DNA from: Oscillospiraceae bacterium
Lineage (GTDB): Bacteria > Bacillota > Clostridia > Oscillospirales > Acutalibacteraceae
Assembly (NCBI GenBank): GCA_031280825.1
Contig: JAITGE010000040.1
Span: 1 to 64,000, forward strand
DNA: 64,000 nt
Direction of reading: 5' to 3'
Below are positions 1 through 64,000 of this stretch, piece by piece. The position numbers and the translations under genes were made by a program. Below the pieces are notes generated by a model. It searched no databases. It was given only the letters and a program-made list of their open reading frames with translations, and was not told the DNA's origin. Numbering within the stretch: the stretch's first letter is position 1; each line of letters begins with the position of its first letter.

Positions 1-3000
1 GATTTCCACATCATAAGCCGGGTCGTTGCCCGTGTTGATAACCGTCACGGTATAGGTAATGGTGTCGCCGCTGCCATCGGGCTTCTTCTCATAAACCGTG
101 CTGCCGCTGGCAGGGTCGGATACCTTCGAGATTTGCAGGTCATAGTTGCTCTGGTAGTGAACGACCGTATTGGTCTGGAAGTCGTCGACAGTCGCAACGT
201 TAATGATTTCACGCGTGCCCTCGTTCTTATCCAGCCTGCCTACTTCCACCTGGAAGGTCAGCACCGCCTTTTCGTGGCTCTTGAGCGCAGGAATCACCCA
301 TTCCACGCGGTTCAAGCCGGAATTGTAGACGCAGCCCGCCGTTACCACAGCGCCCGTGCCGATCTTCATGTTAACCGACCCGGTCTGATAGACGGTGTTA
401 TCCGGAATTTCATCGAACACCGGAATATCATAGAGCGTATCCGCGCCGTTGTTGATGACCTCAACCGTGTAGGTGATGATATCATGCTCGTGCACCAGCG
501 TGCCGGGGATCGGATCGGCGTATTTCGCCGCCACCAGGTTGCCTGCGTGCTGATAGTGCTCGGTTTCATTGGTTTCGCGATCATTGACATAAGCCACGTT
601 TCGGAACTCGCGGCTGTCAATACCATACGGCATCTTGGTCACTTCCGCCTGGAATTCGACGGTGACGGTCGCGCCTTTTTCCAGCTTCGGGATGCTCCAC
701 TGGAAGTTATACTTGGTAATCCCGTCCTTGGTCGCACCATTGGCGGTCGCCGTGCCGGTGAGCGCGATGCCCTCCGGGCTTGTGCCGGTGGTAATCGAAC
801 CCGCGATATAAGCCAAATTATCCGGCAGCTTATCCTTAATCACGATGTTGTATGCCGGATCGTTGCCCGTGTTCTTCACCGTCACTGAATACGTAATGAT
901 ATCATGCTCATAAACGATCGTGCCGGTTTCGGGGTCGGAATCCTTTGAGAACGCGAGGGTATAGTTCTTTTGCGGGTGAACGACCTCGTTGGTTTCAAAA
1001 TCATCCACTGTGGCAATGTTGTAGATCGTACGGTCGGCTTCGGTTTCGGGCATGCGCTGCACTTCCACCTTGAACTCCAGCACAGCCTTTTGCGCCGATT
1101 GCAGGGCAGGGATCACCCATTCCACGCGATCCTCCGCGCTGTTATAGATGCAGCCCGTCGTCACGAACGAGCCTGTGCCGATCTTCATGCGCACCGAACC
1201 GTTCACATATGCCGTGCCTGCGGGGATGTCGTCAAAGGCAGGGATATTATACAGCGTATCCGCGCCATTGTTGATCACTTCAATGGTGTACGTAATGATA
1301 TCATATTCGTGCACCAGCGTGCCAGGGACAGGATCGGCATATTTCGCCGCCGTGAGATTGCCCGCGTATTGATAATGCTCTGTTTCGTTCGTTGCAATGT
1401 CATTCACATAAGCGACGTTACGGAATTCGCGGCTGCTGACGCCAAACGGCATCTTCGTCACCGTGCCCTGGAACTTCACCGTCACGGTTTGCCCGCGCTG
1501 CAACACCGGGACGGTCCACTGGAAGTCATACTTCGCGATGCCATCCTTGGTTGTGCCGTTGGCGGTCGCCGTGCCGGTGAGGGCGACGCCCTCGGGGCTG
1601 GTGCCCGTGGTGACCGAACCCGCCACAAATTGCAGGTTGTCCGGCAGCTTATCCTTAATGACGGTGTCATACACCGGGTCGTTGCCTGTGTTCTTCACCG
1701 TGATGCTATAGGTGATAACATCGTGCTCATACACAGTCGTGCCGGTGATCGGATCGCTCGTTTTGGAGAAGGCAAGGGTATAGTTCTTCTGCGGGTGCAC
1801 AACCTCGTTGGTTTCAAAATCATCCACCGTCGCAAGGTTGCGGATCACGCGGTCGGTTTCGGTGGCGGGCATCCGCTGCACCTCCACGCGGAAGGTCAAA
1901 TACGCCTTCTGGTGGCTTTCCAGGGCAGGAATCACCCATTCCACGCGGTTCAGCCCACTGTTGAAGCTCGTGCCCGCCGTGCCGGCCGGTCCTGTGCCGA
2001 CGGCAAGCCGCGCCGAACCCGGAACATACTCCGTGCCCGCAGGGATTTCATCAAAGGCCGGAATGTTGTACAGTGTATCCGCGCCGTTGTTGATCACCTC
2101 GATCGTGTAGGTGATAATATCATATTCATGCACCAACGTACCGGCGACAGGGTCAGAATACTTCGCCGCCACCAGATGCCCGGCATATTGCGAATGCTCG
2201 GTTTCGTTTGTGGGCACATTGTTGACATACCCCACATTGCGGAAGGTGCGCTCGCTGATGCCAAAGGGCATCTTCATCACCGTGCCCTGGAACTGCACCG
2301 TCACACTCGCGCCTTTTTCCAGCTTCGGCACGGTCCAATTGAACTCATAGCGCGCCACTCCGTCCTTGGTTGTGCCAATGTTGGTCGCCGCGCCTGTGAC
2401 AGACACGCCCTCCGGACTGCTGCCGTTTGTCATAGAACCGGCAACAAAGTTGAGGTTGTCCGGCAGCTTATCCTTAATCTTAATATTATAGGAAGGATCG
2501 TTGCCGGTGTTTTTGACCGTGATGCTATAGGTGATTACATCATTCTCGTAAACAATGCTGCCCGTGGTGGGGCTGGAGGTCTTGGAAATTTCCAGCGTGG
2601 CGTTCTTTTGCTCGTGCACCACTTCGTTTGTTTCGAAGTCGCCCACCTGCGCGGTGTTGCGCAGCGTGCGGCTGCTTTCGTTTTCCGGCATCGTGCCAAC
2701 ACGCACACGGAACTGCAGCGTTGCGCACGCACCGGAAGCCAAAGACGTAATCGTCCAACTGGCAACATTGCCGGCAGCCGTGCCGCTGCCCGCCGCACCC
2801 GTGCCGGAAAGCGTGGGTGTGCCGATGATGGTCGTTCCCGTCGGTGCCTGGTCTGTTACGGGGATATTATAGAGCGTATCCGCCCCGTCGTTGTACACCT
2901 TAATGGTGTAGGTGATTTCCGTGCCCTCATAAACCAGCGAACCGTCCGGCGGGTCGGCGGATTTCACCGCGCGGAGCGAACCGGCATATTGGTAATGCTC

Positions 3001-5424
3001 CGTTTCGTTGGTGTTGTTGCCGTTCACAAAGGCGACGTTACGGAATTCGCGGCTATCGATGCCCTGCGGCATCTTTGGCACGCGCGCTTCGAACCAAACG
3101 GAGAAGCTCTCCAGAGGCTCCAGCTTGCTGATCTCCCACTTGAAGTCATATTTCTGAATGCCGTCCTTGGTTGTGCCGCTCGCTGTGCGCGTGCCGGTCA
3201 CGCTGCCGCCCTGCCCCGTCGAGCCGGAGCTGAGCATGTTCACATAAACCAGGTTGTCCGGCAAAGAATCCGTAATGACCACCGTATCGCTGGGTTCAGA
3301 GCCGGTGTTCTTCACATCGATCGTGTAACGGATCACATCGTTTTCATAAACGGTTGTGCCCGTCATGGGGTTCGAACGCTTCACGCCCACGATTTCAGCC
3401 GAACCGACGTAATGAACCGTCGAGTTCGTCGGGCGGTCGTCCACCGTCGCCATGTTTTCAATCGTGCGGAACTTGACGCCGTCAGGCAGCTCATCCACAC
3501 GCACAGTGAAGCTGAACTTCTTTTCTTCACCGCCTTCGAGCACCGGCACCCTCCAAATGAGCTTCTGCTGCCCGGTGGCAAGAGGTTCGGTGCTGTCGGG
3601 TGACGGAGCTGCGGAAATAAACGTCGTCCCGTCCGGCACCTGATCCGTGACGGTGATGTCGTGCATCTTATCCGGTCCGTTGTTATAAATCGCAATGGTG
3701 TAGGTAATGTTGCTGCCAACCTTCACAATACTGCCGCTGGGCGGATTTGCGGTCTTCACCCCGTTCAGCGTGCCGCTGTAAACAAAATGCTCAGTGGGGT
3801 TGCCGGGGACGTCATTCAAAAACGCCTGGTTCAGCAGCGAACGCGCCATCATGCCCTTGGGCAGCGGGTTCACCGTTACCTTGAATTCCAGCACAATCCT
3901 GCCGCCCGCCGGGATGGTGACGTTAGTGAACACAACCTCCAGGGGCGGATTTTCCTGCGCGACCGCCGTTCCGCCGCTCACAACCCTTGCCGAACCCGGA
4001 ACCAGCGTTGTTCCATCGGGAATATTATCCCGCACGGTGTTGCCCGAGGTATCCTGCGGACCACTGTTGAGCACGGTTAGCTTATACGTAATCGTATCGC
4101 CCTGCTTCATCACCGTGCCGTGCGGGGGGTCAGATTCCTTGACCAAGGTGAGGTGCGAAGCGCACTGCTCGTGCGTGACCTCATTGGAGGAAGCCCCGTC
4201 GTCGCCATAAGCAATGTTCACAATAAATCGGGCGCACTCATCCAGCCCCATCTCCTTCACCCGAACGGTGACGGTTAGGCTGATTGTCTGCTTCGATTGT
4301 ATATCACCCAATTCCCACCGCACGGTATGCGTACCGGAATTGTAATTGCGACTGTTGCCGCCGGTGGATCTGACATATTCCACATATTCGGGCAGCGGGT
4401 CTTCCACACCGTAATTCGGCATCACACCCGTGCCGATATTCGTCACATCAATGGTATATGTAATCTCGTCGCCCGCCTTCATGACCTTGCCGGGCGGCAC
4501 ATCCGCGCGCTTGCTGATAACGACCTCCGCCGGGTCGACATGGAAAAAGATCGTGACGCGCTTCTTCAGTTCCTGACCGGGGATAATGCAGATCTGATCC
4601 GCCTGTGTGCCCCAATAATAAATCAAATCAGGACCTCTTGAGAAATAGACCTCCAGCGTGACGGAAAAATCCTGGATGGTCGGGTTTGCGTAATCAAACT
4701 TAAACTGATTGCCCGTGTGTGTAAATGTCACGCCCGCCGGCGCATCAATCATTTGCCAATCCAGCCCTGCCGTAGCAGGGTTGTTGTCCACAATCGTGCG
4801 CGTGGCGACGCTCGGCTCGCCGCTGTAGGCCGACTTGGTGTAAAGCATCTGATATTTGCCATAATAACGGTTCAAAAGGGTATTTTGCGGCACAAAGTCC
4901 AGCGAATAATCCGGCGGCGGAAACTCAGGCCACTGGAAAAAGGCATGACTTCCCACACCGTAATTATATTTGCCGCCACGCAAAAATTCCCAGCAATAAT
5001 GCTTCATTTGCTCACGGTTCAGCATCAGATTCGCCACGGCAATCAGCGCGCGGTCCTCCTCGCTGAACGGTCCCCATGCCGGACCCATTGCCGTCTTGGT
5101 TTGCTTAACAGGGTTCGCGTTGATTTCCGCAACTGTTTCGCCTGCGGCCAAACGATCCCCAACATTCGGTTCGGTGGAACTGAAATGCTTGTCAAACTCA
5201 ATGCAATAGATATAGTTCCCCAGCGCATCATACTTGTTGTATTCGCCGTCTTCATAAAGGGTAACGTTCTGCCCGGGCGACGGATACGCTGCCAAGGATG
5301 TTGTTGCCATAAGCGACATTTGCCCCGCAATCATGGCAAGGATCAGCAACAGCCCGACAATGGCGCTTTTGATCTTAATCCTGCCCGCGAAGCCACCGGA
5401 TAAGATCCGTTTTTTTCGATCCAT
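1..5424 (-). CDS. Giant secreted DUF11-repeat surface protein (C-terminus beyond window)
   Basis: The frame is open from the ATG at 5424 to the left edge (1808 codons, no stop), so the C-terminus is missing. An AGGAGG site precedes the ATG. Residues 1-45 look like a signal peptide: a basic start, then a hydrophobic stretch around 20-43. Residues about 50-290 form a unique head. From about residue 298 at least twelve DUF11-type modules follow, each with a start like K-x-x-D-P-x-x-G-x-V and a core like ITYTIxVxNxG. From about residue 813 they alternate in two types (GADTLYNIP and NTGNDP), giving a two-module repeat of about 273 residues (816-819 bp). Such proteins are cell-wall or surface stalks and adhesins. 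The sortase just upstream suggests wall anchoring, but the sorting signal would lie outside the window. The head has YIYCIEFD and a later SHAFFQW, faintly like a thioester domain, but the expected TQxA glutamine is not there. Confidence 0.9.
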   Translation of the reverse strand, partial: MDRKKRILSGGFAGRIKIKSAIVGLLLILAMIAGQMSLMATTSLAAYPSPGQNVTLYEDGEYNKYDALGNYIYCIEFDKHFSSTEPNVGDRLAAGETVAEINANPVKQTKTAMGPAWGPFSEEDRALIAVANLMLNREQMKHYCWEFLRGGKYNYGVGSHAFFQWPEFPPPDYSLDFVPQNTLLNRYYGKYQMLYTKSAYSGEPSVATRTIVDNNPATAGLDWQMIDAPAGVTFTHTGNQFKFDYANPTIQDFSVTLEVYFSRGPDLIYYWGTQADQICIIPGQELKKRVTIFFHVDPAEVVISKRADVPPGKVMKAGDEITYTIDVTNIGTGVMPNYGVEDPLPEYVEYVRSTGGNSRNYNSGTHTVRWELGDIQSKQTISLTVTVRVKEMGLDECARFIVNIAYGDDGASSNEVTHEQCASHLTLVKESDPPHGTVMKQGDTITYKLTVLNSGPQDTSGNTVRDNIPDGTTLVPGSARVVSGGTAVAQENPPLEVVFTNVTIPAGGRIVLEFKVTVNPLPKGMMARSLLNQAFLNDVPGNPTEHFVYSGTLNGVKTANPPSGSIVKVGSNITYTIAIYNNGPDKMHDITVTDQVPDGTTFISAAPSPDSTEPLATGQQKLIWRVPVLEGGEEKKFSFTVRVDELPDGVKFRTIENMATVDDRPTNSTVHYVGSAEIVGVKRSNPMTGTTVYENDVIRYTIDVKNTGSEPSDTVVITDSLPDNLVYVNMLSSGSTGQGGSVTGTRTASGTTKDGIQKYDFKWEISKLEPLESFSVWFEARVPKMPQGIDSREFRNVAFVNGNNTNETEHYQYAGSLRAVKSADPPDGSLVYEGTEITYTIKVYNDGADTLYNIPVTDQAPTGTTIIGTPTLSGTGAAGSGTAAGNVASWTITSLASGACATLQFRVRVGTMPENESSRTLRNTAQVGDFETNEVVHEQKNATLEISKTSSPTTGSIVYENDVITYSITVKNTGNDPSYNIKIKDKLPDNLNFVAGSMTNGSSPEGVSVTGAATNIGTTKDGVARYEFNWTVPKLEKGASVTVQFQGTVMKMPFGISERTFRNVGYVNNVPTNETEHSQYAGHLVAAKYSDPVAGTLVHEYDIITYTIEVINNGADTLYNIPAFDEIPAGTEYVPGSARLAVGTGPAGTAGTSFNSGLNRVEWVIPALESHQKAYLTFRVEVQRMPATETDRVIRNLATVDDFETNEVVHPQKNYTLAFSKTSDPITGTTVYEHDVITYSITVKNTGNDPVYDTVIKDKLPDNLQFVAGSVTTGTSPEGVALTGTATANGTTKDGIAKYDFQWTVPVLQRGQTVTVKFQGTVTKMPFGVSSREFRNVAYVNDIATNETEHYQYAGNLTAAKYADPVPGTLVHEYDIITYTIEVINNGADTLYNIPAFDDIPAGTAYVNGSVRMKIGTGSFVTTGCIYNSAEDRVEWVIPALQSAQKAVLEFKVEVQRMPETEADRTIYNIATVDDFETNEVVHPQKNYTLAFSKDSDPETGTIVYEHDIITYSVTVKNTGNDPAYNIVIKDKLPDNLAYIAGSITTGTSPEGIALTGTATANGATKDGITKYNFQWSIPKLEKGATVTVEFQAEVTKMPYGIDSREFRNVAYVNDRETNETEHYQHAGNLVAAKYADPIPGTLVHEHDIITYTVEVINNGADTLYDIPVFDEIPDNTVYQTGSVNMKIGTGAVVTAGCVYNSGLNRVEWVIPALKSHEKAVLTFQVEVGRLDKNEGTREIINVATVDDFQTNTVVHYQSNYDLQISKVSDPASGSTVYEKKPDGSGDTITYTVTVINTGNDPAYDVEI

Positions 5425-5515
5425 AAATCCGCTTCCTCCTCTGTTTTTACGATCCGTGAACACGTTTTGCACTTCCTCGCTTTCTCTTCATCTGGAGTTC
5501 GTGTAAGCTTTATTT

Positions 5516-6964
5516 TCACGCTGCCGCAGGCTGGGCGGGGGTGATTTCCCCCTGCCGCAGCTCCCGCGCAAAGACAACCAACCGCGCACCCTTAAAATCA
5601 TCGCAGCAGGTCGCCAAGCTCAGCAGCCGGTCACCCGGTATAACCTCCACGTCGGTATCCACCTCGGAACGCTCCAGGAGGCTTTGGATGAAGGCTTCCG
5701 CCTTCTGCGGGGTATCCACAAGGCTTTCCCCCCGCCACTCAAAGAATTCTTCGGGGTTTTCCGGCGCGGAATCCAGAACCAGCACCGCGAAAATCACCCA
5801 TTGCTTTTCCTCATAGAGGGTATCGAAGCTGAATGTCCGGTTCGCGTCGTAAAATGCCTGACCGCGAAACCGTTTGAGTTGCCCGAACATCGTACCGTTT
5901 TTCGTGTTGTGCCCGTAAATGCTCATGTTCATCGCCGCGCGCCCCGGCAAGACCCTGTCGCCTGTATCCAGGAACAGCGCGCCGTAGCGACTTAAGGTCT
6001 TGCTCGCGTCATGCTGCAGGTAGTATTCGTTATCCTGCGCCTGCAGCACCGGGCGATCCACCCCCACGGCGGGGATGCTGATCCAACCGCGCGTATCACT
6101 GTTGTGGGCAAAAAGTGCCGTGAACTTACGGAGAACGCCACCGTCGCTGTAATGCATCGGCTGCGCCGCCGCGCCCCCGCCGCCGTGATACAGCCCGGAT
6201 ATTTCGGCGGTCTTTTTCTTCTGCACGGCGCTGTCCGCAGCGTAGTGCGCCAGGTATGCTCCGCTGCCCACGATACCCGCCGTCGCCAGCGCCAGCACCG
6301 CCGCCGTAGCGACCTTGAAAATGCGGATCGAATCACGCGCCGCCCTTTCGCGCTTTGGAGGCTTCTCCGGCTTTGCCGCCGCGCCCGGCGGGGATTCCTT
6401 TGCCTTGGGTGCTTCGCGCCCGGTTCGTTTCCCCGGCGGCGCGTTGGCCTCCCATGGGTTTTCCGCAACCTCCGTTGGCGCGGTCGGCTCTGCGATGCGC
6501 CGCTCAATTTCAGCCGGTCGGATGGTTGCGGTGCGAAAATCCGGCGGCGGCGGCAGCAATTCGGGCGCCAGCGCTGTCAGCTTGGTATCCAGCCAGCGCA
6601 GCATCCGCGCGGCGTGCTCCGGGTGCGTAGAAAGCACATAAACCAGCGCGTCCCCCGCTCGAAATTCCGCGCCCAGCGGAATTTCCCTATCCTTAATCCA
6701 GCGGAACCGCACGCTTTCTTCCGGAACTTCCGCCGAAACGGAAAGTGCCTCGCAAATTTCCGTCAAGCCCGGCCAGGCTTGCCCGCCATAGCCACCCGTA
6801 ACCAGCACCACATCCGAAAGCATCAGTGAAAAACACAACTGCGCTTGGAACTCACCGTGCTGACCAATACGCTGCACCCGGCAGGGGCTTCGCAAATGCA
6901 CCGCGCAGGGCGGCTCTTGCGCCGTACCCAACAACAGCACAGGGATCTCAAGCTCCGAATGCAT
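5516..6964 (-). CDS. srtB: Class B sortase with long N-terminal cytoplasmic extension
   Basis: Sortases are membrane transpeptidases that cut a sorting motif and link surface proteins to the wall or to each other. Residues about 295-470 carry the sortase fold: SIYGHNT with His352, LSLATC with Cys453, and Arg461 in GARLVVF. The YGHNT and LATC forms fit class B. One transmembrane helix lies at about 216-238. Unusually, about 215 residues precede it: a globular-looking part (1-135) and a Pro/Ala/Lys-rich linker (138-210). Ordinary class B sortases are near 250 residues with a short N-terminus. The ATG at 6964 is chosen because AGAGG sits 8 nt upstream; GTG 6973 and ATG 6970 in the same frame are too close to it. 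The gene lies 91 bp upstream of the DUF11 protein and probably shares its transcript, so that protein is the likely substrate. Confidence 0.9.
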   Translation of the reverse strand: MHSELEIPVLLLGTAQEPPCAVHLRSPCRVQRIGQHGEFQAQLCFSLMLSDVVLVTGGYGGQAWPGLTEICEALSVSAEVPEESVRFRWIKDREIPLGAEFRAGDALVYVLSTHPEHAARMLRWLDTKLTALAPELLPPPPDFRTATIRPAEIERRIAEPTAPTEVAENPWEANAPPGKRTGREAPKAKESPPGAAAKPEKPPKRERAARDSIRIFKVATAAVLALATAGIVGSGAYLAHYAADSAVQKKKTAEISGLYHGGGGAAAQPMHYSDGGVLRKFTALFAHNSDTRGWISIPAVGVDRPVLQAQDNEYYLQHDASKTLSRYGALFLDTGDRVLPGRAAMNMSIYGHNTKNGTMFGQLKRFRGQAFYDANRTFSFDTLYEEKQWVIFAVLVLDSAPENPEEFFEWRGESLVDTPQKAEAFIQSLLERSEVDTDVEVIPGDRLLSLATCCDDFKGARLVVFARELRQGEITPAQPAAA

Positions 6965-7063
6965 TCGCATCACCTCTTTTCACGTCCGCCGGATTCACCT
7001 ACGCCATGCACTTTTGCATAAAAGAGCACCTTGCCCAAGACGAGGGCAACCTGAACCGCGCTC

Positions 7064-7092
7064 ATTATAGAATCTATACCCCATAAAGTCAA
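7064..7092 (-). promoter_or_regulatory. Sigma-A promoter of the sortase-DUF11 operon
   Basis: On the minus strand TTGACT (7092-7087), a 17-nt spacer and TATAAT (7069-7064). The expected start leaves a leader of about 95 nt before the sortase ATG. The 330-bp gap between the sortase and birA holds only this promoter and the birA terminator. Confidence 0.8.
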
Positions 7093-7221
7093 GATTCGAC
7101 AATCCGCTTTTGCGTGATATTCTCGTGCATTCCGCCTTTGTTGAAATTACTCCCAGATATTCCCCTGCCCCTTCTCGATTTTTTTCTTTTTCTGGTATCC
7201 GTTCGCTTTATTACAGCACAA

Positions 7222-7275
7222 TAAAAACGCCCTGCCTTTGTACTGTGTAAAAAGTCACACAACAAAAGCAAGGCG
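7222..7275 (-). terminator. Rho-independent terminator after birA
   Basis: An imperfect long hairpin (7228-7275, arms CGCCTTGC.TTTG and CAAAGGCAGGGCG with an inner TGTG/CACA) is followed on the minus strand by TTTTTAT. It lies 26 bp past the birA stop. Confidence 0.75.
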
Positions 7276-7301
7276 CCGTCCGTGGCGGAATTCAGCGATT
7301 G

Positions 7302-8075
7302 TCAGATGCTCGTTTCCCCTCCCTGCGGCACTATGAGCCGATTGGACGCGTGCAGTAGGAAAGGTGGGCGATCAACGCAAAGCGCACCGGTGGAATCTAT
7401 ATCGACGGCACGCGCGCGGCACGCCCGCCCTTCCTGCATATATTGAACCTCCCCGCCAATGGTGCAGGAAGCCGCGCGATATTCATCGCAGAGCGCATCA
7501 TTGTTTTTTTCCCGAACGGCGCATAGCAGCGCCGCAGCAATCTCGCCAAGCATCGACGTGCGCGAAGGAAGCTCCTCCGCCCTTTCGGCACAATAACCGA
7601 CAATATCCGCAAGCGACGGCGGCGGCGGGCAGGCGGGATACAGATTCAAACCGACGCCCACGACGGCGCAAAAGCCCAGAGGCGTTCCGACACCCTGCGT
7701 CAAAATGCCGCAAGCCTTGCGATCGGCGCGGTATAAATCGTTCACCCATTTGATGCGCAGTTCCACCCCGCAGCGCAGAAGAACCCGCCGCACCGCCAGC
7801 GCCGCGCGGGGCGTGAGGGCAAGCGTGCCCGCGGGCGGCAAATTCTCGCGCAGCAGCAAGCTCATGTAAACACCGCCATCAGGCGGGCAAAAAAAACTGC
7901 GCCCGTTCGTTCCGCGCCCCGCGCTTTGCGCTCCGGCGGCGAGCAGCGTGCCATGCGGTGCCCCGTCCTTTGCCTGTGCGCAAAGCAGCGCGTTGGTGGA
8001 TTCCGTCACATCCAGCCACTGCACAAGCGAAGGCGCAAGCCCGGCGCGCAGCGCGATCGCGGTTGCAGCTTCCAT
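7302..8075 (-). CDS. birA: Biotin--[acetyl-CoA-carboxylase] ligase
   Basis: It activates biotin with ATP and attaches it to the biotin carrier lysine of carboxylases. The catalytic signature GRGTNGRSF is at residues 53-61, followed by a KWVNDLY segment (family KWPNDL) and the GVGLNL block. At about 257 residues it lacks the N-terminal helix-turn-helix of E. coli BirA, so it is a monofunctional ligase rather than a repressor. The ATG at 8075 shares one base with the TGA of the upstream transformylase (TGATG), implying translational coupling; an in-frame TTG at 8078 is an alternative. No obvious ribosome site is present. Confidence 0.9.
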   Translation of the reverse strand: MEAATAIALRAGLAPSLVQWLDVTESTNALLCAQAKDGAPHGTLLAAGAQSAGRGTNGRSFFCPPDGGVYMSLLLRENLPPAGTLALTPRAALAVRRVLLRCGVELRIKWVNDLYRADRKACGILTQGVGTPLGFCAVVGVGLNLYPACPPPPSLADIVGYCAERAEELPSRTSMLGEIAAALLCAVREKNNDALCDEYRAASCTIGGEVQYMQEGRACRARAVDIDSTGALCVDRPPFLLHASNRLIVPQGGETSI

Positions 8076-9253
8076 CAATGATGGAACAACCGCAGACCGG
8101 TGAACGCCATTGTCACACCCAACGCGTCGGCGGCGGCAATGACCTGGTCGTCCCGCACAGAACCGCCGGGCTGGGCAATATATTGCACGCCTGAACGCGC
8201 GGCACGCTCCACATTATCGCCAAACGGAAAGAAAGCGTCGCTGCCCAGGCTCACGCCCCGCGCCGCCGCCAGCCATGCCCGCTTTTCCTCCGACGCCAGC
8301 GCGGCAGGGCGGGATGTAAAGTAATCCTGCCATTTATCGGCAGCAAGCACATCGGCTTCGTTGCCGGAAACATACAGATCCACACAGGTATCCGCCACGG
8401 CGCGGGGCAGCTCCGCCCGCAAAGGCAGCGCCAACACCTGCGGGTGCTGCCGCAAACGCCAAATATCCGCTTTTTCACCCGCGAGGCGCGTGCAATGGAT
8501 GCGGCTTTGCTGCCCTGCGCCCACGCCAACGGTTTGCCCGCCCAAGCAATAGCACACCGAATTGGATTGCGTATATTTCAGGGTAATCAGCGCCAAAAGC
8601 AAATCCCGGACAGCTTCAGCAGGCAAGTCTTTGGCTTTGGTAGGGATGCTTTGGAGCATTTCGGACGTGATGGCAGCCTCGTTGCGCCCCTGCTCAAAGG
8701 TCACGCCAAATACCTGCTTGCGCTCTCGGCACGCGGGCTGATATGCCGGATCAATCTCCACCGCAGCATAACCGCCTTTACGCTTCCCCGCCAAGATTTC
8801 CAGAGCCTCCGGCGCGTAGCCGGGGGCAATGATACCGTCGGACACCTCATGCAGGATCAGTCGCGCCGTTGCAAGATCGCAAGGTTGGCTCAAGGCGATC
8901 CAGTCCCCAAAAGAACTCATACGATCCGAACCGCGCGCCCGCGCATAAGCGCAGGCAAGAGGACTAAGCTCCGCCGCCGGTGCAACGCGGTACATCTGCC
9001 GCAGTGTTTCGCTCAGAGGTAACCCCAGCGCGGCGCCCGCCGGGCTGACATGCTTGAAGGACGCAGCAGCCGGCAAGCCGGTCGCGGCTTCCAGCTCCCG
9101 CACCAGCTGCCAGCTGTTAAGAGCATCAAGCAAATTGATATAACCCGGTCGCCCGTTGCGAACCTTGATGGGCAGCGTGCCGCCGTCTTCCATAAAAACG
9201 CGGGCGGGGCTTTGGTTCGGGTTACAGCCGTATTTAAGCGCGTATTCGTGCAT
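8075..9253 (-). CDS. Stand-alone AICAR formyltransferase (purine synthesis)
   Basis: It transfers a formyl group from 10-formyl-THF to AICAR, the ninth step of de novo IMP synthesis. The length of 392 residues and the opening NPNQSPAR match the short monofunctional form found in Firmicutes, without the N-terminal IMP cyclohydrolase domain of bifunctional PurH. The catalytic Lys-His pair is K67-H68 in SFKHVSPAGAA. A GAGGG site precedes the ATG. It is the first gene of a two-gene operon with birA and has its own consensus promoter 40 bp upstream. The cyclohydrolase must be elsewhere in the genome. Confidence 0.88.
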   Translation of the reverse strand: MHEYALKYGCNPNQSPARVFMEDGGTLPIKVRNGRPGYINLLDALNSWQLVRELEAATGLPAAASFKHVSPAGAALGLPLSETLRQMYRVAPAAELSPLACAYARARGSDRMSSFGDWIALSQPCDLATARLILHEVSDGIIAPGYAPEALEILAGKRKGGYAAVEIDPAYQPACRERKQVFGVTFEQGRNEAAITSEMLQSIPTKAKDLPAEAVRDLLLALITLKYTQSNSVCYCLGGQTVGVGAGQQSRIHCTRLAGEKADIWRLRQHPQVLALPLRAELPRAVADTCVDLYVSGNEADVLAADKWQDYFTSRPAALASEEKRAWLAAARGVSLGSDAFFPFGDNVERAARSGVQYIAQPGGSVRDDQVIAAADALGVTMAFTGLRLFHH

Positions 9254-9294
9254 GGAAAGCCCTCATCTTTCAGTAATTCATGTGTCCCCCAAGT

Positions 9295-9323
9295 ATTATA
9301 ACCGCGGCACGAAATTTTTTCAA
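9295..9323 (-). promoter_or_regulatory. Promoter of AICAR formyltransferase-birA
   Basis: TTGAAA (9323-9318), 17 nt, TATAAT (9300-9295) on the minus strand, with a leader of about 35 nt. The leader is too short for a purine riboswitch. Confidence 0.8.
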
Positions 9324-9353
9324 GGGGGGGCGCGGGCAAATATTTGTGCACAT

Positions 9354-9382
9354 TTGACAGCGCCGTCCTGTTCTGCTATACT
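9354..9382 (+). promoter_or_regulatory. Promoter of argD-thiS
   Basis: TTGACA (9354-9359), 17 nt, TATACT (9377-9382). It diverges from the purine operon promoter, the two -35 boxes lying 30 bp apart. No ARG-box palindrome was recognised. Confidence 0.8.
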
Positions 9383-9444
9383 TTAGCATCATAAGCTAAA
9401 ATGCCGTACGCAGAGCAAGCATAATACAGGCAAAGGAGCGCGCC

Positions 9445-10623
9445 ATGAGCATACAGGAGCTGACCGACACGTATATCGCCGCCACCTATGCCCGCACACC
9501 CATTGTTTTTACACAGGGCGAGGGTGGGCTGGTTTGGGATGAAGCCGGCAAGGAGTACATTGATTTGGGCAGCGGTATCGCTGTGAACGGGCTCGGCTTA
9601 GCGAACGCCGGCTGGGCGGAAGCCGTCGCCGCGCAGCTGCGCAGGATCGCCCACGGTTCCAACCTTTATTATACCGAACCGCAAGCGCGGCTTGCCGAAG
9701 CGCTCTGCAAACGCACGGGAATGCGCAGGGTATTCTTCGCCAATTCCGGCGCCGAAGCCAACGAATGCATGATCAAAACAGCGCGGAAATATGCCGCGGA
9801 TAAATGGGGAGAGAACGCGCGCCCGGTGATCGTCACACTGGTTAACAGCTTCCACGGTCGCACAATCGCTACCCTTGCCGCCACCGGGCAGGAAGCCTTT
9901 CACCGTGACTTCGGACCCTTCCCGGCAGGGTTTGTGCATACGGTCGCCAACGATATTGCGGATCTGCGGCGCGTTCTTGCCGAAAACACAAACCGCTGCT
10001 GCGCTCTGATGCTTGAGCCTGTGCAAGGCGAGGGCGGCGTTGTGCCTCTGCAAAAGGAATATATGCGGCAAGCCGCTGCTTTGGCGCGGGAAAACGAGAT
10101 GCTCCTGCTGCTGGATGAGGTTCAAACCGGCAACGGGCGCACAGGAACACTTTTTGCCTTTGAACAATTCGGTATACAGCCGGATTTGCTCAGCACCGCC
10201 AAGGGCTTGGCGGGCGGTCTGCCACTGGGCGCTTGCCTGTTTGGCGAAGCCACCGCCAACACGCTCCGCCCTGGCGACCACGGCTCAACCTTCGGCGGCA
10301 ACCCCGCCTGCGCCGCCGGCGCGCTTTATGTGCTGGAGCACATTGACAGCGCACTGTTAGCGGAGGTGCGCGAAAAAGGCACACACATCCGCGCGAAGCT
10401 GGAAGGCCGACCCGGTATCGTAAGCGTTTCGGGCATGGGGCTGATGCTGGGCGTTCAAACGCTGCGCCCGGCAAAGGAAATCCTGCGCGATTGCCTGGAA
10501 GACGGTGTAGTCGTCCTCACGGCAAAAGAAAAAGTGCGCCTGCTCCCGGCGCTGAATATCGCGCAAGACTTGTTGGAGCAGGCGCTGGAAATTTTATTGG
10601 AAGCTGCGGGGAAACAAGCATGA
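9445..10623 (+). CDS. argD: Acetylornithine/N-acetyl-ornithine aminotransferase family
   Basis: This is a class III PLP aminotransferase. The best match is acetylornithine transaminase of arginine synthesis, which makes N-acetylornithine from the semialdehyde. Visible features: NSGAEAN at 100-106 (cofactor phosphate loop), LLLDEVQTG with Asp224 (PLP ring nitrogen), Lys253 in STAKGLAGG (Schiff base) and GSTFGGNP at 280-287. The length of 392 is normal. AAAGGAG precedes the ATG. No other arginine gene is nearby, so a related omega-aminotransferase role is possible. Its stop overlaps the start of the next gene. Confidence 0.85.
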   Translation: MSIQELTDTYIAATYARTPIVFTQGEGGLVWDEAGKEYIDLGSGIAVNGLGLANAGWAEAVAAQLRRIAHGSNLYYTEPQARLAEALCKRTGMRRVFFANSGAEANECMIKTARKYAADKWGENARPVIVTLVNSFHGRTIATLAATGQEAFHRDFGPFPAGFVHTVANDIADLRRVLAENTNRCCALMLEPVQGEGGVVPLQKEYMRQAAALARENEMLLLLDEVQTGNGRTGTLFAFEQFGIQPDLLSTAKGLAGGLPLGACLFGEATANTLRPGDHGSTFGGNPACAAGALYVLEHIDSALLAEVREKGTHIRAKLEGRPGIVSVSGMGLMLGVQTLRPAKEILRDCLEDGVVVLTAKEKVRLLPALNIAQDLLEQALEILLEAAGKQA

Positions 10624-10811
10624 AGGTGAACGGAGAAACTGTTGAAGACTTCGGTGGCAACCTGTTGGCGTTCTTAGAAGAAAACGGTTATCGACCGCAA
10701 CATGTGGTTTGCGAGCGCAACGGTGAAATCATCACCGGCGAGCACTTCGCCGAAACCGCGCTTGCCCCCACGGACGACATCAATATCCTCCACTTTATGG
10801 GCGGCGGTTAA
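10620..10811 (+). CDS. thiS: ThiS-like sulfur carrier protein
   Basis: A 63-residue protein starting at the ATG that overlaps the argD stop (ATGA). It has the size and the C-terminal di-glycine tail (FMGGG) of ThiS/MoaD ubiquitin-fold carriers. In these the terminal glycine is adenylated and thiocarboxylated to deliver sulfur for thiamine thiazole. The ITGEHFAETALAPTDDINI stretch fits the ThiS pattern before the tail. No thiF, thiG or thiH is adjacent, so its activating enzyme is encoded elsewhere and its pathway is not proven. Its last 17 bp overlap the 3' end of purA on the other strand. Confidence 0.8.
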   Translation: MKVNGETVEDFGGNLLAFLEENGYRPQHVVCERNGEIITGEHFAETALAPTDDINILHFMGGG

Positions 10812-12102
10812 CAGCGACCGCCGTGCTTCTGCGGAGCGTTTCCGCACGTTCCGGTCCGTTGGATACCATGGTGATGGGCACCTCCAGCTCGGTTTCCAAA
10901 AAATCCACATAATCCTTCGCGGCCTGCGGGAGCGCGGCATATTCCCGGATGCCGCGAATGTCCATCCCAAAGCCGGGGAAAGACTTGAGGATCGGCTTTG
11001 CCTTCCCCAGCAACGGCGCAACCGGAAATTCTCGTGTGACTTCCCCGTCAATCTCATAGCCGACGCAAACTTGAATTTCATCCAGATAGCTCAGGCAGTC
11101 CAGCGCGCTTAAAGCCACCTGCGTCGCACCCTGCACCGCACAGCCATAGCGCGCCGCCACGCAATCAAACCAGCCCACGCGGCGTGGGCGCCCCGTGGTT
11201 GCGCCATATTCACCCGCGTCACCGCCGTGGCGGCGCAACTGCTCGGCTTCTTCGCCAAATATTTCACTCGTGAACGCACCCGCGCCCACGGCGCTGGAAT
11301 ACGCCTTAACCACCGCGACAATTTCCTGAATCGCCCAAGGCGGAATACCGCCCGCGCCGACCGCGCCGTAACCCGCCAGCGTGGAGGATGAGGTCGTCAT
11401 AGGGTAAATACCCAAATCCGGATCGCGCAAAGAGCCAAGCTGCCCTTCCAGCAGAATCTCACGCCCTTCCTTTACCGATTGCCGCAAAAACGCGTCCGCG
11501 TCGCCCGCAAAGGGAGCGAGCCAATCCCTGAAGCCCAGCAACCCATCCGCCAGCGCGTCTGCGTCCAGAGGCGGCTTGTGGTAGATGTGCTCCAGCATCA
11601 AATTTTTAATTTCACAAATATTACGCAAGCGCTCGCGCAGCGTCCCTTCATTGAACAACTCACAGACCTGGATGCCCGTTTTCGCATATTTATCCGAATA
11701 AAACGGCGCAATACCGCTCTTGGTGGAACCGAATTGCCGCGCGCCCAAGCGCTCCTCTTCATAGCAATCAAAAAGGATATGATACGGCATCAGAATCTGC
11801 GCCCGCTGCGAAACCAGCAGCTTCGGAGCAGGTACGCCGCGCTCCACAACGCCTTCATATTCTTTTTTCAGCTTTGCGATATCCAGCGCTACCCCGTTGC
11901 CGATCACATTCGTGATGTGCCCATGAAATACCCCGGAGGGGAGCAAATGCAGCGCAAACTTCCCATAGTGGTTGATGATCGTATGCCCGGCATTTGCGCC
12001 GCCCTGGAAACGAACAACAACGTCCGCGCGTTCGGCAAGCATATCCGTCGCCTTGCCTTTGCCTTCATCGCCCCAGCAGGAGCCTACGATTGCTTTCACC
12101 AT
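10795..12102 (-). CDS. purA: Adenylosuccinate synthetase
   Basis: It joins IMP and aspartate with GTP to form adenylosuccinate, the first committed step to AMP. The N-terminal GDEGKGK loop (11-17, Asp12) and GGANAGHT (34-41, His40) are present. The opening is GSCWGDEGKGK instead of the usual GAQWGDEGKGK, a small departure. The length of 435 is normal. It is preceded by a consensus promoter and is transcribed convergently with argD-thiS, the two 3' ends overlapping by 17 bp. Confidence 0.93.
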   Translation of the reverse strand: MVKAIVGSCWGDEGKGKATDMLAERADVVVRFQGGANAGHTIINHYGKFALHLLPSGVFHGHITNVIGNGVALDIAKLKKEYEGVVERGVPAPKLLVSQRAQILMPYHILFDCYEEERLGARQFGSTKSGIAPFYSDKYAKTGIQVCELFNEGTLRERLRNICEIKNLMLEHIYHKPPLDADALADGLLGFRDWLAPFAGDADAFLRQSVKEGREILLEGQLGSLRDPDLGIYPMTTSSSTLAGYGAVGAGGIPPWAIQEIVAVVKAYSSAVGAGAFTSEIFGEEAEQLRRHGGDAGEYGATTGRPRRVGWFDCVAARYGCAVQGATQVALSALDCLSYLDEIQVCVGYEIDGEVTREFPVAPLLGKAKPILKSFPGFGMDIRGIREYAALPQAAKDYVDFLETELEVPITMVSNGPERAETLRRSTAVAVNRRP

Positions 12103-12170
12103 AATGCAGCGCCTTCCTTACTTGCCCACAGGCAAATTTTCCTGCGCATCCGCACGACGCGCAAGATTAG

Positions 12171-12199
12171 AGTATAGCTGTTTTCGAATCGCTTGTCAA
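12171..12199 (-). promoter_or_regulatory. purA promoter
   Basis: TTGACA (12199-12194), 17 nt, TATACT (12176-12171) on the minus strand, about 60 bp before the purA ATG. Confidence 0.82.
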
Positions 12200-12232
12200 T
12201 GCTGCGATGTGAAATGTTTGTGAATTTTCGCC

Positions 12233-13288
12233 CTAAAAGATGCGGCTGTCCTTGCGGTTTTCATAATAATCCGCGCTGTCGCCGAGCTTTTGCCACACAG
12301 GCAGGCTCAAACGATCAATTTCCGCCATTACATCCGGCGGCAAAGCAAGTGCGCTTGCGGCGATGTTTTGCTCCAGCTGCTCCACCGTGCGGCAGCCCAC
12401 AAGCGTCGCCGCCATGAAGGGCTTGTGCAGCACCCACGCGATGCACATTGCGGGGAGCGCCAGCCCGACAGCCCGCGCAAGCGCTTGCAGCTGCGGCAGT
12501 AAGGCAAAAATCTCTTCCTCCGCACCGTCCTCGTGGTGCCGCGCGTCCTGCGCGGGGTCGCCGCCGCCCACACCGCGCGTTTGCTTAAAGTGGCGTGAAT
12601 GCGCCTGCGGAGGCGGGATATCATCCGCTGCGGCGAAAACCCCGGCAAGCAAGCCTTGCTGGAGCGCCATCGAACCGATGACAGACACCTGCCTTTCCAT
12701 GCAAAGCGGAGCGATTTCAGCCTCAATGGCGCGGGAAACAATATTATAGGCAATCTCATTGATGCACACGGGGCAGCCCGTTCCAAGCGCTTCTTCCAGC
12801 TGTGTTTTGCCGAAATTGCTCACACCAATGGCACGCACCTTGCCTTTTTTCACCATCGCTTGCAGGGTATCGAAAATTTCCTGCGCCGAGGGCAGCGCGA
12901 CATCCGTGCGCCCGCCCGTGAAATGCTTGAGCGCCAGAGGATTAAACGGCCAATGGAGCATATACAAATCCACATAATCCATTTGCAAACGACGCAGGGA
13001 GGCGTCCAGATGCCCTTCGATGTCGCCGCAATTGGAAGGCGCGATTTTGGATGCCACAATCGCTTTTTCACGCTTACCGCGCAGGGCGATGCCCAAAGCG
13101 GTTTCGGATGTTCCGCCGTTGTAGACCTCTGCGGTATCAAAAAAATTGACCCCGCGCTCCAGCGCCGCTGCGCAGATGCTGTTCACCTCCGCTTGCGATT
13201 GCTCCCCCCAGTACGTGCCGCCGCCAAAAGCCCAAGTTCCCATCCCCAACGGGTGAATTTGAATGCCGGATGTTCCTAACGCACGCAT
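12233..13288 (-). CDS. Aldo/keto reductase
   Basis: An NAD(P)H-dependent oxidoreductase of the AKR superfamily, about 351 residues. The (beta/alpha)8 pattern is visible: GMGTWAFGGG near the N-terminus, the catalytic Asp-Tyr pair in FFDTAEVYN, a Lys in VASKIAP, His in MLHWPFN, and the cofactor end GCRTVEQLEQN. The ATG at 13288 is chosen because GGAG lies 6 nt upstream; an in-frame ATG at 13300 has no usable spacing. A consensus promoter lies 30 bp upstream. A loop rich in His, Gly and charge (about residues 225-255) is longer than usual. The substrate cannot be told from sequence. Confidence 0.88.
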   Translation of the reverse strand: MRALGTSGIQIHPLGMGTWAFGGGTYWGEQSQAEVNSICAAALERGVNFFDTAEVYNGGTSETALGIALRGKREKAIVASKIAPSNCGDIEGHLDASLRRLQMDYVDLYMLHWPFNPLALKHFTGGRTDVALPSAQEIFDTLQAMVKKGKVRAIGVSNFGKTQLEEALGTGCPVCINEIAYNIVSRAIEAEIAPLCMERQVSVIGSMALQQGLLAGVFAAADDIPPPQAHSRHFKQTRGVGGGDPAQDARHHEDGAEEEIFALLPQLQALARAVGLALPAMCIAWVLHKPFMAATLVGCRTVEQLEQNIAASALALPPDVMAEIDRLSLPVWQKLGDSADYYENRKDSRIF

Positions 13289-13316
13289 AACGTTCTCCAT
13301 TCCTGTTGTTTCTTGC

Positions 13317-13345
13317 ATTATACGGCGTGGGACGCGAAAAGTCAA
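13317..13345 (-). promoter_or_regulatory. Promoter of the aldo/keto reductase
   Basis: TTGACT (13345-13340), 17 nt, TATAAT (13322-13317) on the minus strand. Confidence 0.8.
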
Positions 13346-13369
13346 GCGCAGATGCAAAAAGCGCTTGCG

Positions 13370-13822
13370 TTACCCAAGCCATCCCGCAAAAGCACGAAGA
13401 ATGCGCCGAGCAAAGGAATCCGGGTTTGTGACCATGGGTGCTGTGTGGGGAAAAAACAGAACCATGCGAACAGCGTAAACGCTCACAAAGAGAACAAAGC
13501 AGCCGACGAGGCAATGGCGAAACCAGCGCGGCGATTCCGCTTTTTTTCTATAGTATAAGTGCGCGCCAAGCCAAAGCAGCGCCATGCAGGGAATCAGCCA
13601 AAACAGCGGGTGCCAACGAAAAGCGGCGGCATAGTTCATCTGCGCGCAGCTTCGCCACGCGCGCGTTAACCCGCAGCCGGGGCACGGTATGCCTACGCTG
13701 CTTTCCATGATGCAAATCGTGCCTGTCACCAACTGGCACAGGAGCATATAAATGCCAAGGAAGACCGCTGGCTTTGCGGTCTTCCTCATTTTGTTTTTCA
13801 ATTGCGTGAAATCCCTGTTCAC
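13370..13822 (-). CDS. DUF2752 membrane protein
   Basis: A 150-residue protein with about three hydrophobic segments and the family signature CPGCGLTRAW after the first helix (around residue 47). DUF2752 proteins are small inner-membrane proteins of unknown function. The GTG start overlaps the TGA of the upstream DUF4234 gene by 4 bp, implying coupled translation. The second half has a Tyr/Arg-rich loop and one more helix. Confidence 0.8.
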   Translation of the reverse strand: MNRDFTQLKNKMRKTAKPAVFLGIYMLLCQLVTGTICIMESSVGIPCPGCGLTRAWRSCAQMNYAAAFRWHPLFWLIPCMALLWLGAHLYYRKKAESPRWFRHCLVGCFVLFVSVYAVRMVLFFPHTAPMVTNPDSFARRILRAFAGWLG

Positions 13823-14205
13823 GCGTCGCCGGTCGGATAATCCGAAGGCGGCGCCGCTTGATCCCAGCAGGTGTTGAGGAAGGTTTGAATCTGGAACTCA
13901 GCAACAAACGCGCCCACGCCGCTGAGTAAGAACAGGATAATCCACAACACGAAGTTGGATTGATACTGCACGCCGCGCGTCCCGGCCATTTCCTGCAACG
14001 CAAGATCCAACTGATAGAGATAATACAGACCCACAGGGAAACAGATAATACCCACCCAGGCAAGGTTGGTCTTAACAGCTTCTTTTTGCAGCACCTGGTT
14101 GACCTCTTCACCGGTCTTGTACAGCCAATAGTAGAAATAAATGCCGCAGGTTACGAGGCTCAAAAGAATGAGCTTCAGGGGATCCTGCTTTTTCCCGACA
14201 AACAT
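13819..14205 (-). CDS. DUF4234 membrane protein
   Basis: 128 residues with three to four hydrophobic segments. The opening LILLSLVTCGIYFYYWLY is the hallmark of DUF4234. The ATG at 14205 has AGAGGTG 7 nt upstream. It is the first gene of a two-gene operon with the DUF2752 protein, a pairing that suggests a joint membrane role. Function unknown. Confidence 0.8.
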   Translation of the reverse strand: MFVGKKQDPLKLILLSLVTCGIYFYYWLYKTGEEVNQVLQKEAVKTNLAWVGIICFPVGLYYLYQLDLALQEMAGTRGVQYQSNFVLWIILFLLSGVGAFVAEFQIQTFLNTCWDQAAPPSDYPTGDA

Positions 14206-14236
14206 AACACGCACCTCTTTCACACAGATTACTGGT

Positions 14237-14265
14237 AGTTTAACATAGGCGCGCCACGATGTCAA
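14237..14265 (-). promoter_or_regulatory. Promoter of the DUF4234-DUF2752 operon
   Basis: TTGACA (14265-14260), 17 nt, TAAACT (14242-14237) on the minus strand. Confidence 0.75.
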
Positions 14266-14353
14266 GCGTTTTCGGGGAAATACCTGCACTTTTTTTTACC
14301 GCATCACGGCATTTCACCGGATGCAGCTTCATGCCGCACCTGCGGAAAGCGCA

Positions 14354-14533
14354 CTATAAATCATCCGCATCCTGCTCGGGAATACCGTCGTCGCTATCAC
14401 TGCGCCCTGTATAACTGCCCAAAGGATCAAAGCCATCCTCTGCCGGGAATTCGCTTGCTGTTTCCCACCAAAGCTGGCGGCGATTGCGCAGACTGCGCAG
14501 CGGGTGCTTCCAGTTAAACATCTGTTCGCCCAT
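14354..14533 (-). CDS. Small acidic-tailed protein, 59 residues
   Basis: ATG at 14533 with a strong GAGGAGGAG site upstream, stop TAG at 14356-14354. The N-terminal half is basic and aromatic (FNWKHPLRSLRNRR, then QLWWETASEF), the middle has DPLGSYTGR, and the tail is acidic (DSDDGIPEQDADDL). There is no signal peptide or membrane segment. Proteins with a GSYTG motif and a DADDL-like end occur, as I recall, as uncharacterised small proteins in Clostridia. The function is unknown. The clean ribosome site and ordered composition argue that it is expressed. Confidence 0.7.
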   Translation of the reverse strand: MGEQMFNWKHPLRSLRNRRQLWWETASEFPAEDGFDPLGSYTGRSDSDDGIPEQDADDL

Positions 14534-14716
14534 GTCTTCTCCTCCTCGTTATAGATAATGCCCATTCTAGTTTAGCGGTTTATCACAGTAATATACACAA
14601 TTCCCAACGCATACCACCGCGCTACGCGATGCTGGCGATGAAAAGCGTAGGCTGCGGGAAATGCAGGAAATCGAACGTAAAACACTTGATTTTCACTGTA
14701 AACCGGCACGTTTTCC

Positions 14717-14746
14717 TTGACTTTCACGGCGATTATCCTTTATGAT
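14717..14746 (+). promoter_or_regulatory. Promoter of candidate small RNA
   Basis: TTGACT (14717-14722), 18 nt, TATGAT (14741-14746) on the plus strand. The only thing it could transcribe before the terminator at 14825 is the non-coding stretch described next. Confidence 0.55.
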
Positions 14747-14752
14747 GTAGAG

Positions 14753-14871
14753 GCGTTCCACCGGATATTCCGACGTGCAACGCACAGGACGTGAAAAACA
14801 CAGGATGTGGAACGGCAAGGACGTAAAAAAAAGCAAAAGCCCCCGGAAGATCCGGGGGCTTTTGCTTTTTT
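14753..14871 (+). ncRNA. Candidate structured small RNA with AGGA hairpin loops
   Basis: This non-coding stretch of about 119 nt has a promoter on one side and a strong terminator on the other, and no ORF with a ribosome site. CGTTCCAC (14754-14761) pairs exactly with GTGGAACG (14807-14814). Inside are possible hairpins CGGA-TAT-TCCG (14762-14772) and GTGC-AAC-GCAC (14775-14785). Alternatively CAC-AGGAC-GTG and CAC-AGGAT-GTG place a GGA triplet in each loop, and ACG-GCAAGGA-CGT could form a third. GGA-loop hairpins are the known binding form for CsrA/RsmA, so a CsrA-sequestering RNA is one reading. The transcript and the function are inferred. Confidence 0.45.
14825..14871. terminator. Strong bidirectional terminator
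   Basis: Perfect 17-bp arms (14831-14847 and 14851-14867) around an AGA loop, with an A tract on one side and a T tract on the other. It can end both the secreted-protein gene (minus) and the candidate small RNA (plus). Confidence 0.9.
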
Positions 14872-14918
14872 CACTGCCCGACCGTGTTGCCGGAACAAAA
14901 TTGCTGTATACCGCGCAA

Positions 14919-15800
14919 TTAAACAGCCAGCTTAAACAACGCAACAAACGCGTTGAACAAACCTCCAAAAATCTGCGTGATATCCATCTTGCTTGTGATG
15001 TTCTTGTAAATCCAAGAATCCTCGCCGAACCATTCGTTATAGAAGCCCAGCGCCTTGTTCACGGTGTCAACGGTATCCCAAATGATCTTCAGCAAGGGCT
15101 GCGGGAAGATCTGGTCAACAACATCCCAACCCGTGAGCTGATAAACAGGCGTCAGATCCAGCGCAGCCTGCAAAATCGTTTCAGCCTGGTTGTAGCGCTC
15201 AATGGTCGGGTCGCCCACATCTACCAAGAGCTTTGCGTTGGTCACAGCAGCCTGCACCTCATCCAGATAATCGCCGGTATAGCGGTTATCCGGGTTCGCA
15301 AGGATCGCGTTGCACTTCGCAAGCTTGTCCTTGTAATCCGCGTCGTCCACCAGCCAAACCTTTTTCACTTCGCTGGTGCGGGTTTCGGTGCCCTTCGTAA
15401 GCGCAAGGGTGACTTCGTATTTGCCGTATTTCGCCGGATTGCCGGGGGTGATGATGGCGGTGAGCTTATTGGCGGATTCCTCCGCAATTTTGCTGACGCC
15501 CGAGCTGCCCATCATGTTCGCCGTGCCGCCCTCATAAAGAACGACCCATTCGTAGGAAATGCCCTGCGCGGCAAGGATGCTCCAGAAATCGGTGTTGTTT
15601 GCGCCGGCGGCGTCCTTTTTGAAAGCCGTCCAGTAGACTTCTTTGCCGTTGGTGCGAGCCGTGGTATCGAGCGCAAACCCGTCAACCACACTTACCCACC
15701 CGTCAACTGCCGATGCCGCCGCAGACGCCGAAACAACGCCGAACACGGACAGCGTCATCAGCACGGCAAGCAGAACGCTGACAATTCTCTTTGTCCTCAT
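14919..15800 (-). CDS. Secreted protein of unknown function with FIVAR-like helical segment
   Basis: 293 residues from the ATG at 15800, which has GGAGGAGG upstream; longer in-frame starts lack a site. A clear signal peptide covers about residues 1-30 (basic MRTKR, hydrophobic core, ASA cleavage region). Residues about 30-165 look beta-rich. Residues about 170-225 (YKDKLAKCNAILAN, then helical up to AALDLTP) resemble FIVAR-type three-helix modules of Gram-positive surface proteins. The C-terminal 45 residues form an amphipathic to hydrophobic helix (IFGGLFNAFVALFKLAV). No wall-sorting motif is present. Likely exported or membrane-associated. Confidence 0.75.
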   Translation of the reverse strand: MRTKRIVSVLLAVLMTLSVFGVVSASAAASAVDGWVSVVDGFALDTTARTNGKEVYWTAFKKDAAGANNTDFWSILAAQGISYEWVVLYEGGTANMMGSSGVSKIAEESANKLTAIITPGNPAKYGKYEVTLALTKGTETRTSEVKKVWLVDDADYKDKLAKCNAILANPDNRYTGDYLDEVQAAVTNAKLLVDVGDPTIERYNQAETILQAALDLTPVYQLTGWDVVDQIFPQPLLKIIWDTVDTVNKALGFYNEWFGEDSWIYKNITSKMDITQIFGGLFNAFVALFKLAV

Positions 15801-15848
15801 TGCAAATACCTCCTCCAAGTAATTTTTTTGCGCAGTTTGGACAAGATG

Positions 15849-15877
15849 ATTGTAGCATATCCATATTAAAAAAGCAA
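15849..15877 (-). promoter_or_regulatory. Promoter of the secreted FIVAR-like protein
   Basis: TTGCTT (15877-15872), 17 nt, TACAAT (15854-15849) on the minus strand, about 50 bp before the ATG. Confidence 0.65.
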
Positions 15878-15938
15878 TAGCTTTTTCATATTTTCGCATT
15901 TTTTATTGTTTTAGAGCCGGTTGCTTTCATATTTCAGC

Positions 15939-15967
15939 TTGACTTTCCGCATCCGCCCCCGTATAAT
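15939..15967 (+). promoter_or_regulatory. Promoter of the phosphodiesterase-like gene
   Basis: TTGACT (15939-15944), 17 nt, TATAAT (15962-15967). Confidence 0.8.
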
Positions 15968-16007
15968 TGATATGTGAAAACAATATTATACGGGTATGGA
16001 GATCAAT

Positions 16008-17003
16008 ATGACGAAGGCGAAAAAAGCAGCCGCGGGCGCAGCGGCGGTATTGGCGGTTGGAGCTTCCATTTTCTTTCTTGCCAGCGGTCACGCGCGTTTT
16101 CGCGCCTCCTTCAAAGCGGCGCAAGCACAGAACAGCCTGGAATATCGGGCAAAGCTCAGCGCTTCAGAGACATTCATGAACACGCCCGAAAGCGCACTAC
16201 CCCAGCCGGCGCTGTATCCCGTGCTATGGGAGCATATGACTGCGCCGCGCACGGACGGCAAAACGCCGAAGCTACTGTTCATCGGCTACGACGGCGCGCT
16301 TGCGCTGGGCATTGATACATCCGTTCGCACGTTTGAGCGCAGCGCGTCGAAGCGGCTGGCCGAAAGCGGCGGCATTTGGTTGGGCTACTGCGGCGGCGAA
16401 GCCGTCGGCGACCAGCCAACAGGGACAGCAGCCGGCTGGTCGGCTCTGCTCACAGGCGAGTGGGCGGATGAAAACGGCGTTTACAACAATTATCCGCTCC
16501 AGGGGAGGAGCCGCTTAAAAAAGAACGTGCATACCATTATGTATACGCTGGCGCAAAAAGGCTTCCGCACGAGCTTCAGCGCCACATGGCGGTTTTTCTT
16601 TACATCCGTCTGGCGACCAGAAATCAAGGAGGCGGAGAAAATCGGTTTGCCCGCGGTTTACAACAACGCAATTACGGGCACGGAAGACAGCGCAACTGTC
16701 GGCGTGGTGATCGACCGCATCAAAGCAGGCGACGACGCAATCTTTTGCACGCTGGAATATCCCGACCACAGCGGGCACGGCGGCGTGTATTCCATGGACG
16801 ACGCCGCATACACGGATGCCATCCGAGCCTGCGAAAATGACGCCTGGCAAATGATCGACACCGTGCAGGCACGCGCAACATTTGCTCAAGAGGATTGGCT
16901 CATTATTATCACAAGCGACCACGGCGGTTACACCAACGACCACCTCTTCGGAACAGACAGCGTGCGCTTCACGTTCTTTGTGGCCAACAAGCCGATTTTT
17001 TAA
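16008..17003 (+). CDS. Membrane-anchored alkaline-phosphatase-superfamily / phosphodiesterase-like protein
   Basis: 331 residues. The ATG at 16008 is preferred over 15996 because GGAG lies 6 nt before it. A signal anchor covers about residues 4-26. The rest resembles type I phosphodiesterase/nucleotide pyrophosphatase proteins of the alkaline phosphatase superfamily: LLFIGYDGA near the start of the domain, a Thr-rich stretch PTGTAAGW in the usual nucleophile region, EYPDHSGHG and ITSDHGG for metal ligands. It probably hydrolyses a phosphodiester or phosphonate outside the membrane. Substrate unknown. It is transcribed alone and converges with the DUF454 gene, separated by 2 bp. Confidence 0.75.
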   Translation: MTKAKKAAAGAAAVLAVGASIFFLASGHARFRASFKAAQAQNSLEYRAKLSASETFMNTPESALPQPALYPVLWEHMTAPRTDGKTPKLLFIGYDGALALGIDTSVRTFERSASKRLAESGGIWLGYCGGEAVGDQPTGTAAGWSALLTGEWADENGVYNNYPLQGRSRLKKNVHTIMYTLAQKGFRTSFSATWRFFFTSVWRPEIKEAEKIGLPAVYNNAITGTEDSATVGVVIDRIKAGDDAIFCTLEYPDHSGHGGVYSMDDAAYTDAIRACENDAWQMIDTVQARATFAQEDWLIIITSDHGGYTNDHLFGTDSVRFTFFVANKPIF

Positions 17004-17005
17004 TT

Positions 17006-17422
17006 TTAAGGTGACAGCGTTCTGATTCTGAACAGGAAATACCACCATTTCAACAGCGCCGCCGCCAACACCAACCCGCGCATATGCCAGCTTGGCGCAA
17101 AGCAAAACATGGTCAGCAGCATGCCTGAAACCGGGATGCAGAGCAATAATTTTGCACGCATGGTCATCGCCCTTGTGCGCATGAATTTCTCAAGATGCTT
17201 TTGATACAGCTTTGTGCCTGTAAACCGGTTGTAAAATCGCTTTGAACCTCTGGTAAAACAAAAAACCGCCAGCAGATAGAACGGCGTCGTCGGCAAAACA
17301 GGCAAAAAGACACCCAGACTGCCTGCGCCAAAAGCCAAAAATCCCAGCGTTATAAAAATCGGCTTTAGGATCCTTGTAAAAAAGGCTTTGGCGTCGCCTT
17401 TTGATTTTGTGTTTTTTTGCAT
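17006..17422 (-). CDS. DUF454 (YbaN-type) membrane protein
   Basis: 138 residues with three hydrophobic segments and the DUF454 signature GSLGVFLPVLPTTPFYLLAVFCF (described here in pieces: GVFLPVLPTTPF, then AVFCFTRGS). These small inner-membrane proteins have no firmly known function. It lies downstream of the rpmE terminator, with its own start behind a GGAGG-like site (GGAGGAAACG). Confidence 0.8.
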   Translation of the reverse strand: MQKNTKSKGDAKAFFTRILKPIFITLGFLAFGAGSLGVFLPVLPTTPFYLLAVFCFTRGSKRFYNRFTGTKLYQKHLEKFMRTRAMTMRAKLLLCIPVSGMLLTMFCFAPSWHMRGLVLAAALLKWWYFLFRIRTLSP

Positions 17423-17484
17423 CGTTTCCTCCGAAGCTTTTTTCGAAGCCTAATTCGCGTATGCCGGTAGTATTGGCAGACTTC

Positions 17485-17538
17485 GCGCAAAAAAACGCAA
17501 ATTTAAAGCCGCCCCGCGCATTTTTGCGCAGAGCGGCT
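17485..17538 (-). terminator. Terminator after rpmE
   Basis: Minus-strand hairpin AGCCGC..TGCGCA / TGCGCG..GCGGCT (17538-17507) followed by a T-rich tract reaching about 17485. It ends the rpsB-tsf-rpmE transcript. Confidence 0.8.
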
Positions 17539-17552
17539 GGTTGCAATTGCTA

Positions 17553-17765
17553 TTATTCTTGCGTTTGGCTACGATTAAAGCGCTTGTTAAAGCGATCCAC
17601 ACGCCCGCCGGTGTCAACCAAATGCTGCTTGCCCGTAAAAAACGGATGGCACTTAGAACAAATATCCACGCGGAGCTGCCCCTTCGTGGAGCGCGTTTCA
17701 AATGTTTCACCGCAAGCGCAGCGCACCGTGGCGGCGTCATATTTAGGGTGAATGGCTTCTTTCAT
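17553..17765 (-). CDS. rpmE: 50S ribosomal protein L31
   Basis: 70 residues. The zinc-binding cysteines of the C+ form are present (C16 and C18 in VRCACGE, C37 and C40 in [12 protein letters not shown]), so this is the zinc-containing bL31. The ribosome site is AGGTAGG. It sits 39 bp after tsf, with a short GCCGC/GCGGC hairpin between them that could lower read-through. An rpsB-tsf-rpmE order is less common than rpsB-tsf-pyrH. Confidence 0.95.
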
Positions 17766-17804
17766 GGGAACCTACCTACCTTTCCAAGCCGCTTGGCGGC
17801 TGCT

Positions 17805-18731
17805 TTATTGAATCATCTTGGCAACTTCAGCGGCGAAATCATCTTCCTTCTTCTGCATATTTTCGCCTTTGACATAGCGCGTGAAGCCTGTGGCTTCAAT
17901 CGACGCGCCCAAAGCCTTGGCGACCTTGGCGATGTATGCCGCTACGGTCAAATCCTCATCCTTCACAAAGGGCTGCTCCAGCAAGCAAAACTCGCTGTAA
18001 TACTTGCCGAGCTTGCCTTGAACGATGCCCGCCAGCACCTTTTCAGGCTTGTTCGCCATTTTGGGATCCTCCGCGATTTGCGCCAGCAGGATGCCCTTTT
18101 CGTGCTCCACTACATCAGCGGGAACAGACGATTTATCTAGATAAAGTGCTCCCATCGCCGCAACCTGCATCGCAATATCCTTGCCCATCGCCTTAAAGGC
18201 GTCGCTGCCCGCGGTTGCGTCGTCGGTTGCAAATTCAACCAAAACGCCCATCGAGCCGCCGCCGTGCACGTAGGTCGCAGCATTGCCTTCCAAGCGTACA
18301 AAACGGCGAATACTCAGGTTCTCGCCAATAGAAAGAACCTTCTCCTGCCGCATTTCTTCCACCGAACGATCCGCGCCGCTGAGCTTGCAGGCAAGCAACG
18401 CGTCCACGTCCGCCGGATTTTCCTCGCGGACAGTCTTTGCGATATCCGCGACGAAGCTCTGAAACTCCGCGTTTTTGCCTACGAAATCCGTTTCACTGTT
18501 GACTTCCACCAGCACAGCAACCTTGCTTGCTTCATCAAAAACCGCCAGCACCACGCCCTCGGCAGTGATGCGCCCGGCCTTTTTGGTTGCGGCGGCCAAC
18601 CCGCGCTCACGCAGGATATCCACCGCGCGATCAAAATCACCGTCAGCCTCCGTCAACGCTTTCTTGCAATCCATCATGCCGACGCCGGTTTTTTCGCGTA
18701 GCGCCTGCACATCCTTGGCTGTAAATGCCAT
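17805..18731 (-). CDS. tsf: Translation elongation factor Ts
   Basis: It is the nucleotide exchange factor of EF-Tu. The N-terminal UBA-like domain reads VQALREKTGVGMMDCKKAL. The core TDFVGKN motif that contacts EF-Tu is at about residues 80-86. The length of 308 residues is normal. It lies 57 bp downstream of rpsB in the usual order. Confidence 0.95.
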   Translation of the reverse strand: MAFTAKDVQALREKTGVGMMDCKKALTEADGDFDRAVDILRERGLAAATKKAGRITAEGVVLAVFDEASKVAVLVEVNSETDFVGKNAEFQSFVADIAKTVREENPADVDALLACKLSGADRSVEEMRQEKVLSIGENLSIRRFVRLEGNAATYVHGGGSMGVLVEFATDDATAGSDAFKAMGKDIAMQVAAMGALYLDKSSVPADVVEHEKGILLAQIAEDPKMANKPEKVLAGIVQGKLGKYYSEFCLLEQPFVKDEDLTVAAYIAKVAKALGASIEATGFTRYVKGENMQKKEDDFAAEVAKMIQ

Positions 18732-18788
18732 AATATGTCAGTTCTCCTTAATAAAAAATGTAGTTCGCCCCGCAACCGCGCAAGCTGA

Positions 18789-19520
18789 TTAGAAATTCTC
18801 AACCTCCACGGCTTCAGCGGCTTCCTCCGGTGCGTCCTCGCCCTGGCGACCTTCCAGAATCGCATCAGCCATCACGGAAGAAATCAGGCGGACAGCGCGG
18901 ATCGCGTCGTCGTTGCCGGGGATGATATAATCAATTTCATCCGGATCGCAGTTGGTGTCCACAATCGCGATAATCGGAATACCCAGCTTTTGCGCTTCGG
19001 CCACGGCAATACGTTCCTTGCGCGGGTCAACGATAAACATGGCGTCCGGCTGACGTTTCATTTCCGTGATCCCGCCGAGGAATTTTTCGAGCTTTTCAAT
19101 TTGCAGGCGGAGCTTGATGACCTCCTTTTTCGGGAGCATCTCAAACGTCCCGTCCTCCTCCATCGCCTTGAGCTGCATCAAACGTTTAATGCGGCGCTGG
19201 ATGGTGTTGAAGTTGGTGAGCATTCCGCCAAGCCAGCGAGCGTTGACGAAAGGCATACCGCAGCGCTTCGCCTCTTCGCAAATGGAATCCTGCGCCTGCT
19301 TTTTTGTGCCGACAAACAGCACCGTGCCGCCCTGCTCACTGATATCGCGCACATGCATATAGGCTTCCTCAAGCTTGCGGACGGTTTTTTGCAGGTCAAT
19401 GATATAAATGCCGTTGCGCTCAGTGAAAATGTAGGGCGCCATTTTCGGGTTCCAGCGCCGGGTTTGGTGCCCAAAGTGAACGCCCGCCTCGAGCAGTTGC
19501 TTCATGGATACGACTGCCAT
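18789..19520 (-). CDS. rpsB: 30S ribosomal protein S2
   Basis: 243 residues from the ATG at 19520, which has GAGGAGG upstream and gives the standard start [19 protein letters not shown]. Also visible are the family blocks FVGTKKQA and [12 protein letters not shown]. The tail is acidic and Ala/Glu-rich. It is the first gene of the rpsB-tsf-rpmE operon, behind a perfect consensus promoter and a structured leader. Confidence 0.96.
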
Positions 19521-19557
19521 GGATTGCCTCCTCATAAAAATGGTTTTTACCTCCACA

Positions 19558-19608
19558 GGCTCACCTTTTGCCCCACGCAGCAAGCCGCGCACCAAGGCAA
19601 AATGAACC
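19558..19608 (-). promoter_or_regulatory. Structured 5' leader of rpsB
   Basis: In the leader of about 110 nt, GGTTCA (19608-19603) pairs with TGAGCC (19563-19558) and TTTTGCC pairs with GGCAAAA just inside. Together they enclose a GC-rich loop region. The helix ends about 37 nt before the rpsB ATG. Leaders of ribosomal-protein operons are often autoregulated by their product. That role is inferred here from position and pairing only. Confidence 0.5.
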
Positions 19609-19630
19609 CATGTGTGAAATAGGTGTTCTC

Positions 19631-19659
19631 ATTATACAGTTGCGCACAATTTTTGTCAA
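19631..19659 (-). promoter_or_regulatory. rpsB operon promoter (full consensus)
   Basis: TTGACA (19659-19654), 17 nt, TATAAT (19636-19631) on the minus strand: a perfect sigma-A consensus, fitting a highly expressed ribosomal operon. Confidence 0.92.
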
Positions 19660-19676
19660 GCAAATTTTTGCCAAGC

Positions 19677-21044
19677 TTATTCGCCGTCTGTATCCTGCTG
19701 CGGCTTGGGTAAAATTTCCACGCAAATGGTGGCAATACGGCGATCCTCCACCCTTTCAACGCTGAAGCGTAGCCCCTCACAAACGATTTCCGGCGTTTCC
19801 CCCTCCTGCGGCAAATAGCCCAGGCGGCTGATAACAAAGCCGGCCACCGTATCGTATTCGCCTTCGGGCAGCGCAACGCCGCATTGGTCTTCAACAGTTT
19901 CGATATCCGCCGCGCCATCCAGCCGAAAGGTGGTATCATTGATGCGGGAAAATTCCTCCCGCTCGTTGTCATATTCATCCTGAATGTTGCCGACAATGGA
20001 TTCCAGCACATCCTCCAGCGTCACCAAGCCCGCTGTGCCGCCATATTCATCCACAACAATGGCAATTTGAATGTGGTTGGCCGTCATTTCTTTAAAAAGA
20101 TCACCGCAGGGCTTGGTTTCCGGCACAAACCGCGGCTCGCGCATTAAACCGCGCAGACTGCTTCCGCCCGGCAGCACCGTGCCGATATATTGCAGCAAAT
20201 CCTTAATGTAAATAATGCCGATGATGCTGTCCAAATCCTCTTCATAAACCGGAACGCGTGAAACGCCTTCACGGATAGAGGCTTCAATCACCGCTTCGAG
20301 CGGCTCATTGACCTCCACACCAACGATTTCGGTGCGGTGGGTCATGATATCGCCCGCATTGATATCGTCAAATTCGAAGATGTTATTGATCATCTCCTTT
20401 TGCGTATCCTCCAACACGCCCTTCTCGCCGCCGACATCCACCAGCATTCGGATTTCTTCCTCTGTCACCGCTTCGTCGTCGGCATTGGGATCAATGCCGA
20501 CAAGGCGCAGCACCGCATTGGCGGAAGCCGAAACCACCCACACGAACGGACGCAGAAAAAACGAAAAAAAGCCCAGCACCCCCGCAATTGCAAGCGAGAT
20601 GCGCTCCGGATATTTCATCGCCACGCGTTTGGGCACAATTTCGCCCAGCACCAGCGAAAAATATGAAATCAACAGTGTTATCGCGACCGTTGCAACGCCG
20701 GGCATAAGCCGTTGCAGCGCCGGCACGGAAGCTGTCACCCGCGCCAAAGCCCCGCCAAGGGCGGCGACAAAGCTCTGCGCGGCGCTTGCCGATGCCAAAA
20801 AGCCGGCCAAGGTCACGCCGATTTGAATCATGGAAAGAAAGCGGCTGGAGCTTGCCGTGAGCTTTTGGATGCGCCGCGCGCGGCGGTTGCCCTCAGCGGC
20901 CAAACGGTCAATTTTCGCATCAGAAAGGGATATGACAGCAATTTCACTCATGGCGAAAAAGGCGTTGATCAGCACCAGCACCAGCAGCAAAAGCACCTGC
21001 AGCGTCGGGTTACTCGCAGGGTCGGGTTCAGTTTGGGGTTGCAT
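19677..21044 (-). CDS. CNNM/CorC-type (hemolysin family) membrane protein with CBS pair
   Basis: 455 residues in the UPF0053 layout. An N-terminal DUF21/CNNM membrane domain (about 1-200, with INAFFAMSEIAVISLSD at the first helix) precedes two CBS domains (about 215-340, GIIYIKDLLQYI and VDEYGGTAGLVTLED) and a C-terminal CorC_HlyC domain (about 355-440). CNNM proteins are linked to Mg2+ or Co2+ export or homeostasis; the old hemolysin label is misleading. AGGAGG precedes the ATG. It is a single gene between prfA and the rpsB promoter. Confidence 0.88.
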   Translation of the reverse strand: MQPQTEPDPASNPTLQVLLLLVLVLINAFFAMSEIAVISLSDAKIDRLAAEGNRRARRIQKLTASSSRFLSMIQIGVTLAGFLASASAAQSFVAALGGALARVTASVPALQRLMPGVATVAITLLISYFSLVLGEIVPKRVAMKYPERISLAIAGVLGFFSFFLRPFVWVVSASANAVLRLVGIDPNADDEAVTEEEIRMLVDVGGEKGVLEDTQKEMINNIFEFDDINAGDIMTHRTEIVGVEVNEPLEAVIEASIREGVSRVPVYEEDLDSIIGIIYIKDLLQYIGTVLPGGSSLRGLMREPRFVPETKPCGDLFKEMTANHIQIAIVVDEYGGTAGLVTLEDVLESIVGNIQDEYDNEREEFSRINDTTFRLDGAADIETVEDQCGVALPEGEYDTVAGFVISRLGYLPQEGETPEIVCEGLRFSVERVEDRRIATICVEILPKPQQDTDGE

Positions 21045-21159
21045 ACATCCTCCTGTTTGTTTTCAAAAATAATTACGATGATCGCACGGTATTTATGTTA
21101 TGTTAATATGACACACCTTTGCGGTTCATTATACAGCAACACACCGCGCCTGTCAATCG

Positions 21160-22233
21160 TCAATCGCTTGCCGCCTGCAGCTTCGCCGCCGTATCCGCGA
21201 TCATAAGAGCGTCAACCACTTCGTCCAGCGCGCCGTTCAGAATCGCCTCCAGCTTGTATAATGTCAGCCCGATACGATGATCGCTCACCCGCCCCTGCGG
21301 GTAATTATAGGTGCGGACACGCTCGCTGCGATCCCCTGTACCCACCTGCGCGCGGCGCTCGCCCGCAATCGCGGCGTCGTGTTTTTCGCGCTCGGCCTGC
21401 AAAATGCGGCTTCGCAGCACGCGCATGGCCTTTTCGCGGTTCTTGTGCTGGCTGCGTTCATCCTGGCATTCCACAACCGTGCCCGTGGGAATATGGGTAA
21501 TGCGGATTGCGGATTCCGTCTTATTAATGTGCTGCCCGCCCGCGCCGCTGGAGCGAAAAGTATCCACCTGCAAATCAGCCGGGTTGATTGTCAGCTCCAC
21601 ATCCTCCGCTTCGGGCAAAACGGCGACGGTCACAGTGCTGGTGTGAATGCGTCCCTGGCTCTCCGTTTCCGGCACACGCTGCACTCGGTGCACACCGCTT
21701 TCGAATTTAAAGCGCGAATAAGCACCTTCCCCTTCAATCAAAAAGCTGATTTCCTTGAAGCCGCCAAGCTCCGTTTCGTTGGCGTTGACGATTTCGGATT
21801 TCCAGCCCTTGGTTTCCGCATACATGCCATACATGCGAAAGAGCACGCCCGCAAAAAGGGATGCCTCTTCGCCGCCCGCGCCGCCACGAATTTCGACCAC
21901 CACGCTTTTGTCGTCATTCGGGTCACGGGGCAGCAAGAGAATTTTCATGCGCTCCGCGATTTCCGTCACCTGCCGCTGCGCCGCTTCGTATTCTTCCTGC
22001 ACCAGCGCACGGAAATCCTTCTCAAGCCCACTGCTCTCCAAGAGTCCGCGCGCCTCCTGCACCGTTTCCTGCGCCGCCGCGTGCATACGGTAGCATTCAA
22101 CCACAGGCTCAAGCCGTCGACTTTCGCGCATCAAATCCCTCATCAACGCCGGATTTTCCAAAATATCCCGGCTACAAAGCCTTTCCTGCAGCTCTTCATA
22201 GCGCGCGGTCACGTTCTCCAGCCGTTCAAACAT
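21160..22233 (-). CDS. prfA: Peptide chain release factor 1
   Basis: It reads UAA and UAG and triggers peptide release. From the ATG at 22233 (GAGAGGATTT upstream) the protein is 357 residues. The stop-codon tripeptide of RF1 (PxT) is P188-E189-T190, and the catalytic GGQ is 232-234 in [14 protein letters not shown]. The N-terminal extension from an upstream in-frame start has no ribosome site and is rejected. A single gene. Confidence 0.95.
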
Positions 22234-22308
22234 AAATCCTCTCCATTCGCATATATGGTATGTAAAACCAATAATCGGAACAAAAATATACAAAATTTTG
22301 AAAAAGGC

Positions 22309-22337
22309 TTGACTGTGGCACGTGCTGATGCTATACT
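22309..22337 (+). promoter_or_regulatory. Promoter of the S1-domain gene
   Basis: TTGACT (22309-22314), 17 nt, TATACT (22332-22337). The coding start is about 230 nt downstream, leaving an unusually long leader. Confidence 0.8.
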
Positions 22338-22343
22338 ATACTC

Positions 22344-22575
22344 GTCGTCTTGTACCCGAAATACGGTTCATACTTTTCCCAGGTTTACAACGATACCTTG
22401 CTAACGCTTTGATGCGAAAAAACACAGTTGCAACCACCGCTTTTGCCCTACAGCATTATACCATCGCTCCGTTAAAATGTCAAAGGAAACCTGCCAATGA
22501 TGCATATTTACCGTTCATTGACCATATTTATTCGCAAAGGGCAAAAGCCGAAAGGGAAAGGATTGGATTAGGATT
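22344..22575 (+). promoter_or_regulatory. Long leader with interleaved complementary segments
   Basis: CAGGTTT (22380-22386) is complementary to AAACCTG (22487-22493), and GCTTTTGCCC (22439-22448) to GGGCAAAAGC (22539-22548). The two pairings cross, so they could form a pseudoknot or two alternative folds. The second pairing ends about 28 nt before the start codon. No known riboswitch was recognised, and the region contains no ORF with a good ribosome site. Confidence 0.4.
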
Positions 22576-23511
22576 ATGGTAACAACGAGCTTCCCGCCGG
22601 AAGGGCAGCTGATCACAAGTGCGGAAAACAAGCGCTACCTCGCCTCGCAGGCAGGGCTGCACGAGGCGCAGGTCTGCGGCGCGTTGCTGGAAGGTCGCGT
22701 TCTGCTGTGCGACAACGAACACAATCTGCACGTGGATTTGGGCTGCATGAAGGGCATGATCCCCCGGCTGGAGGGTGCGCTTGGCATCGCTGAGGGTGAA
22801 GTGCGCGACATCGCGCTGATCTCCCGCGTGAATAAACCGGTCATGTTCCGCGTCACCGGCTTCACCGCCAATGAGCAGGGCGAAGCCACCGCGCTGCTCA
22901 GCCGCGTGCAGGTGCAGCGCGACTGCCTGGACAGATACATCAATTGCCTGACGCCGGGCGATATTATTGAAGCGCGCGTGAGCCACATGGAAGCCTTCGG
23001 CGTGTTTGCGGATGTCGGCGCCGGTGTGAGCGCGCTGCTACCGATTGACGCGATTTCCGTTTCGCGCATCCCGCACCCCAACGCCCGTTTTTCGGCGGGG
23101 CAGCTGATCCGCGCGGTCGTGCGCGGACGGGACGACCAAGGGCGCTTGCTCTTGACGCACAAGGAGCTGCTGGGCACCTGGGAGCAAAACGCCGCGCTGT
23201 ATTCCGTGGGCGAGACCGTGCCGGGTATTGTGCGCTCGGTCGAAAAATACGGTGTGTTCGTGGAACTGACGCCCAACCTTGCCGGTCTGGCGGAATTCAG
23301 CGAGGATGTGCAGGACGGGGATCATGCCTGTGTTTACATCAAGAGCATTTTGCCGGAGCGCATGAAAATCAAGTTAATTATCGTGGATTCCTTCGCGGCG
23401 TCCTATCCGCCACAGCCGCTGCGCTATTTTGTGGAGGGCAGCCGCGTGGAGCACTGGATTTATTCCCCCGATTGCAGCGAACGCGTAACCGAAACCATTT
23501 TCGCGCGGTAA
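22576..23511 (+). CDS. S1 RNA-binding-domain protein (S1-like)
   Basis: 311 residues with two clear S1 (OB-fold) repeats: GDIIEARVSHMEAFGVFADVG from about 135, and GETVPGIVRSVEKYGVFVELTP from about 214. An atypical S1-like segment lies at the N-terminus (VLLCDNEHNLHVDLGCMKGMIP). The C-terminal 45 residues are unique. It resembles the short S1-like proteins of Clostridia, possibly helping mRNA bind the ribosome, but it is shorter than true ribosomal S1. Its transcript starts at a strong promoter and has a long structured leader. Followed by a terminator. Confidence 0.8.
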   Translation: MVTTSFPPEGQLITSAENKRYLASQAGLHEAQVCGALLEGRVLLCDNEHNLHVDLGCMKGMIPRLEGALGIAEGEVRDIALISRVNKPVMFRVTGFTANEQGEATALLSRVQVQRDCLDRYINCLTPGDIIEARVSHMEAFGVFADVGAGVSALLPIDAISVSRIPHPNARFSAGQLIRAVVRGRDDQGRLLLTHKELLGTWEQNAALYSVGETVPGIVRSVEKYGVFVELTPNLAGLAEFSEDVQDGDHACVYIKSILPERMKIKLIIVDSFAASYPPQPLRYFVEGSRVEHWIYSPDCSERVTETIFAR

Positions 23512-23523
23512 AGCAACCGTCAA

Positions 23524-23554
23524 GCGCGCGCCGTTGCAAAGCGGCGCGCTTTTT
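23524..23554 (+). terminator. Terminator after the S1-domain gene
   Basis: GCGCGCCG (23526-23533) and CGGCGCGC (23542-23549) around an 8-nt loop, followed by TTTTT. Confidence 0.85.
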
Positions 23555-23637
23555 CATGCCGAAAACCGCGCAGGCACGTGCGCGCCGATTAATCCTCTCT
23601 GTTTTGTGGCATACTAGCAGCACATGGGGGGATTTCG

Positions 23638-24558
23638 ATGAAAAAGCAACGCACGAACGCACATACCCGGCAACTGCCGCCTGCTGCCGTCCCCGAAAAC
23701 AGCACAGACGGAAAAACGGAAAGCGCACGCAGGCGCAACCAAAAGACCCGCCGAAACGCCAAATTTCTGCTGCGCAAGCACCGCGCGGCAGCACTGGGCT
23801 TGCTGACCGGCAGTTTTTTGCTGGCAGCCGCAGCCGGGCTTTTGCCGTTGCTGCTCGACGCCGCGACCGACCGTGCCGTGCAGACACTGCCGCCCTTTGT
23901 GGAACGCGCCGCCGGGCAAGCCGCCGCGTCGGATATTTCCACGCTGCTGCTGCGGTGGGGCAGACCAGCCGGCGCGCTGCTGCTGCTTTTTCTTTCCACA
24001 CTGCTGTGTGCGCCCCTTCGCTTTGGTCGCGAAGCGTGGTTCTTTGGCGGTGCGGACGGGCGCCGCCGCAGCGCGCGCCGCATCCTGTTTTGGCTGCAGC
24101 CGCGCTGGGCATTGAAGGCTTGCCGCTTTCAGATCGCCCTTGGGCTGCGCAAGCTGCTTTGGGCGGCTATTTATTTCGCGCCGGGTGCGCTGTTGCTGGG
24201 GGGAACGCTCTGGCAAGCGCGCGCGGGCGTCCTGGAGCTTTGGCTCTTTCTCAGCGCGGCAGGAGGCGGTGCACTGCTCCTGCTGCTGGGGCTGGGGTTC
24301 TATTTGCCCACCGTGCGGCGCTATGCGCTTGTGCCCTCGTTGCTGGTGAAGCAGCCCCGCTGCAAGCTCCGCAACGCTCTGCGCCTAAGCGCCGCCCGCA
24401 TGGACGGGCAGAGCGCGGCTTTTTTGCGCTTTCAGCTCGGCTTCCTGCCTTGGCTGGCGCTATGCGTATTCATCGTCCCTGCGTTCTTCATCCTGCCTTG
24501 GTATACCCAGAGTCTTGCCTGCCGCCGCCGCGAGCTGCTCAGCAGCTCCTTGCGGTGA
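23638..24558 (+). CDS. Multi-pass membrane protein of unknown function
   Basis: 306 residues, very rich in Leu, Ala and Arg. A basic, polar N-terminus of about 50 residues precedes four to six hydrophobic segments (roughly 50-75, 105-125, 175-195, 205-230, 275-295). Short Arg-rich loops (DGRRRSARR, VKQPRCKLRNALRLS) face the cytoplasm by the positive-inside rule. The pattern of long membrane segments plus a LRNALRLS-like amphipathic stretch recalls DUF975-type proteins, but I cannot confirm that. GGGGGG precedes the ATG. Confidence 0.65.
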   Translation: MKKQRTNAHTRQLPPAAVPENSTDGKTESARRRNQKTRRNAKFLLRKHRAAALGLLTGSFLLAAAAGLLPLLLDAATDRAVQTLPPFVERAAGQAAASDISTLLLRWGRPAGALLLLFLSTLLCAPLRFGREAWFFGGADGRRRSARRILFWLQPRWALKACRFQIALGLRKLLWAAIYFAPGALLLGGTLWQARAGVLELWLFLSAAGGGALLLLLGLGFYLPTVRRYALVPSLLVKQPRCKLRNALRLSAARMDGQSAAFLRFQLGFLPWLALCVFIVPAFFILPWYTQSLACRRRELLSSSLR

Positions 24559-24592
24559 ACGGTCATTTCACGGTTCTCGCCACGTGCGGGGC

Positions 24593-25480
24593 TTACCGCA
24601 TGGCAGCCAAATCCCGGTAGCTGATTTTTTGGATGCCCAGCTGCCGCAGATGCTTTTGAAACGCGTCGTCGCGGTATACATCATATTCCCAAGTGCGGCG
24701 GATGCCCGCGCCGGAGGCCGCGCACGCTTCGCCTGTATCCAGTGACGGATGCAGGTACGTTTCCGTTACTCCGTGGGGAAACGCTTCGGCAAAGCCAAAC
24801 ATATACTCCCGGAACGCCGCATAACTCTCCTTCTGCGATCCGTTATAATCATGGGGAATCAGATAATCCGGGGTGATCAGCTTTAAGCCTCTGGCGTAGG
24901 CTTGCAGCTGCCCAAAGAGCGCCTGCAGCGTTTCCTTCGGGATCTGAATGTCCAGCATGGCATTATCCATCTGCCCTGCGACGCCCTCGATAGGGAAGCG
25001 AAAGGGTAAGGCGTATTCTGCCGAAAGTGTGAAAATCATTTGCAGCATTTCAAAGCGCCCGGTAGCAATACCATAAAGCGAACCCATATGATTATCCCAA
25101 TGAGAGGGATTTAACCCAAACCGCTTTGCCCTTGCCAACTGCGCACGGATTTCGCGTTCCGTTTCGTCTATATCCGCGTGCTTTTCGAATAAATCGCTTT
25201 CGCGCCAGAAATAGCCCTCTTCATCCCGCAGAGAATCCGTGCCGTTCGGCGCAACGGGACCCCAGCGGTAAGCGCTCCATTCGCTGGTTGTCGTCAAGTG
25301 CACCCCAACGGCATATTCCGGGTGCGCCGCCGCCCACGCGCAAGCGTGCTTTGCCCAGGGGCAGGGTATCATGACGGTGGAGGATGTGATGCACCCGCGC
25401 ACAAGCAAATCCTGCGCCGCCAGATTCGCGCCCAAAAAGGATCCGTAATCATCCGCGTTGATGATAAGGTATTTCTCCAT
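24593..25480 (-). CDS. ChbG/YdjC-like carbohydrate deacetylase
   Basis: 295 residues. The N-terminal metal-binding NADDYG (8-13), GVHLTTTSEW (about 78-87) and the NPSHWDNHMGSLYG block (about 124-137) mark the YdjC/ChbG/HpnK family. These metal-dependent enzymes remove N-acetyl groups from sugars such as diacetylchitobiose. It has no signal peptide, so it acts on an imported or endogenous sugar. It has its own strong promoter, which lies in the end of trmL. Confidence 0.85.
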   Translation of the reverse strand: MEKYLIINADDYGSFLGANLAAQDLLVRGCITSSTVMIPCPWAKHACAWAAAHPEYAVGVHLTTTSEWSAYRWGPVAPNGTDSLRDEEGYFWRESDLFEKHADIDETEREIRAQLARAKRFGLNPSHWDNHMGSLYGIATGRFEMLQMIFTLSAEYALPFRFPIEGVAGQMDNAMLDIQIPKETLQALFGQLQAYARGLKLITPDYLIPHDYNGSQKESYAAFREYMFGFAEAFPHGVTETYLHPSLDTGEACAASGAGIRRTWEYDVYRDDAFQKHLRQLGIQKISYRDLAAMR

Positions 25481-25513
25481 AACAGCCCCCTATTCTTTTA
25501 TAGCGACAAAGCA

Positions 25514-25542
25514 AGTATACGCCCTCGCCGCGCTCCTGTCAA
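25514..25542 (-). promoter_or_regulatory. Promoter of the ChbG-like gene, overlapping the end of trmL
   Basis: TTGACA (25542-25537), 17 nt, TATACT (25519-25514) on the minus strand. The -35 box covers the last codons of trmL. Confidence 0.82.
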
Positions 25543-26030
25543 TCACCGATCATCAGGCGCGGAAAGCCCCATTGCCGCAGCACCTCGAAAACGGCGACAG
25601 CTACGGTGTTGGAAAGGTTCAGACTGCGGGCTTCCCGAACCATCGGCAAGCGCAGGGTATGCTCCGGATGCCGCGCCAAAAGTGCCTTTGGCAGCCCTGC
25701 GGTTTCTTTCCCAAAAAGCAGATACACATTTTGCGGGTATGTGTAATCGGCGTAGCAATGCTTGCCTGTGGTGGAAAAATAGCAGTAGGGTCCGCTTGTA
25801 CGCATAAAGAACGTTTCAAGATCGGGGTAATATGTAATGGGCAAAAGATGCCAGTAATCCAGTCCGGCGCGCTTGAGCTTTGCGTCGTCCACCCGGAAGC
25901 CCAATGGCTCAACAAGATGCAGCTGCGCCCCGGTCGCGGCGCAGCTGCGGGCAATGTTTCCTGTGTTTTGCGGGATCTCCGGCTCAACCAGCACGATGTG
26001 CAGCCCGAAAGCTTTTCCGTTATTTTCCAA
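25539..26030 (-). CDS. trmL: tRNA (cytidine(34)-2'-O)-methyltransferase
   Basis: A SPOUT-class enzyme that methylates the wobble ribose of tRNA-Leu. 163 residues. Family motifs: VEPEIPQNTGNIARSC near the N-terminus, FGKETAGLP (SAM-binding knot) and the C-terminal RSLNLSNTVAVAVFE. The start is a TTG at 26030 with AAAGGAG 9 nt upstream. Confidence 0.9.
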   Translation of the reverse strand: MENNGKAFGLHIVLVEPEIPQNTGNIARSCAATGAQLHLVEPLGFRVDDAKLKRAGLDYWHLLPITYYPDLETFFMRTSGPYCYFSTTGKHCYADYTYPQNVYLLFGKETAGLPKALLARHPEHTLRLPMVREARSLNLSNTVAVAVFEVLRQWGFPRLMIGD

Positions 26031-26133
26031 GCAAAATTTCTCCTTTGCTTTTTGATTTGTGATTTTTTGGATACACTATGGGTGTGGAAGTTCACCTTCC
26101 AAAAGATCATGATCACCGAAAGGAGCGTTTGCA

Positions 26134-26310
26134 ATGACTTCACAGCAAAAAGCCTCGATCGCCAAGGGCGTGGGGCTGGGCGTCGCCGTGGGCGGCGCGG
26201 CAGGCTTAGTGGGCGGCGCGCTGCGCAAGCCCGGCTTCCAGCGCGGCGCGAAAAAGACCGTGAACCGCGCCATCAAAACCTTCACCAATGTGCTCGACGC
26301 ACTGCAGTAA
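26134..26310 (+). CDS. Small glycine-rich protein, 58 residues
   Basis: ATG at 26134 with AAGGAG upstream, stop TAA at 26308. It has a polar N-terminus, then a Gly/Ala/Val segment GVGLGVAVGGAAGLVGGAL (glycine-zipper-like, residues about 12-30), then a basic C-terminal half with KTVNRAIKTF. It could insert in or lie on a membrane. The function is unknown. It is convergent with recO (52 bp apart) and divergent from trmL. Confidence 0.7.
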   Translation: MTSQQKASIAKGVGLGVAVGGAAGLVGGALRKPGFQRGAKKTVNRAIKTFTNVLDALQ

Positions 26311-26361
26311 GCGCGGCGGTCTCCGCAGGCGCACCCGGACGGTGCGCCAATACATCAGCGC

Positions 26362-27096
26362 CTATATCGCCGTCAGTCTCCGATAATATGCCAAGCTCTC
26401 GAATTTGCCGTCCCACTGCCGCCGCAGGTATTGCTCCGCCGCGCCCGCCAACAGACACAGCGCTTCCTCCGTGACAGCGAAGCGAAACAACCGTTCCAGC
26501 GGTGCGGTGCAAATATGCGCCAGAGCCGCTGCCGCTGCGGGCGGCAGGCAGCACCAGCCCGCAGGCAAGCGCTGCCCGGTAGCAACCGGCAAAACGCGCC
26601 CGCCCGTGCAATCCAGCGCGGCAGGCACTTCGCCGTCCCACGCATCCATATCCGGTGCAAAACCGGCAAGCGAAAGCAATCGCAATTCCGCAACCGCCTT
26701 CAGCAGCGCTTGGGAACGCGTACCCTCGCACAAAAAGTGCAGCAGGTTTAACAACAGGCGAAGCTGCTCCGGCGCAGGCTCTTCGCGCGGGCTTAGCGCT
26801 GCGCCAAGCTGTGCAAAATAGACTGCCAGCGCCAGCCGCACCGGCTCGTGCGCCAAAGCAAAGAAGATCTCCTGCGGCTGCGCCTCACGAAGGGTATATG
26901 TATCCTTCCGCCGGGCGAACTCAAACTGCCCATAGCAGAAGGGCTGCGCCGCGCCCTGCAGACGGCTGCCCGCCCGCTGTGCACCGTTGGCATAAGCAAA
27001 AAGCACGCCGTATTCCTTAGAAAGCACCGTTAGGAGGCGATCCTTTTCGCCCGTTGCCTTTGCGGCCAGCACCAGACCCTCGCTTTGCAGCTGCAT
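26362..27096 (-). CDS. recO: DNA repair protein RecO
   Basis: It is the recombination mediator that helps load RecA on SSB-coated DNA. 244 residues with an N-terminal OB-fold (TGEKDRLLTVLSKEYGVLFAYANGAQR) and a helical C-terminal domain. The four-cysteine zinc knuckle of many RecO proteins is not evident; only single cysteines (LDCTGG, WCCLPP) remain in that region. The yqzL-like gene upstream overlaps its start by 80 bp, recalling the era-yqzL-recO order of Bacillus. Confidence 0.88.
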   Translation of the reverse strand: MQLQSEGLVLAAKATGEKDRLLTVLSKEYGVLFAYANGAQRAGSRLQGAAQPFCYGQFEFARRKDTYTLREAQPQEIFFALAHEPVRLALAVYFAQLGAALSPREEPAPEQLRLLLNLLHFLCEGTRSQALLKAVAELRLLSLAGFAPDMDAWDGEVPAALDCTGGRVLPVATGQRLPAGWCCLPPAAAAALAHICTAPLERLFRFAVTEEALCLLAGAAEQYLRRQWDGKFESLAYYRRLTAI

Positions 27097-27262
27097 TCGC
27101 CCGTCCTCCGCTCAAATTCGGTTCGCCGACTTGTGCGCCGCCGCTTTCATCCGCCGCATTCACGGCGCTGCGGTATGCCAAATAGTCGCTCACGCGCCCG
27201 CTCGCTGCAAAATCCGCCCAAGCCTGCGCCGGATTGTTGTTGTTTTCGTGACGCTCATGCAT
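27017..27262 (-). CDS. YqzL-like small protein, overlapping recO
   Basis: 81 residues from the ATG at 27262. The segment AWADFAASGRVSDYLAYR matches the pattern of Bacillus YqzL (W-x-x-F-x-x-T/S-G-x-x-x-x-Y-L-x-Y/F), a short protein encoded just before recO. Here the frame runs on for about 45 residues into recO in another phase. The ribosome site is poor, and a hairpin lies 30 nt upstream, so translation may be regulated or weak. Function unknown. Confidence 0.55.
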   Translation of the reverse strand: MHERHENNNNPAQAWADFAASGRVSDYLAYRSAVNAADESGGAQVGEPNLSGGRANAAAKRGSGAGRKGNGRKGSPPNGAF

Positions 27263-27290
27263 TGCCAAAATTTTCGCGCCCCTTTCGCAT

Positions 27291-27322
27291 CTACAATTGC
27301 AATCCAAGGATTGCAATTGTAG
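27291..27322. repeat. Perfect 32-bp palindrome in the yqzL-recO leader
   Basis: Two exact 15-bp arms (CTACAATTGCAATCC and its complement) around a 2-bp centre. It is much more AT-rich than the surroundings and lacks a T tract, so it is not an obvious terminator. It could be an operator or an RNA hairpin in the leader. Confidence 0.8.
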
Positions 27323-27375
27323 TATGCCCTCTTGACGCAACCTTAAACAGCGCGCGATTTTTAATGTGCCTCTCC

Positions 27376-27404
27376 ATTATAACGCCAAACAGAACGCGGT
27401 GCAA
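27376..27404 (-). promoter_or_regulatory. Promoter of yqzL-recO
   Basis: TTGCAC (27404-27399), 17 nt, TATAAT (27381-27376) on the minus strand. Confidence 0.7.
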
Positions 27405-27459
27405 GTATTTCTTGCCGCCGTCGTGCATATGTTTAACGCGGATGTGGGGAGGGATTTGC

Positions 27460-28614
27460 GTGACGGCATTGGCGACGGCGAAACTGAATAAGAGCGCGGC
27501 CGCGCCGCGTATGCGCCGGCTGCGCGAAAGCGGGCTTTGGCTGGCCTCGTTCGGCTGCGTGGCATGTATCGTTTTGCTGGTGCTTTATTCACCGGCGGCG
27601 GCGGCGGGCGCGCGGGAGGGCTTGCTGATCTGCGGGCAGGTGGTGCTGCCTACACTCTTTCCGTTTTTTGTTCTGAGCGCGCTTTTTGCCACACTCCTGC
27701 AACGCAAAGCAACGCTGCGGTCAAGCACCGCACGCCTGCATGGGCTGCGCGTGATGGAGCGGCTGTTCCGCCAGCCCGCAGCCGCCGCCGGCGTGCTGCT
27801 CATCGGTCTGCTGGGGGGCTATCCGATGGGCGCAAAGGCGGCAGCGCAGCTGTTTGAGCGTTCCCTGCTCACGCGGCGGCAAGCGCAATGCCTGCAGCTG
27901 TTTTGTTTTAACGCCGGTCCTGCGTTTTTGATCGGCGTCGTCGGTTCGGCTCTGCTGGGCAGCCGCGAAGCCGGGCTGCTCGCGTTCGCCTCGCTGAGCC
28001 TTGCCTCGCTCGCACTGGGCCTTGGCAGCCGACTGTTATCACCCGCACCGGGCGCGCTGCTTCCGCCTGCCACAACAGCAAGCAATGCACAGAGCCACAC
28101 CCGCACCTTGACGGATAGCACGATCCTTGGCTGCGTCACGCAGGGTGTGGCGGCGGCGCTGAACGTTTGCGCGTGGGTGATCCTGTTTTCCTGCGTGTGT
28201 GCCCTTCTGCAGTTCCTCCCGGCGGGGCTGCGCCCGGCAATTCCCGCAGCCAACGCCATGCTGGAGGTGTCCTCCGGCGTTGTGCAAGCGGTGCGTGCCG
28301 GGATGCCTTTGCCGGTGCTCTGCGCGGTTCTGGGCTGGGGCGGTTTGAGCGTACATTGCCAAATCCTGGGTGATCTGCGCAAGGTCGGGTTGCGTCTGCG
28401 ATGGTTCTGGACGGCGCGGGCGCTCCACGGGGGGCTTGCTGCCGCCATCTGCAGCCAACTCATGCATTGGTTCCCGCCGGATACCCCCACCGCGCTGACC
28501 TTGGGCAGCCGTTCCGTGCAGCTTTGGGCGATTTCCGCACCTGCCGCCGCCGCGCTGCTGCTCTTCTGCGCTTTTCTCATTCTGGATCTTGACCTGAACC
28601 GCAAAATATGCTAA
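27460..28614 (+). CDS. ylbJ: YlbJ-like sporulation integral membrane protein
   Basis: About 384 residues from a GTG at 27460 with GGAGG 7 nt upstream. The long open stretch before it has unrelated composition and no site. It has eight or so hydrophobic segments. Two nucleoside-recognition (Gate) style halves can be seen: LPTLFPFFVLSALF and GGYPMGAKAAAQLF in the first half, and AAANAM, EVSSG and GWGGLSVHCQ in the second. YlbJ is needed for spore cortex formation in Bacillus. This supports a sporulating host. The exact transport function is unknown. Confidence 0.75.
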   Translation: MTALATAKLNKSAAAPRMRRLRESGLWLASFGCVACIVLLVLYSPAAAAGAREGLLICGQVVLPTLFPFFVLSALFATLLQRKATLRSSTARLHGLRVMERLFRQPAAAAGVLLIGLLGGYPMGAKAAAQLFERSLLTRRQAQCLQLFCFNAGPAFLIGVVGSALLGSREAGLLAFASLSLASLALGLGSRLLSPAPGALLPPATTASNAQSHTRTLTDSTILGCVTQGVAAALNVCAWVILFSCVCALLQFLPAGLRPAIPAANAMLEVSSGVVQAVRAGMPLPVLCAVLGWGGLSVHCQILGDLRKVGLRLRWFWTARALHGGLAAAICSQLMHWFPPDTPTALTLGSRSVQLWAISAPAAAALLLFCAFLILDLDLNRKIC

Positions 28615-28652
28615 ACTGAAGGCAAGAGGCAAGAAGTTGGGTGGGGGTTGCA

Positions 28653-28874
28653 TTGAAAAAAAAGCGGTTATTTAAAAGCGCGGCGTTCGCGCCCGCCTGC
28701 GAATATTGCCTGCGGGGCAAGCATTCGCCGGATGGCGGTTGCGTCCTTTGCGCCGAACGCGGCGTGATGCTCATGCAATCCAGCTGCAAAAAGTATGTCT
28801 ATGACCCGCTCAAGCGCCGCCCGCGCCCCAGCCCTGCCCTGCCGGAATTCGATCCGGAGCAATTTTCATTTTGA
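28653..28874 (+). CDS. Small cysteine-rich protein (clostridial type), 73 residues
   Basis: It starts at a TTG (28653) with GGGGG 5 nt upstream; an in-frame GTG at 28641 is an alternative. A lysine-rich start is followed by ACEYCLRGKHSPDGG, CVLCAERGV and SSCKKYVYDPLKRRPRP. The two C-x-x-C pairs and the later Cys suggest a metal-binding knuckle. Proteins with a CEYC...PDG...C..C..C+KY.YDPLKR pattern are, as I recall, widespread uncharacterised proteins in Clostridia. It follows ylbJ by 38 bp and may be co-transcribed. Confidence 0.72.
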   Translation: MKKKRLFKSAAFAPACEYCLRGKHSPDGGCVLCAERGVMLMQSSCKKYVYDPLKRRPRPSPALPEFDPEQFSF

Positions 28875-28956
28875 TACGCGCCGGTTGCGGTTTCTTGTTC
28901 ATTTGCTGCGCGGGCGCAGTAGACAGCTGCTTAAAATTTGAGCACGGAGGTTCACC

Positions 28957-30327
28957 GTGGGTTCTTTGTTCGCGCGGCAGCAGATGCCCGCAAATGGAGC
29001 TTTCGCGCAGAGCTTGACCGCCGCGCGGCGCTTTTTACTCAGCGACTGGGCTTTGCTCGCGCAGGCAATCCTTGCTTGCTTTGTGATTGTTCTTCACGGC
29101 GAAATCCCGGGCATGGCGGGGTTTTTGCTGTTATTTTCCGCTATCTGCATTGTTTCTGATAATATTTTAGCGACGGCGCCATCTTTCTTTTTTACCTCGC
29201 TCTTTCTGATCAAATGCGATAACTCCCTGCTGACCTTCCTTCCTCTGTGGTGGTTGGTGCTGTTCCCCCTTGCGGGACTTCTGTTTCACTTTATCGCTTA
29301 CCGCCGCCCCCTGCAAACCGGGCGAAGCTTTTTGCCCATGCTCGGGGTTTCTGTCGCTGTCACCCTCGGCGGCACGGGCGCCCTTTCGTCCTGGGAATAT
29401 TTTTCGGGCGCGTCGCTGTATCATGTGCTCGCGCTTGGCTTTGGGATGTTGCTGGCGTATGTTTTGCTGCGTAGCCACGTGCGCGACGAACCGGGCTTCC
29501 GCGCCTCGCGTTGGCTGTCACTCCTGCTGCTTACCCTAGGCCTGCTCGGGGCGTTCATGGTTTTTCACCACTACCTGGAGCATCTTTCATTCGTGCTTGA
29601 AAAGCGGACAATCCTGCCCTTTCAATGGCGCAACAACATTTCAAGCTTTTTGATGCTCGCGCTGCCCTTCGCCTTCGGGCGTGGCGTGAAGCATCCGTTT
29701 TGCATCCCGCTTGGGCTGTTGATTTTCGGCGCGCTGCTGCTTACAGGCTCCCGCGGCGGGCTGATTTTTGGCTTTGTGGAGCTGCTGCTGTGCGGCGGAA
29801 TGCTTCTGTTGGCGGATCGCAAGCGCCGCATGGCTTATCTGATTGCCGCCGCCGTCGGCGCTGCTGCCGCGCTGGTGACCTTCAACCGCTGGATCGGCTT
29901 CCTCAGCCCCGCGCTACTGCGTCTGCTCCGTCTGCTTTCGCCCGATGAACAGGAAGCGCGTGAGCTGCTGTATGCCCGCGCGATCGCCGATTTTAAACGT
30001 CACCCGGTTTTCGGGGTCGGCATTGGTTATATGGGCAACCGGGATGTGCACCCCTCCAAGGCGTTCGCGCTGTGCTGGTATCACAATTCCGTTTTGCAGG
30101 TGCTGGGCAGCACGGGGTTGTTGGGCGTTGCAGCGTATCTGTTTCAGTTTGTAACGCGCTGCGTCATTTTTTTACGGCGGCGAAGTCTGTTTCAACTCAC
30201 GCTTTTCATTGCGTGGGTGGGCATCGAGATGATGAGCCTGGTTAACCCCGGCGTGTTTGCACCTATACCGTATTTGCTTTTGGTGACAATGTTCGTCGTT
30301 TTTGCCGAAAAAGAGAGCGCCGCATAG
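28957..30327 (+). CDS. O-antigen ligase / Wzy-like polymerase family membrane protein
   Basis: 456 residues with about ten to twelve hydrophobic segments. The Wzy_C (O-antigen ligase) block is visible: LLTGSRGGLIFG (about 265), then the periplasm-type loop and HPVFGVGIGYMG with HNSVLQVLGSTGLLG (about 375-395). Such proteins polymerise or ligate undecaprenyl-linked polysaccharide at the outer face of the membrane. The GTG start at 28957 has GGAGG 6 nt upstream. No glycosyltransferases are nearby, so the polymer is unknown. Confidence 0.78.
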   Translation: MGSLFARQQMPANGAFAQSLTAARRFLLSDWALLAQAILACFVIVLHGEIPGMAGFLLLFSAICIVSDNILATAPSFFFTSLFLIKCDNSLLTFLPLWWLVLFPLAGLLFHFIAYRRPLQTGRSFLPMLGVSVAVTLGGTGALSSWEYFSGASLYHVLALGFGMLLAYVLLRSHVRDEPGFRASRWLSLLLLTLGLLGAFMVFHHYLEHLSFVLEKRTILPFQWRNNISSFLMLALPFAFGRGVKHPFCIPLGLLIFGALLLTGSRGGLIFGFVELLLCGGMLLLADRKRRMAYLIAAAVGAAAALVTFNRWIGFLSPALLRLLRLLSPDEQEARELLYARAIADFKRHPVFGVGIGYMGNRDVHPSKAFALCWYHNSVLQVLGSTGLLGVAAYLFQFVTRCVIFLRRRSLFQLTLFIAWVGIEMMSLVNPGVFAPIPYLLLVTMFVVFAEKESAA

Positions 30328-30354
30328 AGCTTGCTCACACGCGCAGCATTTCTT

Positions 30355-30951
30355 CTATGGATAATAAACACGCATAAAGCTTTGATGAAACGCACAAAAT
30401 CCCTCGTCATCCTCTTCCGCACGCGCAAAAGCTTCCTCGGCTTCAAACCGGAGCACCCCGCCGCCCGAAAGGTAGCCGGGGATCAATTCGTATCCCATCA
30501 AAAAATCCGGCGCAGTGCCGTCAGGCAGCGTGACACCGAACGCGCGCCCGCGCAAAAAGCCCAGCTTTGGATAATATGCCGGAACACCGGTGATAAGCAC
30601 CGCGCCATAGCCCATGGCGCGCGCTTTTTCCATGCTGTGAAAAACCAACGCTTTACCGATACCTTGTTTTTGATGTTTTGGCGGCACTGACAGCGGTCCA
30701 AAGCTGACGACGGGCTTGTCGCCAACCACGCCACGGGTATAGAGGATATGCCCAACGATCTCCCCCGCAGACTCCGCGACGAAGCACAGTTCCTTGAGCG
30801 GGAATTCCGTATCCCGCAGAAGATGCACAAGATAATGCTCATCTATCCGCCGCCTGCCCGGATAATCCAGCGTCAGGAAGGCTTCATAGGTCAAGCGCAG
30901 AATGGCGTTGTAATCCTCGGGACGTTCCGGCCGGATGGTTGGGCTGTTCAC
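30355..30951 (-). CDS. GNAT family N-acetyltransferase
   Basis: 198 residues. The GNAT core is clear: IRPERPEDYNAI at the start, VGHILYT (beta4), LSVPPKHQKQGIGKALV with the Q/RxxGxG/A acetyl-CoA loop (QKQGIG), then YYPKLGF. The GTG start at 30951 has AAGGAG 9 nt upstream. YPKLGF near the end is typical of the YhbS-like subgroup, whose substrates are mostly unknown. Confidence 0.88.
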   Translation of the reverse strand: MNSPTIRPERPEDYNAILRLTYEAFLTLDYPGRRRIDEHYLVHLLRDTEFPLKELCFVAESAGEIVGHILYTRGVVGDKPVVSFGPLSVPPKHQKQGIGKALVFHSMEKARAMGYGAVLITGVPAYYPKLGFLRGRAFGVTLPDGTAPDFLMGYELIPGYLSGGGVLRFEAEEAFARAEEDDEGFCAFHQSFMRVYYP

Positions 30952-31031
30952 TTTATTTTTCTCCTTAAGCTTTGCTTGTTCCGTAAATCATGTTTTCATT
31001 GGTTTGGTACTCCGGAATTTTACGCAACGCA

Positions 31032-31062
31032 TGCCCCGCACAGAGCTTTTCTGTGCGGGGCA
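31032..31062. terminator. Perfect GC-rich hairpin between operons
   Basis: 12-bp arms TGCCCCGCACAG / CTGTGCGGGGCA around a 7-nt loop. It lies 28 bp after the metallophosphoesterase stop and about 80 bp before the GNAT gene. It lacks a good T tract on either strand, so it may be a weak terminator or a 3'-end stabiliser. Confidence 0.5.
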
Positions 31063-31089
31063 TTACGCGCTTCCGCAGATCCGCAGCTT

Positions 31090-32469
31090 TCAGACCTCCT
31101 GGCTCTCCATACGCACAGTGTCGCCGTCGAAATGAAGCATTGCCGCCCTGTAGCCATAAACGCACCGCGTGAAAATATCCAGAATGCTTTTCGGTTCCTT
31201 GCGGGCAAACCGTCCGCCGTCCTCTAGGTTGGGGTAAGCCGCAGCCGTTTCGCTCCATTTGAGGCTGTGGCTGTGTCCACTCACGCCAAGCCTGACGCCC
31301 AGCCGCGCCATGGCGGCAAAATAACGCGACCGCCGCCCATCGGTTTCCGTGCAAAAATCGCGATCGTGGCAAAGCACGATATTGTATTTTTCAAGGCGGG
31401 GCGGCAGCGCTTCAAGCCACATCAGCTCGCGGTCAAGATACGTACCCATATCATAACAATCCTTGTGCTCCCAATCGTCCTTGCCGTCAGGCGATTCAGC
31501 GGAATCCGCGACAGTAAACAAAAACCGTCCGCGCTCCACCTGATAGTAATACGACGGCAGCCCGATCTTACGCACCAAATCCCCTATATCATAGTTCGCG
31601 CGAACCTCGTGATTGCCGCGCACAAAAATCGCCGGGATCTCGCCGCCGCTCAGACGCGCGGGCGGCAGCAGAAGGTGGCGTATCATGCCGGCTTCGTTCA
31701 CAGAATAATCCGCGCCGTCACCAAGCAGCAGCAGCAAATCCGGTGCGGTGCGGAACAGCCGCACTGCCCGCGCCATCTCCTTATCCCCGCGGAAATGCCA
31801 ATCCGAAAGCGCAAGAACCGCAGGATTTTCAAGCGTTCGGTCGCCCCGGAACGAAACAACGTCCCCGTGAATTGTTTTTCCAAGCCGACCCCCGTAGCTT
31901 ATTTGCTCCAGCACACGCCGCGCATGGATTTGATAGCGGTTATTTTCCAACGCATCCCGGGGGATGAGAACGCAATGCAGCTTGCCCGCGCGGCGTACGC
32001 CGGCATCCAGACTGTAAGCAGTCTGCTCCGCACCATCCATCGTGTAAGTGACGAAGCCTTGGCAGCGGCGGGATGCGGCAAAAATCACCGCGTAATCGCC
32101 CGTTCCAACATCCAGCACCAGCGGCGGCAGCGTGAACCGAAAGCGCCAAACCGGTAAACGCGCCTTGAACGCTTCGTTTTTCGTGATCCGCCCGCTCACA
32201 AGATTGATCAGCAAAATGAACAGCCCCAGCACGGCGCAAACGCCCAGCAACACGCGCCCGCCAAGAGGCAAGCCGTCCCGCGCCAGTACCCACGCCAAGC
32301 AACCGGCACCCGCAAGCGCATTGGGAAGCATCAGCCCATAAAACAGCAGACGGGCAAAACCGGGGAAGGTTTCGTGATCAATGAAAACATAACCGATGCG
32401 ATAGAAAGCATTCAGCACCGGACCGCTGATTGCAAGAAGGGCAACGAAAGCGGTTAGCGCGAGCAGCAT
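31090..32469 (-). CDS. Membrane-anchored metallophosphoesterase
   Basis: 459 residues. Three N-terminal helices (about 1-25, 40-62, 70-92) precede a linker domain and a calcineurin-like phosphoesterase domain. Its motifs are SDWHF (222-226), GDGADY (250-255), RGNHE (284-288), LCHDR and SGHSHS near residue 395. The first metal motif has Trp (SDWH) instead of the usual D-x-H spacing residue, which is tolerated. It is the last gene of the fucosidase operon, 33 bp after the transporter. It could act on phosphorylated or lipid-linked sugars outside the cell; this is inferred from context only. Confidence 0.82.
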   Translation of the reverse strand: MLLALTAFVALLAISGPVLNAFYRIGYVFIDHETFPGFARLLFYGLMLPNALAGAGCLAWVLARDGLPLGGRVLLGVCAVLGLFILLINLVSGRITKNEAFKARLPVWRFRFTLPPLVLDVGTGDYAVIFAASRRCQGFVTYTMDGAEQTAYSLDAGVRRAGKLHCVLIPRDALENNRYQIHARRVLEQISYGGRLGKTIHGDVVSFRGDRTLENPAVLALSDWHFRGDKEMARAVRLFRTAPDLLLLLGDGADYSVNEAGMIRHLLLPPARLSGGEIPAIFVRGNHEVRANYDIGDLVRKIGLPSYYYQVERGRFLFTVADSAESPDGKDDWEHKDCYDMGTYLDRELMWLEALPPRLEKYNIVLCHDRDFCTETDGRRSRYFAAMARLGVRLGVSGHSHSLKWSETAAAYPNLEDGGRFARKEPKSILDIFTRCVYGYRAAMLHFDGDTVRMESQEV

Positions 32470-32502
32470 GGGCGCTCTCCTTTTTGTGAAGTTAGCGGGG
32501 GT

Positions 32503-34371
32503 TTATCTCCCCTGCGGGATTGCGCTGTTCCCGCCCTTGTAGATGCCCCGCGGAACATAAGAAGCGGGTGGTGCGGGCGGCTCGCCGCCGTTTTCATCGG
32601 CATCGTTCAACGCACGCTCATAAATAACATCGCGCAGCACCTGCTCGGCGTTCTCTTCCGCCAAGGCGGCGTCGTTCACAAGATCCAGCGCCTTGGCGGC
32701 TTCCACGCGCCACTCAAGATCCTTGGTAATCTGCCGCTGCTGCTTGGCACTGAATTTGAACCAGAGCATGGGGATCAGGCTGGCGACGTCGCCGATAACG
32801 GCGATCACGCAGCCCGCCATCATGACCTTCATGCGCACGTCGTCCATAAAAAGAACATCCGTGTTGCCCGTGTAGCCATGCTCGCGGTACATCAACGGGA
32901 TCATGAAGCCCATCAGGGTTAAGATCGGCGCGGTAAGCCAGCTGAAAATGCCGGTGAAGCTTTCCATCCGCTCGCCGGAACACCACATCTGGTAATCGTT
33001 GAGATTCGTTTCCATTACGCCGTTGACCTGGATCATCACCTGCCCGAACAAGCGCGCGAACCATCCTGCGGCAATCACGATAAAGGCAAAGACCGCACCA
33101 TCCTTGATACCCGCCGCCAGCGCGATATAAGCTGAAAACTGCGCGACTATGCTCAGCGTTCGGTTGATGAAATAGAGCTTGCGATATTCGATTTTGCGCA
33201 TAAGTATGGGCGCGATCAGCACGCCGGGCGTCACCGCCGTTACGACAATTGTGTTAAAAATCCCAACGAAGGCGCCCGTTTGCCGCAGAATGTAATAAAT
33301 CAGGAAGAAATTGATGGTCAGCGCGTTGCTGGCAAGGCTGTCCACCAGGGTCGAAACCGTCTGCATCCACTTATATTTGTTGCGCATGACCGCATCCGTT
33401 CCCGTCCAGAAATTGATGTGCGGCTTATACTTCATGGGCGGCGCGGGAATGCGCTCCTTGATTTTGCCCAGACCGGCGAACATCATCAGCAGCCCTACCA
33501 AAATCACGACAAACACAACATAACGGTAATAGCCGAGCGTTTCAGTCTGCACGTGCAGGAACTGACCGATCATGGGCATTAAAAACCCGGGGATGCTGTT
33601 CAGCGCGTTCGCGATTGTGCCGGGATACGCCTGAATATCAACGCGCTCATATTGATCGGGAGAAATCACGCTAACCACCTTGTTGGCGGCGTTTTTCATG
33701 TCATACATGCCATAGCAGTTAAAGCAGAACTGCAAAATCCAGAAGCGCTCTGCGGTAACCAAATTGTTGAAGGGCAGCCAAAGAAGCACCAGCAGCCAAA
33801 ACAAGCGGGGTACGAGATTCACATACGGCCACAGCTTGTAGCGCCCCAGCTTTTCCAGCAGCAGCCGCCGCCAAAAAATGCCGCGCCAGTTGCCCCAAAC
33901 GCTGAGAACAAGGTTGGTGCCAATAATTTTCCAAAAACCGGGCATGATGCTTTCCTGCGCTGAAACCGGTACAAAAATCAGCAGCCCCAAGCCAACAAGG
34001 AAGAGCGGCACATAAATCAGGTTGATGAGCTTGGTGAGGCTTCGCGAAAGATGCCCCAAATTGTCCTGAACAATCCAACCGAAGAAGCTCCACAGATAAC
34101 CCATGGGCAGGGTGATAAGACCCACCACCGCAAAATATTGGAGCGGCAGACCGTAGATCATCATGCAGATAACCTGGCTGCCAAAACCGCCGAAAGCATC
34201 CCAGCCCTGCCGCGCGAATTCATCGCCGCCCACGGCAGCGATGGACGCGCCCCATTCCCTAAACGGAACATATCTGCCGGGCGGCGCTTCGCGCCAATAC
34301 CGCTTCACATAGGAAAGCCCGCTGCGGATTCTTTCCCCTGCCGGCTTCTTTTCCGCGCTGCTATCTGCCAT
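32503..34371 (-). CDS. GPH/MFS-type sugar symporter
   Basis: 622 residues from the ATG at 34371 (AGGAGG upstream, overlapping the preceding gene by 11 bp). About twelve hydrophobic helices are arranged as in glycoside-pentoside-hexuronide:cation symporters of the MFS_2 type (features such as NALTINFFLIYYILRQTG and the repeated loop around DQYERVDIQAYPGTIANALNS). The C-terminal tail of about 100 residues is long, charged and cytoplasmic. Together with the cytoplasmic fucosidase this is the likely importer of the glycan substrate. Confidence 0.72.
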   Translation of the reverse strand: MADSSAEKKPAGERIRSGLSYVKRYWREAPPGRYVPFREWGASIAAVGGDEFARQGWDAFGGFGSQVICMMIYGLPLQYFAVVGLITLPMGYLWSFFGWIVQDNLGHLSRSLTKLINLIYVPLFLVGLGLLIFVPVSAQESIMPGFWKIIGTNLVLSVWGNWRGIFWRRLLLEKLGRYKLWPYVNLVPRLFWLLVLLWLPFNNLVTAERFWILQFCFNCYGMYDMKNAANKVVSVISPDQYERVDIQAYPGTIANALNSIPGFLMPMIGQFLHVQTETLGYYRYVVFVVILVGLLMMFAGLGKIKERIPAPPMKYKPHINFWTGTDAVMRNKYKWMQTVSTLVDSLASNALTINFFLIYYILRQTGAFVGIFNTIVVTAVTPGVLIAPILMRKIEYRKLYFINRTLSIVAQFSAYIALAAGIKDGAVFAFIVIAAGWFARLFGQVMIQVNGVMETNLNDYQMWCSGERMESFTGIFSWLTAPILTLMGFMIPLMYREHGYTGNTDVLFMDDVRMKVMMAGCVIAVIGDVASLIPMLWFKFSAKQQRQITKDLEWRVEAAKALDLVNDAALAEENAEQVLRDVIYERALNDADENGGEPPAPPASYVPRGIYKGGNSAIPQGR

Positions 34372-35515
34372 CCTGCGTCCCCTCCTTTTTCTCCTCTTCA
34401 AGCATTGCGTTAAACGCCGCACGACCCGTGTTATAATGCGCCGCCGCATCGTCCATTTTAAGCTTATTGGGGTTGATTTGCGGCAAGCTGTGCTCGCGCA
34501 GCTCCACAGCACCCTCCGCTCCGCCAAAATAGACGTCCTTCACCTGATGACAGCGGTAAAACGCCCATTCGCCAATGGATTTCAACGACGCCGGAAAATA
34601 GAGCTTGCTCGGGAGCACAGTGCAATTGTTAAAGGCGTCGTCGCCGATGCTTTCCAAGCCCTCCGGCAGCTCTAAGACCGTAAGCCGACCTTGCCCGGCG
34701 AAGCTCATCTGCCCAATTTCGCGCAGGGTGGAGGGTAGCGTAACGCTTGTAAACAAACGCGTATTTTTTGCGACCTGGTTGGCATCTGTTGAAATACGAA
34801 AGTAAAACGCCGCGTCCGCGATCTTCTCCACACCCTCGGGAACCTCGTAGCTCTCCGCTTCACGCCCCATAGGATAAGCGAGGAGGGTTTTCATATCCTT
34901 GGTATACAGGACGCCGTCCACATCGCAAAACCATTCATTTGCGGGGTCAACATAGATATTTTGGAGCTTTTGCCCGTTGGCAAAGGCCCATCGCCCAATC
35001 TCACGCACGTCCTTGCCAATATGCACCGTAACGAGAGCTTCCGTGTTGGCGACGGCAAAATCCGCAACCCCAACCAAAGGCGCGCCGTCCGCACCGTCGT
35101 CGTTCTTGTCGCGGCTGTCCGCGGCGCGAACAACGTCCAGCCACAGCTCCGTCTGCTTCTCTTTGCCCGCAAAATATTTCAGCTGCCAGCCATTTTCTGT
35201 TTGGTCGTAAGCCGTCACAACCGCCTGGAAGTTTGTGTAGCCCAAATAAAGCGACAAGCCGACCAGCACCACAATTGCCAGAATCAACAAAAGCTTTTGC
35301 CTGGAACTCACCGTGTGCTTCGGTATGCGTTTGACAGAAACGACGCCGGTTTCCTCGTTCGTTTCGCCGTCGCCCGGAGCAGGCAGATCATCGTAGGTAT
35401 ACCAACGAATCCCCTTTTGGCGATCCTCCGCCTCTTGTGACGCACTCAGACCGAACACAGCCTTGAGCGAGTCTACAACATCCGCCAGGGTAACGGGCAA
35501 GGTTGCTTTCTTCAA
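34361..35515 (-). CDS. Membrane-anchored BspA-type leucine-rich-repeat protein
   Basis: 384 residues from a TTG at 35515 with AAAGGAG 7 nt upstream. A cytoplasmic N-terminus of about 90 residues (including KKATLPVTLADVVDSLKAVFG) precedes one transmembrane helix (about 93-113, KLLLILAIVVLVGLSLYLGY) and an extracellular LRR_5 region. The repeats include VREIGRWAFANGQKLQNI, LREIGQMSFAGQGRLTVL, LESIGDDAFNNC and LKSIGEWAFYRC. BspA LRRs bind host proteins or glycans. A type II topology with an intracellular domain suggests sensing or scaffolding beside the transporter. Confidence 0.8.
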   Translation of the reverse strand: MKKATLPVTLADVVDSLKAVFGLSASQEAEDRQKGIRWYTYDDLPAPGDGETNEETGVVSVKRIPKHTVSSRQKLLLILAIVVLVGLSLYLGYTNFQAVVTAYDQTENGWQLKYFAGKEKQTELWLDVVRAADSRDKNDDGADGAPLVGVADFAVANTEALVTVHIGKDVREIGRWAFANGQKLQNIYVDPANEWFCDVDGVLYTKDMKTLLAYPMGREAESYEVPEGVEKIADAAFYFRISTDANQVAKNTRLFTSVTLPSTLREIGQMSFAGQGRLTVLELPEGLESIGDDAFNNCTVLPSKLYFPASLKSIGEWAFYRCHQVKDVYFGGAEGAVELREHSLPQINPNKLKMDDAAAHYNTGRAAFNAMLEEEKKEGTQDGR

Positions 35516-35562
35516 AAAACCACTCCTTTGATGATGATAAGCCCTGCCGTTCCGGCAGACCC

Positions 35563-36567
35563 TTACTCGCGCGGTTTGATGTTGATGCCCACCGCCAAAC
35601 GTCCCAGCGCATCCAAGCAGCTGCGCCCGCAAAGCAGATCAATGATCAATTCGCATTGCTCCGGGTCGGCGGTATCCATTTTGCCTTCCGTATTGAGGGT
35701 GATGCCATACGTGCCGAGAAAATCCATGCGCGCTTCAAACGAAAGTCCGGCAATATGCTCCAGGATTTCGCGGTCAAAATCCAAGAATTTGCGCGTGTGC
35801 TTGCCTGAAAGCGCCGTCAGCTCCAGCTGTTCAAAATTTCCAACAACCTCAGTCTGCGCGATCTGCTCCAGCCGCCGCGCGCAAACGGCGTTGGGGCGGC
35901 TCTCCAAATCAAAATCCTTTTCAACGCTTTCACTGAAGAAATAACCGCAATCGGCAATCATCAGGAAATCTGTTTGCGGGGTAAACTTCAGCAGCGGATC
36001 CTCCGCTTCGGCAACCTCACCGTTTTCACCTACACAAAGCAGCGCCTTTGCGCCGCCCAAAAAAGGGTTTGCCCGGCGCAGAAAAAGCACCTCGCGGGCA
36101 GGCGGCAAAGCAGGCTCGGCGCCCGCCTCCGTCTCCGCCTGCGCAGCTTCGGCTTCGGCACGGACGGCGCGGGCGGCTTCGCTTTCCGTCCCCAAAAAAG
36201 CATAGCCCGCTACCTTGCCCGCCGCCCCGTTGCAAAAATCCTCCGGAGCAAAAACATCCGCTTGCGCGACACCCTCGCGCAAATCGCGAATCTGCTCGCG
36301 AATCAGCTCGCTGCCGCAGGCGACCGCGCCGATTTCTTCCTTCGGCAGCAAGGGGGAATATTCCGAAACCACGTGATCGGGCAACGCCTTTTCAAGCAGC
36401 TGCCGAATCAGCTGCTCCACCCAGCGATCCACTTGCCGCATGTTGCATTTGTTCCAGTTCAGCTGCGTGCCGTCGCGGGATTTATGCGCGCTATACAGCG
36501 CGAACGTCCAATCGTATTCTTTCGGCTTGCAACCGCGCAGGGCTTCGATTACTTGCTGGGTATCCAA
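35563..36567 (-). CDS. DUF4868 (KwaB-like) cytoplasmic protein
   Basis: 334 residues from a TTG at 36567, chosen because AAGGAG lies 7 nt upstream; an ATG at 36588 in the same frame has a weak site. No membrane segment. The C-terminal half has the layout I associate with DUF4868: LFLRRANPF, a DFLMIADCGYFF segment, then EKDFDLESRPNAVCARRLEQI, VVGNFEQLELTA, TRKFLDFDREIL and LLCGRSCLDAL. DUF4868 is the domain of KwaB, the effector of the Kiwa anti-phage pair. No KwaA membrane partner is adjacent and the gene sits inside a glycan-use operon, so a defence role is doubtful. An Ala/Glu-rich insert lies at about 155-175. Confidence 0.5.
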   Translation of the reverse strand: MDTQQVIEALRGCKPKEYDWTFALYSAHKSRDGTQLNWNKCNMRQVDRWVEQLIRQLLEKALPDHVVSEYSPLLPKEEIGAVACGSELIREQIRDLREGVAQADVFAPEDFCNGAAGKVAGYAFLGTESEAARAVRAEAEAAQAETEAGAEPALPPAREVLFLRRANPFLGGAKALLCVGENGEVAEAEDPLLKFTPQTDFLMIADCGYFFSESVEKDFDLESRPNAVCARRLEQIAQTEVVGNFEQLELTALSGKHTRKFLDFDREILEHIAGLSFEARMDFLGTYGITLNTEGKMDTADPEQCELIIDLLCGRSCLDALGRLAVGINIKPRE

Positions 36568-36602
36568 TGGCTCACTCCTTAAACTCATTCTTTCGTTTCC
36601 GC

Positions 36603-38051
36603 TTATTTCACGCCAATGCACATGGGCAAGCCGGGGTTGGGATTCGCGCCGGTCGTGACGAGCAGCGCGCCGTCGCGCTGTTCAAACGCGGCAGGCTTGC
36701 CACAAACCGTCACCGCCTTGATTTCCGGGTGATAGAGCCGCCCGAGGGCTTTGATCCACGCCTGCCCGTCCTCGCTTTCGCGCATCTGGAAAGCGAACAC
36801 CGCGCCGTCCTTCTGCGTGAAGCGGAAATCCGTGCTGCCGAATTCCGCCTTTGTTTCTTTGAACATGCCGCCGTCCATTTTCGTCTTTCCTTCCATGGCG
36901 GTGCGCCAAGGGCGCGTGCCATAGATGCCCTCGCCGTTTTCTTTGCACCATTTGCCGATGCGTCCCAGTGTCCAAACCAACTCGTCGTCCAGCGTACCGT
37001 CCGGCTTCTGGGTGACGTTCAGCAGCAGGCAGCCATTTTTCGCGGTCACATCCACGAGGGTATCCAAAATCTCCGGGGCTTGCTTGTATTTCCAGCGCAC
37101 GTTGTAGAACCAATCGCCGATGGAAGTATCGTCCTGCCACGGCGCTTCACTCGCGTTTTCCATGATCCCGCGCTCAATATCCACCACGCCAATGTTCAGC
37201 AGCTTCTGATCCGTGGTTTTTTTGAAATTATAAAGCGCGTTGTTCACGCCGCCGTTGTGCGCGGCGCTGGTGTTGTAAAGATGCGCGACCATCGCCAGCC
37301 CGTAATCGCCAAACGGCATACAGCCGTCCGAATAAAAGAGATCCGGCGCGAATTTATCAATCACATCCACCATGCGGCGCAGCCAATCCTTGTGGTATTT
37401 TTCATTGTTCGTGTACCATGTCCAGGTTCCGGCATGGTCAAGCAGTTCACTGTTATTGTCGCGGTAAAAGCTTTGCCAGCGCGGATCCGCGCCATCATAA
37501 GGCACGCCGGCAAACGGACCGGTTTTATCCGCGCCGTGGCTGGTGGAAAACCAAGTATAGGACGCGCCCAAATGCTCCGTCAGCCCAAAAGGCAGCCCGC
37601 AGCGCTTTGCTTCCTTTTGCCAGAGGGCGCAAATATCCCGCATCGGACCCATCCTGGTGGAATTCCACTCGTTCCATTTGGAGTCGAAGCAATCAAAATT
37701 ATCATGATGCATCGCCTGCGCCACAAAGTATTTCGCGCCGCTTTCCACAAAAAGATCCATCAACCCCGCCGGATCAAATTTTTCCGCCTTCCAAAGCTTC
37801 ACCAGATCCTTGTAACCGAACTTGCTGGGATGCCCGTATTTGCGGCAATGGTACATGTATTGATCCGAGCCTTCGATATACATGGTTCGGGCATACCAAT
37901 CGCCATACATTGGGACGCACTGCGGTCCCCAATGGCTCCAGATGCCGAATTTCGCGTCCAGGAACCACTGCGGGCACTGAAAGCCCTGCAGTCCGTCCAC
38001 CGTCGGCTCAAACGGACCGTTTGCAATTTGGAATTCTGCTTTGTTGATCAT
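36603..38051 (-). CDS. GH29 alpha-L-fucosidase, cytoplasmic
   Basis: 482 residues. The family 29 catalytic domain shows KFGIWSHWG (34-42), YDWYAR-like GDWYARTMY, FVAQAMHHDNFDCFDSKW (109-125) and the nucleophile Asp242 in DLFYSDG. There is no signal peptide, so it acts inside the cell, on fucosylated glycans that have been imported. It is the first gene of a minus-strand operon (fucosidase, DUF4868, LRR protein, symporter, phosphoesterase) with gaps of 33-47 bp or small overlaps. A strong promoter with an operator-like palindrome lies 44 bp upstream, suggesting repression. Confidence 0.9.
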   Translation of the reverse strand: MINKAEFQIANGPFEPTVDGLQGFQCPQWFLDAKFGIWSHWGPQCVPMYGDWYARTMYIEGSDQYMYHCRKYGHPSKFGYKDLVKLWKAEKFDPAGLMDLFVESGAKYFVAQAMHHDNFDCFDSKWNEWNSTRMGPMRDICALWQKEAKRCGLPFGLTEHLGASYTWFSTSHGADKTGPFAGVPYDGADPRWQSFYRDNNSELLDHAGTWTWYTNNEKYHKDWLRRMVDVIDKFAPDLFYSDGCMPFGDYGLAMVAHLYNTSAAHNGGVNNALYNFKKTTDQKLLNIGVVDIERGIMENASEAPWQDDTSIGDWFYNVRWKYKQAPEILDTLVDVTAKNGCLLLNVTQKPDGTLDDELVWTLGRIGKWCKENGEGIYGTRPWRTAMEGKTKMDGGMFKETKAEFGSTDFRFTQKDGAVFAFQMRESEDGQAWIKALGRLYHPEIKAVTVCGKPAAFEQRDGALLVTTGANPNPGLPMCIGVK

Positions 38052-38082
38052 GTTTGCTGTCCCCCACCTCTAATTGATGAAA

Positions 38083-38097
38083 CTTACTTAGCAAGTA
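38083..38097. promoter_or_regulatory. Operator-like palindrome overlapping the -10 box of the fucosidase operon
   Basis: ACTTGCTAAGTAAGT on the minus strand has all but one of its symmetric pairs matched around a central A. It overlaps the end of the -10 box, the place where a LacI- or GntR-type repressor would block transcription. No regulator gene lies next to the operon. Confidence 0.45.
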
Positions 38098-38122
38098 TAC
38101 CCCCACATGGCGGCGTTGTCAA
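38095..38122 (-). promoter_or_regulatory. Promoter of the fucosidase operon
   Basis: TTGACA (38122-38117), 16 nt, TATACT (38100-38095) on the minus strand. Confidence 0.8.
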
Positions 38123-38178
38123 CAAAAAATTTTGAAATGTACATTGCTTTCATAGATGCGTTGCCGAAACGCCGCGCG

Positions 38179-40338
38179 TCAATCCTCCCTGCGCAGCAGA
38201 TCCCCCAGGGTTGTTCGTTTTTCTTCTTTTTGCTTTTGCCGCTCCAGGAACTTTTCGGTGTCATGCCTGCCCGCGCCCGTTGCTTCACGGCGTTTTTCAA
38301 AATCCGAAAGCTTTTCGCGAAAGCCGCAAACGCAGCTGAAAATCCGCTTTTCACCCTCGCCGCGCAGTTCCAGCTTTTTGTGGCAATCCGGACAGCGGGC
38401 ATTGGTAACAATTGCCAGCGATTTCCGATAGCCGCATTCCCGATCCTGGCAAACAAGCATTCTGCCCTTTTTACCGTTGACATCCAGCAGATTTTTGCCG
38501 CATTCCGGGCAGCGCTCGTGGGTCAGATTTTCATGCGCGTAGCTGGCGGCGGAAGCAATCACCCCGGCGGTCAGCTGGGCGGCATAACGGCGTATTTCTT
38601 CCATAAAGCCCTGCGCAGGGCGCTTTCCGCGTGCGATTTCCGTCAGCTGCTGCTCCCATTGAGCGGTCAGCGTCGCTGAACGCAGCTCCTCCGGCACAAT
38701 TCGGATCAGTTGCCGACCCTTGGCAGTAGGATGCAGCTCCTTGCCCTTGCGTTCCACATAAAAACAGTCAAAGAGCTTTTCAATGATATCGGCACGGGTA
38801 GCGGGCGTGCCCAAGCTGGGCGGGACGGTGTATTCCTCCTTACGCCGCAAGCCCGCCAGCTCAGGCGGGTTTTCCATCGCCGTAAGCAGCGCGGCTTCGG
38901 TATAACGCGCGGGCGGCTTCGTTTTGCCGTTAACCAGGGCAATCTCCATCGGCTGCAGGCTCTGCCCTTGGCTGAGCGGCGGCAGCGACTGGCTGCGCAT
39001 ATCGTCCTCAGAAGACTCGTCCTCTTCCGAAAGATTGCCGTAAACCGCCCGCCAGCCCGCCGCGCGCTCCGTTTTGCCCTTGGCGTGGAAAAAGCTCCCG
39101 CCGATTTGCAGCTTGACGCGCACCTCGTCATATTCGTGCGGAGGGCTGAGAACAGCTAAAAAACGACGCACCACCAAATCATAAATTTGTGTTTCCTCAC
39201 GGCGCAGGCGGGTGAAATTCGCCGCTTCCTCTGTAGGAATAATCGCGTGGTGATCCGTTACCTTTGCGTCGTTCACCAAATAGCGCGCGCTCCATTTGCC
39301 GCGCAGAATGGCTTGCGCCGTTTCGCGGTATTGCCCCACGGCGACCGCCCGCAACCGCTCCGGCAGACTCGGCACAACATCCTGCGGAATGTAGCGCGAA
39401 TCTGTGCGCGGGTAGGTCACAACCTTATGAATCTCATAGAGGCTCTGCATGGCGGCAAGGGTTTGCTTTGCCGAAAAGCCGTATTTCTTATTCGCGTCCC
39501 GCTGCAGCTCCGTTAAATCGTAGGCGGCGGGCGGAGGAACGGAACGGAATTCCCGCCGCAGCTCCGTTACGGTCGCCCTTTTACCCGCTAAGCCGGAGCG
39601 CAGCGCCTCGGCGCTCTCGCGCTGTGAAAGCCTGCTCTGCCCTTTTCCATCTTGGAAGAGCGCCGAAAAGCCCTGCAGCTTTGCCCGCAGCGTCCAATAC
39701 TCCTGCGGGCGAAAGCACAGAATCTCCTCCTCCCGCCGGACAATGAGCGCAAGCGTCGGGGTCTGCACGCGCCCAGCGGAAAGCTGCGCGTTATGTTTGC
39801 AGGTCAGCGCCCGCGTGACATTCAGCCCCACCAGCCAATCCGCTTCGGCGCGCGCCTGCGCGGCACGGTAGAGCGGCTCATACTCCCTGCCCGGGCGGAG
39901 CCTCGCAAATCCCTCTTTGATCGCCTTATCTGTCTGCGAGGAAATCCACAGTCGCCGGACAGGCTTACGGCAACCCGCTTTCTGCAAAATCCAGCGGGCA
40001 ACCAGTTCACCCTCGCGCCCCGCGTCGGTGGCAATGATAACCTCGCCCACATCCGCGCGGCGCAGCAAAGCCGAAACCAGGCTGAACTGCTTACCTGTTT
40101 CTTTGATGACGCTCAGGCGCATTTCCTTTGGCAGCATGGGGAGATCCTCCAGCCGCCATCGCTTGTATTTTTCATCATAGCTTTCGGGGTCGGCAAGCGT
40201 CACAAGGTGCCCCAACGCCCAGGTGACAATCGCGTCGCCGCCCTCCAGGCAGCCTTCGGCCTGCCTGTGGCAGCCCAAAACGCGCGCAAGCTCCCGCGCG
40301 ACCGACGGCTTTTCGGCTAAAATCAATCGTTTTGGCAT
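38179..40338 (-). CDS. topB: DNA topoisomerase III
   Basis: A type IA topoisomerase. The TOPRIM domain has AEKPSVA (8-14) and the acidic DAGREGE (105-111). The catalytic Tyr309 is in VTYPRTDSRYIP. Two C-terminal zinc ribbons are visible (CPECGKNLL with CQDRECGY, and CPDCHKKLEL with FSCVCGF). 719 residues, normal for Firmicute TopB. A charged C-terminal tail follows. It relaxes single-stranded or underwound DNA and helps resolve recombination intermediates. Single gene with its own promoter. Chromosomal context, with no sign of a conjugative element around it. Confidence 0.94.
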   Translation of the reverse strand: MPKRLILAEKPSVARELARVLGCHRQAEGCLEGGDAIVTWALGHLVTLADPESYDEKYKRWRLEDLPMLPKEMRLSVIKETGKQFSLVSALLRRADVGEVIIATDAGREGELVARWILQKAGCRKPVRRLWISSQTDKAIKEGFARLRPGREYEPLYRAAQARAEADWLVGLNVTRALTCKHNAQLSAGRVQTPTLALIVRREEEILCFRPQEYWTLRAKLQGFSALFQDGKGQSRLSQRESAEALRSGLAGKRATVTELRREFRSVPPPAAYDLTELQRDANKKYGFSAKQTLAAMQSLYEIHKVVTYPRTDSRYIPQDVVPSLPERLRAVAVGQYRETAQAILRGKWSARYLVNDAKVTDHHAIIPTEEAANFTRLRREETQIYDLVVRRFLAVLSPPHEYDEVRVKLQIGGSFFHAKGKTERAAGWRAVYGNLSEEDESSEDDMRSQSLPPLSQGQSLQPMEIALVNGKTKPPARYTEAALLTAMENPPELAGLRRKEEYTVPPSLGTPATRADIIEKLFDCFYVERKGKELHPTAKGRQLIRIVPEELRSATLTAQWEQQLTEIARGKRPAQGFMEEIRRYAAQLTAGVIASAASYAHENLTHERCPECGKNLLDVNGKKGRMLVCQDRECGYRKSLAIVTNARCPDCHKKLELRGEGEKRIFSCVCGFREKLSDFEKRREATGAGRHDTEKFLERQKQKEEKRTTLGDLLRRED

Positions 40339-40369
40339 GGCAATCGTTCCTGTTCTTTAAGTTGCCTTA

Positions 40370-40398
40370 AGTATAGCACAAAACAAAGCGAAAAGCAA
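40370..40398 (-). promoter_or_regulatory. topB promoter
   Basis: TTGCTT (40398-40393), 17 nt, TATACT (40375-40370) on the minus strand. Confidence 0.72.
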
Positions 40399-40469
40399 AT
40401 TACCGTTCATAAAAGGGGACGGATGCAGCGCACCCGCCCCCCGGCGAAAAACCCGAAAACCGTCGCCCG

Positions 40470-41225
40470 CTACGCCAGCCGTTGCACCATCAAAAAAGCG
40501 GAGGCAAGGTCAACCGTCGCCTGCGTCGCGCTTTCCACATTCAGCGCGATCACCGCCGCGTTGCCGATGTTGCGGATGATGGCAGCCGAAGCATCCATTT
40601 CCACGCCGCCGGGCATAAAAACGGCAGTGGAATCAAGCGGGTTCGTGCCGACATAAATTTTCACTGTCACGTCCTGATCCCACACCGCGCCTGAGAGACG
40701 GTACGAGATATCATAAACGCCCGGTTGGTTCACCGTGACAACCGAAGCGTTGGCTGTGATCTGGCTGGAATCACCTGTGATGGTCGGAATGGTTTGATCG
40801 AAAATAAAGCTGTTCCAGCCCGGATACACACCCGCGCCCCCCGGGGACGGAGCCTCTGTCGAAAAAGTGTATTCGTTTGCATAAATCGCCGCGCTTGCGG
40901 GTGTGACGTTGACCGCCGTGGGTCCCGTTGGTCCGTCGGGTCCCGTCGGTCCCGTAGGACCCGTTGGTCCTGTGGGACCTGTTGGTCCGATGGCTCCCTG
41001 TGCACCGGCCGGTCCGGTTGGTCCAACGGGACCGGCTGGTCCCGTTATGCCCTGGATTCCGGTTGCGCCGGTTGGTCCGGTTGCGCCGTCAGGTCCCGTA
41101 GGTCCCGTAGGTCCGCCGGGTGCGCCGGTCGGTCCCGTGGGTCCCGTGACCCCCGTGGGTCCCTGGTGGGTATTGTTGCCGGCATAAACACGCGCGGCAC
41201 GCGGGGAATTCCTTCTGTTGGACAT
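40470..41225 (-). CDS. BclA-like collagen protein without the shared N-terminal domain
   Basis: 251 residues from the ATG at 41225 (GGAGG upstream). A short basic N-terminus ([15 protein letters not shown]) is followed by about 80 residues of Gly-x-y triplets, mainly GPT and GAT, then a jelly-roll-like C-terminal domain of about 145 residues as in exosporium BclA proteins. The BclA-type cues are [23 protein letters not shown] and a strand ending FLMVQRLA. The threonines at the y position are the usual O-glycan sites. It is the last of a nine-gene cluster and the only one that lacks the NAEGEKIQ domain, so it may use another anchor. Confidence 0.85.
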
Positions 41226-41256
41226 GTTCACATAACCTCCTGAAAATGTTATCTGG

Positions 41257-42375
<1,119 letters not shown>

Positions 42376-43338
42376 TTAAGCTAGGCGCTCAATGCGCAGG
42401 CTTGCGCCGTTGCCGACAACCAGCCCCGTGCGGAACGGGACGCCTGACATGCTGGTTATCGAAAGTGCTACGGTCGTTCCGGCACTGAGCGTGCGAATAC
42501 AGGAGCAGCAATAATTGCGGATGGGTTCGGCTGCCGAAACGACATTGCTGCCATCAAAGAGTGCGCCATCGATGAGCACAGCCGCCGCCGCCTGCACCTC
42601 CTCCGTGAAATTGATATCATAGGAGATCTGGTAAACCCCTGCGGTTTGCAGAATGAACACCGCGCCGTTACTGGCTACTTGAACATCGCTTGTCGTGTAG
42701 GCCCCGGCGTTAAAGGGCACGATCTGCGGTGTCGTCGGCAAAGTGAACGAACCACCGCTGCTCACGCCAAAGCCGAATGACGCGCTCACAAGCGACCCGG
42801 AAGCGCCTGTCACGCCTGCCGCGCCGCCCGCACCGGCAATTCCGGCAACACCCGCAGCACCCGCGGCACCCGGCGCACCCGCAGCGCCCGGCGCACCTAC
42901 AGCGCCTTGGGAACCGACGATGCCCGCCGTGCCCACCGCGCCTGTGGCGCCGGTTCCCCCGGTTGCCCCCTGCGCACCGGCAGCGCCCTGGGAACCGTTC
43001 GGGTCGCCCGCCGCCCCCGTTGCGCCGGTGGCGCCGGTGGCGCCCTGCATACTTGAAGCCGAAAGCGCCGCCGTCATTTTTGCGCGCAGAAACATCTGGT
43101 TTTGCGCGACGCTTCCGAGGGTTTGCTCCACGCTTTCGTTTATATCCAGCACATCGTCAATACTGGCGTTCGGTCCCGATACGCCGTCCAGCGTTCCCAG
43201 CCCAAACTGGATCTTTTCTCCCTCGGCATTGATAATATGCGAAATGCCCATTTCCTCCATCGCTATAGACGCCAGAACTTGGTTGATGACGTCGTCGCGG
43301 TCAAATCCTGGCAGTTCGGGGAATTGTGGAAGTCCCAA
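42376..43338 (-). CDS. Collagen-like exosporium-type protein, subtype B (alanine-rich stalk)
   Basis: 320 residues from a TTG at 43338 with AAAGGAGG 7 nt upstream. The N-terminal domain reads [48 protein letters not shown], then [12 protein letters not shown]; the GTLDG and QNQMFLR motifs mark subtype B. The stalk uses GAA, GAP and GVA triplets with few threonines, so it would be much less O-glycosylated than its neighbours. The C-terminal domain ends [12 protein letters not shown]. Confidence 0.84.
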
Positions 43339-43375
43339 GGGTCATCCTCCTTTTTCAGCTTAATGAGTTTGCCGT

Positions 43376-44359
43376 TTAAGGTGTTTTATCATCCCGCAGG
43401 CGGATGATGGAAATTGTGCCGTAATTGCCGTAAGAACCGTAGTCATCCTGCGGGGAGGCGATTTGCATACGCAAGGTGGTGTTATCCTGCAGTTCAATGA
43501 GAAAATCCTTCGCGTAAAGCATCATGCCGCCGCCGTTTGCCTGCCCATAACTGTAGGATTCCGGGATAGGGACGTCAGCACCCCTGTCGTCAATCGTTAC
43601 CCACGTGTAAAACGGCGGTGTTTCCGGGTAACGCAAGCGATAGGAAATACGGTATAACCCGGCAGGCACATCCATAAAGCCGTAATAATCCGCTCTCAGC
43701 CCGGCGGCGACGTGATCGGGATAATTAAACAATATATACAGCGGAAGATCGGCGCTGACGCCGCTGAAGGACGTATCCCCCTGGGTAGGTATAAAGCCAA
43801 AAACCGTAGTGGCGGGGGTGGACAGCGCGCCCGTTGCGCCTGCCGCGCCCGCGGCGCCTGCCGCGCCCGTTGCGCCGGTTGCGCCCGTCGGTCCTGTCAC
43901 ACCGCGCTCACCCGCAGCCCCGGTTGCACCCGTTACACCTGTCGCGCCTGCCACACCGGGGAAACCCTGCGGTCCGGTCGCGCCCTCCAAGCCAGTGCTG
44001 CCGGTCGCGCCCGTCGCGCCTTCGTCTGACCCCGTCGCGCCCGTCGCGCCTGTGGAACCTGTTGCGCCGCGCTCAATAACCGCGCCCGCAGCGCCTGTAA
44101 ATTTTGCGTTCAAAAGCATCTGAATATTCAGAACCGTCTGCATGGTTTGCTCCACGGCGTCGTTCACATCCAGAACGTCTTCAATAGTCGGCGCGTCGGG
44201 GTTGCCGGGGATGGTGCCAAGCGCATACTGGATCTTTTCACCTTCGGCGTTAATAATATGGCTCAGCGCAAGCTCCTCCATGGCGATGGAGGAAATAATT
44301 TGGTCAATTACGCCCGGGCGTCCCCACGCGGGACATTCCGGGAATTGGGGCATAGACAT
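43376..44359 (-). CDS. Collagen-like exosporium-type protein, subtype A
   Basis: 327 residues. The N-terminus is [27 protein letters not shown] followed by [16 protein letters not shown] (subtype A). The collagen stalk runs from about 100 to 185, with one break (GSDEGATG). The C-terminal domain carries the [11 protein letters not shown] strand and ends in [15 protein letters not shown] lies 9 nt before the ATG. Adjacent genes are 16-37 bp away on both sides, so the cluster may be one transcript. Confidence 0.84.
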
Positions 44360-44374
44360 TGGGCGTTTCCTCCT

Positions 44375-45331
44375 TTATACCAATCGTTCAACGCGCACCG
44401 CCGCGCCGCAGCCGCTATATAGGTTGAATGCTTGATCCGTCGTTGAATACAGCACCAGGCGCACACGGTCGCTCGCGTTCAGGAACGCAATCACATCGGC
44501 GGCATAATTGTAAACGGGGGCGTCAGGCTCAAAAAGGCTGCTTTCCAGGGGCGCGGAACCCACGACAAAAAAGGTACGGATCCGCGCGGGGCCGGCAAGG
44601 TTAACGTCATACGCCAGGCGGTAATACCCGGCTTGGTGCACACTGAAGCCCCTGCCGTCAGCTTCGGGGGTAACGCTCGCAGTTGGCGTGAACACATCCG
44701 AATACTCCACCAAAACAGCCATCCCTGCGCTAAGAGAAATCGTTCCGCCTCTGTTTTCACCATATGCGACCTCGCCCGAAACGGGCACAGCCGCCGTGCC
44801 CGTCGCGCCTGTCACACCCGTTGCGCCCACAGCGCCCTGCGAGCCTGTCGCCCCTGCCGCGCCCATGGCGCCGGCTTCGCCCGCAGCGCCCGGGGAACCG
44901 CCGGCACCTGCCGGACCCGTCACACCCTGCGAACCGGTTGCCCCCGTGATGCCGGGCGCTCCCCGCGCCCCCGCCGGACCTGCCGGACCGTTCGGGTCGC
45001 CGGCAGCGCCCGTGACACCTGTTGCGCCTGTCGCGCCGCGCAAGTCAGACGCCCCGAGCGCCGACATCATCTTAGAGCGCAGGAACATCTGATTTTGCGC
45101 GACGGAGCTGAGTGTTTGGTTCACGCTGTCGTTAATATCCAGTACGTCGTCAATCGTTGCGCCAGGGCCCGTAACGCCATCCAGTGTGCCGACGGCAAAC
45201 TGGATTTTTTCGCCCTCGGCATTGATGATATGCGACAGCCCCAGTTCCTCCATCGCGATAGAAGCCAGAATTTGATCCACCGCACACTCGCGCGGCAAAT
45301 CCGGCATGGTTGGAAAGCTGGGCATTGACAT
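44375..45331 (-). CDS. Collagen-like exosporium-type protein, subtype B
   Basis: 318 residues from the ATG at 45331 (AAGGAG 8 nt upstream; a longer frame start has no site). The N-terminal domain has [42 protein letters not shown] and [12 protein letters not shown], all subtype B marks. The stalk mixes GAT, GPA and GAA triplets. The C-terminal domain ends [12 protein letters not shown]. Confidence 0.84.
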
Positions 45332-45464
45332 AGGCTGCACTCCTTTTGAAACAAGAGATTGGAAGTGTGTAAACAAGATTTTCAAAAGCGGAGCGCGCGC
45401 CCACGGGGCTTGCTCCCGCCGCGGGCGCCGCTTCCTTCGTTCCTACGTCCTCACCAAGCACGCT

Positions 45465-46598
45465 TTATTTTCCATAGAACAAACGGCGGAAGAACCCATT
45501 TTTTTGCGCGTCCACGCAGCTTGGGGATTCCTCGCAGGGCGCATCGGTTGTAGCGGAGCCTTCCTTGCCGGCAAACACAACCGGCCCAAGCTGGTCAAGG
45601 TTAGAATCCTCCATCTGTCCCGTTCTCGGGTTCAGGAACCGGATGGTATCCGGGCGCAGCAAAATCATCGAAAGCGACGGATATGCCGTGCCTGTGCCAA
45701 TTTGCAAGCCCTCAAGCACCAGTTCGACGGCATCGCCCATGTCAAACTCCTGGTCAAATTCCTTGCTAAGCATCGCAAGGCTCGCCGCACGGACCGCGCC
45801 GTTGTTAACGGATTGCAGCAGCGTCGTGCCGTTGCGCATCACATAAGCGCGCGCGTCCGGGCTAAGCGGCTCTTTGTCAATCCTATAAGAAACATGGTAA
45901 AGCCCCTTCTGAATGACGACGAAGTTGCTTGCGCCGATGGCGATGCCGTTCTGTATTTGCTGATCGGTAAAACTCATTGCTTGCGTGTCGCCAATGCTGG
46001 CAAAGCTGATCGCCTGCCCGTTGGTTTCACCAAAGCCGTTGATATAGGTTGGCGGCGCGGGGGACGCGCCCGATGGTCCTGTCGCGCCTTGCGCGCCGGT
46101 AGGTCCTGTGGGACCCGCCGGACCCACGGGACCGGGCGGACCTTGCAGTCCCTGTAATCCCTGCGATCCCTGCGAACCTGTCGCGCCCTGCGGACCTGTT
46201 ATGCCTTCCGGTCCTGTCGCGCCGTCCGGACCGGTATCGCCCATGGCGCCGGTGGGTCCGGTATCCGGTCCGGTCGCGCCCGTGGGACCTGTGGGACCTG
46301 TCGCGCCGCGGGTAGTGACCGCACTGATCGCGGCGGTAAATTTGCTGTTAAGGATCATTTGGCTGTCCAGCACAGAATCCAGCGTGCTGTTAACGCTCTG
46401 ATTGATATCCAGCACGTCGTCGATGGTTGCGTCCTCCGGCAAGCCGGGCAGCGTGCCGAGCGCATACTGGATCTTTTCACCCTCGGCGTTGATGATATGG
46501 CTCAGTGCCAGCTCTTCCATGGCAATGGAGGAGATAATTTGGTTGATTACGTCCGGGCGTTCCCATTCCGGGCATTCCGGAAATACGGGCATAGACAT
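45465..46598 (-). CDS. Collagen-like exosporium-type protein, subtype A, with C-terminal extension
   Basis: 377 residues from the ATG at 46598 (GGAGG 8 nt upstream). The N-terminus is [23 protein letters not shown] with [16 protein letters not shown] (subtype A). The stalk of about 90 residues has mixed GPT, GAT and GLQ triplets. After the usual IRFL end, the C-terminus extends by about 50 residues, including [21 protein letters not shown]. That tail is basic and aromatic and includes one Cys, features absent from its paralogs. Confidence 0.84.
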
Positions 46599-46617
46599 AG
46601 CTTGTTCCTCCTTCTGT

Positions 46618-47592
46618 TCAGCCCAGCCGTTCAACGCGCACCGAAGCGCCGTTGCCGTCGCTGAGAATCTCGGTCACATCTGCGGCGGAAAGAAAATATA
46701 AACCGATGGTATCGCCCGCGGCGAGGTCAACAATGGTATCGGCGGAATAATTGTGCCGCGCCACCAGCGCCTGAATACGCGAGCCCGGGATGGTCGTGAC
46801 GTCGTTGACCTTCAAATGCACCTCCACCGGGGCAGCGGATGTGAAATTCACATCATAGGTCACACGGTACGTGCCGCCTTCATTAATGACGATATGATTG
46901 GCGCCCGGCTCCACCTGCGGACCGTCCGGCAGGGGCGAATTGAAATAGGCGCTGCCGAGCTGCACGAGCTGATCCACACCCGCGGCAAGGGTGATAGAGC
47001 CGCCGCTGCGGTCGGCATAAGCGGCCATCTGCGAAACAAGGTTCGGACCGCGCAAGCCGGTTATGCCCTGATCGCCCTGCGGTCCCGCCGGTCCTGCGGG
47101 TCCGATCGAACCTACCGGACCCGCAACTCCGACAACGCCGGTAACGCCCTGGATTCCTGTCGCGCCTTCCGGTCCGATGGGACCCTGCGGTCCCTGCGGT
47201 CCCGTGACGGCACCCGTCGGTCCTGCGGGACCCATCGGCCCTGTGGGACCGTTCGGGTCGCCCGCCGCGCCGGTTGCGCCTGCGGGACCCGTCGGTCCCT
47301 GCAGACTGGATGCGCCCAGCGCCGAGATCATTTTCGAGCGCAAAAACATCTGATTTTGCGAAATGGAGCTGAGCATACGCTGCACGCTCTCGTTGATATC
47401 CAACACATCGTCAATCGTCGCGCCCGGGCCCGAAACGCCATCCAGCGTACCGACGGCAAACTGAATCTTTTCACCTTCAGCGTTGATGATATGGGAAATA
47501 CCCAGCTCTTCCATTGCAATGGAAGCTAAAATCTGATCAACCGCACAGTCGCGCGGCAATTCCGGCATATCCGGAAATTTAGGCATAGACAT
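46618..47592 (-). CDS. Collagen-like exosporium-type protein, subtype B
   Basis: 324 residues. [42 protein letters not shown] and [12 protein letters not shown] mark subtype B. The stalk (about 100-190) has GPT, GPA, GPQ and GIQ triplets, closer to classic collagen than the GAT runs. The C-terminal jelly-roll-like domain ends [18 protein letters not shown] lies 10 nt before the ATG. Confidence 0.84.
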
Positions 47593-47699
47593 CTATAAAT
47601 CACTCCTTACGGATGAATGTGTAACGGTTGTTCCTGTAGTTGTTGGCACCGCGCGGGCAAGCGGCGCTCGCCTCTCCCTATTGTTCGGTGTTCTACTTA

Positions 47700-48335
47700 T
47701 TAAGCAAAGCCGCCGTATGCGCCATATTCGCCCGTGTCACAGGGCGGCGCATAGCACGAAGCCGCCGGCTCGCAATAACACAGGAACGGCTGCGGCTGCT
47801 GCTGGAGATAATGCGGCGGGCAAGGATTGTAGGGAGGATAGACGGGGTAAGGCGGCTTTTGGAGGTGCGGCGGATATGGAGGATATGGTGGGTGCGGCGG
47901 TCGGGGAGGAACCGGCGGATGAGGAGGATAGGGCGGTACGGGAGGACGGGGAGGCTTTGGTGGCTTTGGCGGGTAAGGAGGGCACGGCGGATATGGCGGG
48001 TACGCGCCCGTGCCACCGCACGCAGGCGGAATGGGGCGCGGCTCATCCGGGAGCGAAGCAATCGCCTGCCGCATCTTTTCCTTTAAGATAAGCTGCATAT
48101 CGGTGATTCTGCCAATCACTTCGCTGGCGCTGTCGTTGACCTCCAAGACCCTGCAAAACGCTTCCTCGTCACAGCTCTGTTCCGCGCATGCCAAGGCGAA
48201 CTGAATCTTCTCCCCTTCCGCATTTAAGATGTGGCTCAGCGCGACCTCCTCCATGGCGATGGAGGCGAGGATCATGTGCAGCGATTGATCCTTTGTCAGG
48301 CACGCATCTGGCTTCGGTATGGAAGGCATTGACAT
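47700..48335 (-). CDS. Exosporium-type N-terminal domain fused to a proline-rich tail
   Basis: 211 residues from the ATG at 48335 (AGGAG 8 nt upstream). Residues 1-100 match the N-terminal domain of the collagen paralogs ([25 protein letters not shown], then LEVNDSASEVIGRITDMQLILKEKM). The collagen stalk and jelly-roll are replaced by PPYPP, PPKPP and PPHPP repeats (about 115-180) and a Cys/Tyr-rich end (CYCEPAASCYAPPCDTGEYGAYGGF). The tail would be extended and could cross-link through cysteine or tyrosine, as in spore-coat proteins. It is the first gene of the minus-strand run. Confidence 0.8.
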   Translation of the reverse strand: MSMPSIPKPDACLTKDQSLHMILASIAMEEVALSHILNAEGEKIQFALACAEQSCDEEAFCRVLEVNDSASEVIGRITDMQLILKEKMRQAIASLPDEPRPIPPACGGTGAYPPYPPCPPYPPKPPKPPRPPVPPYPPHPPVPPRPPHPPYPPYPPHLQKPPYPVYPPYNPCPPHYLQQQPQPFLCYCEPAASCYAPPCDTGEYGAYGGFA

Positions 48336-48538
48336 CGGCATTCGCTCCTAACGTTTTATCACAACCCACAAGCATGACGGCACGGCTTGCCGCACACGGG
48401 GCCTACTGCATCAATATGCCGCTTCGGACAAAGTGGTGACGCGGCAAAAAACACCCCATCCGCACGGCATGCACATCGGCAAAGCAGACGAATATAATGA
48501 AAAAGACGGATATTGCTACAGAAAGGCGGAATTTACAT

Positions 48539-49120
48539 ATGTCAATGCCACAATTCCCGGATTTCCCCGAACCGATTGACCGCGAAGACGTTATTTCACA
48601 AATTATGGCTTCCATCGCTTTGGAGGAGGTCGGACTTTCGCATATCATCAACGCCGAAGGCGAAAAAATCCAATACGCTCTCGGAATGATCCCCGGCTCA
48701 ACCGGCGCTTCGCTGGATGAAGTTTTAGACGTCAACCAAAGCGTGCGCGATACCTTGGAAGCCACCTCGCTTAACCAGATGCTGCTGCGCGCGAAGCTTT
48801 CAAGTGTCCTGGCGACGGCGGTGAACCGCGGCGCAACAGGTCCGGCGGGTGAACGCGGCGATCCGGGACCGACCGGCCCCCCCGGCGATGGCGGCACAGG
48901 ACCAACCGGTCCTGCAGGCGCCCAGGGTCCCATCGGTCCACAGGGCGTCGCCGGCGCGCAGGGGATGCAGGGCGTTCCCGGACCGCGCGGTGAAACCGGC
49001 GCAACCGGCGCGACAGGCATCCAGGGCATTCCGGGCGCAACGGGACCCGCCGGCGCAACGGGCGCCACGGGACCGACCGGCGCAACTGCTACAGCAAATT
49101 ATCCACAAACTCAGCTAAAA
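48539..49120 (+). pseudogene. Collagen-like exosporium-type gene truncated by a mobile element
   Basis: The ATG at 48539 (GGCGG upstream) opens the same N-terminal domain ([39 protein letters not shown]) and a stalk of about 95 residues (GPT, GAT, GIQ triplets). After GATATANYP the sequence turns into non-collagen residues antisense to the recombinase, and no jelly-roll domain follows. The frame stays open to 49468, so a fused protein could be made. It is the only member on the plus strand, sharing a divergent upstream region with the proline-rich gene. The other half of the gene is not found downstream of the element. Confidence 0.8.
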
Positions 49121-49135
49121 AATAAGCAAGCATGC

Positions 49136-50740
49136 CTATGCTGTCGATCCATCCATTTCCACCAGTTTCATCAACCGCTGCAGTTCATCCTCCAACTGAA
49201 ACACGATGGTGATGGTTTTGCCCTCGTGGACGTAGATTGTTTGTACCAGTTCGGTCAGCACGCTGCGGTCGAGTTGCTGAAGATTTTTATGTTTCAGAAA
49301 ATCAGCGAACATATGGCTTTCGCTGGTTACCACCTGGGTAGCACGGCGGTGTTCGTCTTTCAGGTTCGCGATGGTTTCGCACAGTTGTGTCTCCTGTTCA
49401 CTGTACTTGGCGCTGCGCCGCACAAAAGCGTCCTGTGTCATCAGCCCGGATTTCCAGTCGCCATATAACCCGTCGCCCAGATGCCGCGCTTTTTCCAGTT
49501 CACGCCGTTTTTCGGTCAGCAGCTTTTCCAGCCGCCTGACTTGCGTATCCATCGCGGACATCTGGTCAAGCTGATCCACAACATCCGTCAGGCACTCCAG
49601 CTGCGCGATTTGAAACTGAATTGCTGTCAGCACAGCTTGATACAGAATATCTTCGCGAATGCTGTGTTTTGTGCAGCGCTCCTTCGATTTTTCCGCATAG
49701 GTACGGCAGGAATAATAGACGATATCGTGCGCGGTTTTGCGCTGCAACGCGTGGTCGCAGTCGTGGCAACGCAGGAACCCGGAAAATAAATACACCTCCC
49801 GCTTGCCGTTGGCCGTGCGGGTGTCGCGCCGGAGCAGGCGCTGCACTGTGTCAAACTCTTCCTGCGTATAGGTTGCCTCGTGGGTGTTTTCCTTCACGAA
49901 CCACTCGTCGGACCGGGTGGTCACGCGGTCATGCACTTTGTAGCTCACTACGCGCTGCTTGCCCTGCACCATGTGACCCAGGTTCATCCGGTCTGTCAAA
50001 ACGCGCTTCACACTGCCGCCCGTCCACAGGCCGTCAATCACCTCAGCGCTGGGGTTACAATAAGACAGCCCGCAGCTACGTTTGTGGGCCGTCGGGTTGA
50101 GAATCCCCATGTCATTCAGACGTTTGGCAATGCCCCGCAGGCTCATGCCATCGCGGATAAACCACAATAAAATATCGCGCTTGATCGGCACAATTTCATC
50201 ATCCAAAATGAGATGATTTTTATCATTCGGGTCTTTGAGATACCCATAGGGCGCAAAAGCTCCGATAAACTCTCCATTGCGCCGCTTGTGGTCGAACGTG
50301 CGGCGAATATCGCTGCTGGTTTTCGCCGAATAGCGGTCGTTCATCAGACCGGTGATGGGCACTTCCAGACCGGTAATTGCCTCTGGATTCGTAAATGTAT
50401 CAATTTTCGGGTCGCCCGTGGAGATAAATCGCACATTTTTCTGCGGAAAATAATACTCCAAATAATAGCCCTGGTCTGAGTAATTGCGGAACGCGCGGGA
50501 CAGTGTTTTGCACACCACGCAGTTGACTTTGCCGTCCTCAATGTCGGTGATCACGCGCATGAAGCTGGCGCGTGTGTCGTCGGTGCCCGTCAGGCCGTCG
50601 TCGCAAAGGCATTTTAAACGGAACGTCAAACGATGACAAGGACAGCAGGAGTTCATTGGACAAACGGCAAACAGCGTCTTTGCAATGAAGGCGCTGTTGT
50701 GTTGTCTGAATCGCTTTGTTACGGTACGCGAGGGATGCAT
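49136..50740 (-). pseudogene. Large serine recombinase, catalytic domain broken
   Basis: The 534-codon frame keeps the second half of the resolvase domain (DDGLTGTDDTR, then VNCVVCKTLSRAFRNYSDQGYYLEYYF), the recombinase domain (SDIRRTFDHKRRNGEFIGAFAPYGYL), the zinc ribbon (FLRCHDCDHAL and YYSCRTYAEKSKERCTKHS) and a coiled coil (about 395-450). The first 45 residues are not resolvase-like. A typical catalytic motif, VCRLSNE, is found in another frame with its serine codon at 50660-50658. So a frameshift near codon 9 and a deletion of roughly 30-40 codons have removed the active serine from the frame. The family is TnpX-like. The start ATG at 50740 has AAGGAG 10 nt upstream. Confidence 0.75.
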
Positions 50741-50856
50741 CCGAACAGTATCTCCTTAAAAGCTCCTCGCTGGCAGAAGCGAGGTGGCAATAAGGAAGTA
50801 TATCATCAAAAATTTTAAGAACGCAGTCGGGACACGGTATTTGTAGCGAATACTAA

Positions 50857-51000
50857 AAACTGATTGGAGCAATAATGATGAAAGCTCAAGGTATAACCGA
50901 GCAAGTCAAGGCGCAGAATCAAATGCGTTGTGTCGGGCTTGTGAACCAGATACGAGCTTGCGCCGATGAGATTATTCGGGAAGAATTAATTTACGACTAA
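50857..51000 (+). pseudogene. TnpV C-terminal remnant
   Basis: After an in-frame stop, the frame reads LIGAIMMKAQGITEQVKAQ, then NQMRCVGLVNQIRACADEIIREELIYD and a stop. This matches, from memory, the end of TnpV, the small accessory protein of Tn4451-type elements (pattern GITEQLKAENQM...WV..MN.IR.RAEEI...ELIY). An ATG at 50875 with GGAG upstream could still start a 41-residue peptide. The preceding two thirds of the gene are gone. Confidence 0.6.
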
Positions 51001-51020
51001 ACGTATAATGGCAGGAAATC

Positions 51021-51438
51021 TTAGCGTTCTCTCCACCAGCCAACAACAGGAAAAACAGCAATGCTATTGCTTTGCGCCAAATTAATCGCGGTATCTATCC
51101 AAACATCTGAGTGGATAGAGCCGCTATTTCTGTTTTTCTCTCCCAAATACCAATTATTGTCAGTCGTGTTTGTGTTCTCGTAATCATCATCGCGCATAGC
51201 CATATTAATCGGTAACCGCCATGCAATAAACTCGCTTAATTGTCGGCGAAGAAATCTCAGGCAACAAAGCGGCGTTTTCTGTGACTGCGCCATACAATTC
51301 AGGGCTTGTCGCGGTAGTCCCCAATATTTTTACTGATTCGATTGTGTGGTTTAACGGAATTGCAGAACTTGAAATCAAGTAGCGCTTCCGCTCGTTTCCG
51401 AAGTCCTCCATATCGGTGAAGTCTTCGCCTTTGCACAT
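51021..51438 (-). pseudogene. Fragments of an S8 (subtilase) family peptidase
   Basis: Two frames read in order on the minus strand. The first (51438-51205) has LNHTIESVKILGT, SPELYGAVTENAALLPEIS and KRVYCMAVTD. The second (from about 51205 down to 51021) has SGSIHSDVWIDTAINLAQ and IAVFPVVGWWRER. Both resemble, from memory, parts of S8 peptidases encoded beside an AAA ATPase in genome islands. The catalytic Asp/His/Ser region and the middle are missing and the frame shifts between the parts, so it is not functional. No ATPase partner remains. Confidence 0.45.
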
Positions 51439-51530
51439 TATACCTCATCTTGTGCTATTTTTAAAGTGAAAAAGTAATTGCTGTGACCGTGCGTGCACGG
51501 CGGCAGACGCATAAAAAAGACCTGCGCCGC

Positions 51531-51559
51531 TTGCCAACCTCGCCGGGATGTGCTATACT
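51531..51559 (+). promoter_or_regulatory. Promoter of apgM-recD2-acyltransferase
   Basis: TTGCCA (51531-51536), 17 nt, TATACT (51554-51559). A small perfect hairpin CCGTGC-GT-GCACGG lies at 51487-51500, upstream of the promoter. Confidence 0.72.
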
Positions 51560-51606
51560 TGTACCGGCAAAACGATCATCTTTTGACGTGGGTGTTGGAG
51601 GGCTAA

Positions 51607-52797
51607 ATGAAACATTTGGTTTTGCTCTATGACGGGATGGCGGATCTGCCCTGTGACGCTTTGGGCGGGAAAACCCCTATGGAAGCCGCCCGCAAGCCGC
51701 TGTTTGACGCCTTGGGGCGCGACGCCGAGGTAGGTCTGGTGCAAACGGTCGCGCCCGGCATGAAGCCCGGCAGCGATGTGGCGAACCTGAGTGTGCTGGG
51801 CTATGACCCGGCGCTGTATTATACCGGGCGCTCACCGCTGGAGGCGGCGAGCATCGGCGTGGAAATCGGCGAAAACGATCTTACGCTGCGCTGCAACCTG
51901 GTGACGCTCAGCGCGGAGGAGCCGTATGCCGCGAAAACAATGCTGGATTATTCCGGCGGCGACATCGGCACGGCGGAGGCTGCGGAACTGATTGCCGTCG
52001 TTCAAGCTGCACTGGGTACGGAGGAGTTTATCTTCTACCCCGGTGTAGCCTACCGGCATTGCCTGCTCTGGAAAGGCGGGCGGAAGCATTTAACGGATTT
52101 AGGCACGCTCACGCCGCCGCACGATATTACCGGTCAGCCTGTCACAGGTCAGCTCCCGGCGGGCGCCGCCGCCGCGCCCCTGCTGCGCATGATGGAGCAA
52201 AGCGCGGCGCTTTTGCGGGTGCGCCGTGCCAACAGCATTTGGCTTTGGGGGGAGGGAACGCGCCCGGCGCTACCCGATTTTTACAAAACCTTTGGCAAGC
52301 GCGGGAGCATCATTTCCGCTGTGGATCTTCTCAAGGGCATCGGGCTGTTGGCGGGTCTGCGCACGCCGGCGGTGGAAGGCGCGACAGGCTATATTGACAC
52401 CAATTATGAAGGCAAGGCGCGCCGCGCCGTCGCCGAATTTCAGGCGGGGCAGGATTTTGTATATCTGCACATGGAAGCCAGCGACGAATGCGGGCACCGC
52501 GGCGAAGCGGCGAACAAGGTGCGCGCCATCGAATTGCCCGATGAACGCGTGCTGCCCACCGTGCTGGAATATCTCGGTCATTGCGGCGAGGCGTATGCCA
52601 TCCTGATTTTACCGGATCATCCAACGCCGCTGGTCACGCGAACGCATTCGCGCGATGCGGTGCCATACATGCTGTACCGCAGCAGCGACGCAGGCAGCGG
52701 CAAGGGCGTGGCGGCAGTAACGGAAGCCGCAGCAGCAGGCACGGGGAACTATATTGCCAACGGTCCGGATTTGATCCGCCGTTTTTTTGCCGAATGA
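51607..52797 (+). CDS. apgM: Cofactor-independent phosphoglycerate mutase, archaeal (ApgM) type
   Basis: 396 residues of the alkaline phosphatase superfamily. VLLYDGMAD at the N-terminus (metal Asp), the phosphorylated Ser in KPGSDVANLSVLGYDP (about 58-70), HMEASDECGHRG (about 290-301) and LPDHPTP (about 336) for the remaining metal ligands. It converts 3- to 2-phosphoglycerate in glycolysis. Some homologs of this family in bacteria are suspected homoserine kinases (ThrB-like), so the assignment is to family first. GGAGG precedes the ATG. Confidence 0.85.
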   Translation: MKHLVLLYDGMADLPCDALGGKTPMEAARKPLFDALGRDAEVGLVQTVAPGMKPGSDVANLSVLGYDPALYYTGRSPLEAASIGVEIGENDLTLRCNLVTLSAEEPYAAKTMLDYSGGDIGTAEAAELIAVVQAALGTEEFIFYPGVAYRHCLLWKGGRKHLTDLGTLTPPHDITGQPVTGQLPAGAAAAPLLRMMEQSAALLRVRRANSIWLWGEGTRPALPDFYKTFGKRGSIISAVDLLKGIGLLAGLRTPAVEGATGYIDTNYEGKARRAVAEFQAGQDFVYLHMEASDECGHRGEAANKVRAIELPDERVLPTVLEYLGHCGEAYAILILPDHPTPLVTRTHSRDAVPYMLYRSSDAGSGKGVAAVTEAAAAGTGNYIANGPDLIRRFFAE

Positions 52798-55073
52798 CGG
52801 AATTGGAAGCCCTGCAGGGCGTTGTGGAATCCGTAACCTATCGCAGTGAGGAAAGCGGCTACACGGTTTTGGAGCTTGCCGTCAACGGCGAGCTGGCGAC
52901 TGCTGTGGGAGCTTTGCCAAGCATTTCACCCGGCGAAGCGCTTTCGCTGCGCGGGCGGTGGGTGCAACACGCAACCTACGGGCGGCAGTTCAGTGTGGAA
53001 CAATGCGAACGCAGTCTGCCCAGCACCACGGGCGACGTGCTGAAATATCTGGCTTCGGGCGTGGTGCGCGGCGTCGGCGCGGCGCTGGCGCTGCGCATCG
53101 TGGAAGCCTTTGGCGACGAAACGCTGCCGATCCTGGAAAACAACCCCAAGCGCTTGGCGAAAATCAAAGGCATCACCCCCGCGAAGGCGGAGCAGATCAG
53201 TGAAAGCTACCGGGCGCAATTTTCTTTGCGGCAGGTGATGCTGCAGTTGGAGCGGCTTGGCATGACGACTGCGGAATGCCTGCGGGCGCACAAGGTCTAT
53301 GGCGCGCGGGCGGCGGAGCTGATTGAACGAAACCCTTATTTACTTTGCGAGGATGGCTTGCGCGTCGGCTTTGCGCGGGCGGATTCCATTGCCCGCGCCC
53401 TGCCCGCGCCGCCCGCGCCCGGTTACCGGCTGGAAGCGGGCGCGCTGCACGTGATGCGCAGCGCCGCCAACCAAAACGGGCACACCTGCGTGCCGCGTGA
53501 AAAGCTTGCCGAGCCGGTGGCGCGACTGTTGGGGATTGCGCCGGCGGAAGCCGACGCCGCCATTGCTTCCATGCTGCAGGAGCGCAAGCTCTTGCTTTGG
53601 CCCGGCGAAGAGGAAGCAAAGGAAGCGTCGGCGCAAGCAGCCCGGCGCAGATGTGTCTTTTTACCATGGCTGTACAACGCCGAAAGCGAGGCAGCGCGGC
53701 GCATCGATTTTCTGCGGCGCTTTCCGCCCGCCGAAACAAAGCTTTCCGGCGATTTTGAGGATATCGTCACCCGCATGGAGGACAGGCACAACCTTCATTA
53801 TGACGAAAACCAGCGCCTGGCCATGCGCACGGCGCTGGAGCGCGGGCTGCTCATCCTCACGGGCGGTCCCGGCACGGGCAAAACCACCACGCTCAAGGGC
53901 ATTTTGGAGCTGTTCGCCGCCGCGCACCTGAAGGTGGCGCTGGCCGCGCCGACGGGGCGTGCCGCCAAGCGGATGCAGGAGCTAACAGGCGCAAACGCAA
54001 AAACCATCCATCGCCTGCTGGAGGTGGAATGGACACAGGACGACCGCCAGGCCTTCGCCCGCAACCAGCGCAATCCCTTTGACGCGCAAGCGGTGATCAT
54101 TGATGAAATCTCCATGGTGGATATTACGCTGTTCGCCGCGCTGCTGGAAGCGCTGCCGCTGGGCTGCCGTTTGGTGCTGGTCGGGGATGCGGATCAGCTG
54201 CCACCCGTCGGCGCGGGCAGCGTTTTGCAGGATTTACTCCGCGCGGGCGAGCTGCCCGTGGTGCGTCTGCAGCACATATTCCGCCAGGCTCTTGAGAGCC
54301 GCATCGTGCGCAGTTCCCACCAAATTGTCTGCGGCGAGGTGCCTGCGCTGGATGAACGCGACGGCGATTTTTTCTTTCTGGATCGCCCCAGCGCCGCCCA
54401 CGCGGCGCAAACCGTGGCGGAGCTGTGCGCCGTGCGTCTGCCCAAGGCATATGGCTTTGACCCGCTGCGCGATATTCAGGTGCTCTGCCCCTCCCGCAAG
54501 GGCGAATGCGGCACTGTGCGGCTCAACGAGCGCTTGCAGGCGGCGCTCAACCCGCCCGACGGAAAGTTGAAAAAAGAAATCCGGCTGCACGGCGCAGTTT
54601 TCCGTGAAGGTGATAAAATTATGCAGACCAAAAACAATTACGACCTCACCTGGAAGAAGCCCGGCGAGGATGATGAGGGGCAGGGGATCTACAACGGCGA
54701 TATTGGCGTCATCGAAAAAATCCTGCCGCCGCAAAAGCTGCTGCGCATCCGTTTTGACGACCGCGTCGCCGATTATCCCTTTGAAAACAGCGAGGAACTG
54801 GAGCATGCCTTTGCTGTCACGGTGCATAAAAGCCAAGGCAGCGAGTTCCCCGCCGTGGTGATGCCCGTGGCGGGCGTGCCCGAGCCGCTTGCCTACCGCA
54901 ACCTGCTCTACACGGCGGTCACACGCGCGCGCAAATACCTAATTCTCACGGGCGGGCGGGGCGATGTTCGCCGTATGGTGGAAAACGACCGCAGAGCCTT
55001 GCGCTATACGGCGCTGGCGAAATTTTTAACGGAGCTGTGCGCGCAAGCGCAACAGAGCGGTGCGGAGGGATAA
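52794..55073 (+). CDS. recD2: RecD2-type SF1 helicase
   Basis: 759 residues from the ATG overlapping the apgM stop (ATGA). An N-terminal OB/helix-hairpin-helix part (about 1-200, with KIKGITPAKAEQI) is followed by the helicase core: Walker A GGPGTGKTT (357-365, Lys363), IIDEISMVD (Walker B), GDADQLPPVGAG (motif III), the SH3-like insert with GIYNGDIGVIEKI, and the C-terminal TVHKSQGSEF and YTAVTRA. RecD2 is a 5'-3' DNA helicase acting in repair without RecBC. Confidence 0.92.
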   Translation: MTELEALQGVVESVTYRSEESGYTVLELAVNGELATAVGALPSISPGEALSLRGRWVQHATYGRQFSVEQCERSLPSTTGDVLKYLASGVVRGVGAALALRIVEAFGDETLPILENNPKRLAKIKGITPAKAEQISESYRAQFSLRQVMLQLERLGMTTAECLRAHKVYGARAAELIERNPYLLCEDGLRVGFARADSIARALPAPPAPGYRLEAGALHVMRSAANQNGHTCVPREKLAEPVARLLGIAPAEADAAIASMLQERKLLLWPGEEEAKEASAQAARRRCVFLPWLYNAESEAARRIDFLRRFPPAETKLSGDFEDIVTRMEDRHNLHYDENQRLAMRTALERGLLILTGGPGTGKTTTLKGILELFAAAHLKVALAAPTGRAAKRMQELTGANAKTIHRLLEVEWTQDDRQAFARNQRNPFDAQAVIIDEISMVDITLFAALLEALPLGCRLVLVGDADQLPPVGAGSVLQDLLRAGELPVVRLQHIFRQALESRIVRSSHQIVCGEVPALDERDGDFFFLDRPSAAHAAQTVAELCAVRLPKAYGFDPLRDIQVLCPSRKGECGTVRLNERLQAALNPPDGKLKKEIRLHGAVFREGDKIMQTKNNYDLTWKKPGEDDEGQGIYNGDIGVIEKILPPQKLLRIRFDDRVADYPFENSEELEHAFAVTVHKSQGSEFPAVVMPVAGVPEPLAYRNLLYTAVTRARKYLILTGGRGDVRRMVENDRRALRYTALAKFLTELCAQAQQSGAEG

Positions 55074-55075
55074 AA

Positions 55076-56095
55076 ATGCAGCAAGCGCAAAAGCAAAGCT
55101 ATGCCGCCGTGGATATCGCAAAATTCGTCGCGGCGATCCTTGTGGTGGTTATTCACGTCAATCCCCTTACGGGGCTGGCAAGCACGCTGCTCCGCGATGG
55201 GCTTGCGCGGCTTGCCGTGCCGCTGTTTTTTGCGGCGTCCGGATACTTTCTGGCGCACAAGGGGATCGAAAACAAAGACGCCGTTGTTTCGTTCTGCAAG
55301 CGCATTCTGCTGCTTTCGCTGCCTTGGTCCGTACTGACGTATTTCCTTCCGGGCATACTCGAAAATTTGCCTAAAGCGCTGACCGTATTGGCGGACAGCA
55401 ACCGAACGTGGCTTTGGCTGGGCAAATTCCTTTTCCCCGGGCACGGGCAGTTTTGGTATTTGACGGCAAGCGTCTGCGCGGTCGCCATTCTGTTCGCCCT
55501 GCGGAGGTATCTGCCGCGCAAGGTCGTGCTGCCCATTGCGTGCGCGGCATATCTGTGGATGCTGCTGGGGAACGAATTTCATGAGGTCGCCCGCAGGATC
55601 CCCGTGCTCCGTTACAGCTTTACGCTGCTGAAAGCCTTCGGAGCGGATGTGCGCAATGGCGTGCTTCTGTTCCTGTTCGTTTATATCGGTGTTCTGCTGT
55701 ACGAAAGCGAGGCGCTGCGCAAGCTGCGAACTTCGGCTTGCTGGCTCGGGCTGGCGGCTTCCCTTTCTGTTCTCACCCTGGAGCTTTTGGCGCTTACGCG
55801 GCATCGCCCTGCCGAATATTACGCGACCTTTCCGTTCATCGTCTTTTTCCTGTTCAATCTTTTGCTGCGCGCAAGGCTGCGCCCGCGCCCGGTCTACACT
55901 TGGCTGCGGAATGCCTCCACGCTGCTGTTCTGCGTGCACATCCTGGTCGCCAGGATCTATGAGCAGCTTTCCGGCGTTCCTTATGCCGAAGGAGGCGTGC
56001 CCGCGTTTTGCTTCACGCTCGGGGTTTCCCTGCTGTTTTCGTTTGCCGTTTTGGCGTTGGAAAAGAAATGGGAATTTTTGCGTCGTCTGCATTGA
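55076..56095 (+). CDS. Acyltransferase family 3 membrane protein
   Basis: 339 residues from the ATG 2 bp after the recD2 stop (GGAGG upstream). About ten hydrophobic helices. The start AAVDIAKFVAAILVVVIHVNPL carries the family His in the first helix (usual form R-x-x-A-x-x-x-V-x-x-x-H), and a second motif FFAASGYFLA follows at about 57. Such enzymes O-acetylate cell-envelope sugars or peptidoglycan. The loop AKFVAA replaces the more common RGIAI. It is the third gene of the apgM operon; the link to DNA repair is probably only shared transcription. Confidence 0.82.
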   Translation: MQQAQKQSYAAVDIAKFVAAILVVVIHVNPLTGLASTLLRDGLARLAVPLFFAASGYFLAHKGIENKDAVVSFCKRILLLSLPWSVLTYFLPGILENLPKALTVLADSNRTWLWLGKFLFPGHGQFWYLTASVCAVAILFALRRYLPRKVVLPIACAAYLWMLLGNEFHEVARRIPVLRYSFTLLKAFGADVRNGVLLFLFVYIGVLLYESEALRKLRTSACWLGLAASLSVLTLELLALTRHRPAEYYATFPFIVFFLFNLLLRARLRPRPVYTWLRNASTLLFCVHILVARIYEQLSGVPYAEGGVPAFCFTLGVSLLFSFAVLALEKKWEFLRRLH

Positions 56096-56146
56096 AAATT
56101 TACATTTTAGGGCTAGCTATTTTTATTTGAATCATGTATAATAGCC

Positions 56147-56152
56147 CGGTAT
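56147..56152 (+). promoter_or_regulatory. Probable -10 box upstream of tig
   Basis: TATAAT, 40 bp before the tig start, with only weak -35 candidates (TTTGAA at 56126-56131, 15-nt spacing). Confidence 0.45.
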
Positions 56153-56191
56153 CATATTTTGAGCAAACACACGTAGGAGGAGAAACAGGCG

Positions 56192-57526
56192 ATGGGTTTT
56201 GTTGCAAAAGAAAAAATCCGGGCGGGGGCTTGGAAGATCACTGCCGAAATCGACGCGGATACATTTGGTCAAAAGGTGGAGGAGATCTTTGCCGAGCAGC
56301 TGCCGAAGCTGTCGATTCCCGGCTTTCGCAAAGGCAAGGTGCCCCGCGCGATGCTTGAAAAGCGGTATGGCGAAAAGCTCTTTTTTGAAGACGCGCTTGA
56401 CGCGCTGCTGCCGGGGGAGGTCAACGCCGCCGTTTCGGCGTCCGAGCTGGTGCTTGCGCTGCGCCCGCAGGATCTGAACGTGGAATCGATGGAGCGCGAA
56501 ACGGGCGTGAAATATGATTTCACCGCAATCGTGAAGCCGGAGCTGACTGTCGCGGGTTGGAGGGGACTGGAAGCGCCCTATGCCCCGCAAACGGTAACGG
56601 AGGCGGATGTGGACGCGCGCGTCGAAGAGCTGCGCGACCGCAACGCGCGCATGGTGGAGGTGGAGGGGCGCGCCGCGCAAACGGGCGACAGCGCCGAAAT
56701 CGATTATGAAGGCTTTGCCGACGGCGTACCCTTTGAAGGCGGGAAGGCTGAAAATTACGAGCTGCAGCTTGGCTCCGGTTCGTTTATCCCGGGCTTTGAG
56801 GAGCAAGTCGTCGGGCATTTGCCCGGCGAAGAATTCGACATCAACATAACCTTCCCGGAGCAATATCACAGCGAGGAGCTGGCGGGCAAGCAAGTGGTGT
56901 TCAAAATCAAGCTTCACGCCATCAAAGCGAAGGAGCTGCCCGAGCTTGACGACGATTTTGCGCAGGAGGTCGGCGAAAACTACGAAACCGTCGCGGATTT
57001 GCGCAGCGGCATTGAAGCGGAGCTGCTGGAAAGCAGGCGGCGCAGCAGCGAGGATGGCTTTACCGCCGCCGTGCAGCAAAAGCTGGCGGCGCTTGCCGAG
57101 GGCGAAATCGCGGACGAGGTGTTTGCCCAGCGTGCCGAGCGCAACAAAGAACTGTTTGCTGACCGCATTGGCGTGCCGGTGGAACGTTATCTGGAATACA
57201 CCGGATTGGATCGCGAAAAATTTGACGCCGACATGCGCGAGCGTGCCGAAGAGCAGCTCAAGCTGGAGCTGGCGCTGGAGGATATCGCCCGCCAGGAAGC
57301 CCTTGAAGCCGCGCCGGAGGAAATTGAAGCCGAGCAGGAGCGCATGGCGGCGGAATACAACGTTGACATCGCGCGCGTAAAATTCGCCGTGCCGGAAGAG
57401 GATATACGCGCGGGGCTTCTGCGCGAAAAGGCGCTGGGGCTGGCGAAGGAGGCCGCCGTGAAGGTGGAGCCGCCCGCCGAAGAAGCCACGGAGGAAGAGG
57501 CAGAGACAGAAGAAGCTGCGGAGTAA
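56192..57526 (+). CDS. tig: Trigger factor
   Basis: A ribosome-bound chaperone and prolyl isomerase. The N-terminal ribosome-binding signature GFRKGKVPRAML is at about 45-56, the FKBP-type domain at about 155-240 (AEIDYEGFADGVPFEGG, GSFIPGFEEQVVGH), and the helical substrate-binding arms follow. The C-terminus is acidic (EEATEEEAETEEAAE). 444 residues. AGGAGG precedes the ATG. It heads the classic tig-clpP-clpX run. Confidence 0.95.
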   Translation: MGFVAKEKIRAGAWKITAEIDADTFGQKVEEIFAEQLPKLSIPGFRKGKVPRAMLEKRYGEKLFFEDALDALLPGEVNAAVSASELVLALRPQDLNVESMERETGVKYDFTAIVKPELTVAGWRGLEAPYAPQTVTEADVDARVEELRDRNARMVEVEGRAAQTGDSAEIDYEGFADGVPFEGGKAENYELQLGSGSFIPGFEEQVVGHLPGEEFDINITFPEQYHSEELAGKQVVFKIKLHAIKAKELPELDDDFAQEVGENYETVADLRSGIEAELLESRRRSSEDGFTAAVQQKLAALAEGEIADEVFAQRAERNKELFADRIGVPVERYLEYTGLDREKFDADMRERAEEQLKLELALEDIARQEALEAAPEEIEAEQERMAAEYNVDIARVKFAVPEEDIRAGLLREKALGLAKEAAVKVEPPAEEATEEEAETEEAAE

Positions 57527-57630
57527 GCGCGCTTTCAAAAGCGTTCCGCGTTTGCTCCGGTCTGCATAAGCTTTTTTGGAGCGGACAATACTTAATAGCA
57601 AGATAATGTCAGTATAGAGGAGGAAAACAA

Positions 57631-58212
57631 ATGTCACTGGTTCCTATGGTAATTGAGCAGACCGGGCGCGGTGAGCGGTCGTTTGATATTTTTTCGCGCC
57701 TGCTCAACGAACGCATCGTGATGCTTTCAGACGAAGTCAACGACGTGACTGCGAGCCTGGTCATCGCGCAGCTGCTGCACCTGGAAGCCGAGGATCCCGA
57801 AAAGGACATCAGCTTTTATATCAACAGCCCCGGCGGCTCCGTCAGTGCCGGTCTGGCAATTTACGATACCATGAATTACATCAAGTGCGATGTTTCCACC
57901 ATCTGCATGGGTATGGCGGCTTCGATGGGTTCGTTTTTGCTGGCGGCGGGCGCGAAGGGAAAGCGCATTGCCCTGCCCAACAGTGAAATCATGATTCACC
58001 AGCCACACGGCGGTGCGCAGGGGCAGGCGACGGATATTGAAATCGCCGCCAACCACATCATCCGCACCCGCGCAAAGCTCAACAGGATCCTTGCCGAGCG
58101 CACAGGACAGCCCCTCGAAATCATTGAGCGCGACACGGATCGCGACAATTTCATGAGCGCGGAAGAGGCCCGCGCGTATGGCTTGGTGGATAAAATCTTA
58201 ACGTCCCGCTAG
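57631..58212 (+). CDS. clpP: ATP-dependent Clp protease proteolytic subunit
   Basis: 193 residues. The catalytic triad is visible: Ser98 in GMAASMGSF, His123 in MIHQPHGG and Asp172 in [16 protein letters not shown] precedes the ATG. It forms the barrel protease that works with ClpX, encoded 79 bp downstream. Confidence 0.96.
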
Positions 58213-58291
58213 TTCTGCGCCGTCGCGCGAAGCGTTAAAGGTCTTTTGGTTCTTTTCTTCAGGAAAGAACACGTCACTTAGGAGGCTGAAA

Positions 58292-59602
58292 ATGGCAAAG
58301 GAAGAAGAACGGCGCGGCGGGGAACCGCCGATCCTGTGTTCGTTCTGCGGCAAATCGCAGGCGCAAATTGATAAGCTGATTGCCGGACCCGGCGTATATA
58401 TCTGCAACGAATGCGTGGAGCTTTGCTGTGACATTCTGGGCGAAAGCGTGGCGGCGGGCAATCCGCAGGAAGCTGCCGCTCGCAAGGAAGGCGCCCGCGG
58501 TAGCGTCTATTCACACCTGCCCACGCCGCAGGAGCTGAAGCACCAGCTGGATGAATATGTCATCGGGCAGGACGCGGCAAAAATCGCGCTGAGCGTAGCG
58601 GTATACAACCACTACAAACGCATCACGCACCAGCACGAGCGTAGCGGTTCGGTGGAGGTGCAAAAAAGCAACGTGCTGCTGCTCGGCTCGACGGGCGTGG
58701 GCAAAACAATGCTTGCGCAGACGCTCGCTAAGATCCTCGAAGTCCCTTTTGCGATTGCGGACGCAACCACGTTAACAGAAGCGGGCTATGTGGGTGAGGA
58801 TGTAGAGAACATCCTACTGCGCCTGATTCAGGCGGCGGATCACGATATCGGTCGCGCACAGCAGGGCATCATTTACATTGATGAGATTGACAAAATTTCC
58901 CGAAAAAGTGAAAACCCCTCCATCACCCGCGACGTGAGCGGCGAGGGGGTGCAGCAGGCTCTGCTGAAAATCCTGGAAGGCACGATGGCAAATGTTCCGC
59001 CGCGCGGCGGGCGCAAGCATCCGCAGGACGATTTTTTGCAGATTGACACCTCCAACATCCTTTTCATTTGCGGCGGCGCGTTCGCGGGGATTGAACAGAT
59101 CATTGAGCGGCGCATCGGCGGCAGCTCGATGGGCTTTGGTGCACAGATTAAGGATAAAAGCAAGGAGCAATATGATCGCCTGATTGGCAAGGTTATCCAG
59201 CAGGATCTGGTGCATTACGGGCTGATCCCCGAGCTTGTGGGGCGTATGCCTGTCGTCGCCGCGCTTGAGGAACTGGACGCCGCTGCTTTAGTGCGCATTC
59301 TGCAGGAGCCGCGCAACGCGCTGCTGAAGCAGTATCGCCAGTTGTTTGCCTACGATGGCGTGGAGCTGGAAATGGACGACGACGCGCTCATGGCGATCGC
59401 CACGCAAACGCTGGAGAAAAAAACAGGTGCGCGCGGTTTGCGCTCTGTGCTGGAGCAGCTTTTGCAGCCGTTGATGTATGCCATTCCCTCCGACGGCGCT
59501 GTGGAGCGAGTGCGCATTACGGGTCTCTGCGTCACCGAAGGCGCGCAGCCCCAAATGGAACGGAACCCCGCCAAGCAAAAGGCGAAGCCGAAAGTCATCT
59601 AG
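58292..59602 (+). CDS. clpX: ATP-dependent Clp protease ATPase subunit ClpX
   Basis: 436 residues. The N-terminal zinc-binding domain has C16, C19, C38 and C41. Walker A is [11 protein letters not shown] with Lys139, Walker B is [10 protein letters not shown], and the ClpX pore-loop GYVGEDVE is present. The [10 protein letters not shown] segment is the ClpP-binding loop; it has IGG-S in place of the usual IGF. It unfolds tagged substrates for ClpP. No heat-shock CIRCE element was seen upstream of the operon. Confidence 0.96.
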
Positions 59603-59619
59603 GGCGTGCCCCGGATCGT

Positions 59620-60942
59620 TTATATACCTTCGAGCAGCGCTGTTGCCAGGGGCAGACCGCGCTGCCCGAAGGTTTTTTTGAGGAAATCCTTGAGCGCGGG
59701 CATTTGCTGCCGTAGTGCGGCGGGTTCCGGCGTTTGCAGCAACCGCAGCGCCCTGTGCCAGAGGTAGGCGTCCAGCGCGGCACGGCTGTTCATCCCGCAA
59801 GCAAGGCAAACAGCGGCAAAGCGCTCCAGCTCCGCCGCGGCATTTGCTCCCAAATCCAGCTGCAGCTGCGCGGCGAGGTATTCCTCCAGCGCCGCAAACC
59901 GATCCCGCGCCGCTGCCGGAAGGGTGTAGGCTTCCGCCGCTTCGGCAAAGCTGCGGCGCAGATGTTGCCATTCCACCGGCTGCGCCTGCGTCCAAGGCAC
60001 AAGGAAAGGCTTTTGCTTGAGTGCGTCCGGCGGCACATGGAATTCCATGGCGTCCCTGCGCAATGCGGCGGGGGCTTGCTCCCCGGGGCGCAGGATGCCC
60101 AAAAGCCACAGTCCCTGCGCCCACGGCAAGGCGCCGTCCTCCAACCGGACAGGGTCGTTCGGCCATGCGGAATCCGTCAGCCGAATACTGCGGGCAGGCA
60201 ATTGCGCCTCCATCCCCGCCGTTCGTGCGCGGAGCAAGGGAAGAAGAGTGGAAAGATATTCCTGCGGTGCGGCAGCCAGCAGAGGCTGAAGCGCCAGCAA
60301 GGTGACGCCCTGATGCCAGAGCGCTTCGTATGCCAGGCGCAGGAAATGTGTTTCTTCATAGAGCCGCGCGCCGTTGGTCCATTGCCCCAGCAGATCCGCT
60401 GCGCCGCGCCAGGATGCGTCCGCGCTTGCAAGCACAAGCGGCTGCCCCAGCGCCTGCGCCACGGCATTTGGCAGCGCCGCCGACTCTTCGCCTTGCACCA
60501 AAACGAAATCCGAAACCGCCATTGCCCCCAAAAAGGCGGCAAACAGCTCCCGCGCGGCGTAAATCCCGCTGTGCGCGGCGGCGTGGCGGCGCATATGCTC
60601 GCAGAGCGCCTGCAGCGTCGGCTGCGGCGCGGTGGGGGAATCCCCTACCGCGCCGGCATATTTCGCGTCCACACGCAGCAATAACGGAAAGCGCCCGCCC
60701 AAGGTCGCGGTCGCCGCTGCCTTGGTACGCTCGTCCCTTCTTTGCTCCTGCTGCGGGTTGCTGCGCAGACGCAGGTTTTCAGCCTCCAGCGCGGCGACGG
60801 CATCCAACAGCGTTTGGCGCTCGGCGGCAAAGCGGTTCCACCGCCGTTCACGCAGCACCGCCAACAAAAGCACTGCCACCAGCGCAACGCCGCCCGCCAC
60901 GATTGCGGGCAGCCAAAACAGCCAAATCCCCGGTTGATCCAT
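59620..60942 (-). CDS. Membrane-anchored protein resembling an AAA+ ATPase without Walker motifs
   Basis: 440 residues from the ATG at 60942 (GGAGG 7 nt upstream). One transmembrane helix (about 7-30), a coiled coil (about 35-75), then an Ala/Leu-rich domain. The layout of residues 130-235 recalls McrB/MoxR-like AAA proteins of Clostridia: a helix, FVLVQGEESAALPN where a GxxGxGKT loop would be, SADASWRGAADLLG where the family has QPSWRDRxxLLG, and TLLALQPLLAAAPQEYLS where the DEMNLA Walker B would be. Both nucleotide motifs are lost. The likely role is structural or regulatory. It ends the VOC-maf-adh-MGMT run and converges on clpX, 17 bp apart. Confidence 0.5.
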   Translation of the reverse strand: MDQPGIWLFWLPAIVAGGVALVAVLLLAVLRERRWNRFAAERQTLLDAVAALEAENLRLRSNPQQEQRRDERTKAAATATLGGRFPLLLRVDAKYAGAVGDSPTAPQPTLQALCEHMRRHAAAHSGIYAARELFAAFLGAMAVSDFVLVQGEESAALPNAVAQALGQPLVLASADASWRGAADLLGQWTNGARLYEETHFLRLAYEALWHQGVTLLALQPLLAAAPQEYLSTLLPLLRARTAGMEAQLPARSIRLTDSAWPNDPVRLEDGALPWAQGLWLLGILRPGEQAPAALRRDAMEFHVPPDALKQKPFLVPWTQAQPVEWQHLRRSFAEAAEAYTLPAAARDRFAALEEYLAAQLQLDLGANAAAELERFAAVCLACGMNSRAALDAYLWHRALRLLQTPEPAALRQQMPALKDFLKKTFGQRGLPLATALLEGI

Positions 60943-60986
60943 TTCACATCCTCCATCCTTCGCGTAATAAGCGGCTTTTCCTTCAT

Positions 60987-61304
60987 CTATGCCTTCCATG
61001 CGCAGACGCTGAGATCCACGCGCCCATCCGGGCAAAAGGAAACCTTCTCGGCAGCAAGCAGTGCTTGCTGCGCCTGCGCGCCGCCAAAGGCAAAGCCGGA
61101 GCATAGTCTGCCGTCCTTAAACACCACGCGGTGACAGGGGATTTCGGTTGCGTCCGCGCCCGGGTCGGGGTTACTGTGTAGCGCCCAGCCCACCTGCCGC
61201 GCCATGCGGGGGTTACCGGCAAGCCGCGCGATTTGCCCGTAGGTCGCCACCTGCCCGCGCGGGATTTCCCGCACGATGGCATACACACGCGAAAAGAAAT
61301 GCAT
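60987..61304 (-). CDS. MGMT/Ogt-family DNA alkyltransferase (short form)
   Basis: 105 residues from the ATG at 61304 (GGAGG 7 nt upstream). Only the C-terminal DNA-binding domain is present: IPRGQVATYGQIARLAG (helix-turn-helix and Arg finger region) and the active-site IPCHRVV with Cys57. The Cys is intact, so it may still repair O6-alkylguanine. The short single-domain form also resembles alkyltransferase-like proteins, in which Trp or Ala replaces Cys; that is not the case here. Confidence 0.85.
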   Translation of the reverse strand: MHFFSRVYAIVREIPRGQVATYGQIARLAGNPRMARQVGWALHSNPDPGADATEIPCHRVVFKDGRLCSGFAFGGAQAQQALLAAEKVSFCPDGRVDLSVCAWKA

Positions 61305-61419
61305 TGTTACGTCCTCCCGGCCTTCGAAGCTTAGAATACCATAACCCTGCAAACAATCCCAAAGCACCGAAGCCGCAAACGCGACCACGGCGCCCCAAGC
61401 CTTCCCCCACATCCGTTGA

Positions 61420-62634
61420 TTATGGGTTTTCTTTCACCATCAGCTTGCGTATCACGCCCACACAATCGGACATGCGCATGATTTTCGGCACAGGATAGAG
61501 CGGATTCGCTTCCTTGAGCGCGCGCGCGGCAATGGTCGGGATATCGCTTTCCTGAATAAAATCAAATTGCGCGGGGATGCCCATGCGGGCGTTCAGGGCG
61601 CGGATTTCCGCAATAAAGGTCTGCGCCTTTTCGCTTTGGCTCTTGCCCTGCGCAAGCCCCGCCGCGTCGGCGAGATCCGCCAGGCGCGCGTGCGCCGTTT
61701 CACCGTAATAATCCAGCACATAAGGCAAAATCACGGCGTTTGCCAATCCGTGCGGGGTGTTATACATCCCGCCAAGATTGTGCGCAATGCCATGCGTATA
61801 GCCGATGTAGGCGCGGGTGAACGCCACCCCGGCATAAAAAGACGCCGCAAGCATGTTTTCGCGCGCTTCCAAATTTCCGCCGTCGTTGTAAGCGGTTTCA
61901 ATGTTGGCAAAGATCAGCCTGGTGGCTTCAAGCGCTTTTTGTGCGGTATCCTTCGTGTTGCTCCTGCCAATATACGCCTCCACCGCGTGCGTGAGGGCGT
62001 CCATGCCGGTGGTGGATGTAATGTGCTTTGGCAGCCCCACAGTCAGCTCGGGATCCAAAACAGCATAGCGCGGGCGAAGCTTCGGGTCGTTGATCGGATA
62101 CTTTTCGTGCGTTTCGGGGTTGGAAACAACAGCGGCGACGGTGGTTTCCGAGCCGGTACCCGCAGTGGTGGGAATGGCGTAAAACGGCGGCAGCTTTTTA
62201 CGCACCTTCAGCAAGCCGCGCAGCTGCGGGATGCTCTTTTTCGGGCGCACCAGCCGCGCGCCCACCACCTTGGCGCAATCCATGGGCGAGCCGCCGCCGA
62301 AAGCGATAATGCCCCGGCAATCCTCCCGCAAATAAAGATCCCGCGCCTGCTCGATGTTCTCAATGGTCGGGTTAGGCAGGGTTTTATCATAAAGCGCGTA
62401 GGAAATATCCGCCTTTTCAAGCCCTTGCAGGAGCTTGTTGGGCAGCCCGATCTTCATCAAACCCCCATCGGTCACCACCAGCACCTTGCGCAGCCCCTGC
62501 GACCGAATCAGCTGGGGCAGCTGCTGTGCGCTGCCGGGTCCGCGCAAAAGCGCGGGACCGTTCCAATCCAAAAATGCCGTCGCGACCTGCATCACTTTTT
62601 GATAGGCGCGGCAATAGAATCGATATGCTGACAT
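61420..62634 (-). CDS. Iron-containing (group III) alcohol dehydrogenase
   Basis: 404 residues. The nucleotide-binding motif GGGSPMDCAK is at about 113-122. The iron-ligand region is GMDALTHAVEAY and HGIAHNLGGMYNTPHGLANA, with the ligand histidines. It reduces aldehydes or oxidises alcohols with NAD(P)H; the substrate is not evident. The ATG has GGAGG 5 nt upstream. Confidence 0.9.
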   Translation of the reverse strand: MSAYRFYCRAYQKVMQVATAFLDWNGPALLRGPGSAQQLPQLIRSQGLRKVLVVTDGGLMKIGLPNKLLQGLEKADISYALYDKTLPNPTIENIEQARDLYLREDCRGIIAFGGGSPMDCAKVVGARLVRPKKSIPQLRGLLKVRKKLPPFYAIPTTAGTGSETTVAAVVSNPETHEKYPINDPKLRPRYAVLDPELTVGLPKHITSTTGMDALTHAVEAYIGRSNTKDTAQKALEATRLIFANIETAYNDGGNLEARENMLAASFYAGVAFTRAYIGYTHGIAHNLGGMYNTPHGLANAVILPYVLDYYGETAHARLADLADAAGLAQGKSQSEKAQTFIAEIRALNARMGIPAQFDFIQESDIPTIAARALKEANPLYPVPKIMRMSDCVGVIRKLMVKENP

Positions 62635-62650
62635 AACAACCTCCGGTTTA

Positions 62651-63253
62651 TCATTGAGAATTCGCGACGCAGGGTGCGGGGCACGGAGTATCGCCCGCTT
62701 TCAAAAGCGAAAGCTCGCGAATGACCCGGGCGACCGGCAACCCGACGACGTTAAAGTAATCACCGTGAACCTCCTCCACCAGCAAAGCGCCTCTGCCTTG
62801 GATGCCATACGCGCCCGCCTTATCCATCGGCTCACCGCTGTGGATATAGCTTTCGATCTCAAGCTCCGTTAAAGGGTAAAAGCGAACACATGTCACCTGC
62901 GTAAAGGCACGGATAATCTCCCCGCGCCGCAAGCACACGCCCGTCACCACGCGGTGCTCCCGCCCGGAGAGCCGGCGCAGCATCTGCGCGGCGTCCTCAG
63001 CGGAAAAGGGCTTACCAAGCAAGCCGCCGTCCGGTGCAACGACAATCGTATCCGCGGATATAACGCAATCCTCGGGGTTTTGTTCCGCCACGGCGGCGGC
63101 TTTCAGGCAAGCCAGGCGAAGAGCGGCTTCTTCCGCGCCCTCGCCGGGCAGGGTTTCTTCCTCCAGCTTCGGCGTGCAAGCGCAAAAGCTCAAGCCCGCC
63201 AGTGTGAGCAATTCCTTGCGCCGGGGGGATGCGGACGCCAAAATGTACTTCAT
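62651..63253 (-). CDS. maf: Maf-family nucleoside triphosphate pyrophosphatase
   Basis: 200 residues. ASASPRRKELL near the N-terminus, the catalytic ISADTIVV (Asp in SADT), LGKPFSAEDAAQMLRRLSGREHRVVTGV, and KAGAYGIQGRGALLVEEVHGDYFNVVGLP at the C-terminal half mark Maf. These enzymes hydrolyse dTTP/UTP or modified nucleotides and are linked to septum inhibition. Confidence 0.92.
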   Translation of the reverse strand: MKYILASASPRRKELLTLAGLSFCACTPKLEEETLPGEGAEEAALRLACLKAAAVAEQNPEDCVISADTIVVAPDGGLLGKPFSAEDAAQMLRRLSGREHRVVTGVCLRRGEIIRAFTQVTCVRFYPLTELEIESYIHSGEPMDKAGAYGIQGRGALLVEEVHGDYFNVVGLPVARVIRELSLLKAGDTPCPAPCVANSQ

Positions 63254-63270
63254 GCAGTTCTTGTCTTCCT

Positions 63271-63639
63271 TTACTTTGCGGGGATAATCTCAGTCCAATA
63301 GCCATCCGGGTCATTGATGAAGTAGATGCCCATGCCCGGATTTTCGTAACAAATGCAGCCCATCTCTTCGTGCAGCGCCCGCGCGGCGGCGTAATCCTTG
63401 GTCACGACTGCCAGATGCAGCTCGTTGTCGCCCAAATCATATGCGCCCTTCCAATCCCGCAGCCAAGTCAGCTCCAGCTGGAACGCGCTGCCGTCGCCTT
63501 CCAAAAATGCCAGAACGAAGCTGCCGTCCTCTGCGTTCTTGCGGCGCACCTCGCGCAGCCCCAGCGCTTGCCGGTAGAACGTGATGCTTTTTTCCAAATC
63601 CACAACATTACGGTTGGAATGCACAAACTGAAAACGCAC
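63271..63639 (-). CDS. VOC/glyoxalase-I family protein
   Basis: 122 residues from a GTG at 63639 (AAAGGG 8 nt upstream; other in-frame starts lack good spacing). Two beta-alpha-beta-beta-beta halves are visible: HSNRNVVDLEKSITFYRQALGL at the start, DNELHLAVVTKDYAAARALHEEMG in the middle and a GIYFINDPDGYWTEII end. The metal ligands would be the early His and the final Glu. It resembles lactoylglutathione lyase; the clostridial substrate is unknown. First gene of a five-gene minus-strand run. Confidence 0.82.
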   Translation of the reverse strand: MRFQFVHSNRNVVDLEKSITFYRQALGLREVRRKNAEDGSFVLAFLEGDGSAFQLELTWLRDWKGAYDLGDNELHLAVVTKDYAAARALHEEMGCICYENPGMGIYFINDPDGYWTEIIPAK

Positions 63640-63664
63640 GAAAATCACCCTTTCCCTTTGCAAC

Positions 63665-63693
63665 AGTATACACCCGTGCCATGAAAATTGCAA
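63665..63693 (-). promoter_or_regulatory. Promoter of the VOC-maf-adh operon
   Basis: TTGCAA (63693-63688), 17 nt, TATACT (63670-63665) on the minus strand. Confidence 0.75.
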
Positions 63694-63726
63694 GGTAAAA
63701 TCGTGTAAAATAACAAAAATATAGGC

Positions 63727-63754
63727 TTGACAATTGCCGCAAAGGTGCTATAAT
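63727..63754 (+). promoter_or_regulatory. Promoter of the 52-residue peptide gene
   Basis: TTGACA (63727-63732), 16 nt, TATAAT (63749-63754), divergent from the VOC promoter. Confidence 0.8.
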
Positions 63755-63816
63755 AAAAATGTGGCGTATTGCAAAGCGTATTTGTTGATTTTAAACGAAA
63801 AGAAAGGGGTTTGCAC

Positions 63817-63975
63817 ATGTACGATTTTCTGTCCGCAATCAACCAAATTCTGGATGGGCTGGGGGTTGACCCAAAGCTCGGCGCAACGCTCATCAAGATC
63901 ATTGAGTTCTTTGTCACCGACTTGCCCGGGTATCTCGAGCAGGCTGCCGGATGGATCGGCGGTTTGGGCGCGTAA
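63817..63975 (+). CDS. Small hydrophobic-amphipathic peptide, 52 residues
   Basis: ATG at 63817 with AAAGGGG 7 nt upstream, behind a near-consensus promoter. The sequence opens with an amphipathic helix (YDFLSAINQILDGLG), then GATLIKIIEFFVTDLPGYL and a glycine-rich end (AAGWIGGLGA). There is no signal peptide or cysteine. It could bind the membrane. The function is unknown, and nothing downstream is visible before the window ends. Confidence 0.75.
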   Translation: MYDFLSAINQILDGLGVDPKLGATLIKIIEFFVTDLPGYLEQAAGWIGGLGA

Positions 63976-64000
63976 ACAAAATCTCACCGGATGAACGCCG

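Follow-up and report, generated by a model that had tools for sequence, protein, structure and literature searches.

The question raised by positions 14717 to 14871 of the window (the whole 64,000-nt stretch of Oscillospiraceae DNA that was analyzed) is whether this intergenic segment encodes a small RNA (sRNA) and, if so, what might bind it. In a preliminary description it was read as a complete RNA gene whose product is CsrA-binding or otherwise structured. The features of the locus are listed in Table 1. The promoter TTGACT-18-TATGAT is present exactly as claimed (TTGACT at 14717-14722, TATGAT at 14741-14746, spacer of 18 nt) and is the sole promoter-like site of the region (10/12; 0.4 in shuffles). 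From the positions of promoter and terminator, the predicted RNA begins with GCGUUCC about 7 nt past the -10 element. The terminator, described earlier as 17 bp, was found in its place with a longer stem, a perfect inverted repeat of 21 bp (arms 14827-14847 and 14851-14871), and A and T runs flank it on either side. Being bidirectional, it could also end the convergent gene at 14919-15899. A coding reading of the 119-nt body was ruled out by its 16-nt phase, which is not divisible by 3, and by indels in the orthologues; the body is thus non-coding, as had been stated.

Table 1. Features in and around the predicted sRNA gene (positions in the window).
Feature	Position	Strand	Conservation or basis
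Divergent 59-aa gene (...DPLGSYTG...PEQDADDL), syntenic anchor of the RNA in the genus	14354..14533	-	
Sigma-70-type promoter TTGACT-18-TATGAT	14717..14746	+	Almost identical and in the same position in 10 orthologues
Predicted small RNA gene, ~119 nt	14753..14871	+	Promoter and terminator positions, orthologues
8-bp closing helix, CGTTCCAC / GTGGAACG	14754-14761 / 14807-14814	+	Conservation limited to the closest relatives
Repeat unit 1, CGACGTGCAA, degenerate	14771..14780	+	
Repeat unit 2, GGACGTGAAA	14787..14796	+	
Repeat unit 3, GGATGTGGAA	14803..14812	+	
Repeat unit 4, GGACGTAAAA, abuts the terminator	14819..14828	+	
Bidirectional intrinsic terminator, perfect 21-bp stem, 3-nt loop	14827..14871	.	
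Convergent 326-aa secreted-protein gene	14919..15899	-	Not kept at this place in relatives

The evidence is comparative throughout and comes from a genus set of 14 genomes, which are draft MAGs (nine at least 90% complete). The isolate codes of the named Oscillospiraceae MAGs suggest termite guts, which we presume to be their source. The RNA gene was found in 10 of the 13 other genomes of the genus (11 of 14 with the window's own), and most orthologues are divergent from the same small-protein gene as in the window. An RNA of the same kind lies upstream of this anchor gene in G001, G003, G004, G006, G007, G008 and G009. Further orthologues are present in G002 (found via loci L079 and L145) and G012, and the one in G011 was recognized by its promoter, array and terminator together with a downstream gene resembling that of G001 and G003. 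In G013 an array near the anchor gene was rejected as an orthologue and left out of the count because it forms part of the 3' end of a PII-like gene. When the relatives were searched at the DNA level, the G007 copy proved to be 82% identical, with the same promoter and the same body; its terminator differs from that of the window in stem and loop, and terminators at the orthologues in general occupy the same place with a different sequence. The genes downstream of the RNA vary among the relatives and the codirectional ones (G006, G007 and G009) begin past the terminator, which rules out a leader of the downstream gene. The locus has its own promoter and its own terminator, is free of ORFs and is kept as a unit in 11 genomes, nearly all at one syntenic position, so that the description as a complete RNA gene is borne out. 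It was concluded from these comparisons that 14717-14871 is a genuine, conserved sRNA gene. The 59-aa anchor gene itself has no Pfam or NCBIfam match. It represents a small-protein family of the form ...GSYTG...P.QDADDL (59 to 72 aa), likewise unmatched, which is widespread in Clostridia, with at least 55 loci confirmed.

The predicted structure of the RNA fared less well. The whole 155-nt stretch is more stable than its shuffles (z = -5.8), and this stability comes from the terminator, since the body without it reaches a z of only -1.4 (-2.9 to +0.6 for the orthologue bodies). The closing helix is indeed an exact 8-bp inverted repeat, but it is complete in the closest relative only, and its pairing over the 11 orthologues (48.8%) is no better than in shuffled sequences (52.9%). 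The three hairpins proposed to present GGA triplets in their loops consist of 3-bp helices whose retention does not exceed chance: helices of this size were found around GGA in 8 of 28 units against 5.5 expected (P = 0.06). Covariation had been suggested as a check, and RNAalifold returned no consensus pair. The structured-RNA reading was ruled out by the shuffles, RNAalifold and the pair counts.

The conserved feature of the predicted RNA is an array of phased GGA-type units, a motif half seen in the preliminary description, where the exact 16-nt spacing went unnoticed. In the window the body carries the unit GGAYGURAAA in exact 16-nt phase, three copies being strong and one degenerate. Units were scored as GGAYGTRAAA with up to two mismatches and compared with dinucleotide shuffles: the 11 sRNA bodies contain 29 units as against 4.2 in the shuffles (maximum 12), and unit pairs 15 to 17 nt apart were observed 14 times against 0.04 expected (maximum 2). 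The successive spacings in the 11 bodies are 16, 16, 16, 16, 16, 32, 15, 32, 16, 16, 16, 16, 16, 16, 47, 16, 48 and 16 nt. Counted by position over the 29 units, the first six bases are G (28), G (27), A (27), C/T (27), G (29) and T (24), followed by an A-rich tail. The A at position 3 never changes to G. Position 4, which is nearly always a pyrimidine, is never G either, which indicates that the unit is not simply a Shine-Dalgarno mimic.

The array was then sought more widely as a two-unit pattern with 16-nt spacing. With up to three mismatches it gave 22 matches in the 14 genus genomes against 3 for the backward control; with up to two mismatches, 393 other genomes of the order yielded 2 matches against 7 in the control. 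A three-unit pattern searched in 398 family genomes gave, outside the genus, about the control number of matches, which by their look are internal repeats or chance. Two isolated matches were found in viral contigs. Because neither pattern rises above control in the order or family, the phased array is taken to be restricted to the genus within the genomes searched. Such a narrow distribution would suit a lineage-specific repeat that regulates nothing, or a conserved sRNA in which the array has a part only in RNA processing or stability, and the same can be said of arrays that stand in 3' UTRs directly before terminators. We consider this unlikely, since the phase and the GGA are retained while the remaining RNA diverges beyond alignment (the bodies can be aligned in the repeat region only) and the units are concentrated at the start sites of SipW operons, as described below.

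The array unit CARGGAYGU is similar both to the SELEX consensus of CsrA, RUACARGGAUGU, and to the repeat of CsrB, CAGGA(U/A/C)G (PMC7652899), which speaks for the earlier proposal of a classical CsrA-sequestering RNA. A weak Rfam match to RsmY (23 bits, E = 0.0011) points the same way, although it is far under the gathering score of 57. No Rfam family was found at its gathering score, the other low-threshold matches being mostly weak and terminator-driven, and the TwoAYGGAY RNA motif (two hairpins with AYGGAY loops) was not among the matches at E up to 5. The gene csrA (PF02599) is absent from the window's genome and from all 14 genus genomes, the search being positive in the E. coli and B. 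subtilis controls; at E up to 10 it gave chance-level partial matches only, several of them in open frames of about 700 to 740 codons. Outside the genus, csrA is present in 18 of 200 sampled family genomes. The preliminary description had itself named a missing csrA as grounds for giving up the CsrA reading, and its absence from 14 of 14 genomes rules that reading out. In addition, the GGA lies outside conserved hairpin loops and the unit has an additional conserved 3' AAAA. A CsrA-sequestering RNA is very improbable, and short of a strongly diverged CsrA the idea stands refuted. With csrA missing from the genus, a binder of the array would be something other than CsrA.

The same units are present at a second class of sites. 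SipW-type signal peptidase genes were identified by TIGR02228, and six of the ten two-unit matches outside the sRNA lie within 1 kb of such a gene, as does 0.8% of the genome (P about 6e-11, or 3e-7 with orthologues collapsed). Units near SipW operons are often located 22 to 43 nt upstream of start codons and sometimes serve as the Shine-Dalgarno sequence. The genome of the window has one array, at C24:41887, that separates a SipW gene from a large DUF11/isopeptide-type surface protein gene, and an additional unit precedes the SipW start by 29 nt; another array (C3:15982) covers the ribosome-binding site of a different SipW gene, its last unit supplying the Shine-Dalgarno sequence (AGAGGACGTTAAAGCATG). 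In G008 a unit abuts or forms the Shine-Dalgarno sequence (AAGGATGTCAAAATG), and comparable placements were seen in G005, G007, G008, G009 and G010. The array is found between the SipW operon and its terminator in G001, G003 and G011, and in G002 it precedes a class B sortase gene. SipW loci that had not been selected for an array were scanned with a unit matrix trained on the sRNA at a chosen threshold: 13 units above 15 bits were found against a mean of 4.2 for permuted matrices (maximum 11), and four units lie 15 to 50 nt before a start codon against a mean of 0.5 (maximum 3). Purine-rich leaders score slightly with any such matrix, and the permuted-matrix control allows for this. At the same cut-off, no array of two units was found in a similar amount of random genus DNA. 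Strong units are present at 14 SipW loci, and in every case they lie on the sense strand of the SipW gene. The earlier idea of an RNA with many GGA decoy sites therefore loses its CsrA part and keeps its many-site part, as the units recur on the ribosome-binding regions of surface genes. SipW-type peptidases are expanded in the genus, and in some of them the N terminus is extended by several hundred residues.

Direct repeats in exact phase are a typical feature of DNA operators, and the sites have an apparent regulon in common. The repeats, 16 bp or about 1.5 helical turns apart, could accordingly be transcription-factor operators for the RNA gene and the SipW operons. This is quite unlikely in view of where they stand: past the promoter, either in the interval from stop codon to terminator (G001, G003, G011 and G013) or on ribosome-binding sites within operons, and always on the sense strand.

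Other arrays in the genus were noted in passing. The longest one seen is in G010 (contig C451, locus L132, about 690-815), where roughly eight consecutive units at 14- to 16-nt spacing are followed by a terminator. L161 (G007:C167) possibly encodes a second RNA of the array kind at 4440-4620, where two phased units are accompanied by a promoter-like sequence and by a long hairpin with the complement GCGTCC. On the reverse strand of L165 (G013:C28), at about 6047, two units stand directly before the terminator of the PII-like (nitrogen regulator) gene. On the reverse strand of L166 (G009:C8), at about 4391, AGGACGTGAAAA occurs in the leader of an apparent tRNA-Leu gene, between the promoter and the mature tRNA.

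The motif has the same orientation in the sRNA and in the mRNAs, which makes competition for one binder more likely than pairing between the two. That binder might itself be an RNA. Sponge RNAs commonly contain several copies of a seed, and the array is made of several copies of one short motif; the units could be sites for a trans-acting base-pairing sRNA with the seed UUUUACGUCC, which the RNA would soak up, relieving the SipW mRNAs. The variation tolerated in the unit, Y (C/U) and R (A/G), is what G-U pairing permits. However, base pairing does not require an exact 16-nt phase, and the A at position 3 is never G although pairing with U would permit it. Among 15 exact matches in the 14 genomes, none was a conserved non-coding locus carrying the exact complement of AGGACGTGAAAA. 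Sponging of a seed sRNA is thus an unlikely explanation.

The strict GGA, the strict phase and the lack of structure favor instead a multimeric protein that would read single-stranded RNA in register, and the recurrence of the motif beside SipW gene start sites suggests a CsrB-like decoy. We infer, with a probability of about one half, that the sRNA is such a decoy and titrates a putative multimeric, non-CsrA RNA-binding regulator of surface-matrix genes. Its largely single-stranded body would offer the putative, probably multimeric protein a series of GGAYGURAAA sites, two to four or more in number, at an exact 16-nt phase. On SipW and surface-matrix or adhesin mRNAs, this protein would recognize one to three motif copies beside or within the ribosome-binding sites, as well as copies in some 3' UTRs, and once bound may control the translation or stability of these mRNAs. 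Expression of the RNA would titrate the protein away and release the surface genes, which is the presumed sign of the regulation. Some observations count against the decoy model. The sRNAs of G001, G003, G008 and G011 retain two units only, which is few for a strong sponge. SipW-type genes number 3 to 12 per genome in the 14 genomes and many have no strong unit; conversely, several arrays have no SipW gene nearby (G010 C451, the sortase B gene of G002, G007 C167 and the PII 3' UTR of G013).

That these parts form a new post-transcriptional system, in which a non-CsrA multimer reads GGAYGURAAA in a 16-nt register and controls SipW and surface-matrix mRNAs under the control of a decoy, is proposed tentatively. 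If true, the genus would have a system convergent with CsrA-CsrB, and Csr-type titration logic, in which a many-site decoy RNA is combined with sites on the ribosome-binding regions of biofilm genes, would have arisen around another protein in bacteria devoid of CsrA. The motif and its 16-nt register provide an exact handle for finding the binder by RNA pull-down. A lineage-restricted sRNA that is missed by structure-based searches may be recognizable by phase, not by folding.

The closest known counterparts are CsrB/CsrC and RsmX/Y/Z of Gammaproteobacteria, which are likewise stand-alone sRNAs with several GGA-type CARGGAYGU sites and an intrinsic terminator, the same sites being found at mRNA ribosome-binding sites, including those of surface and biofilm genes. 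The RNA described here differs from them in that its genus has no csrA and it matches no Rfam family at gathering score; its body is unstructured with a 16-nt phase and a conserved 3' AAAA, whereas theirs present the sites in hairpin loops. The CsrA/FliW system of Firmicutes also exerts translational control at GGA sites overlapping the Shine-Dalgarno sequence, as is proposed here. Its antagonist is the protein FliW and its target the flagellin mRNA, whereas in this genus csrA is absent and the apparent targets are SipW and surface-protein genes. Gram-positive bacteria have multi-copy-seed sRNAs, such as the C-rich-motif sRNAs exemplified by RsaE. Like them, the present RNA is fast-evolving and has several copies of one short conserved motif. 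The RsaE-type motifs are complementary to the Shine-Dalgarno sequence of the target, whereas here sRNA and mRNAs carry the same sense motif; judged as an Hfq-type pairing RNA, it is thus same-sense with its putative targets and not complementary. SipW-dependent matrix operons are known for TasA of Bacillus and BsaA of Clostridium perfringens (PMC7395162). In the literature searched, no such array was found described for the mRNAs of these operons (TasA, BsaA). The apparent target genes in this genus are of the same SipW-dependent matrix class (TIGR02228, TIGR04090-like and DUF11/isopeptide surface proteins).
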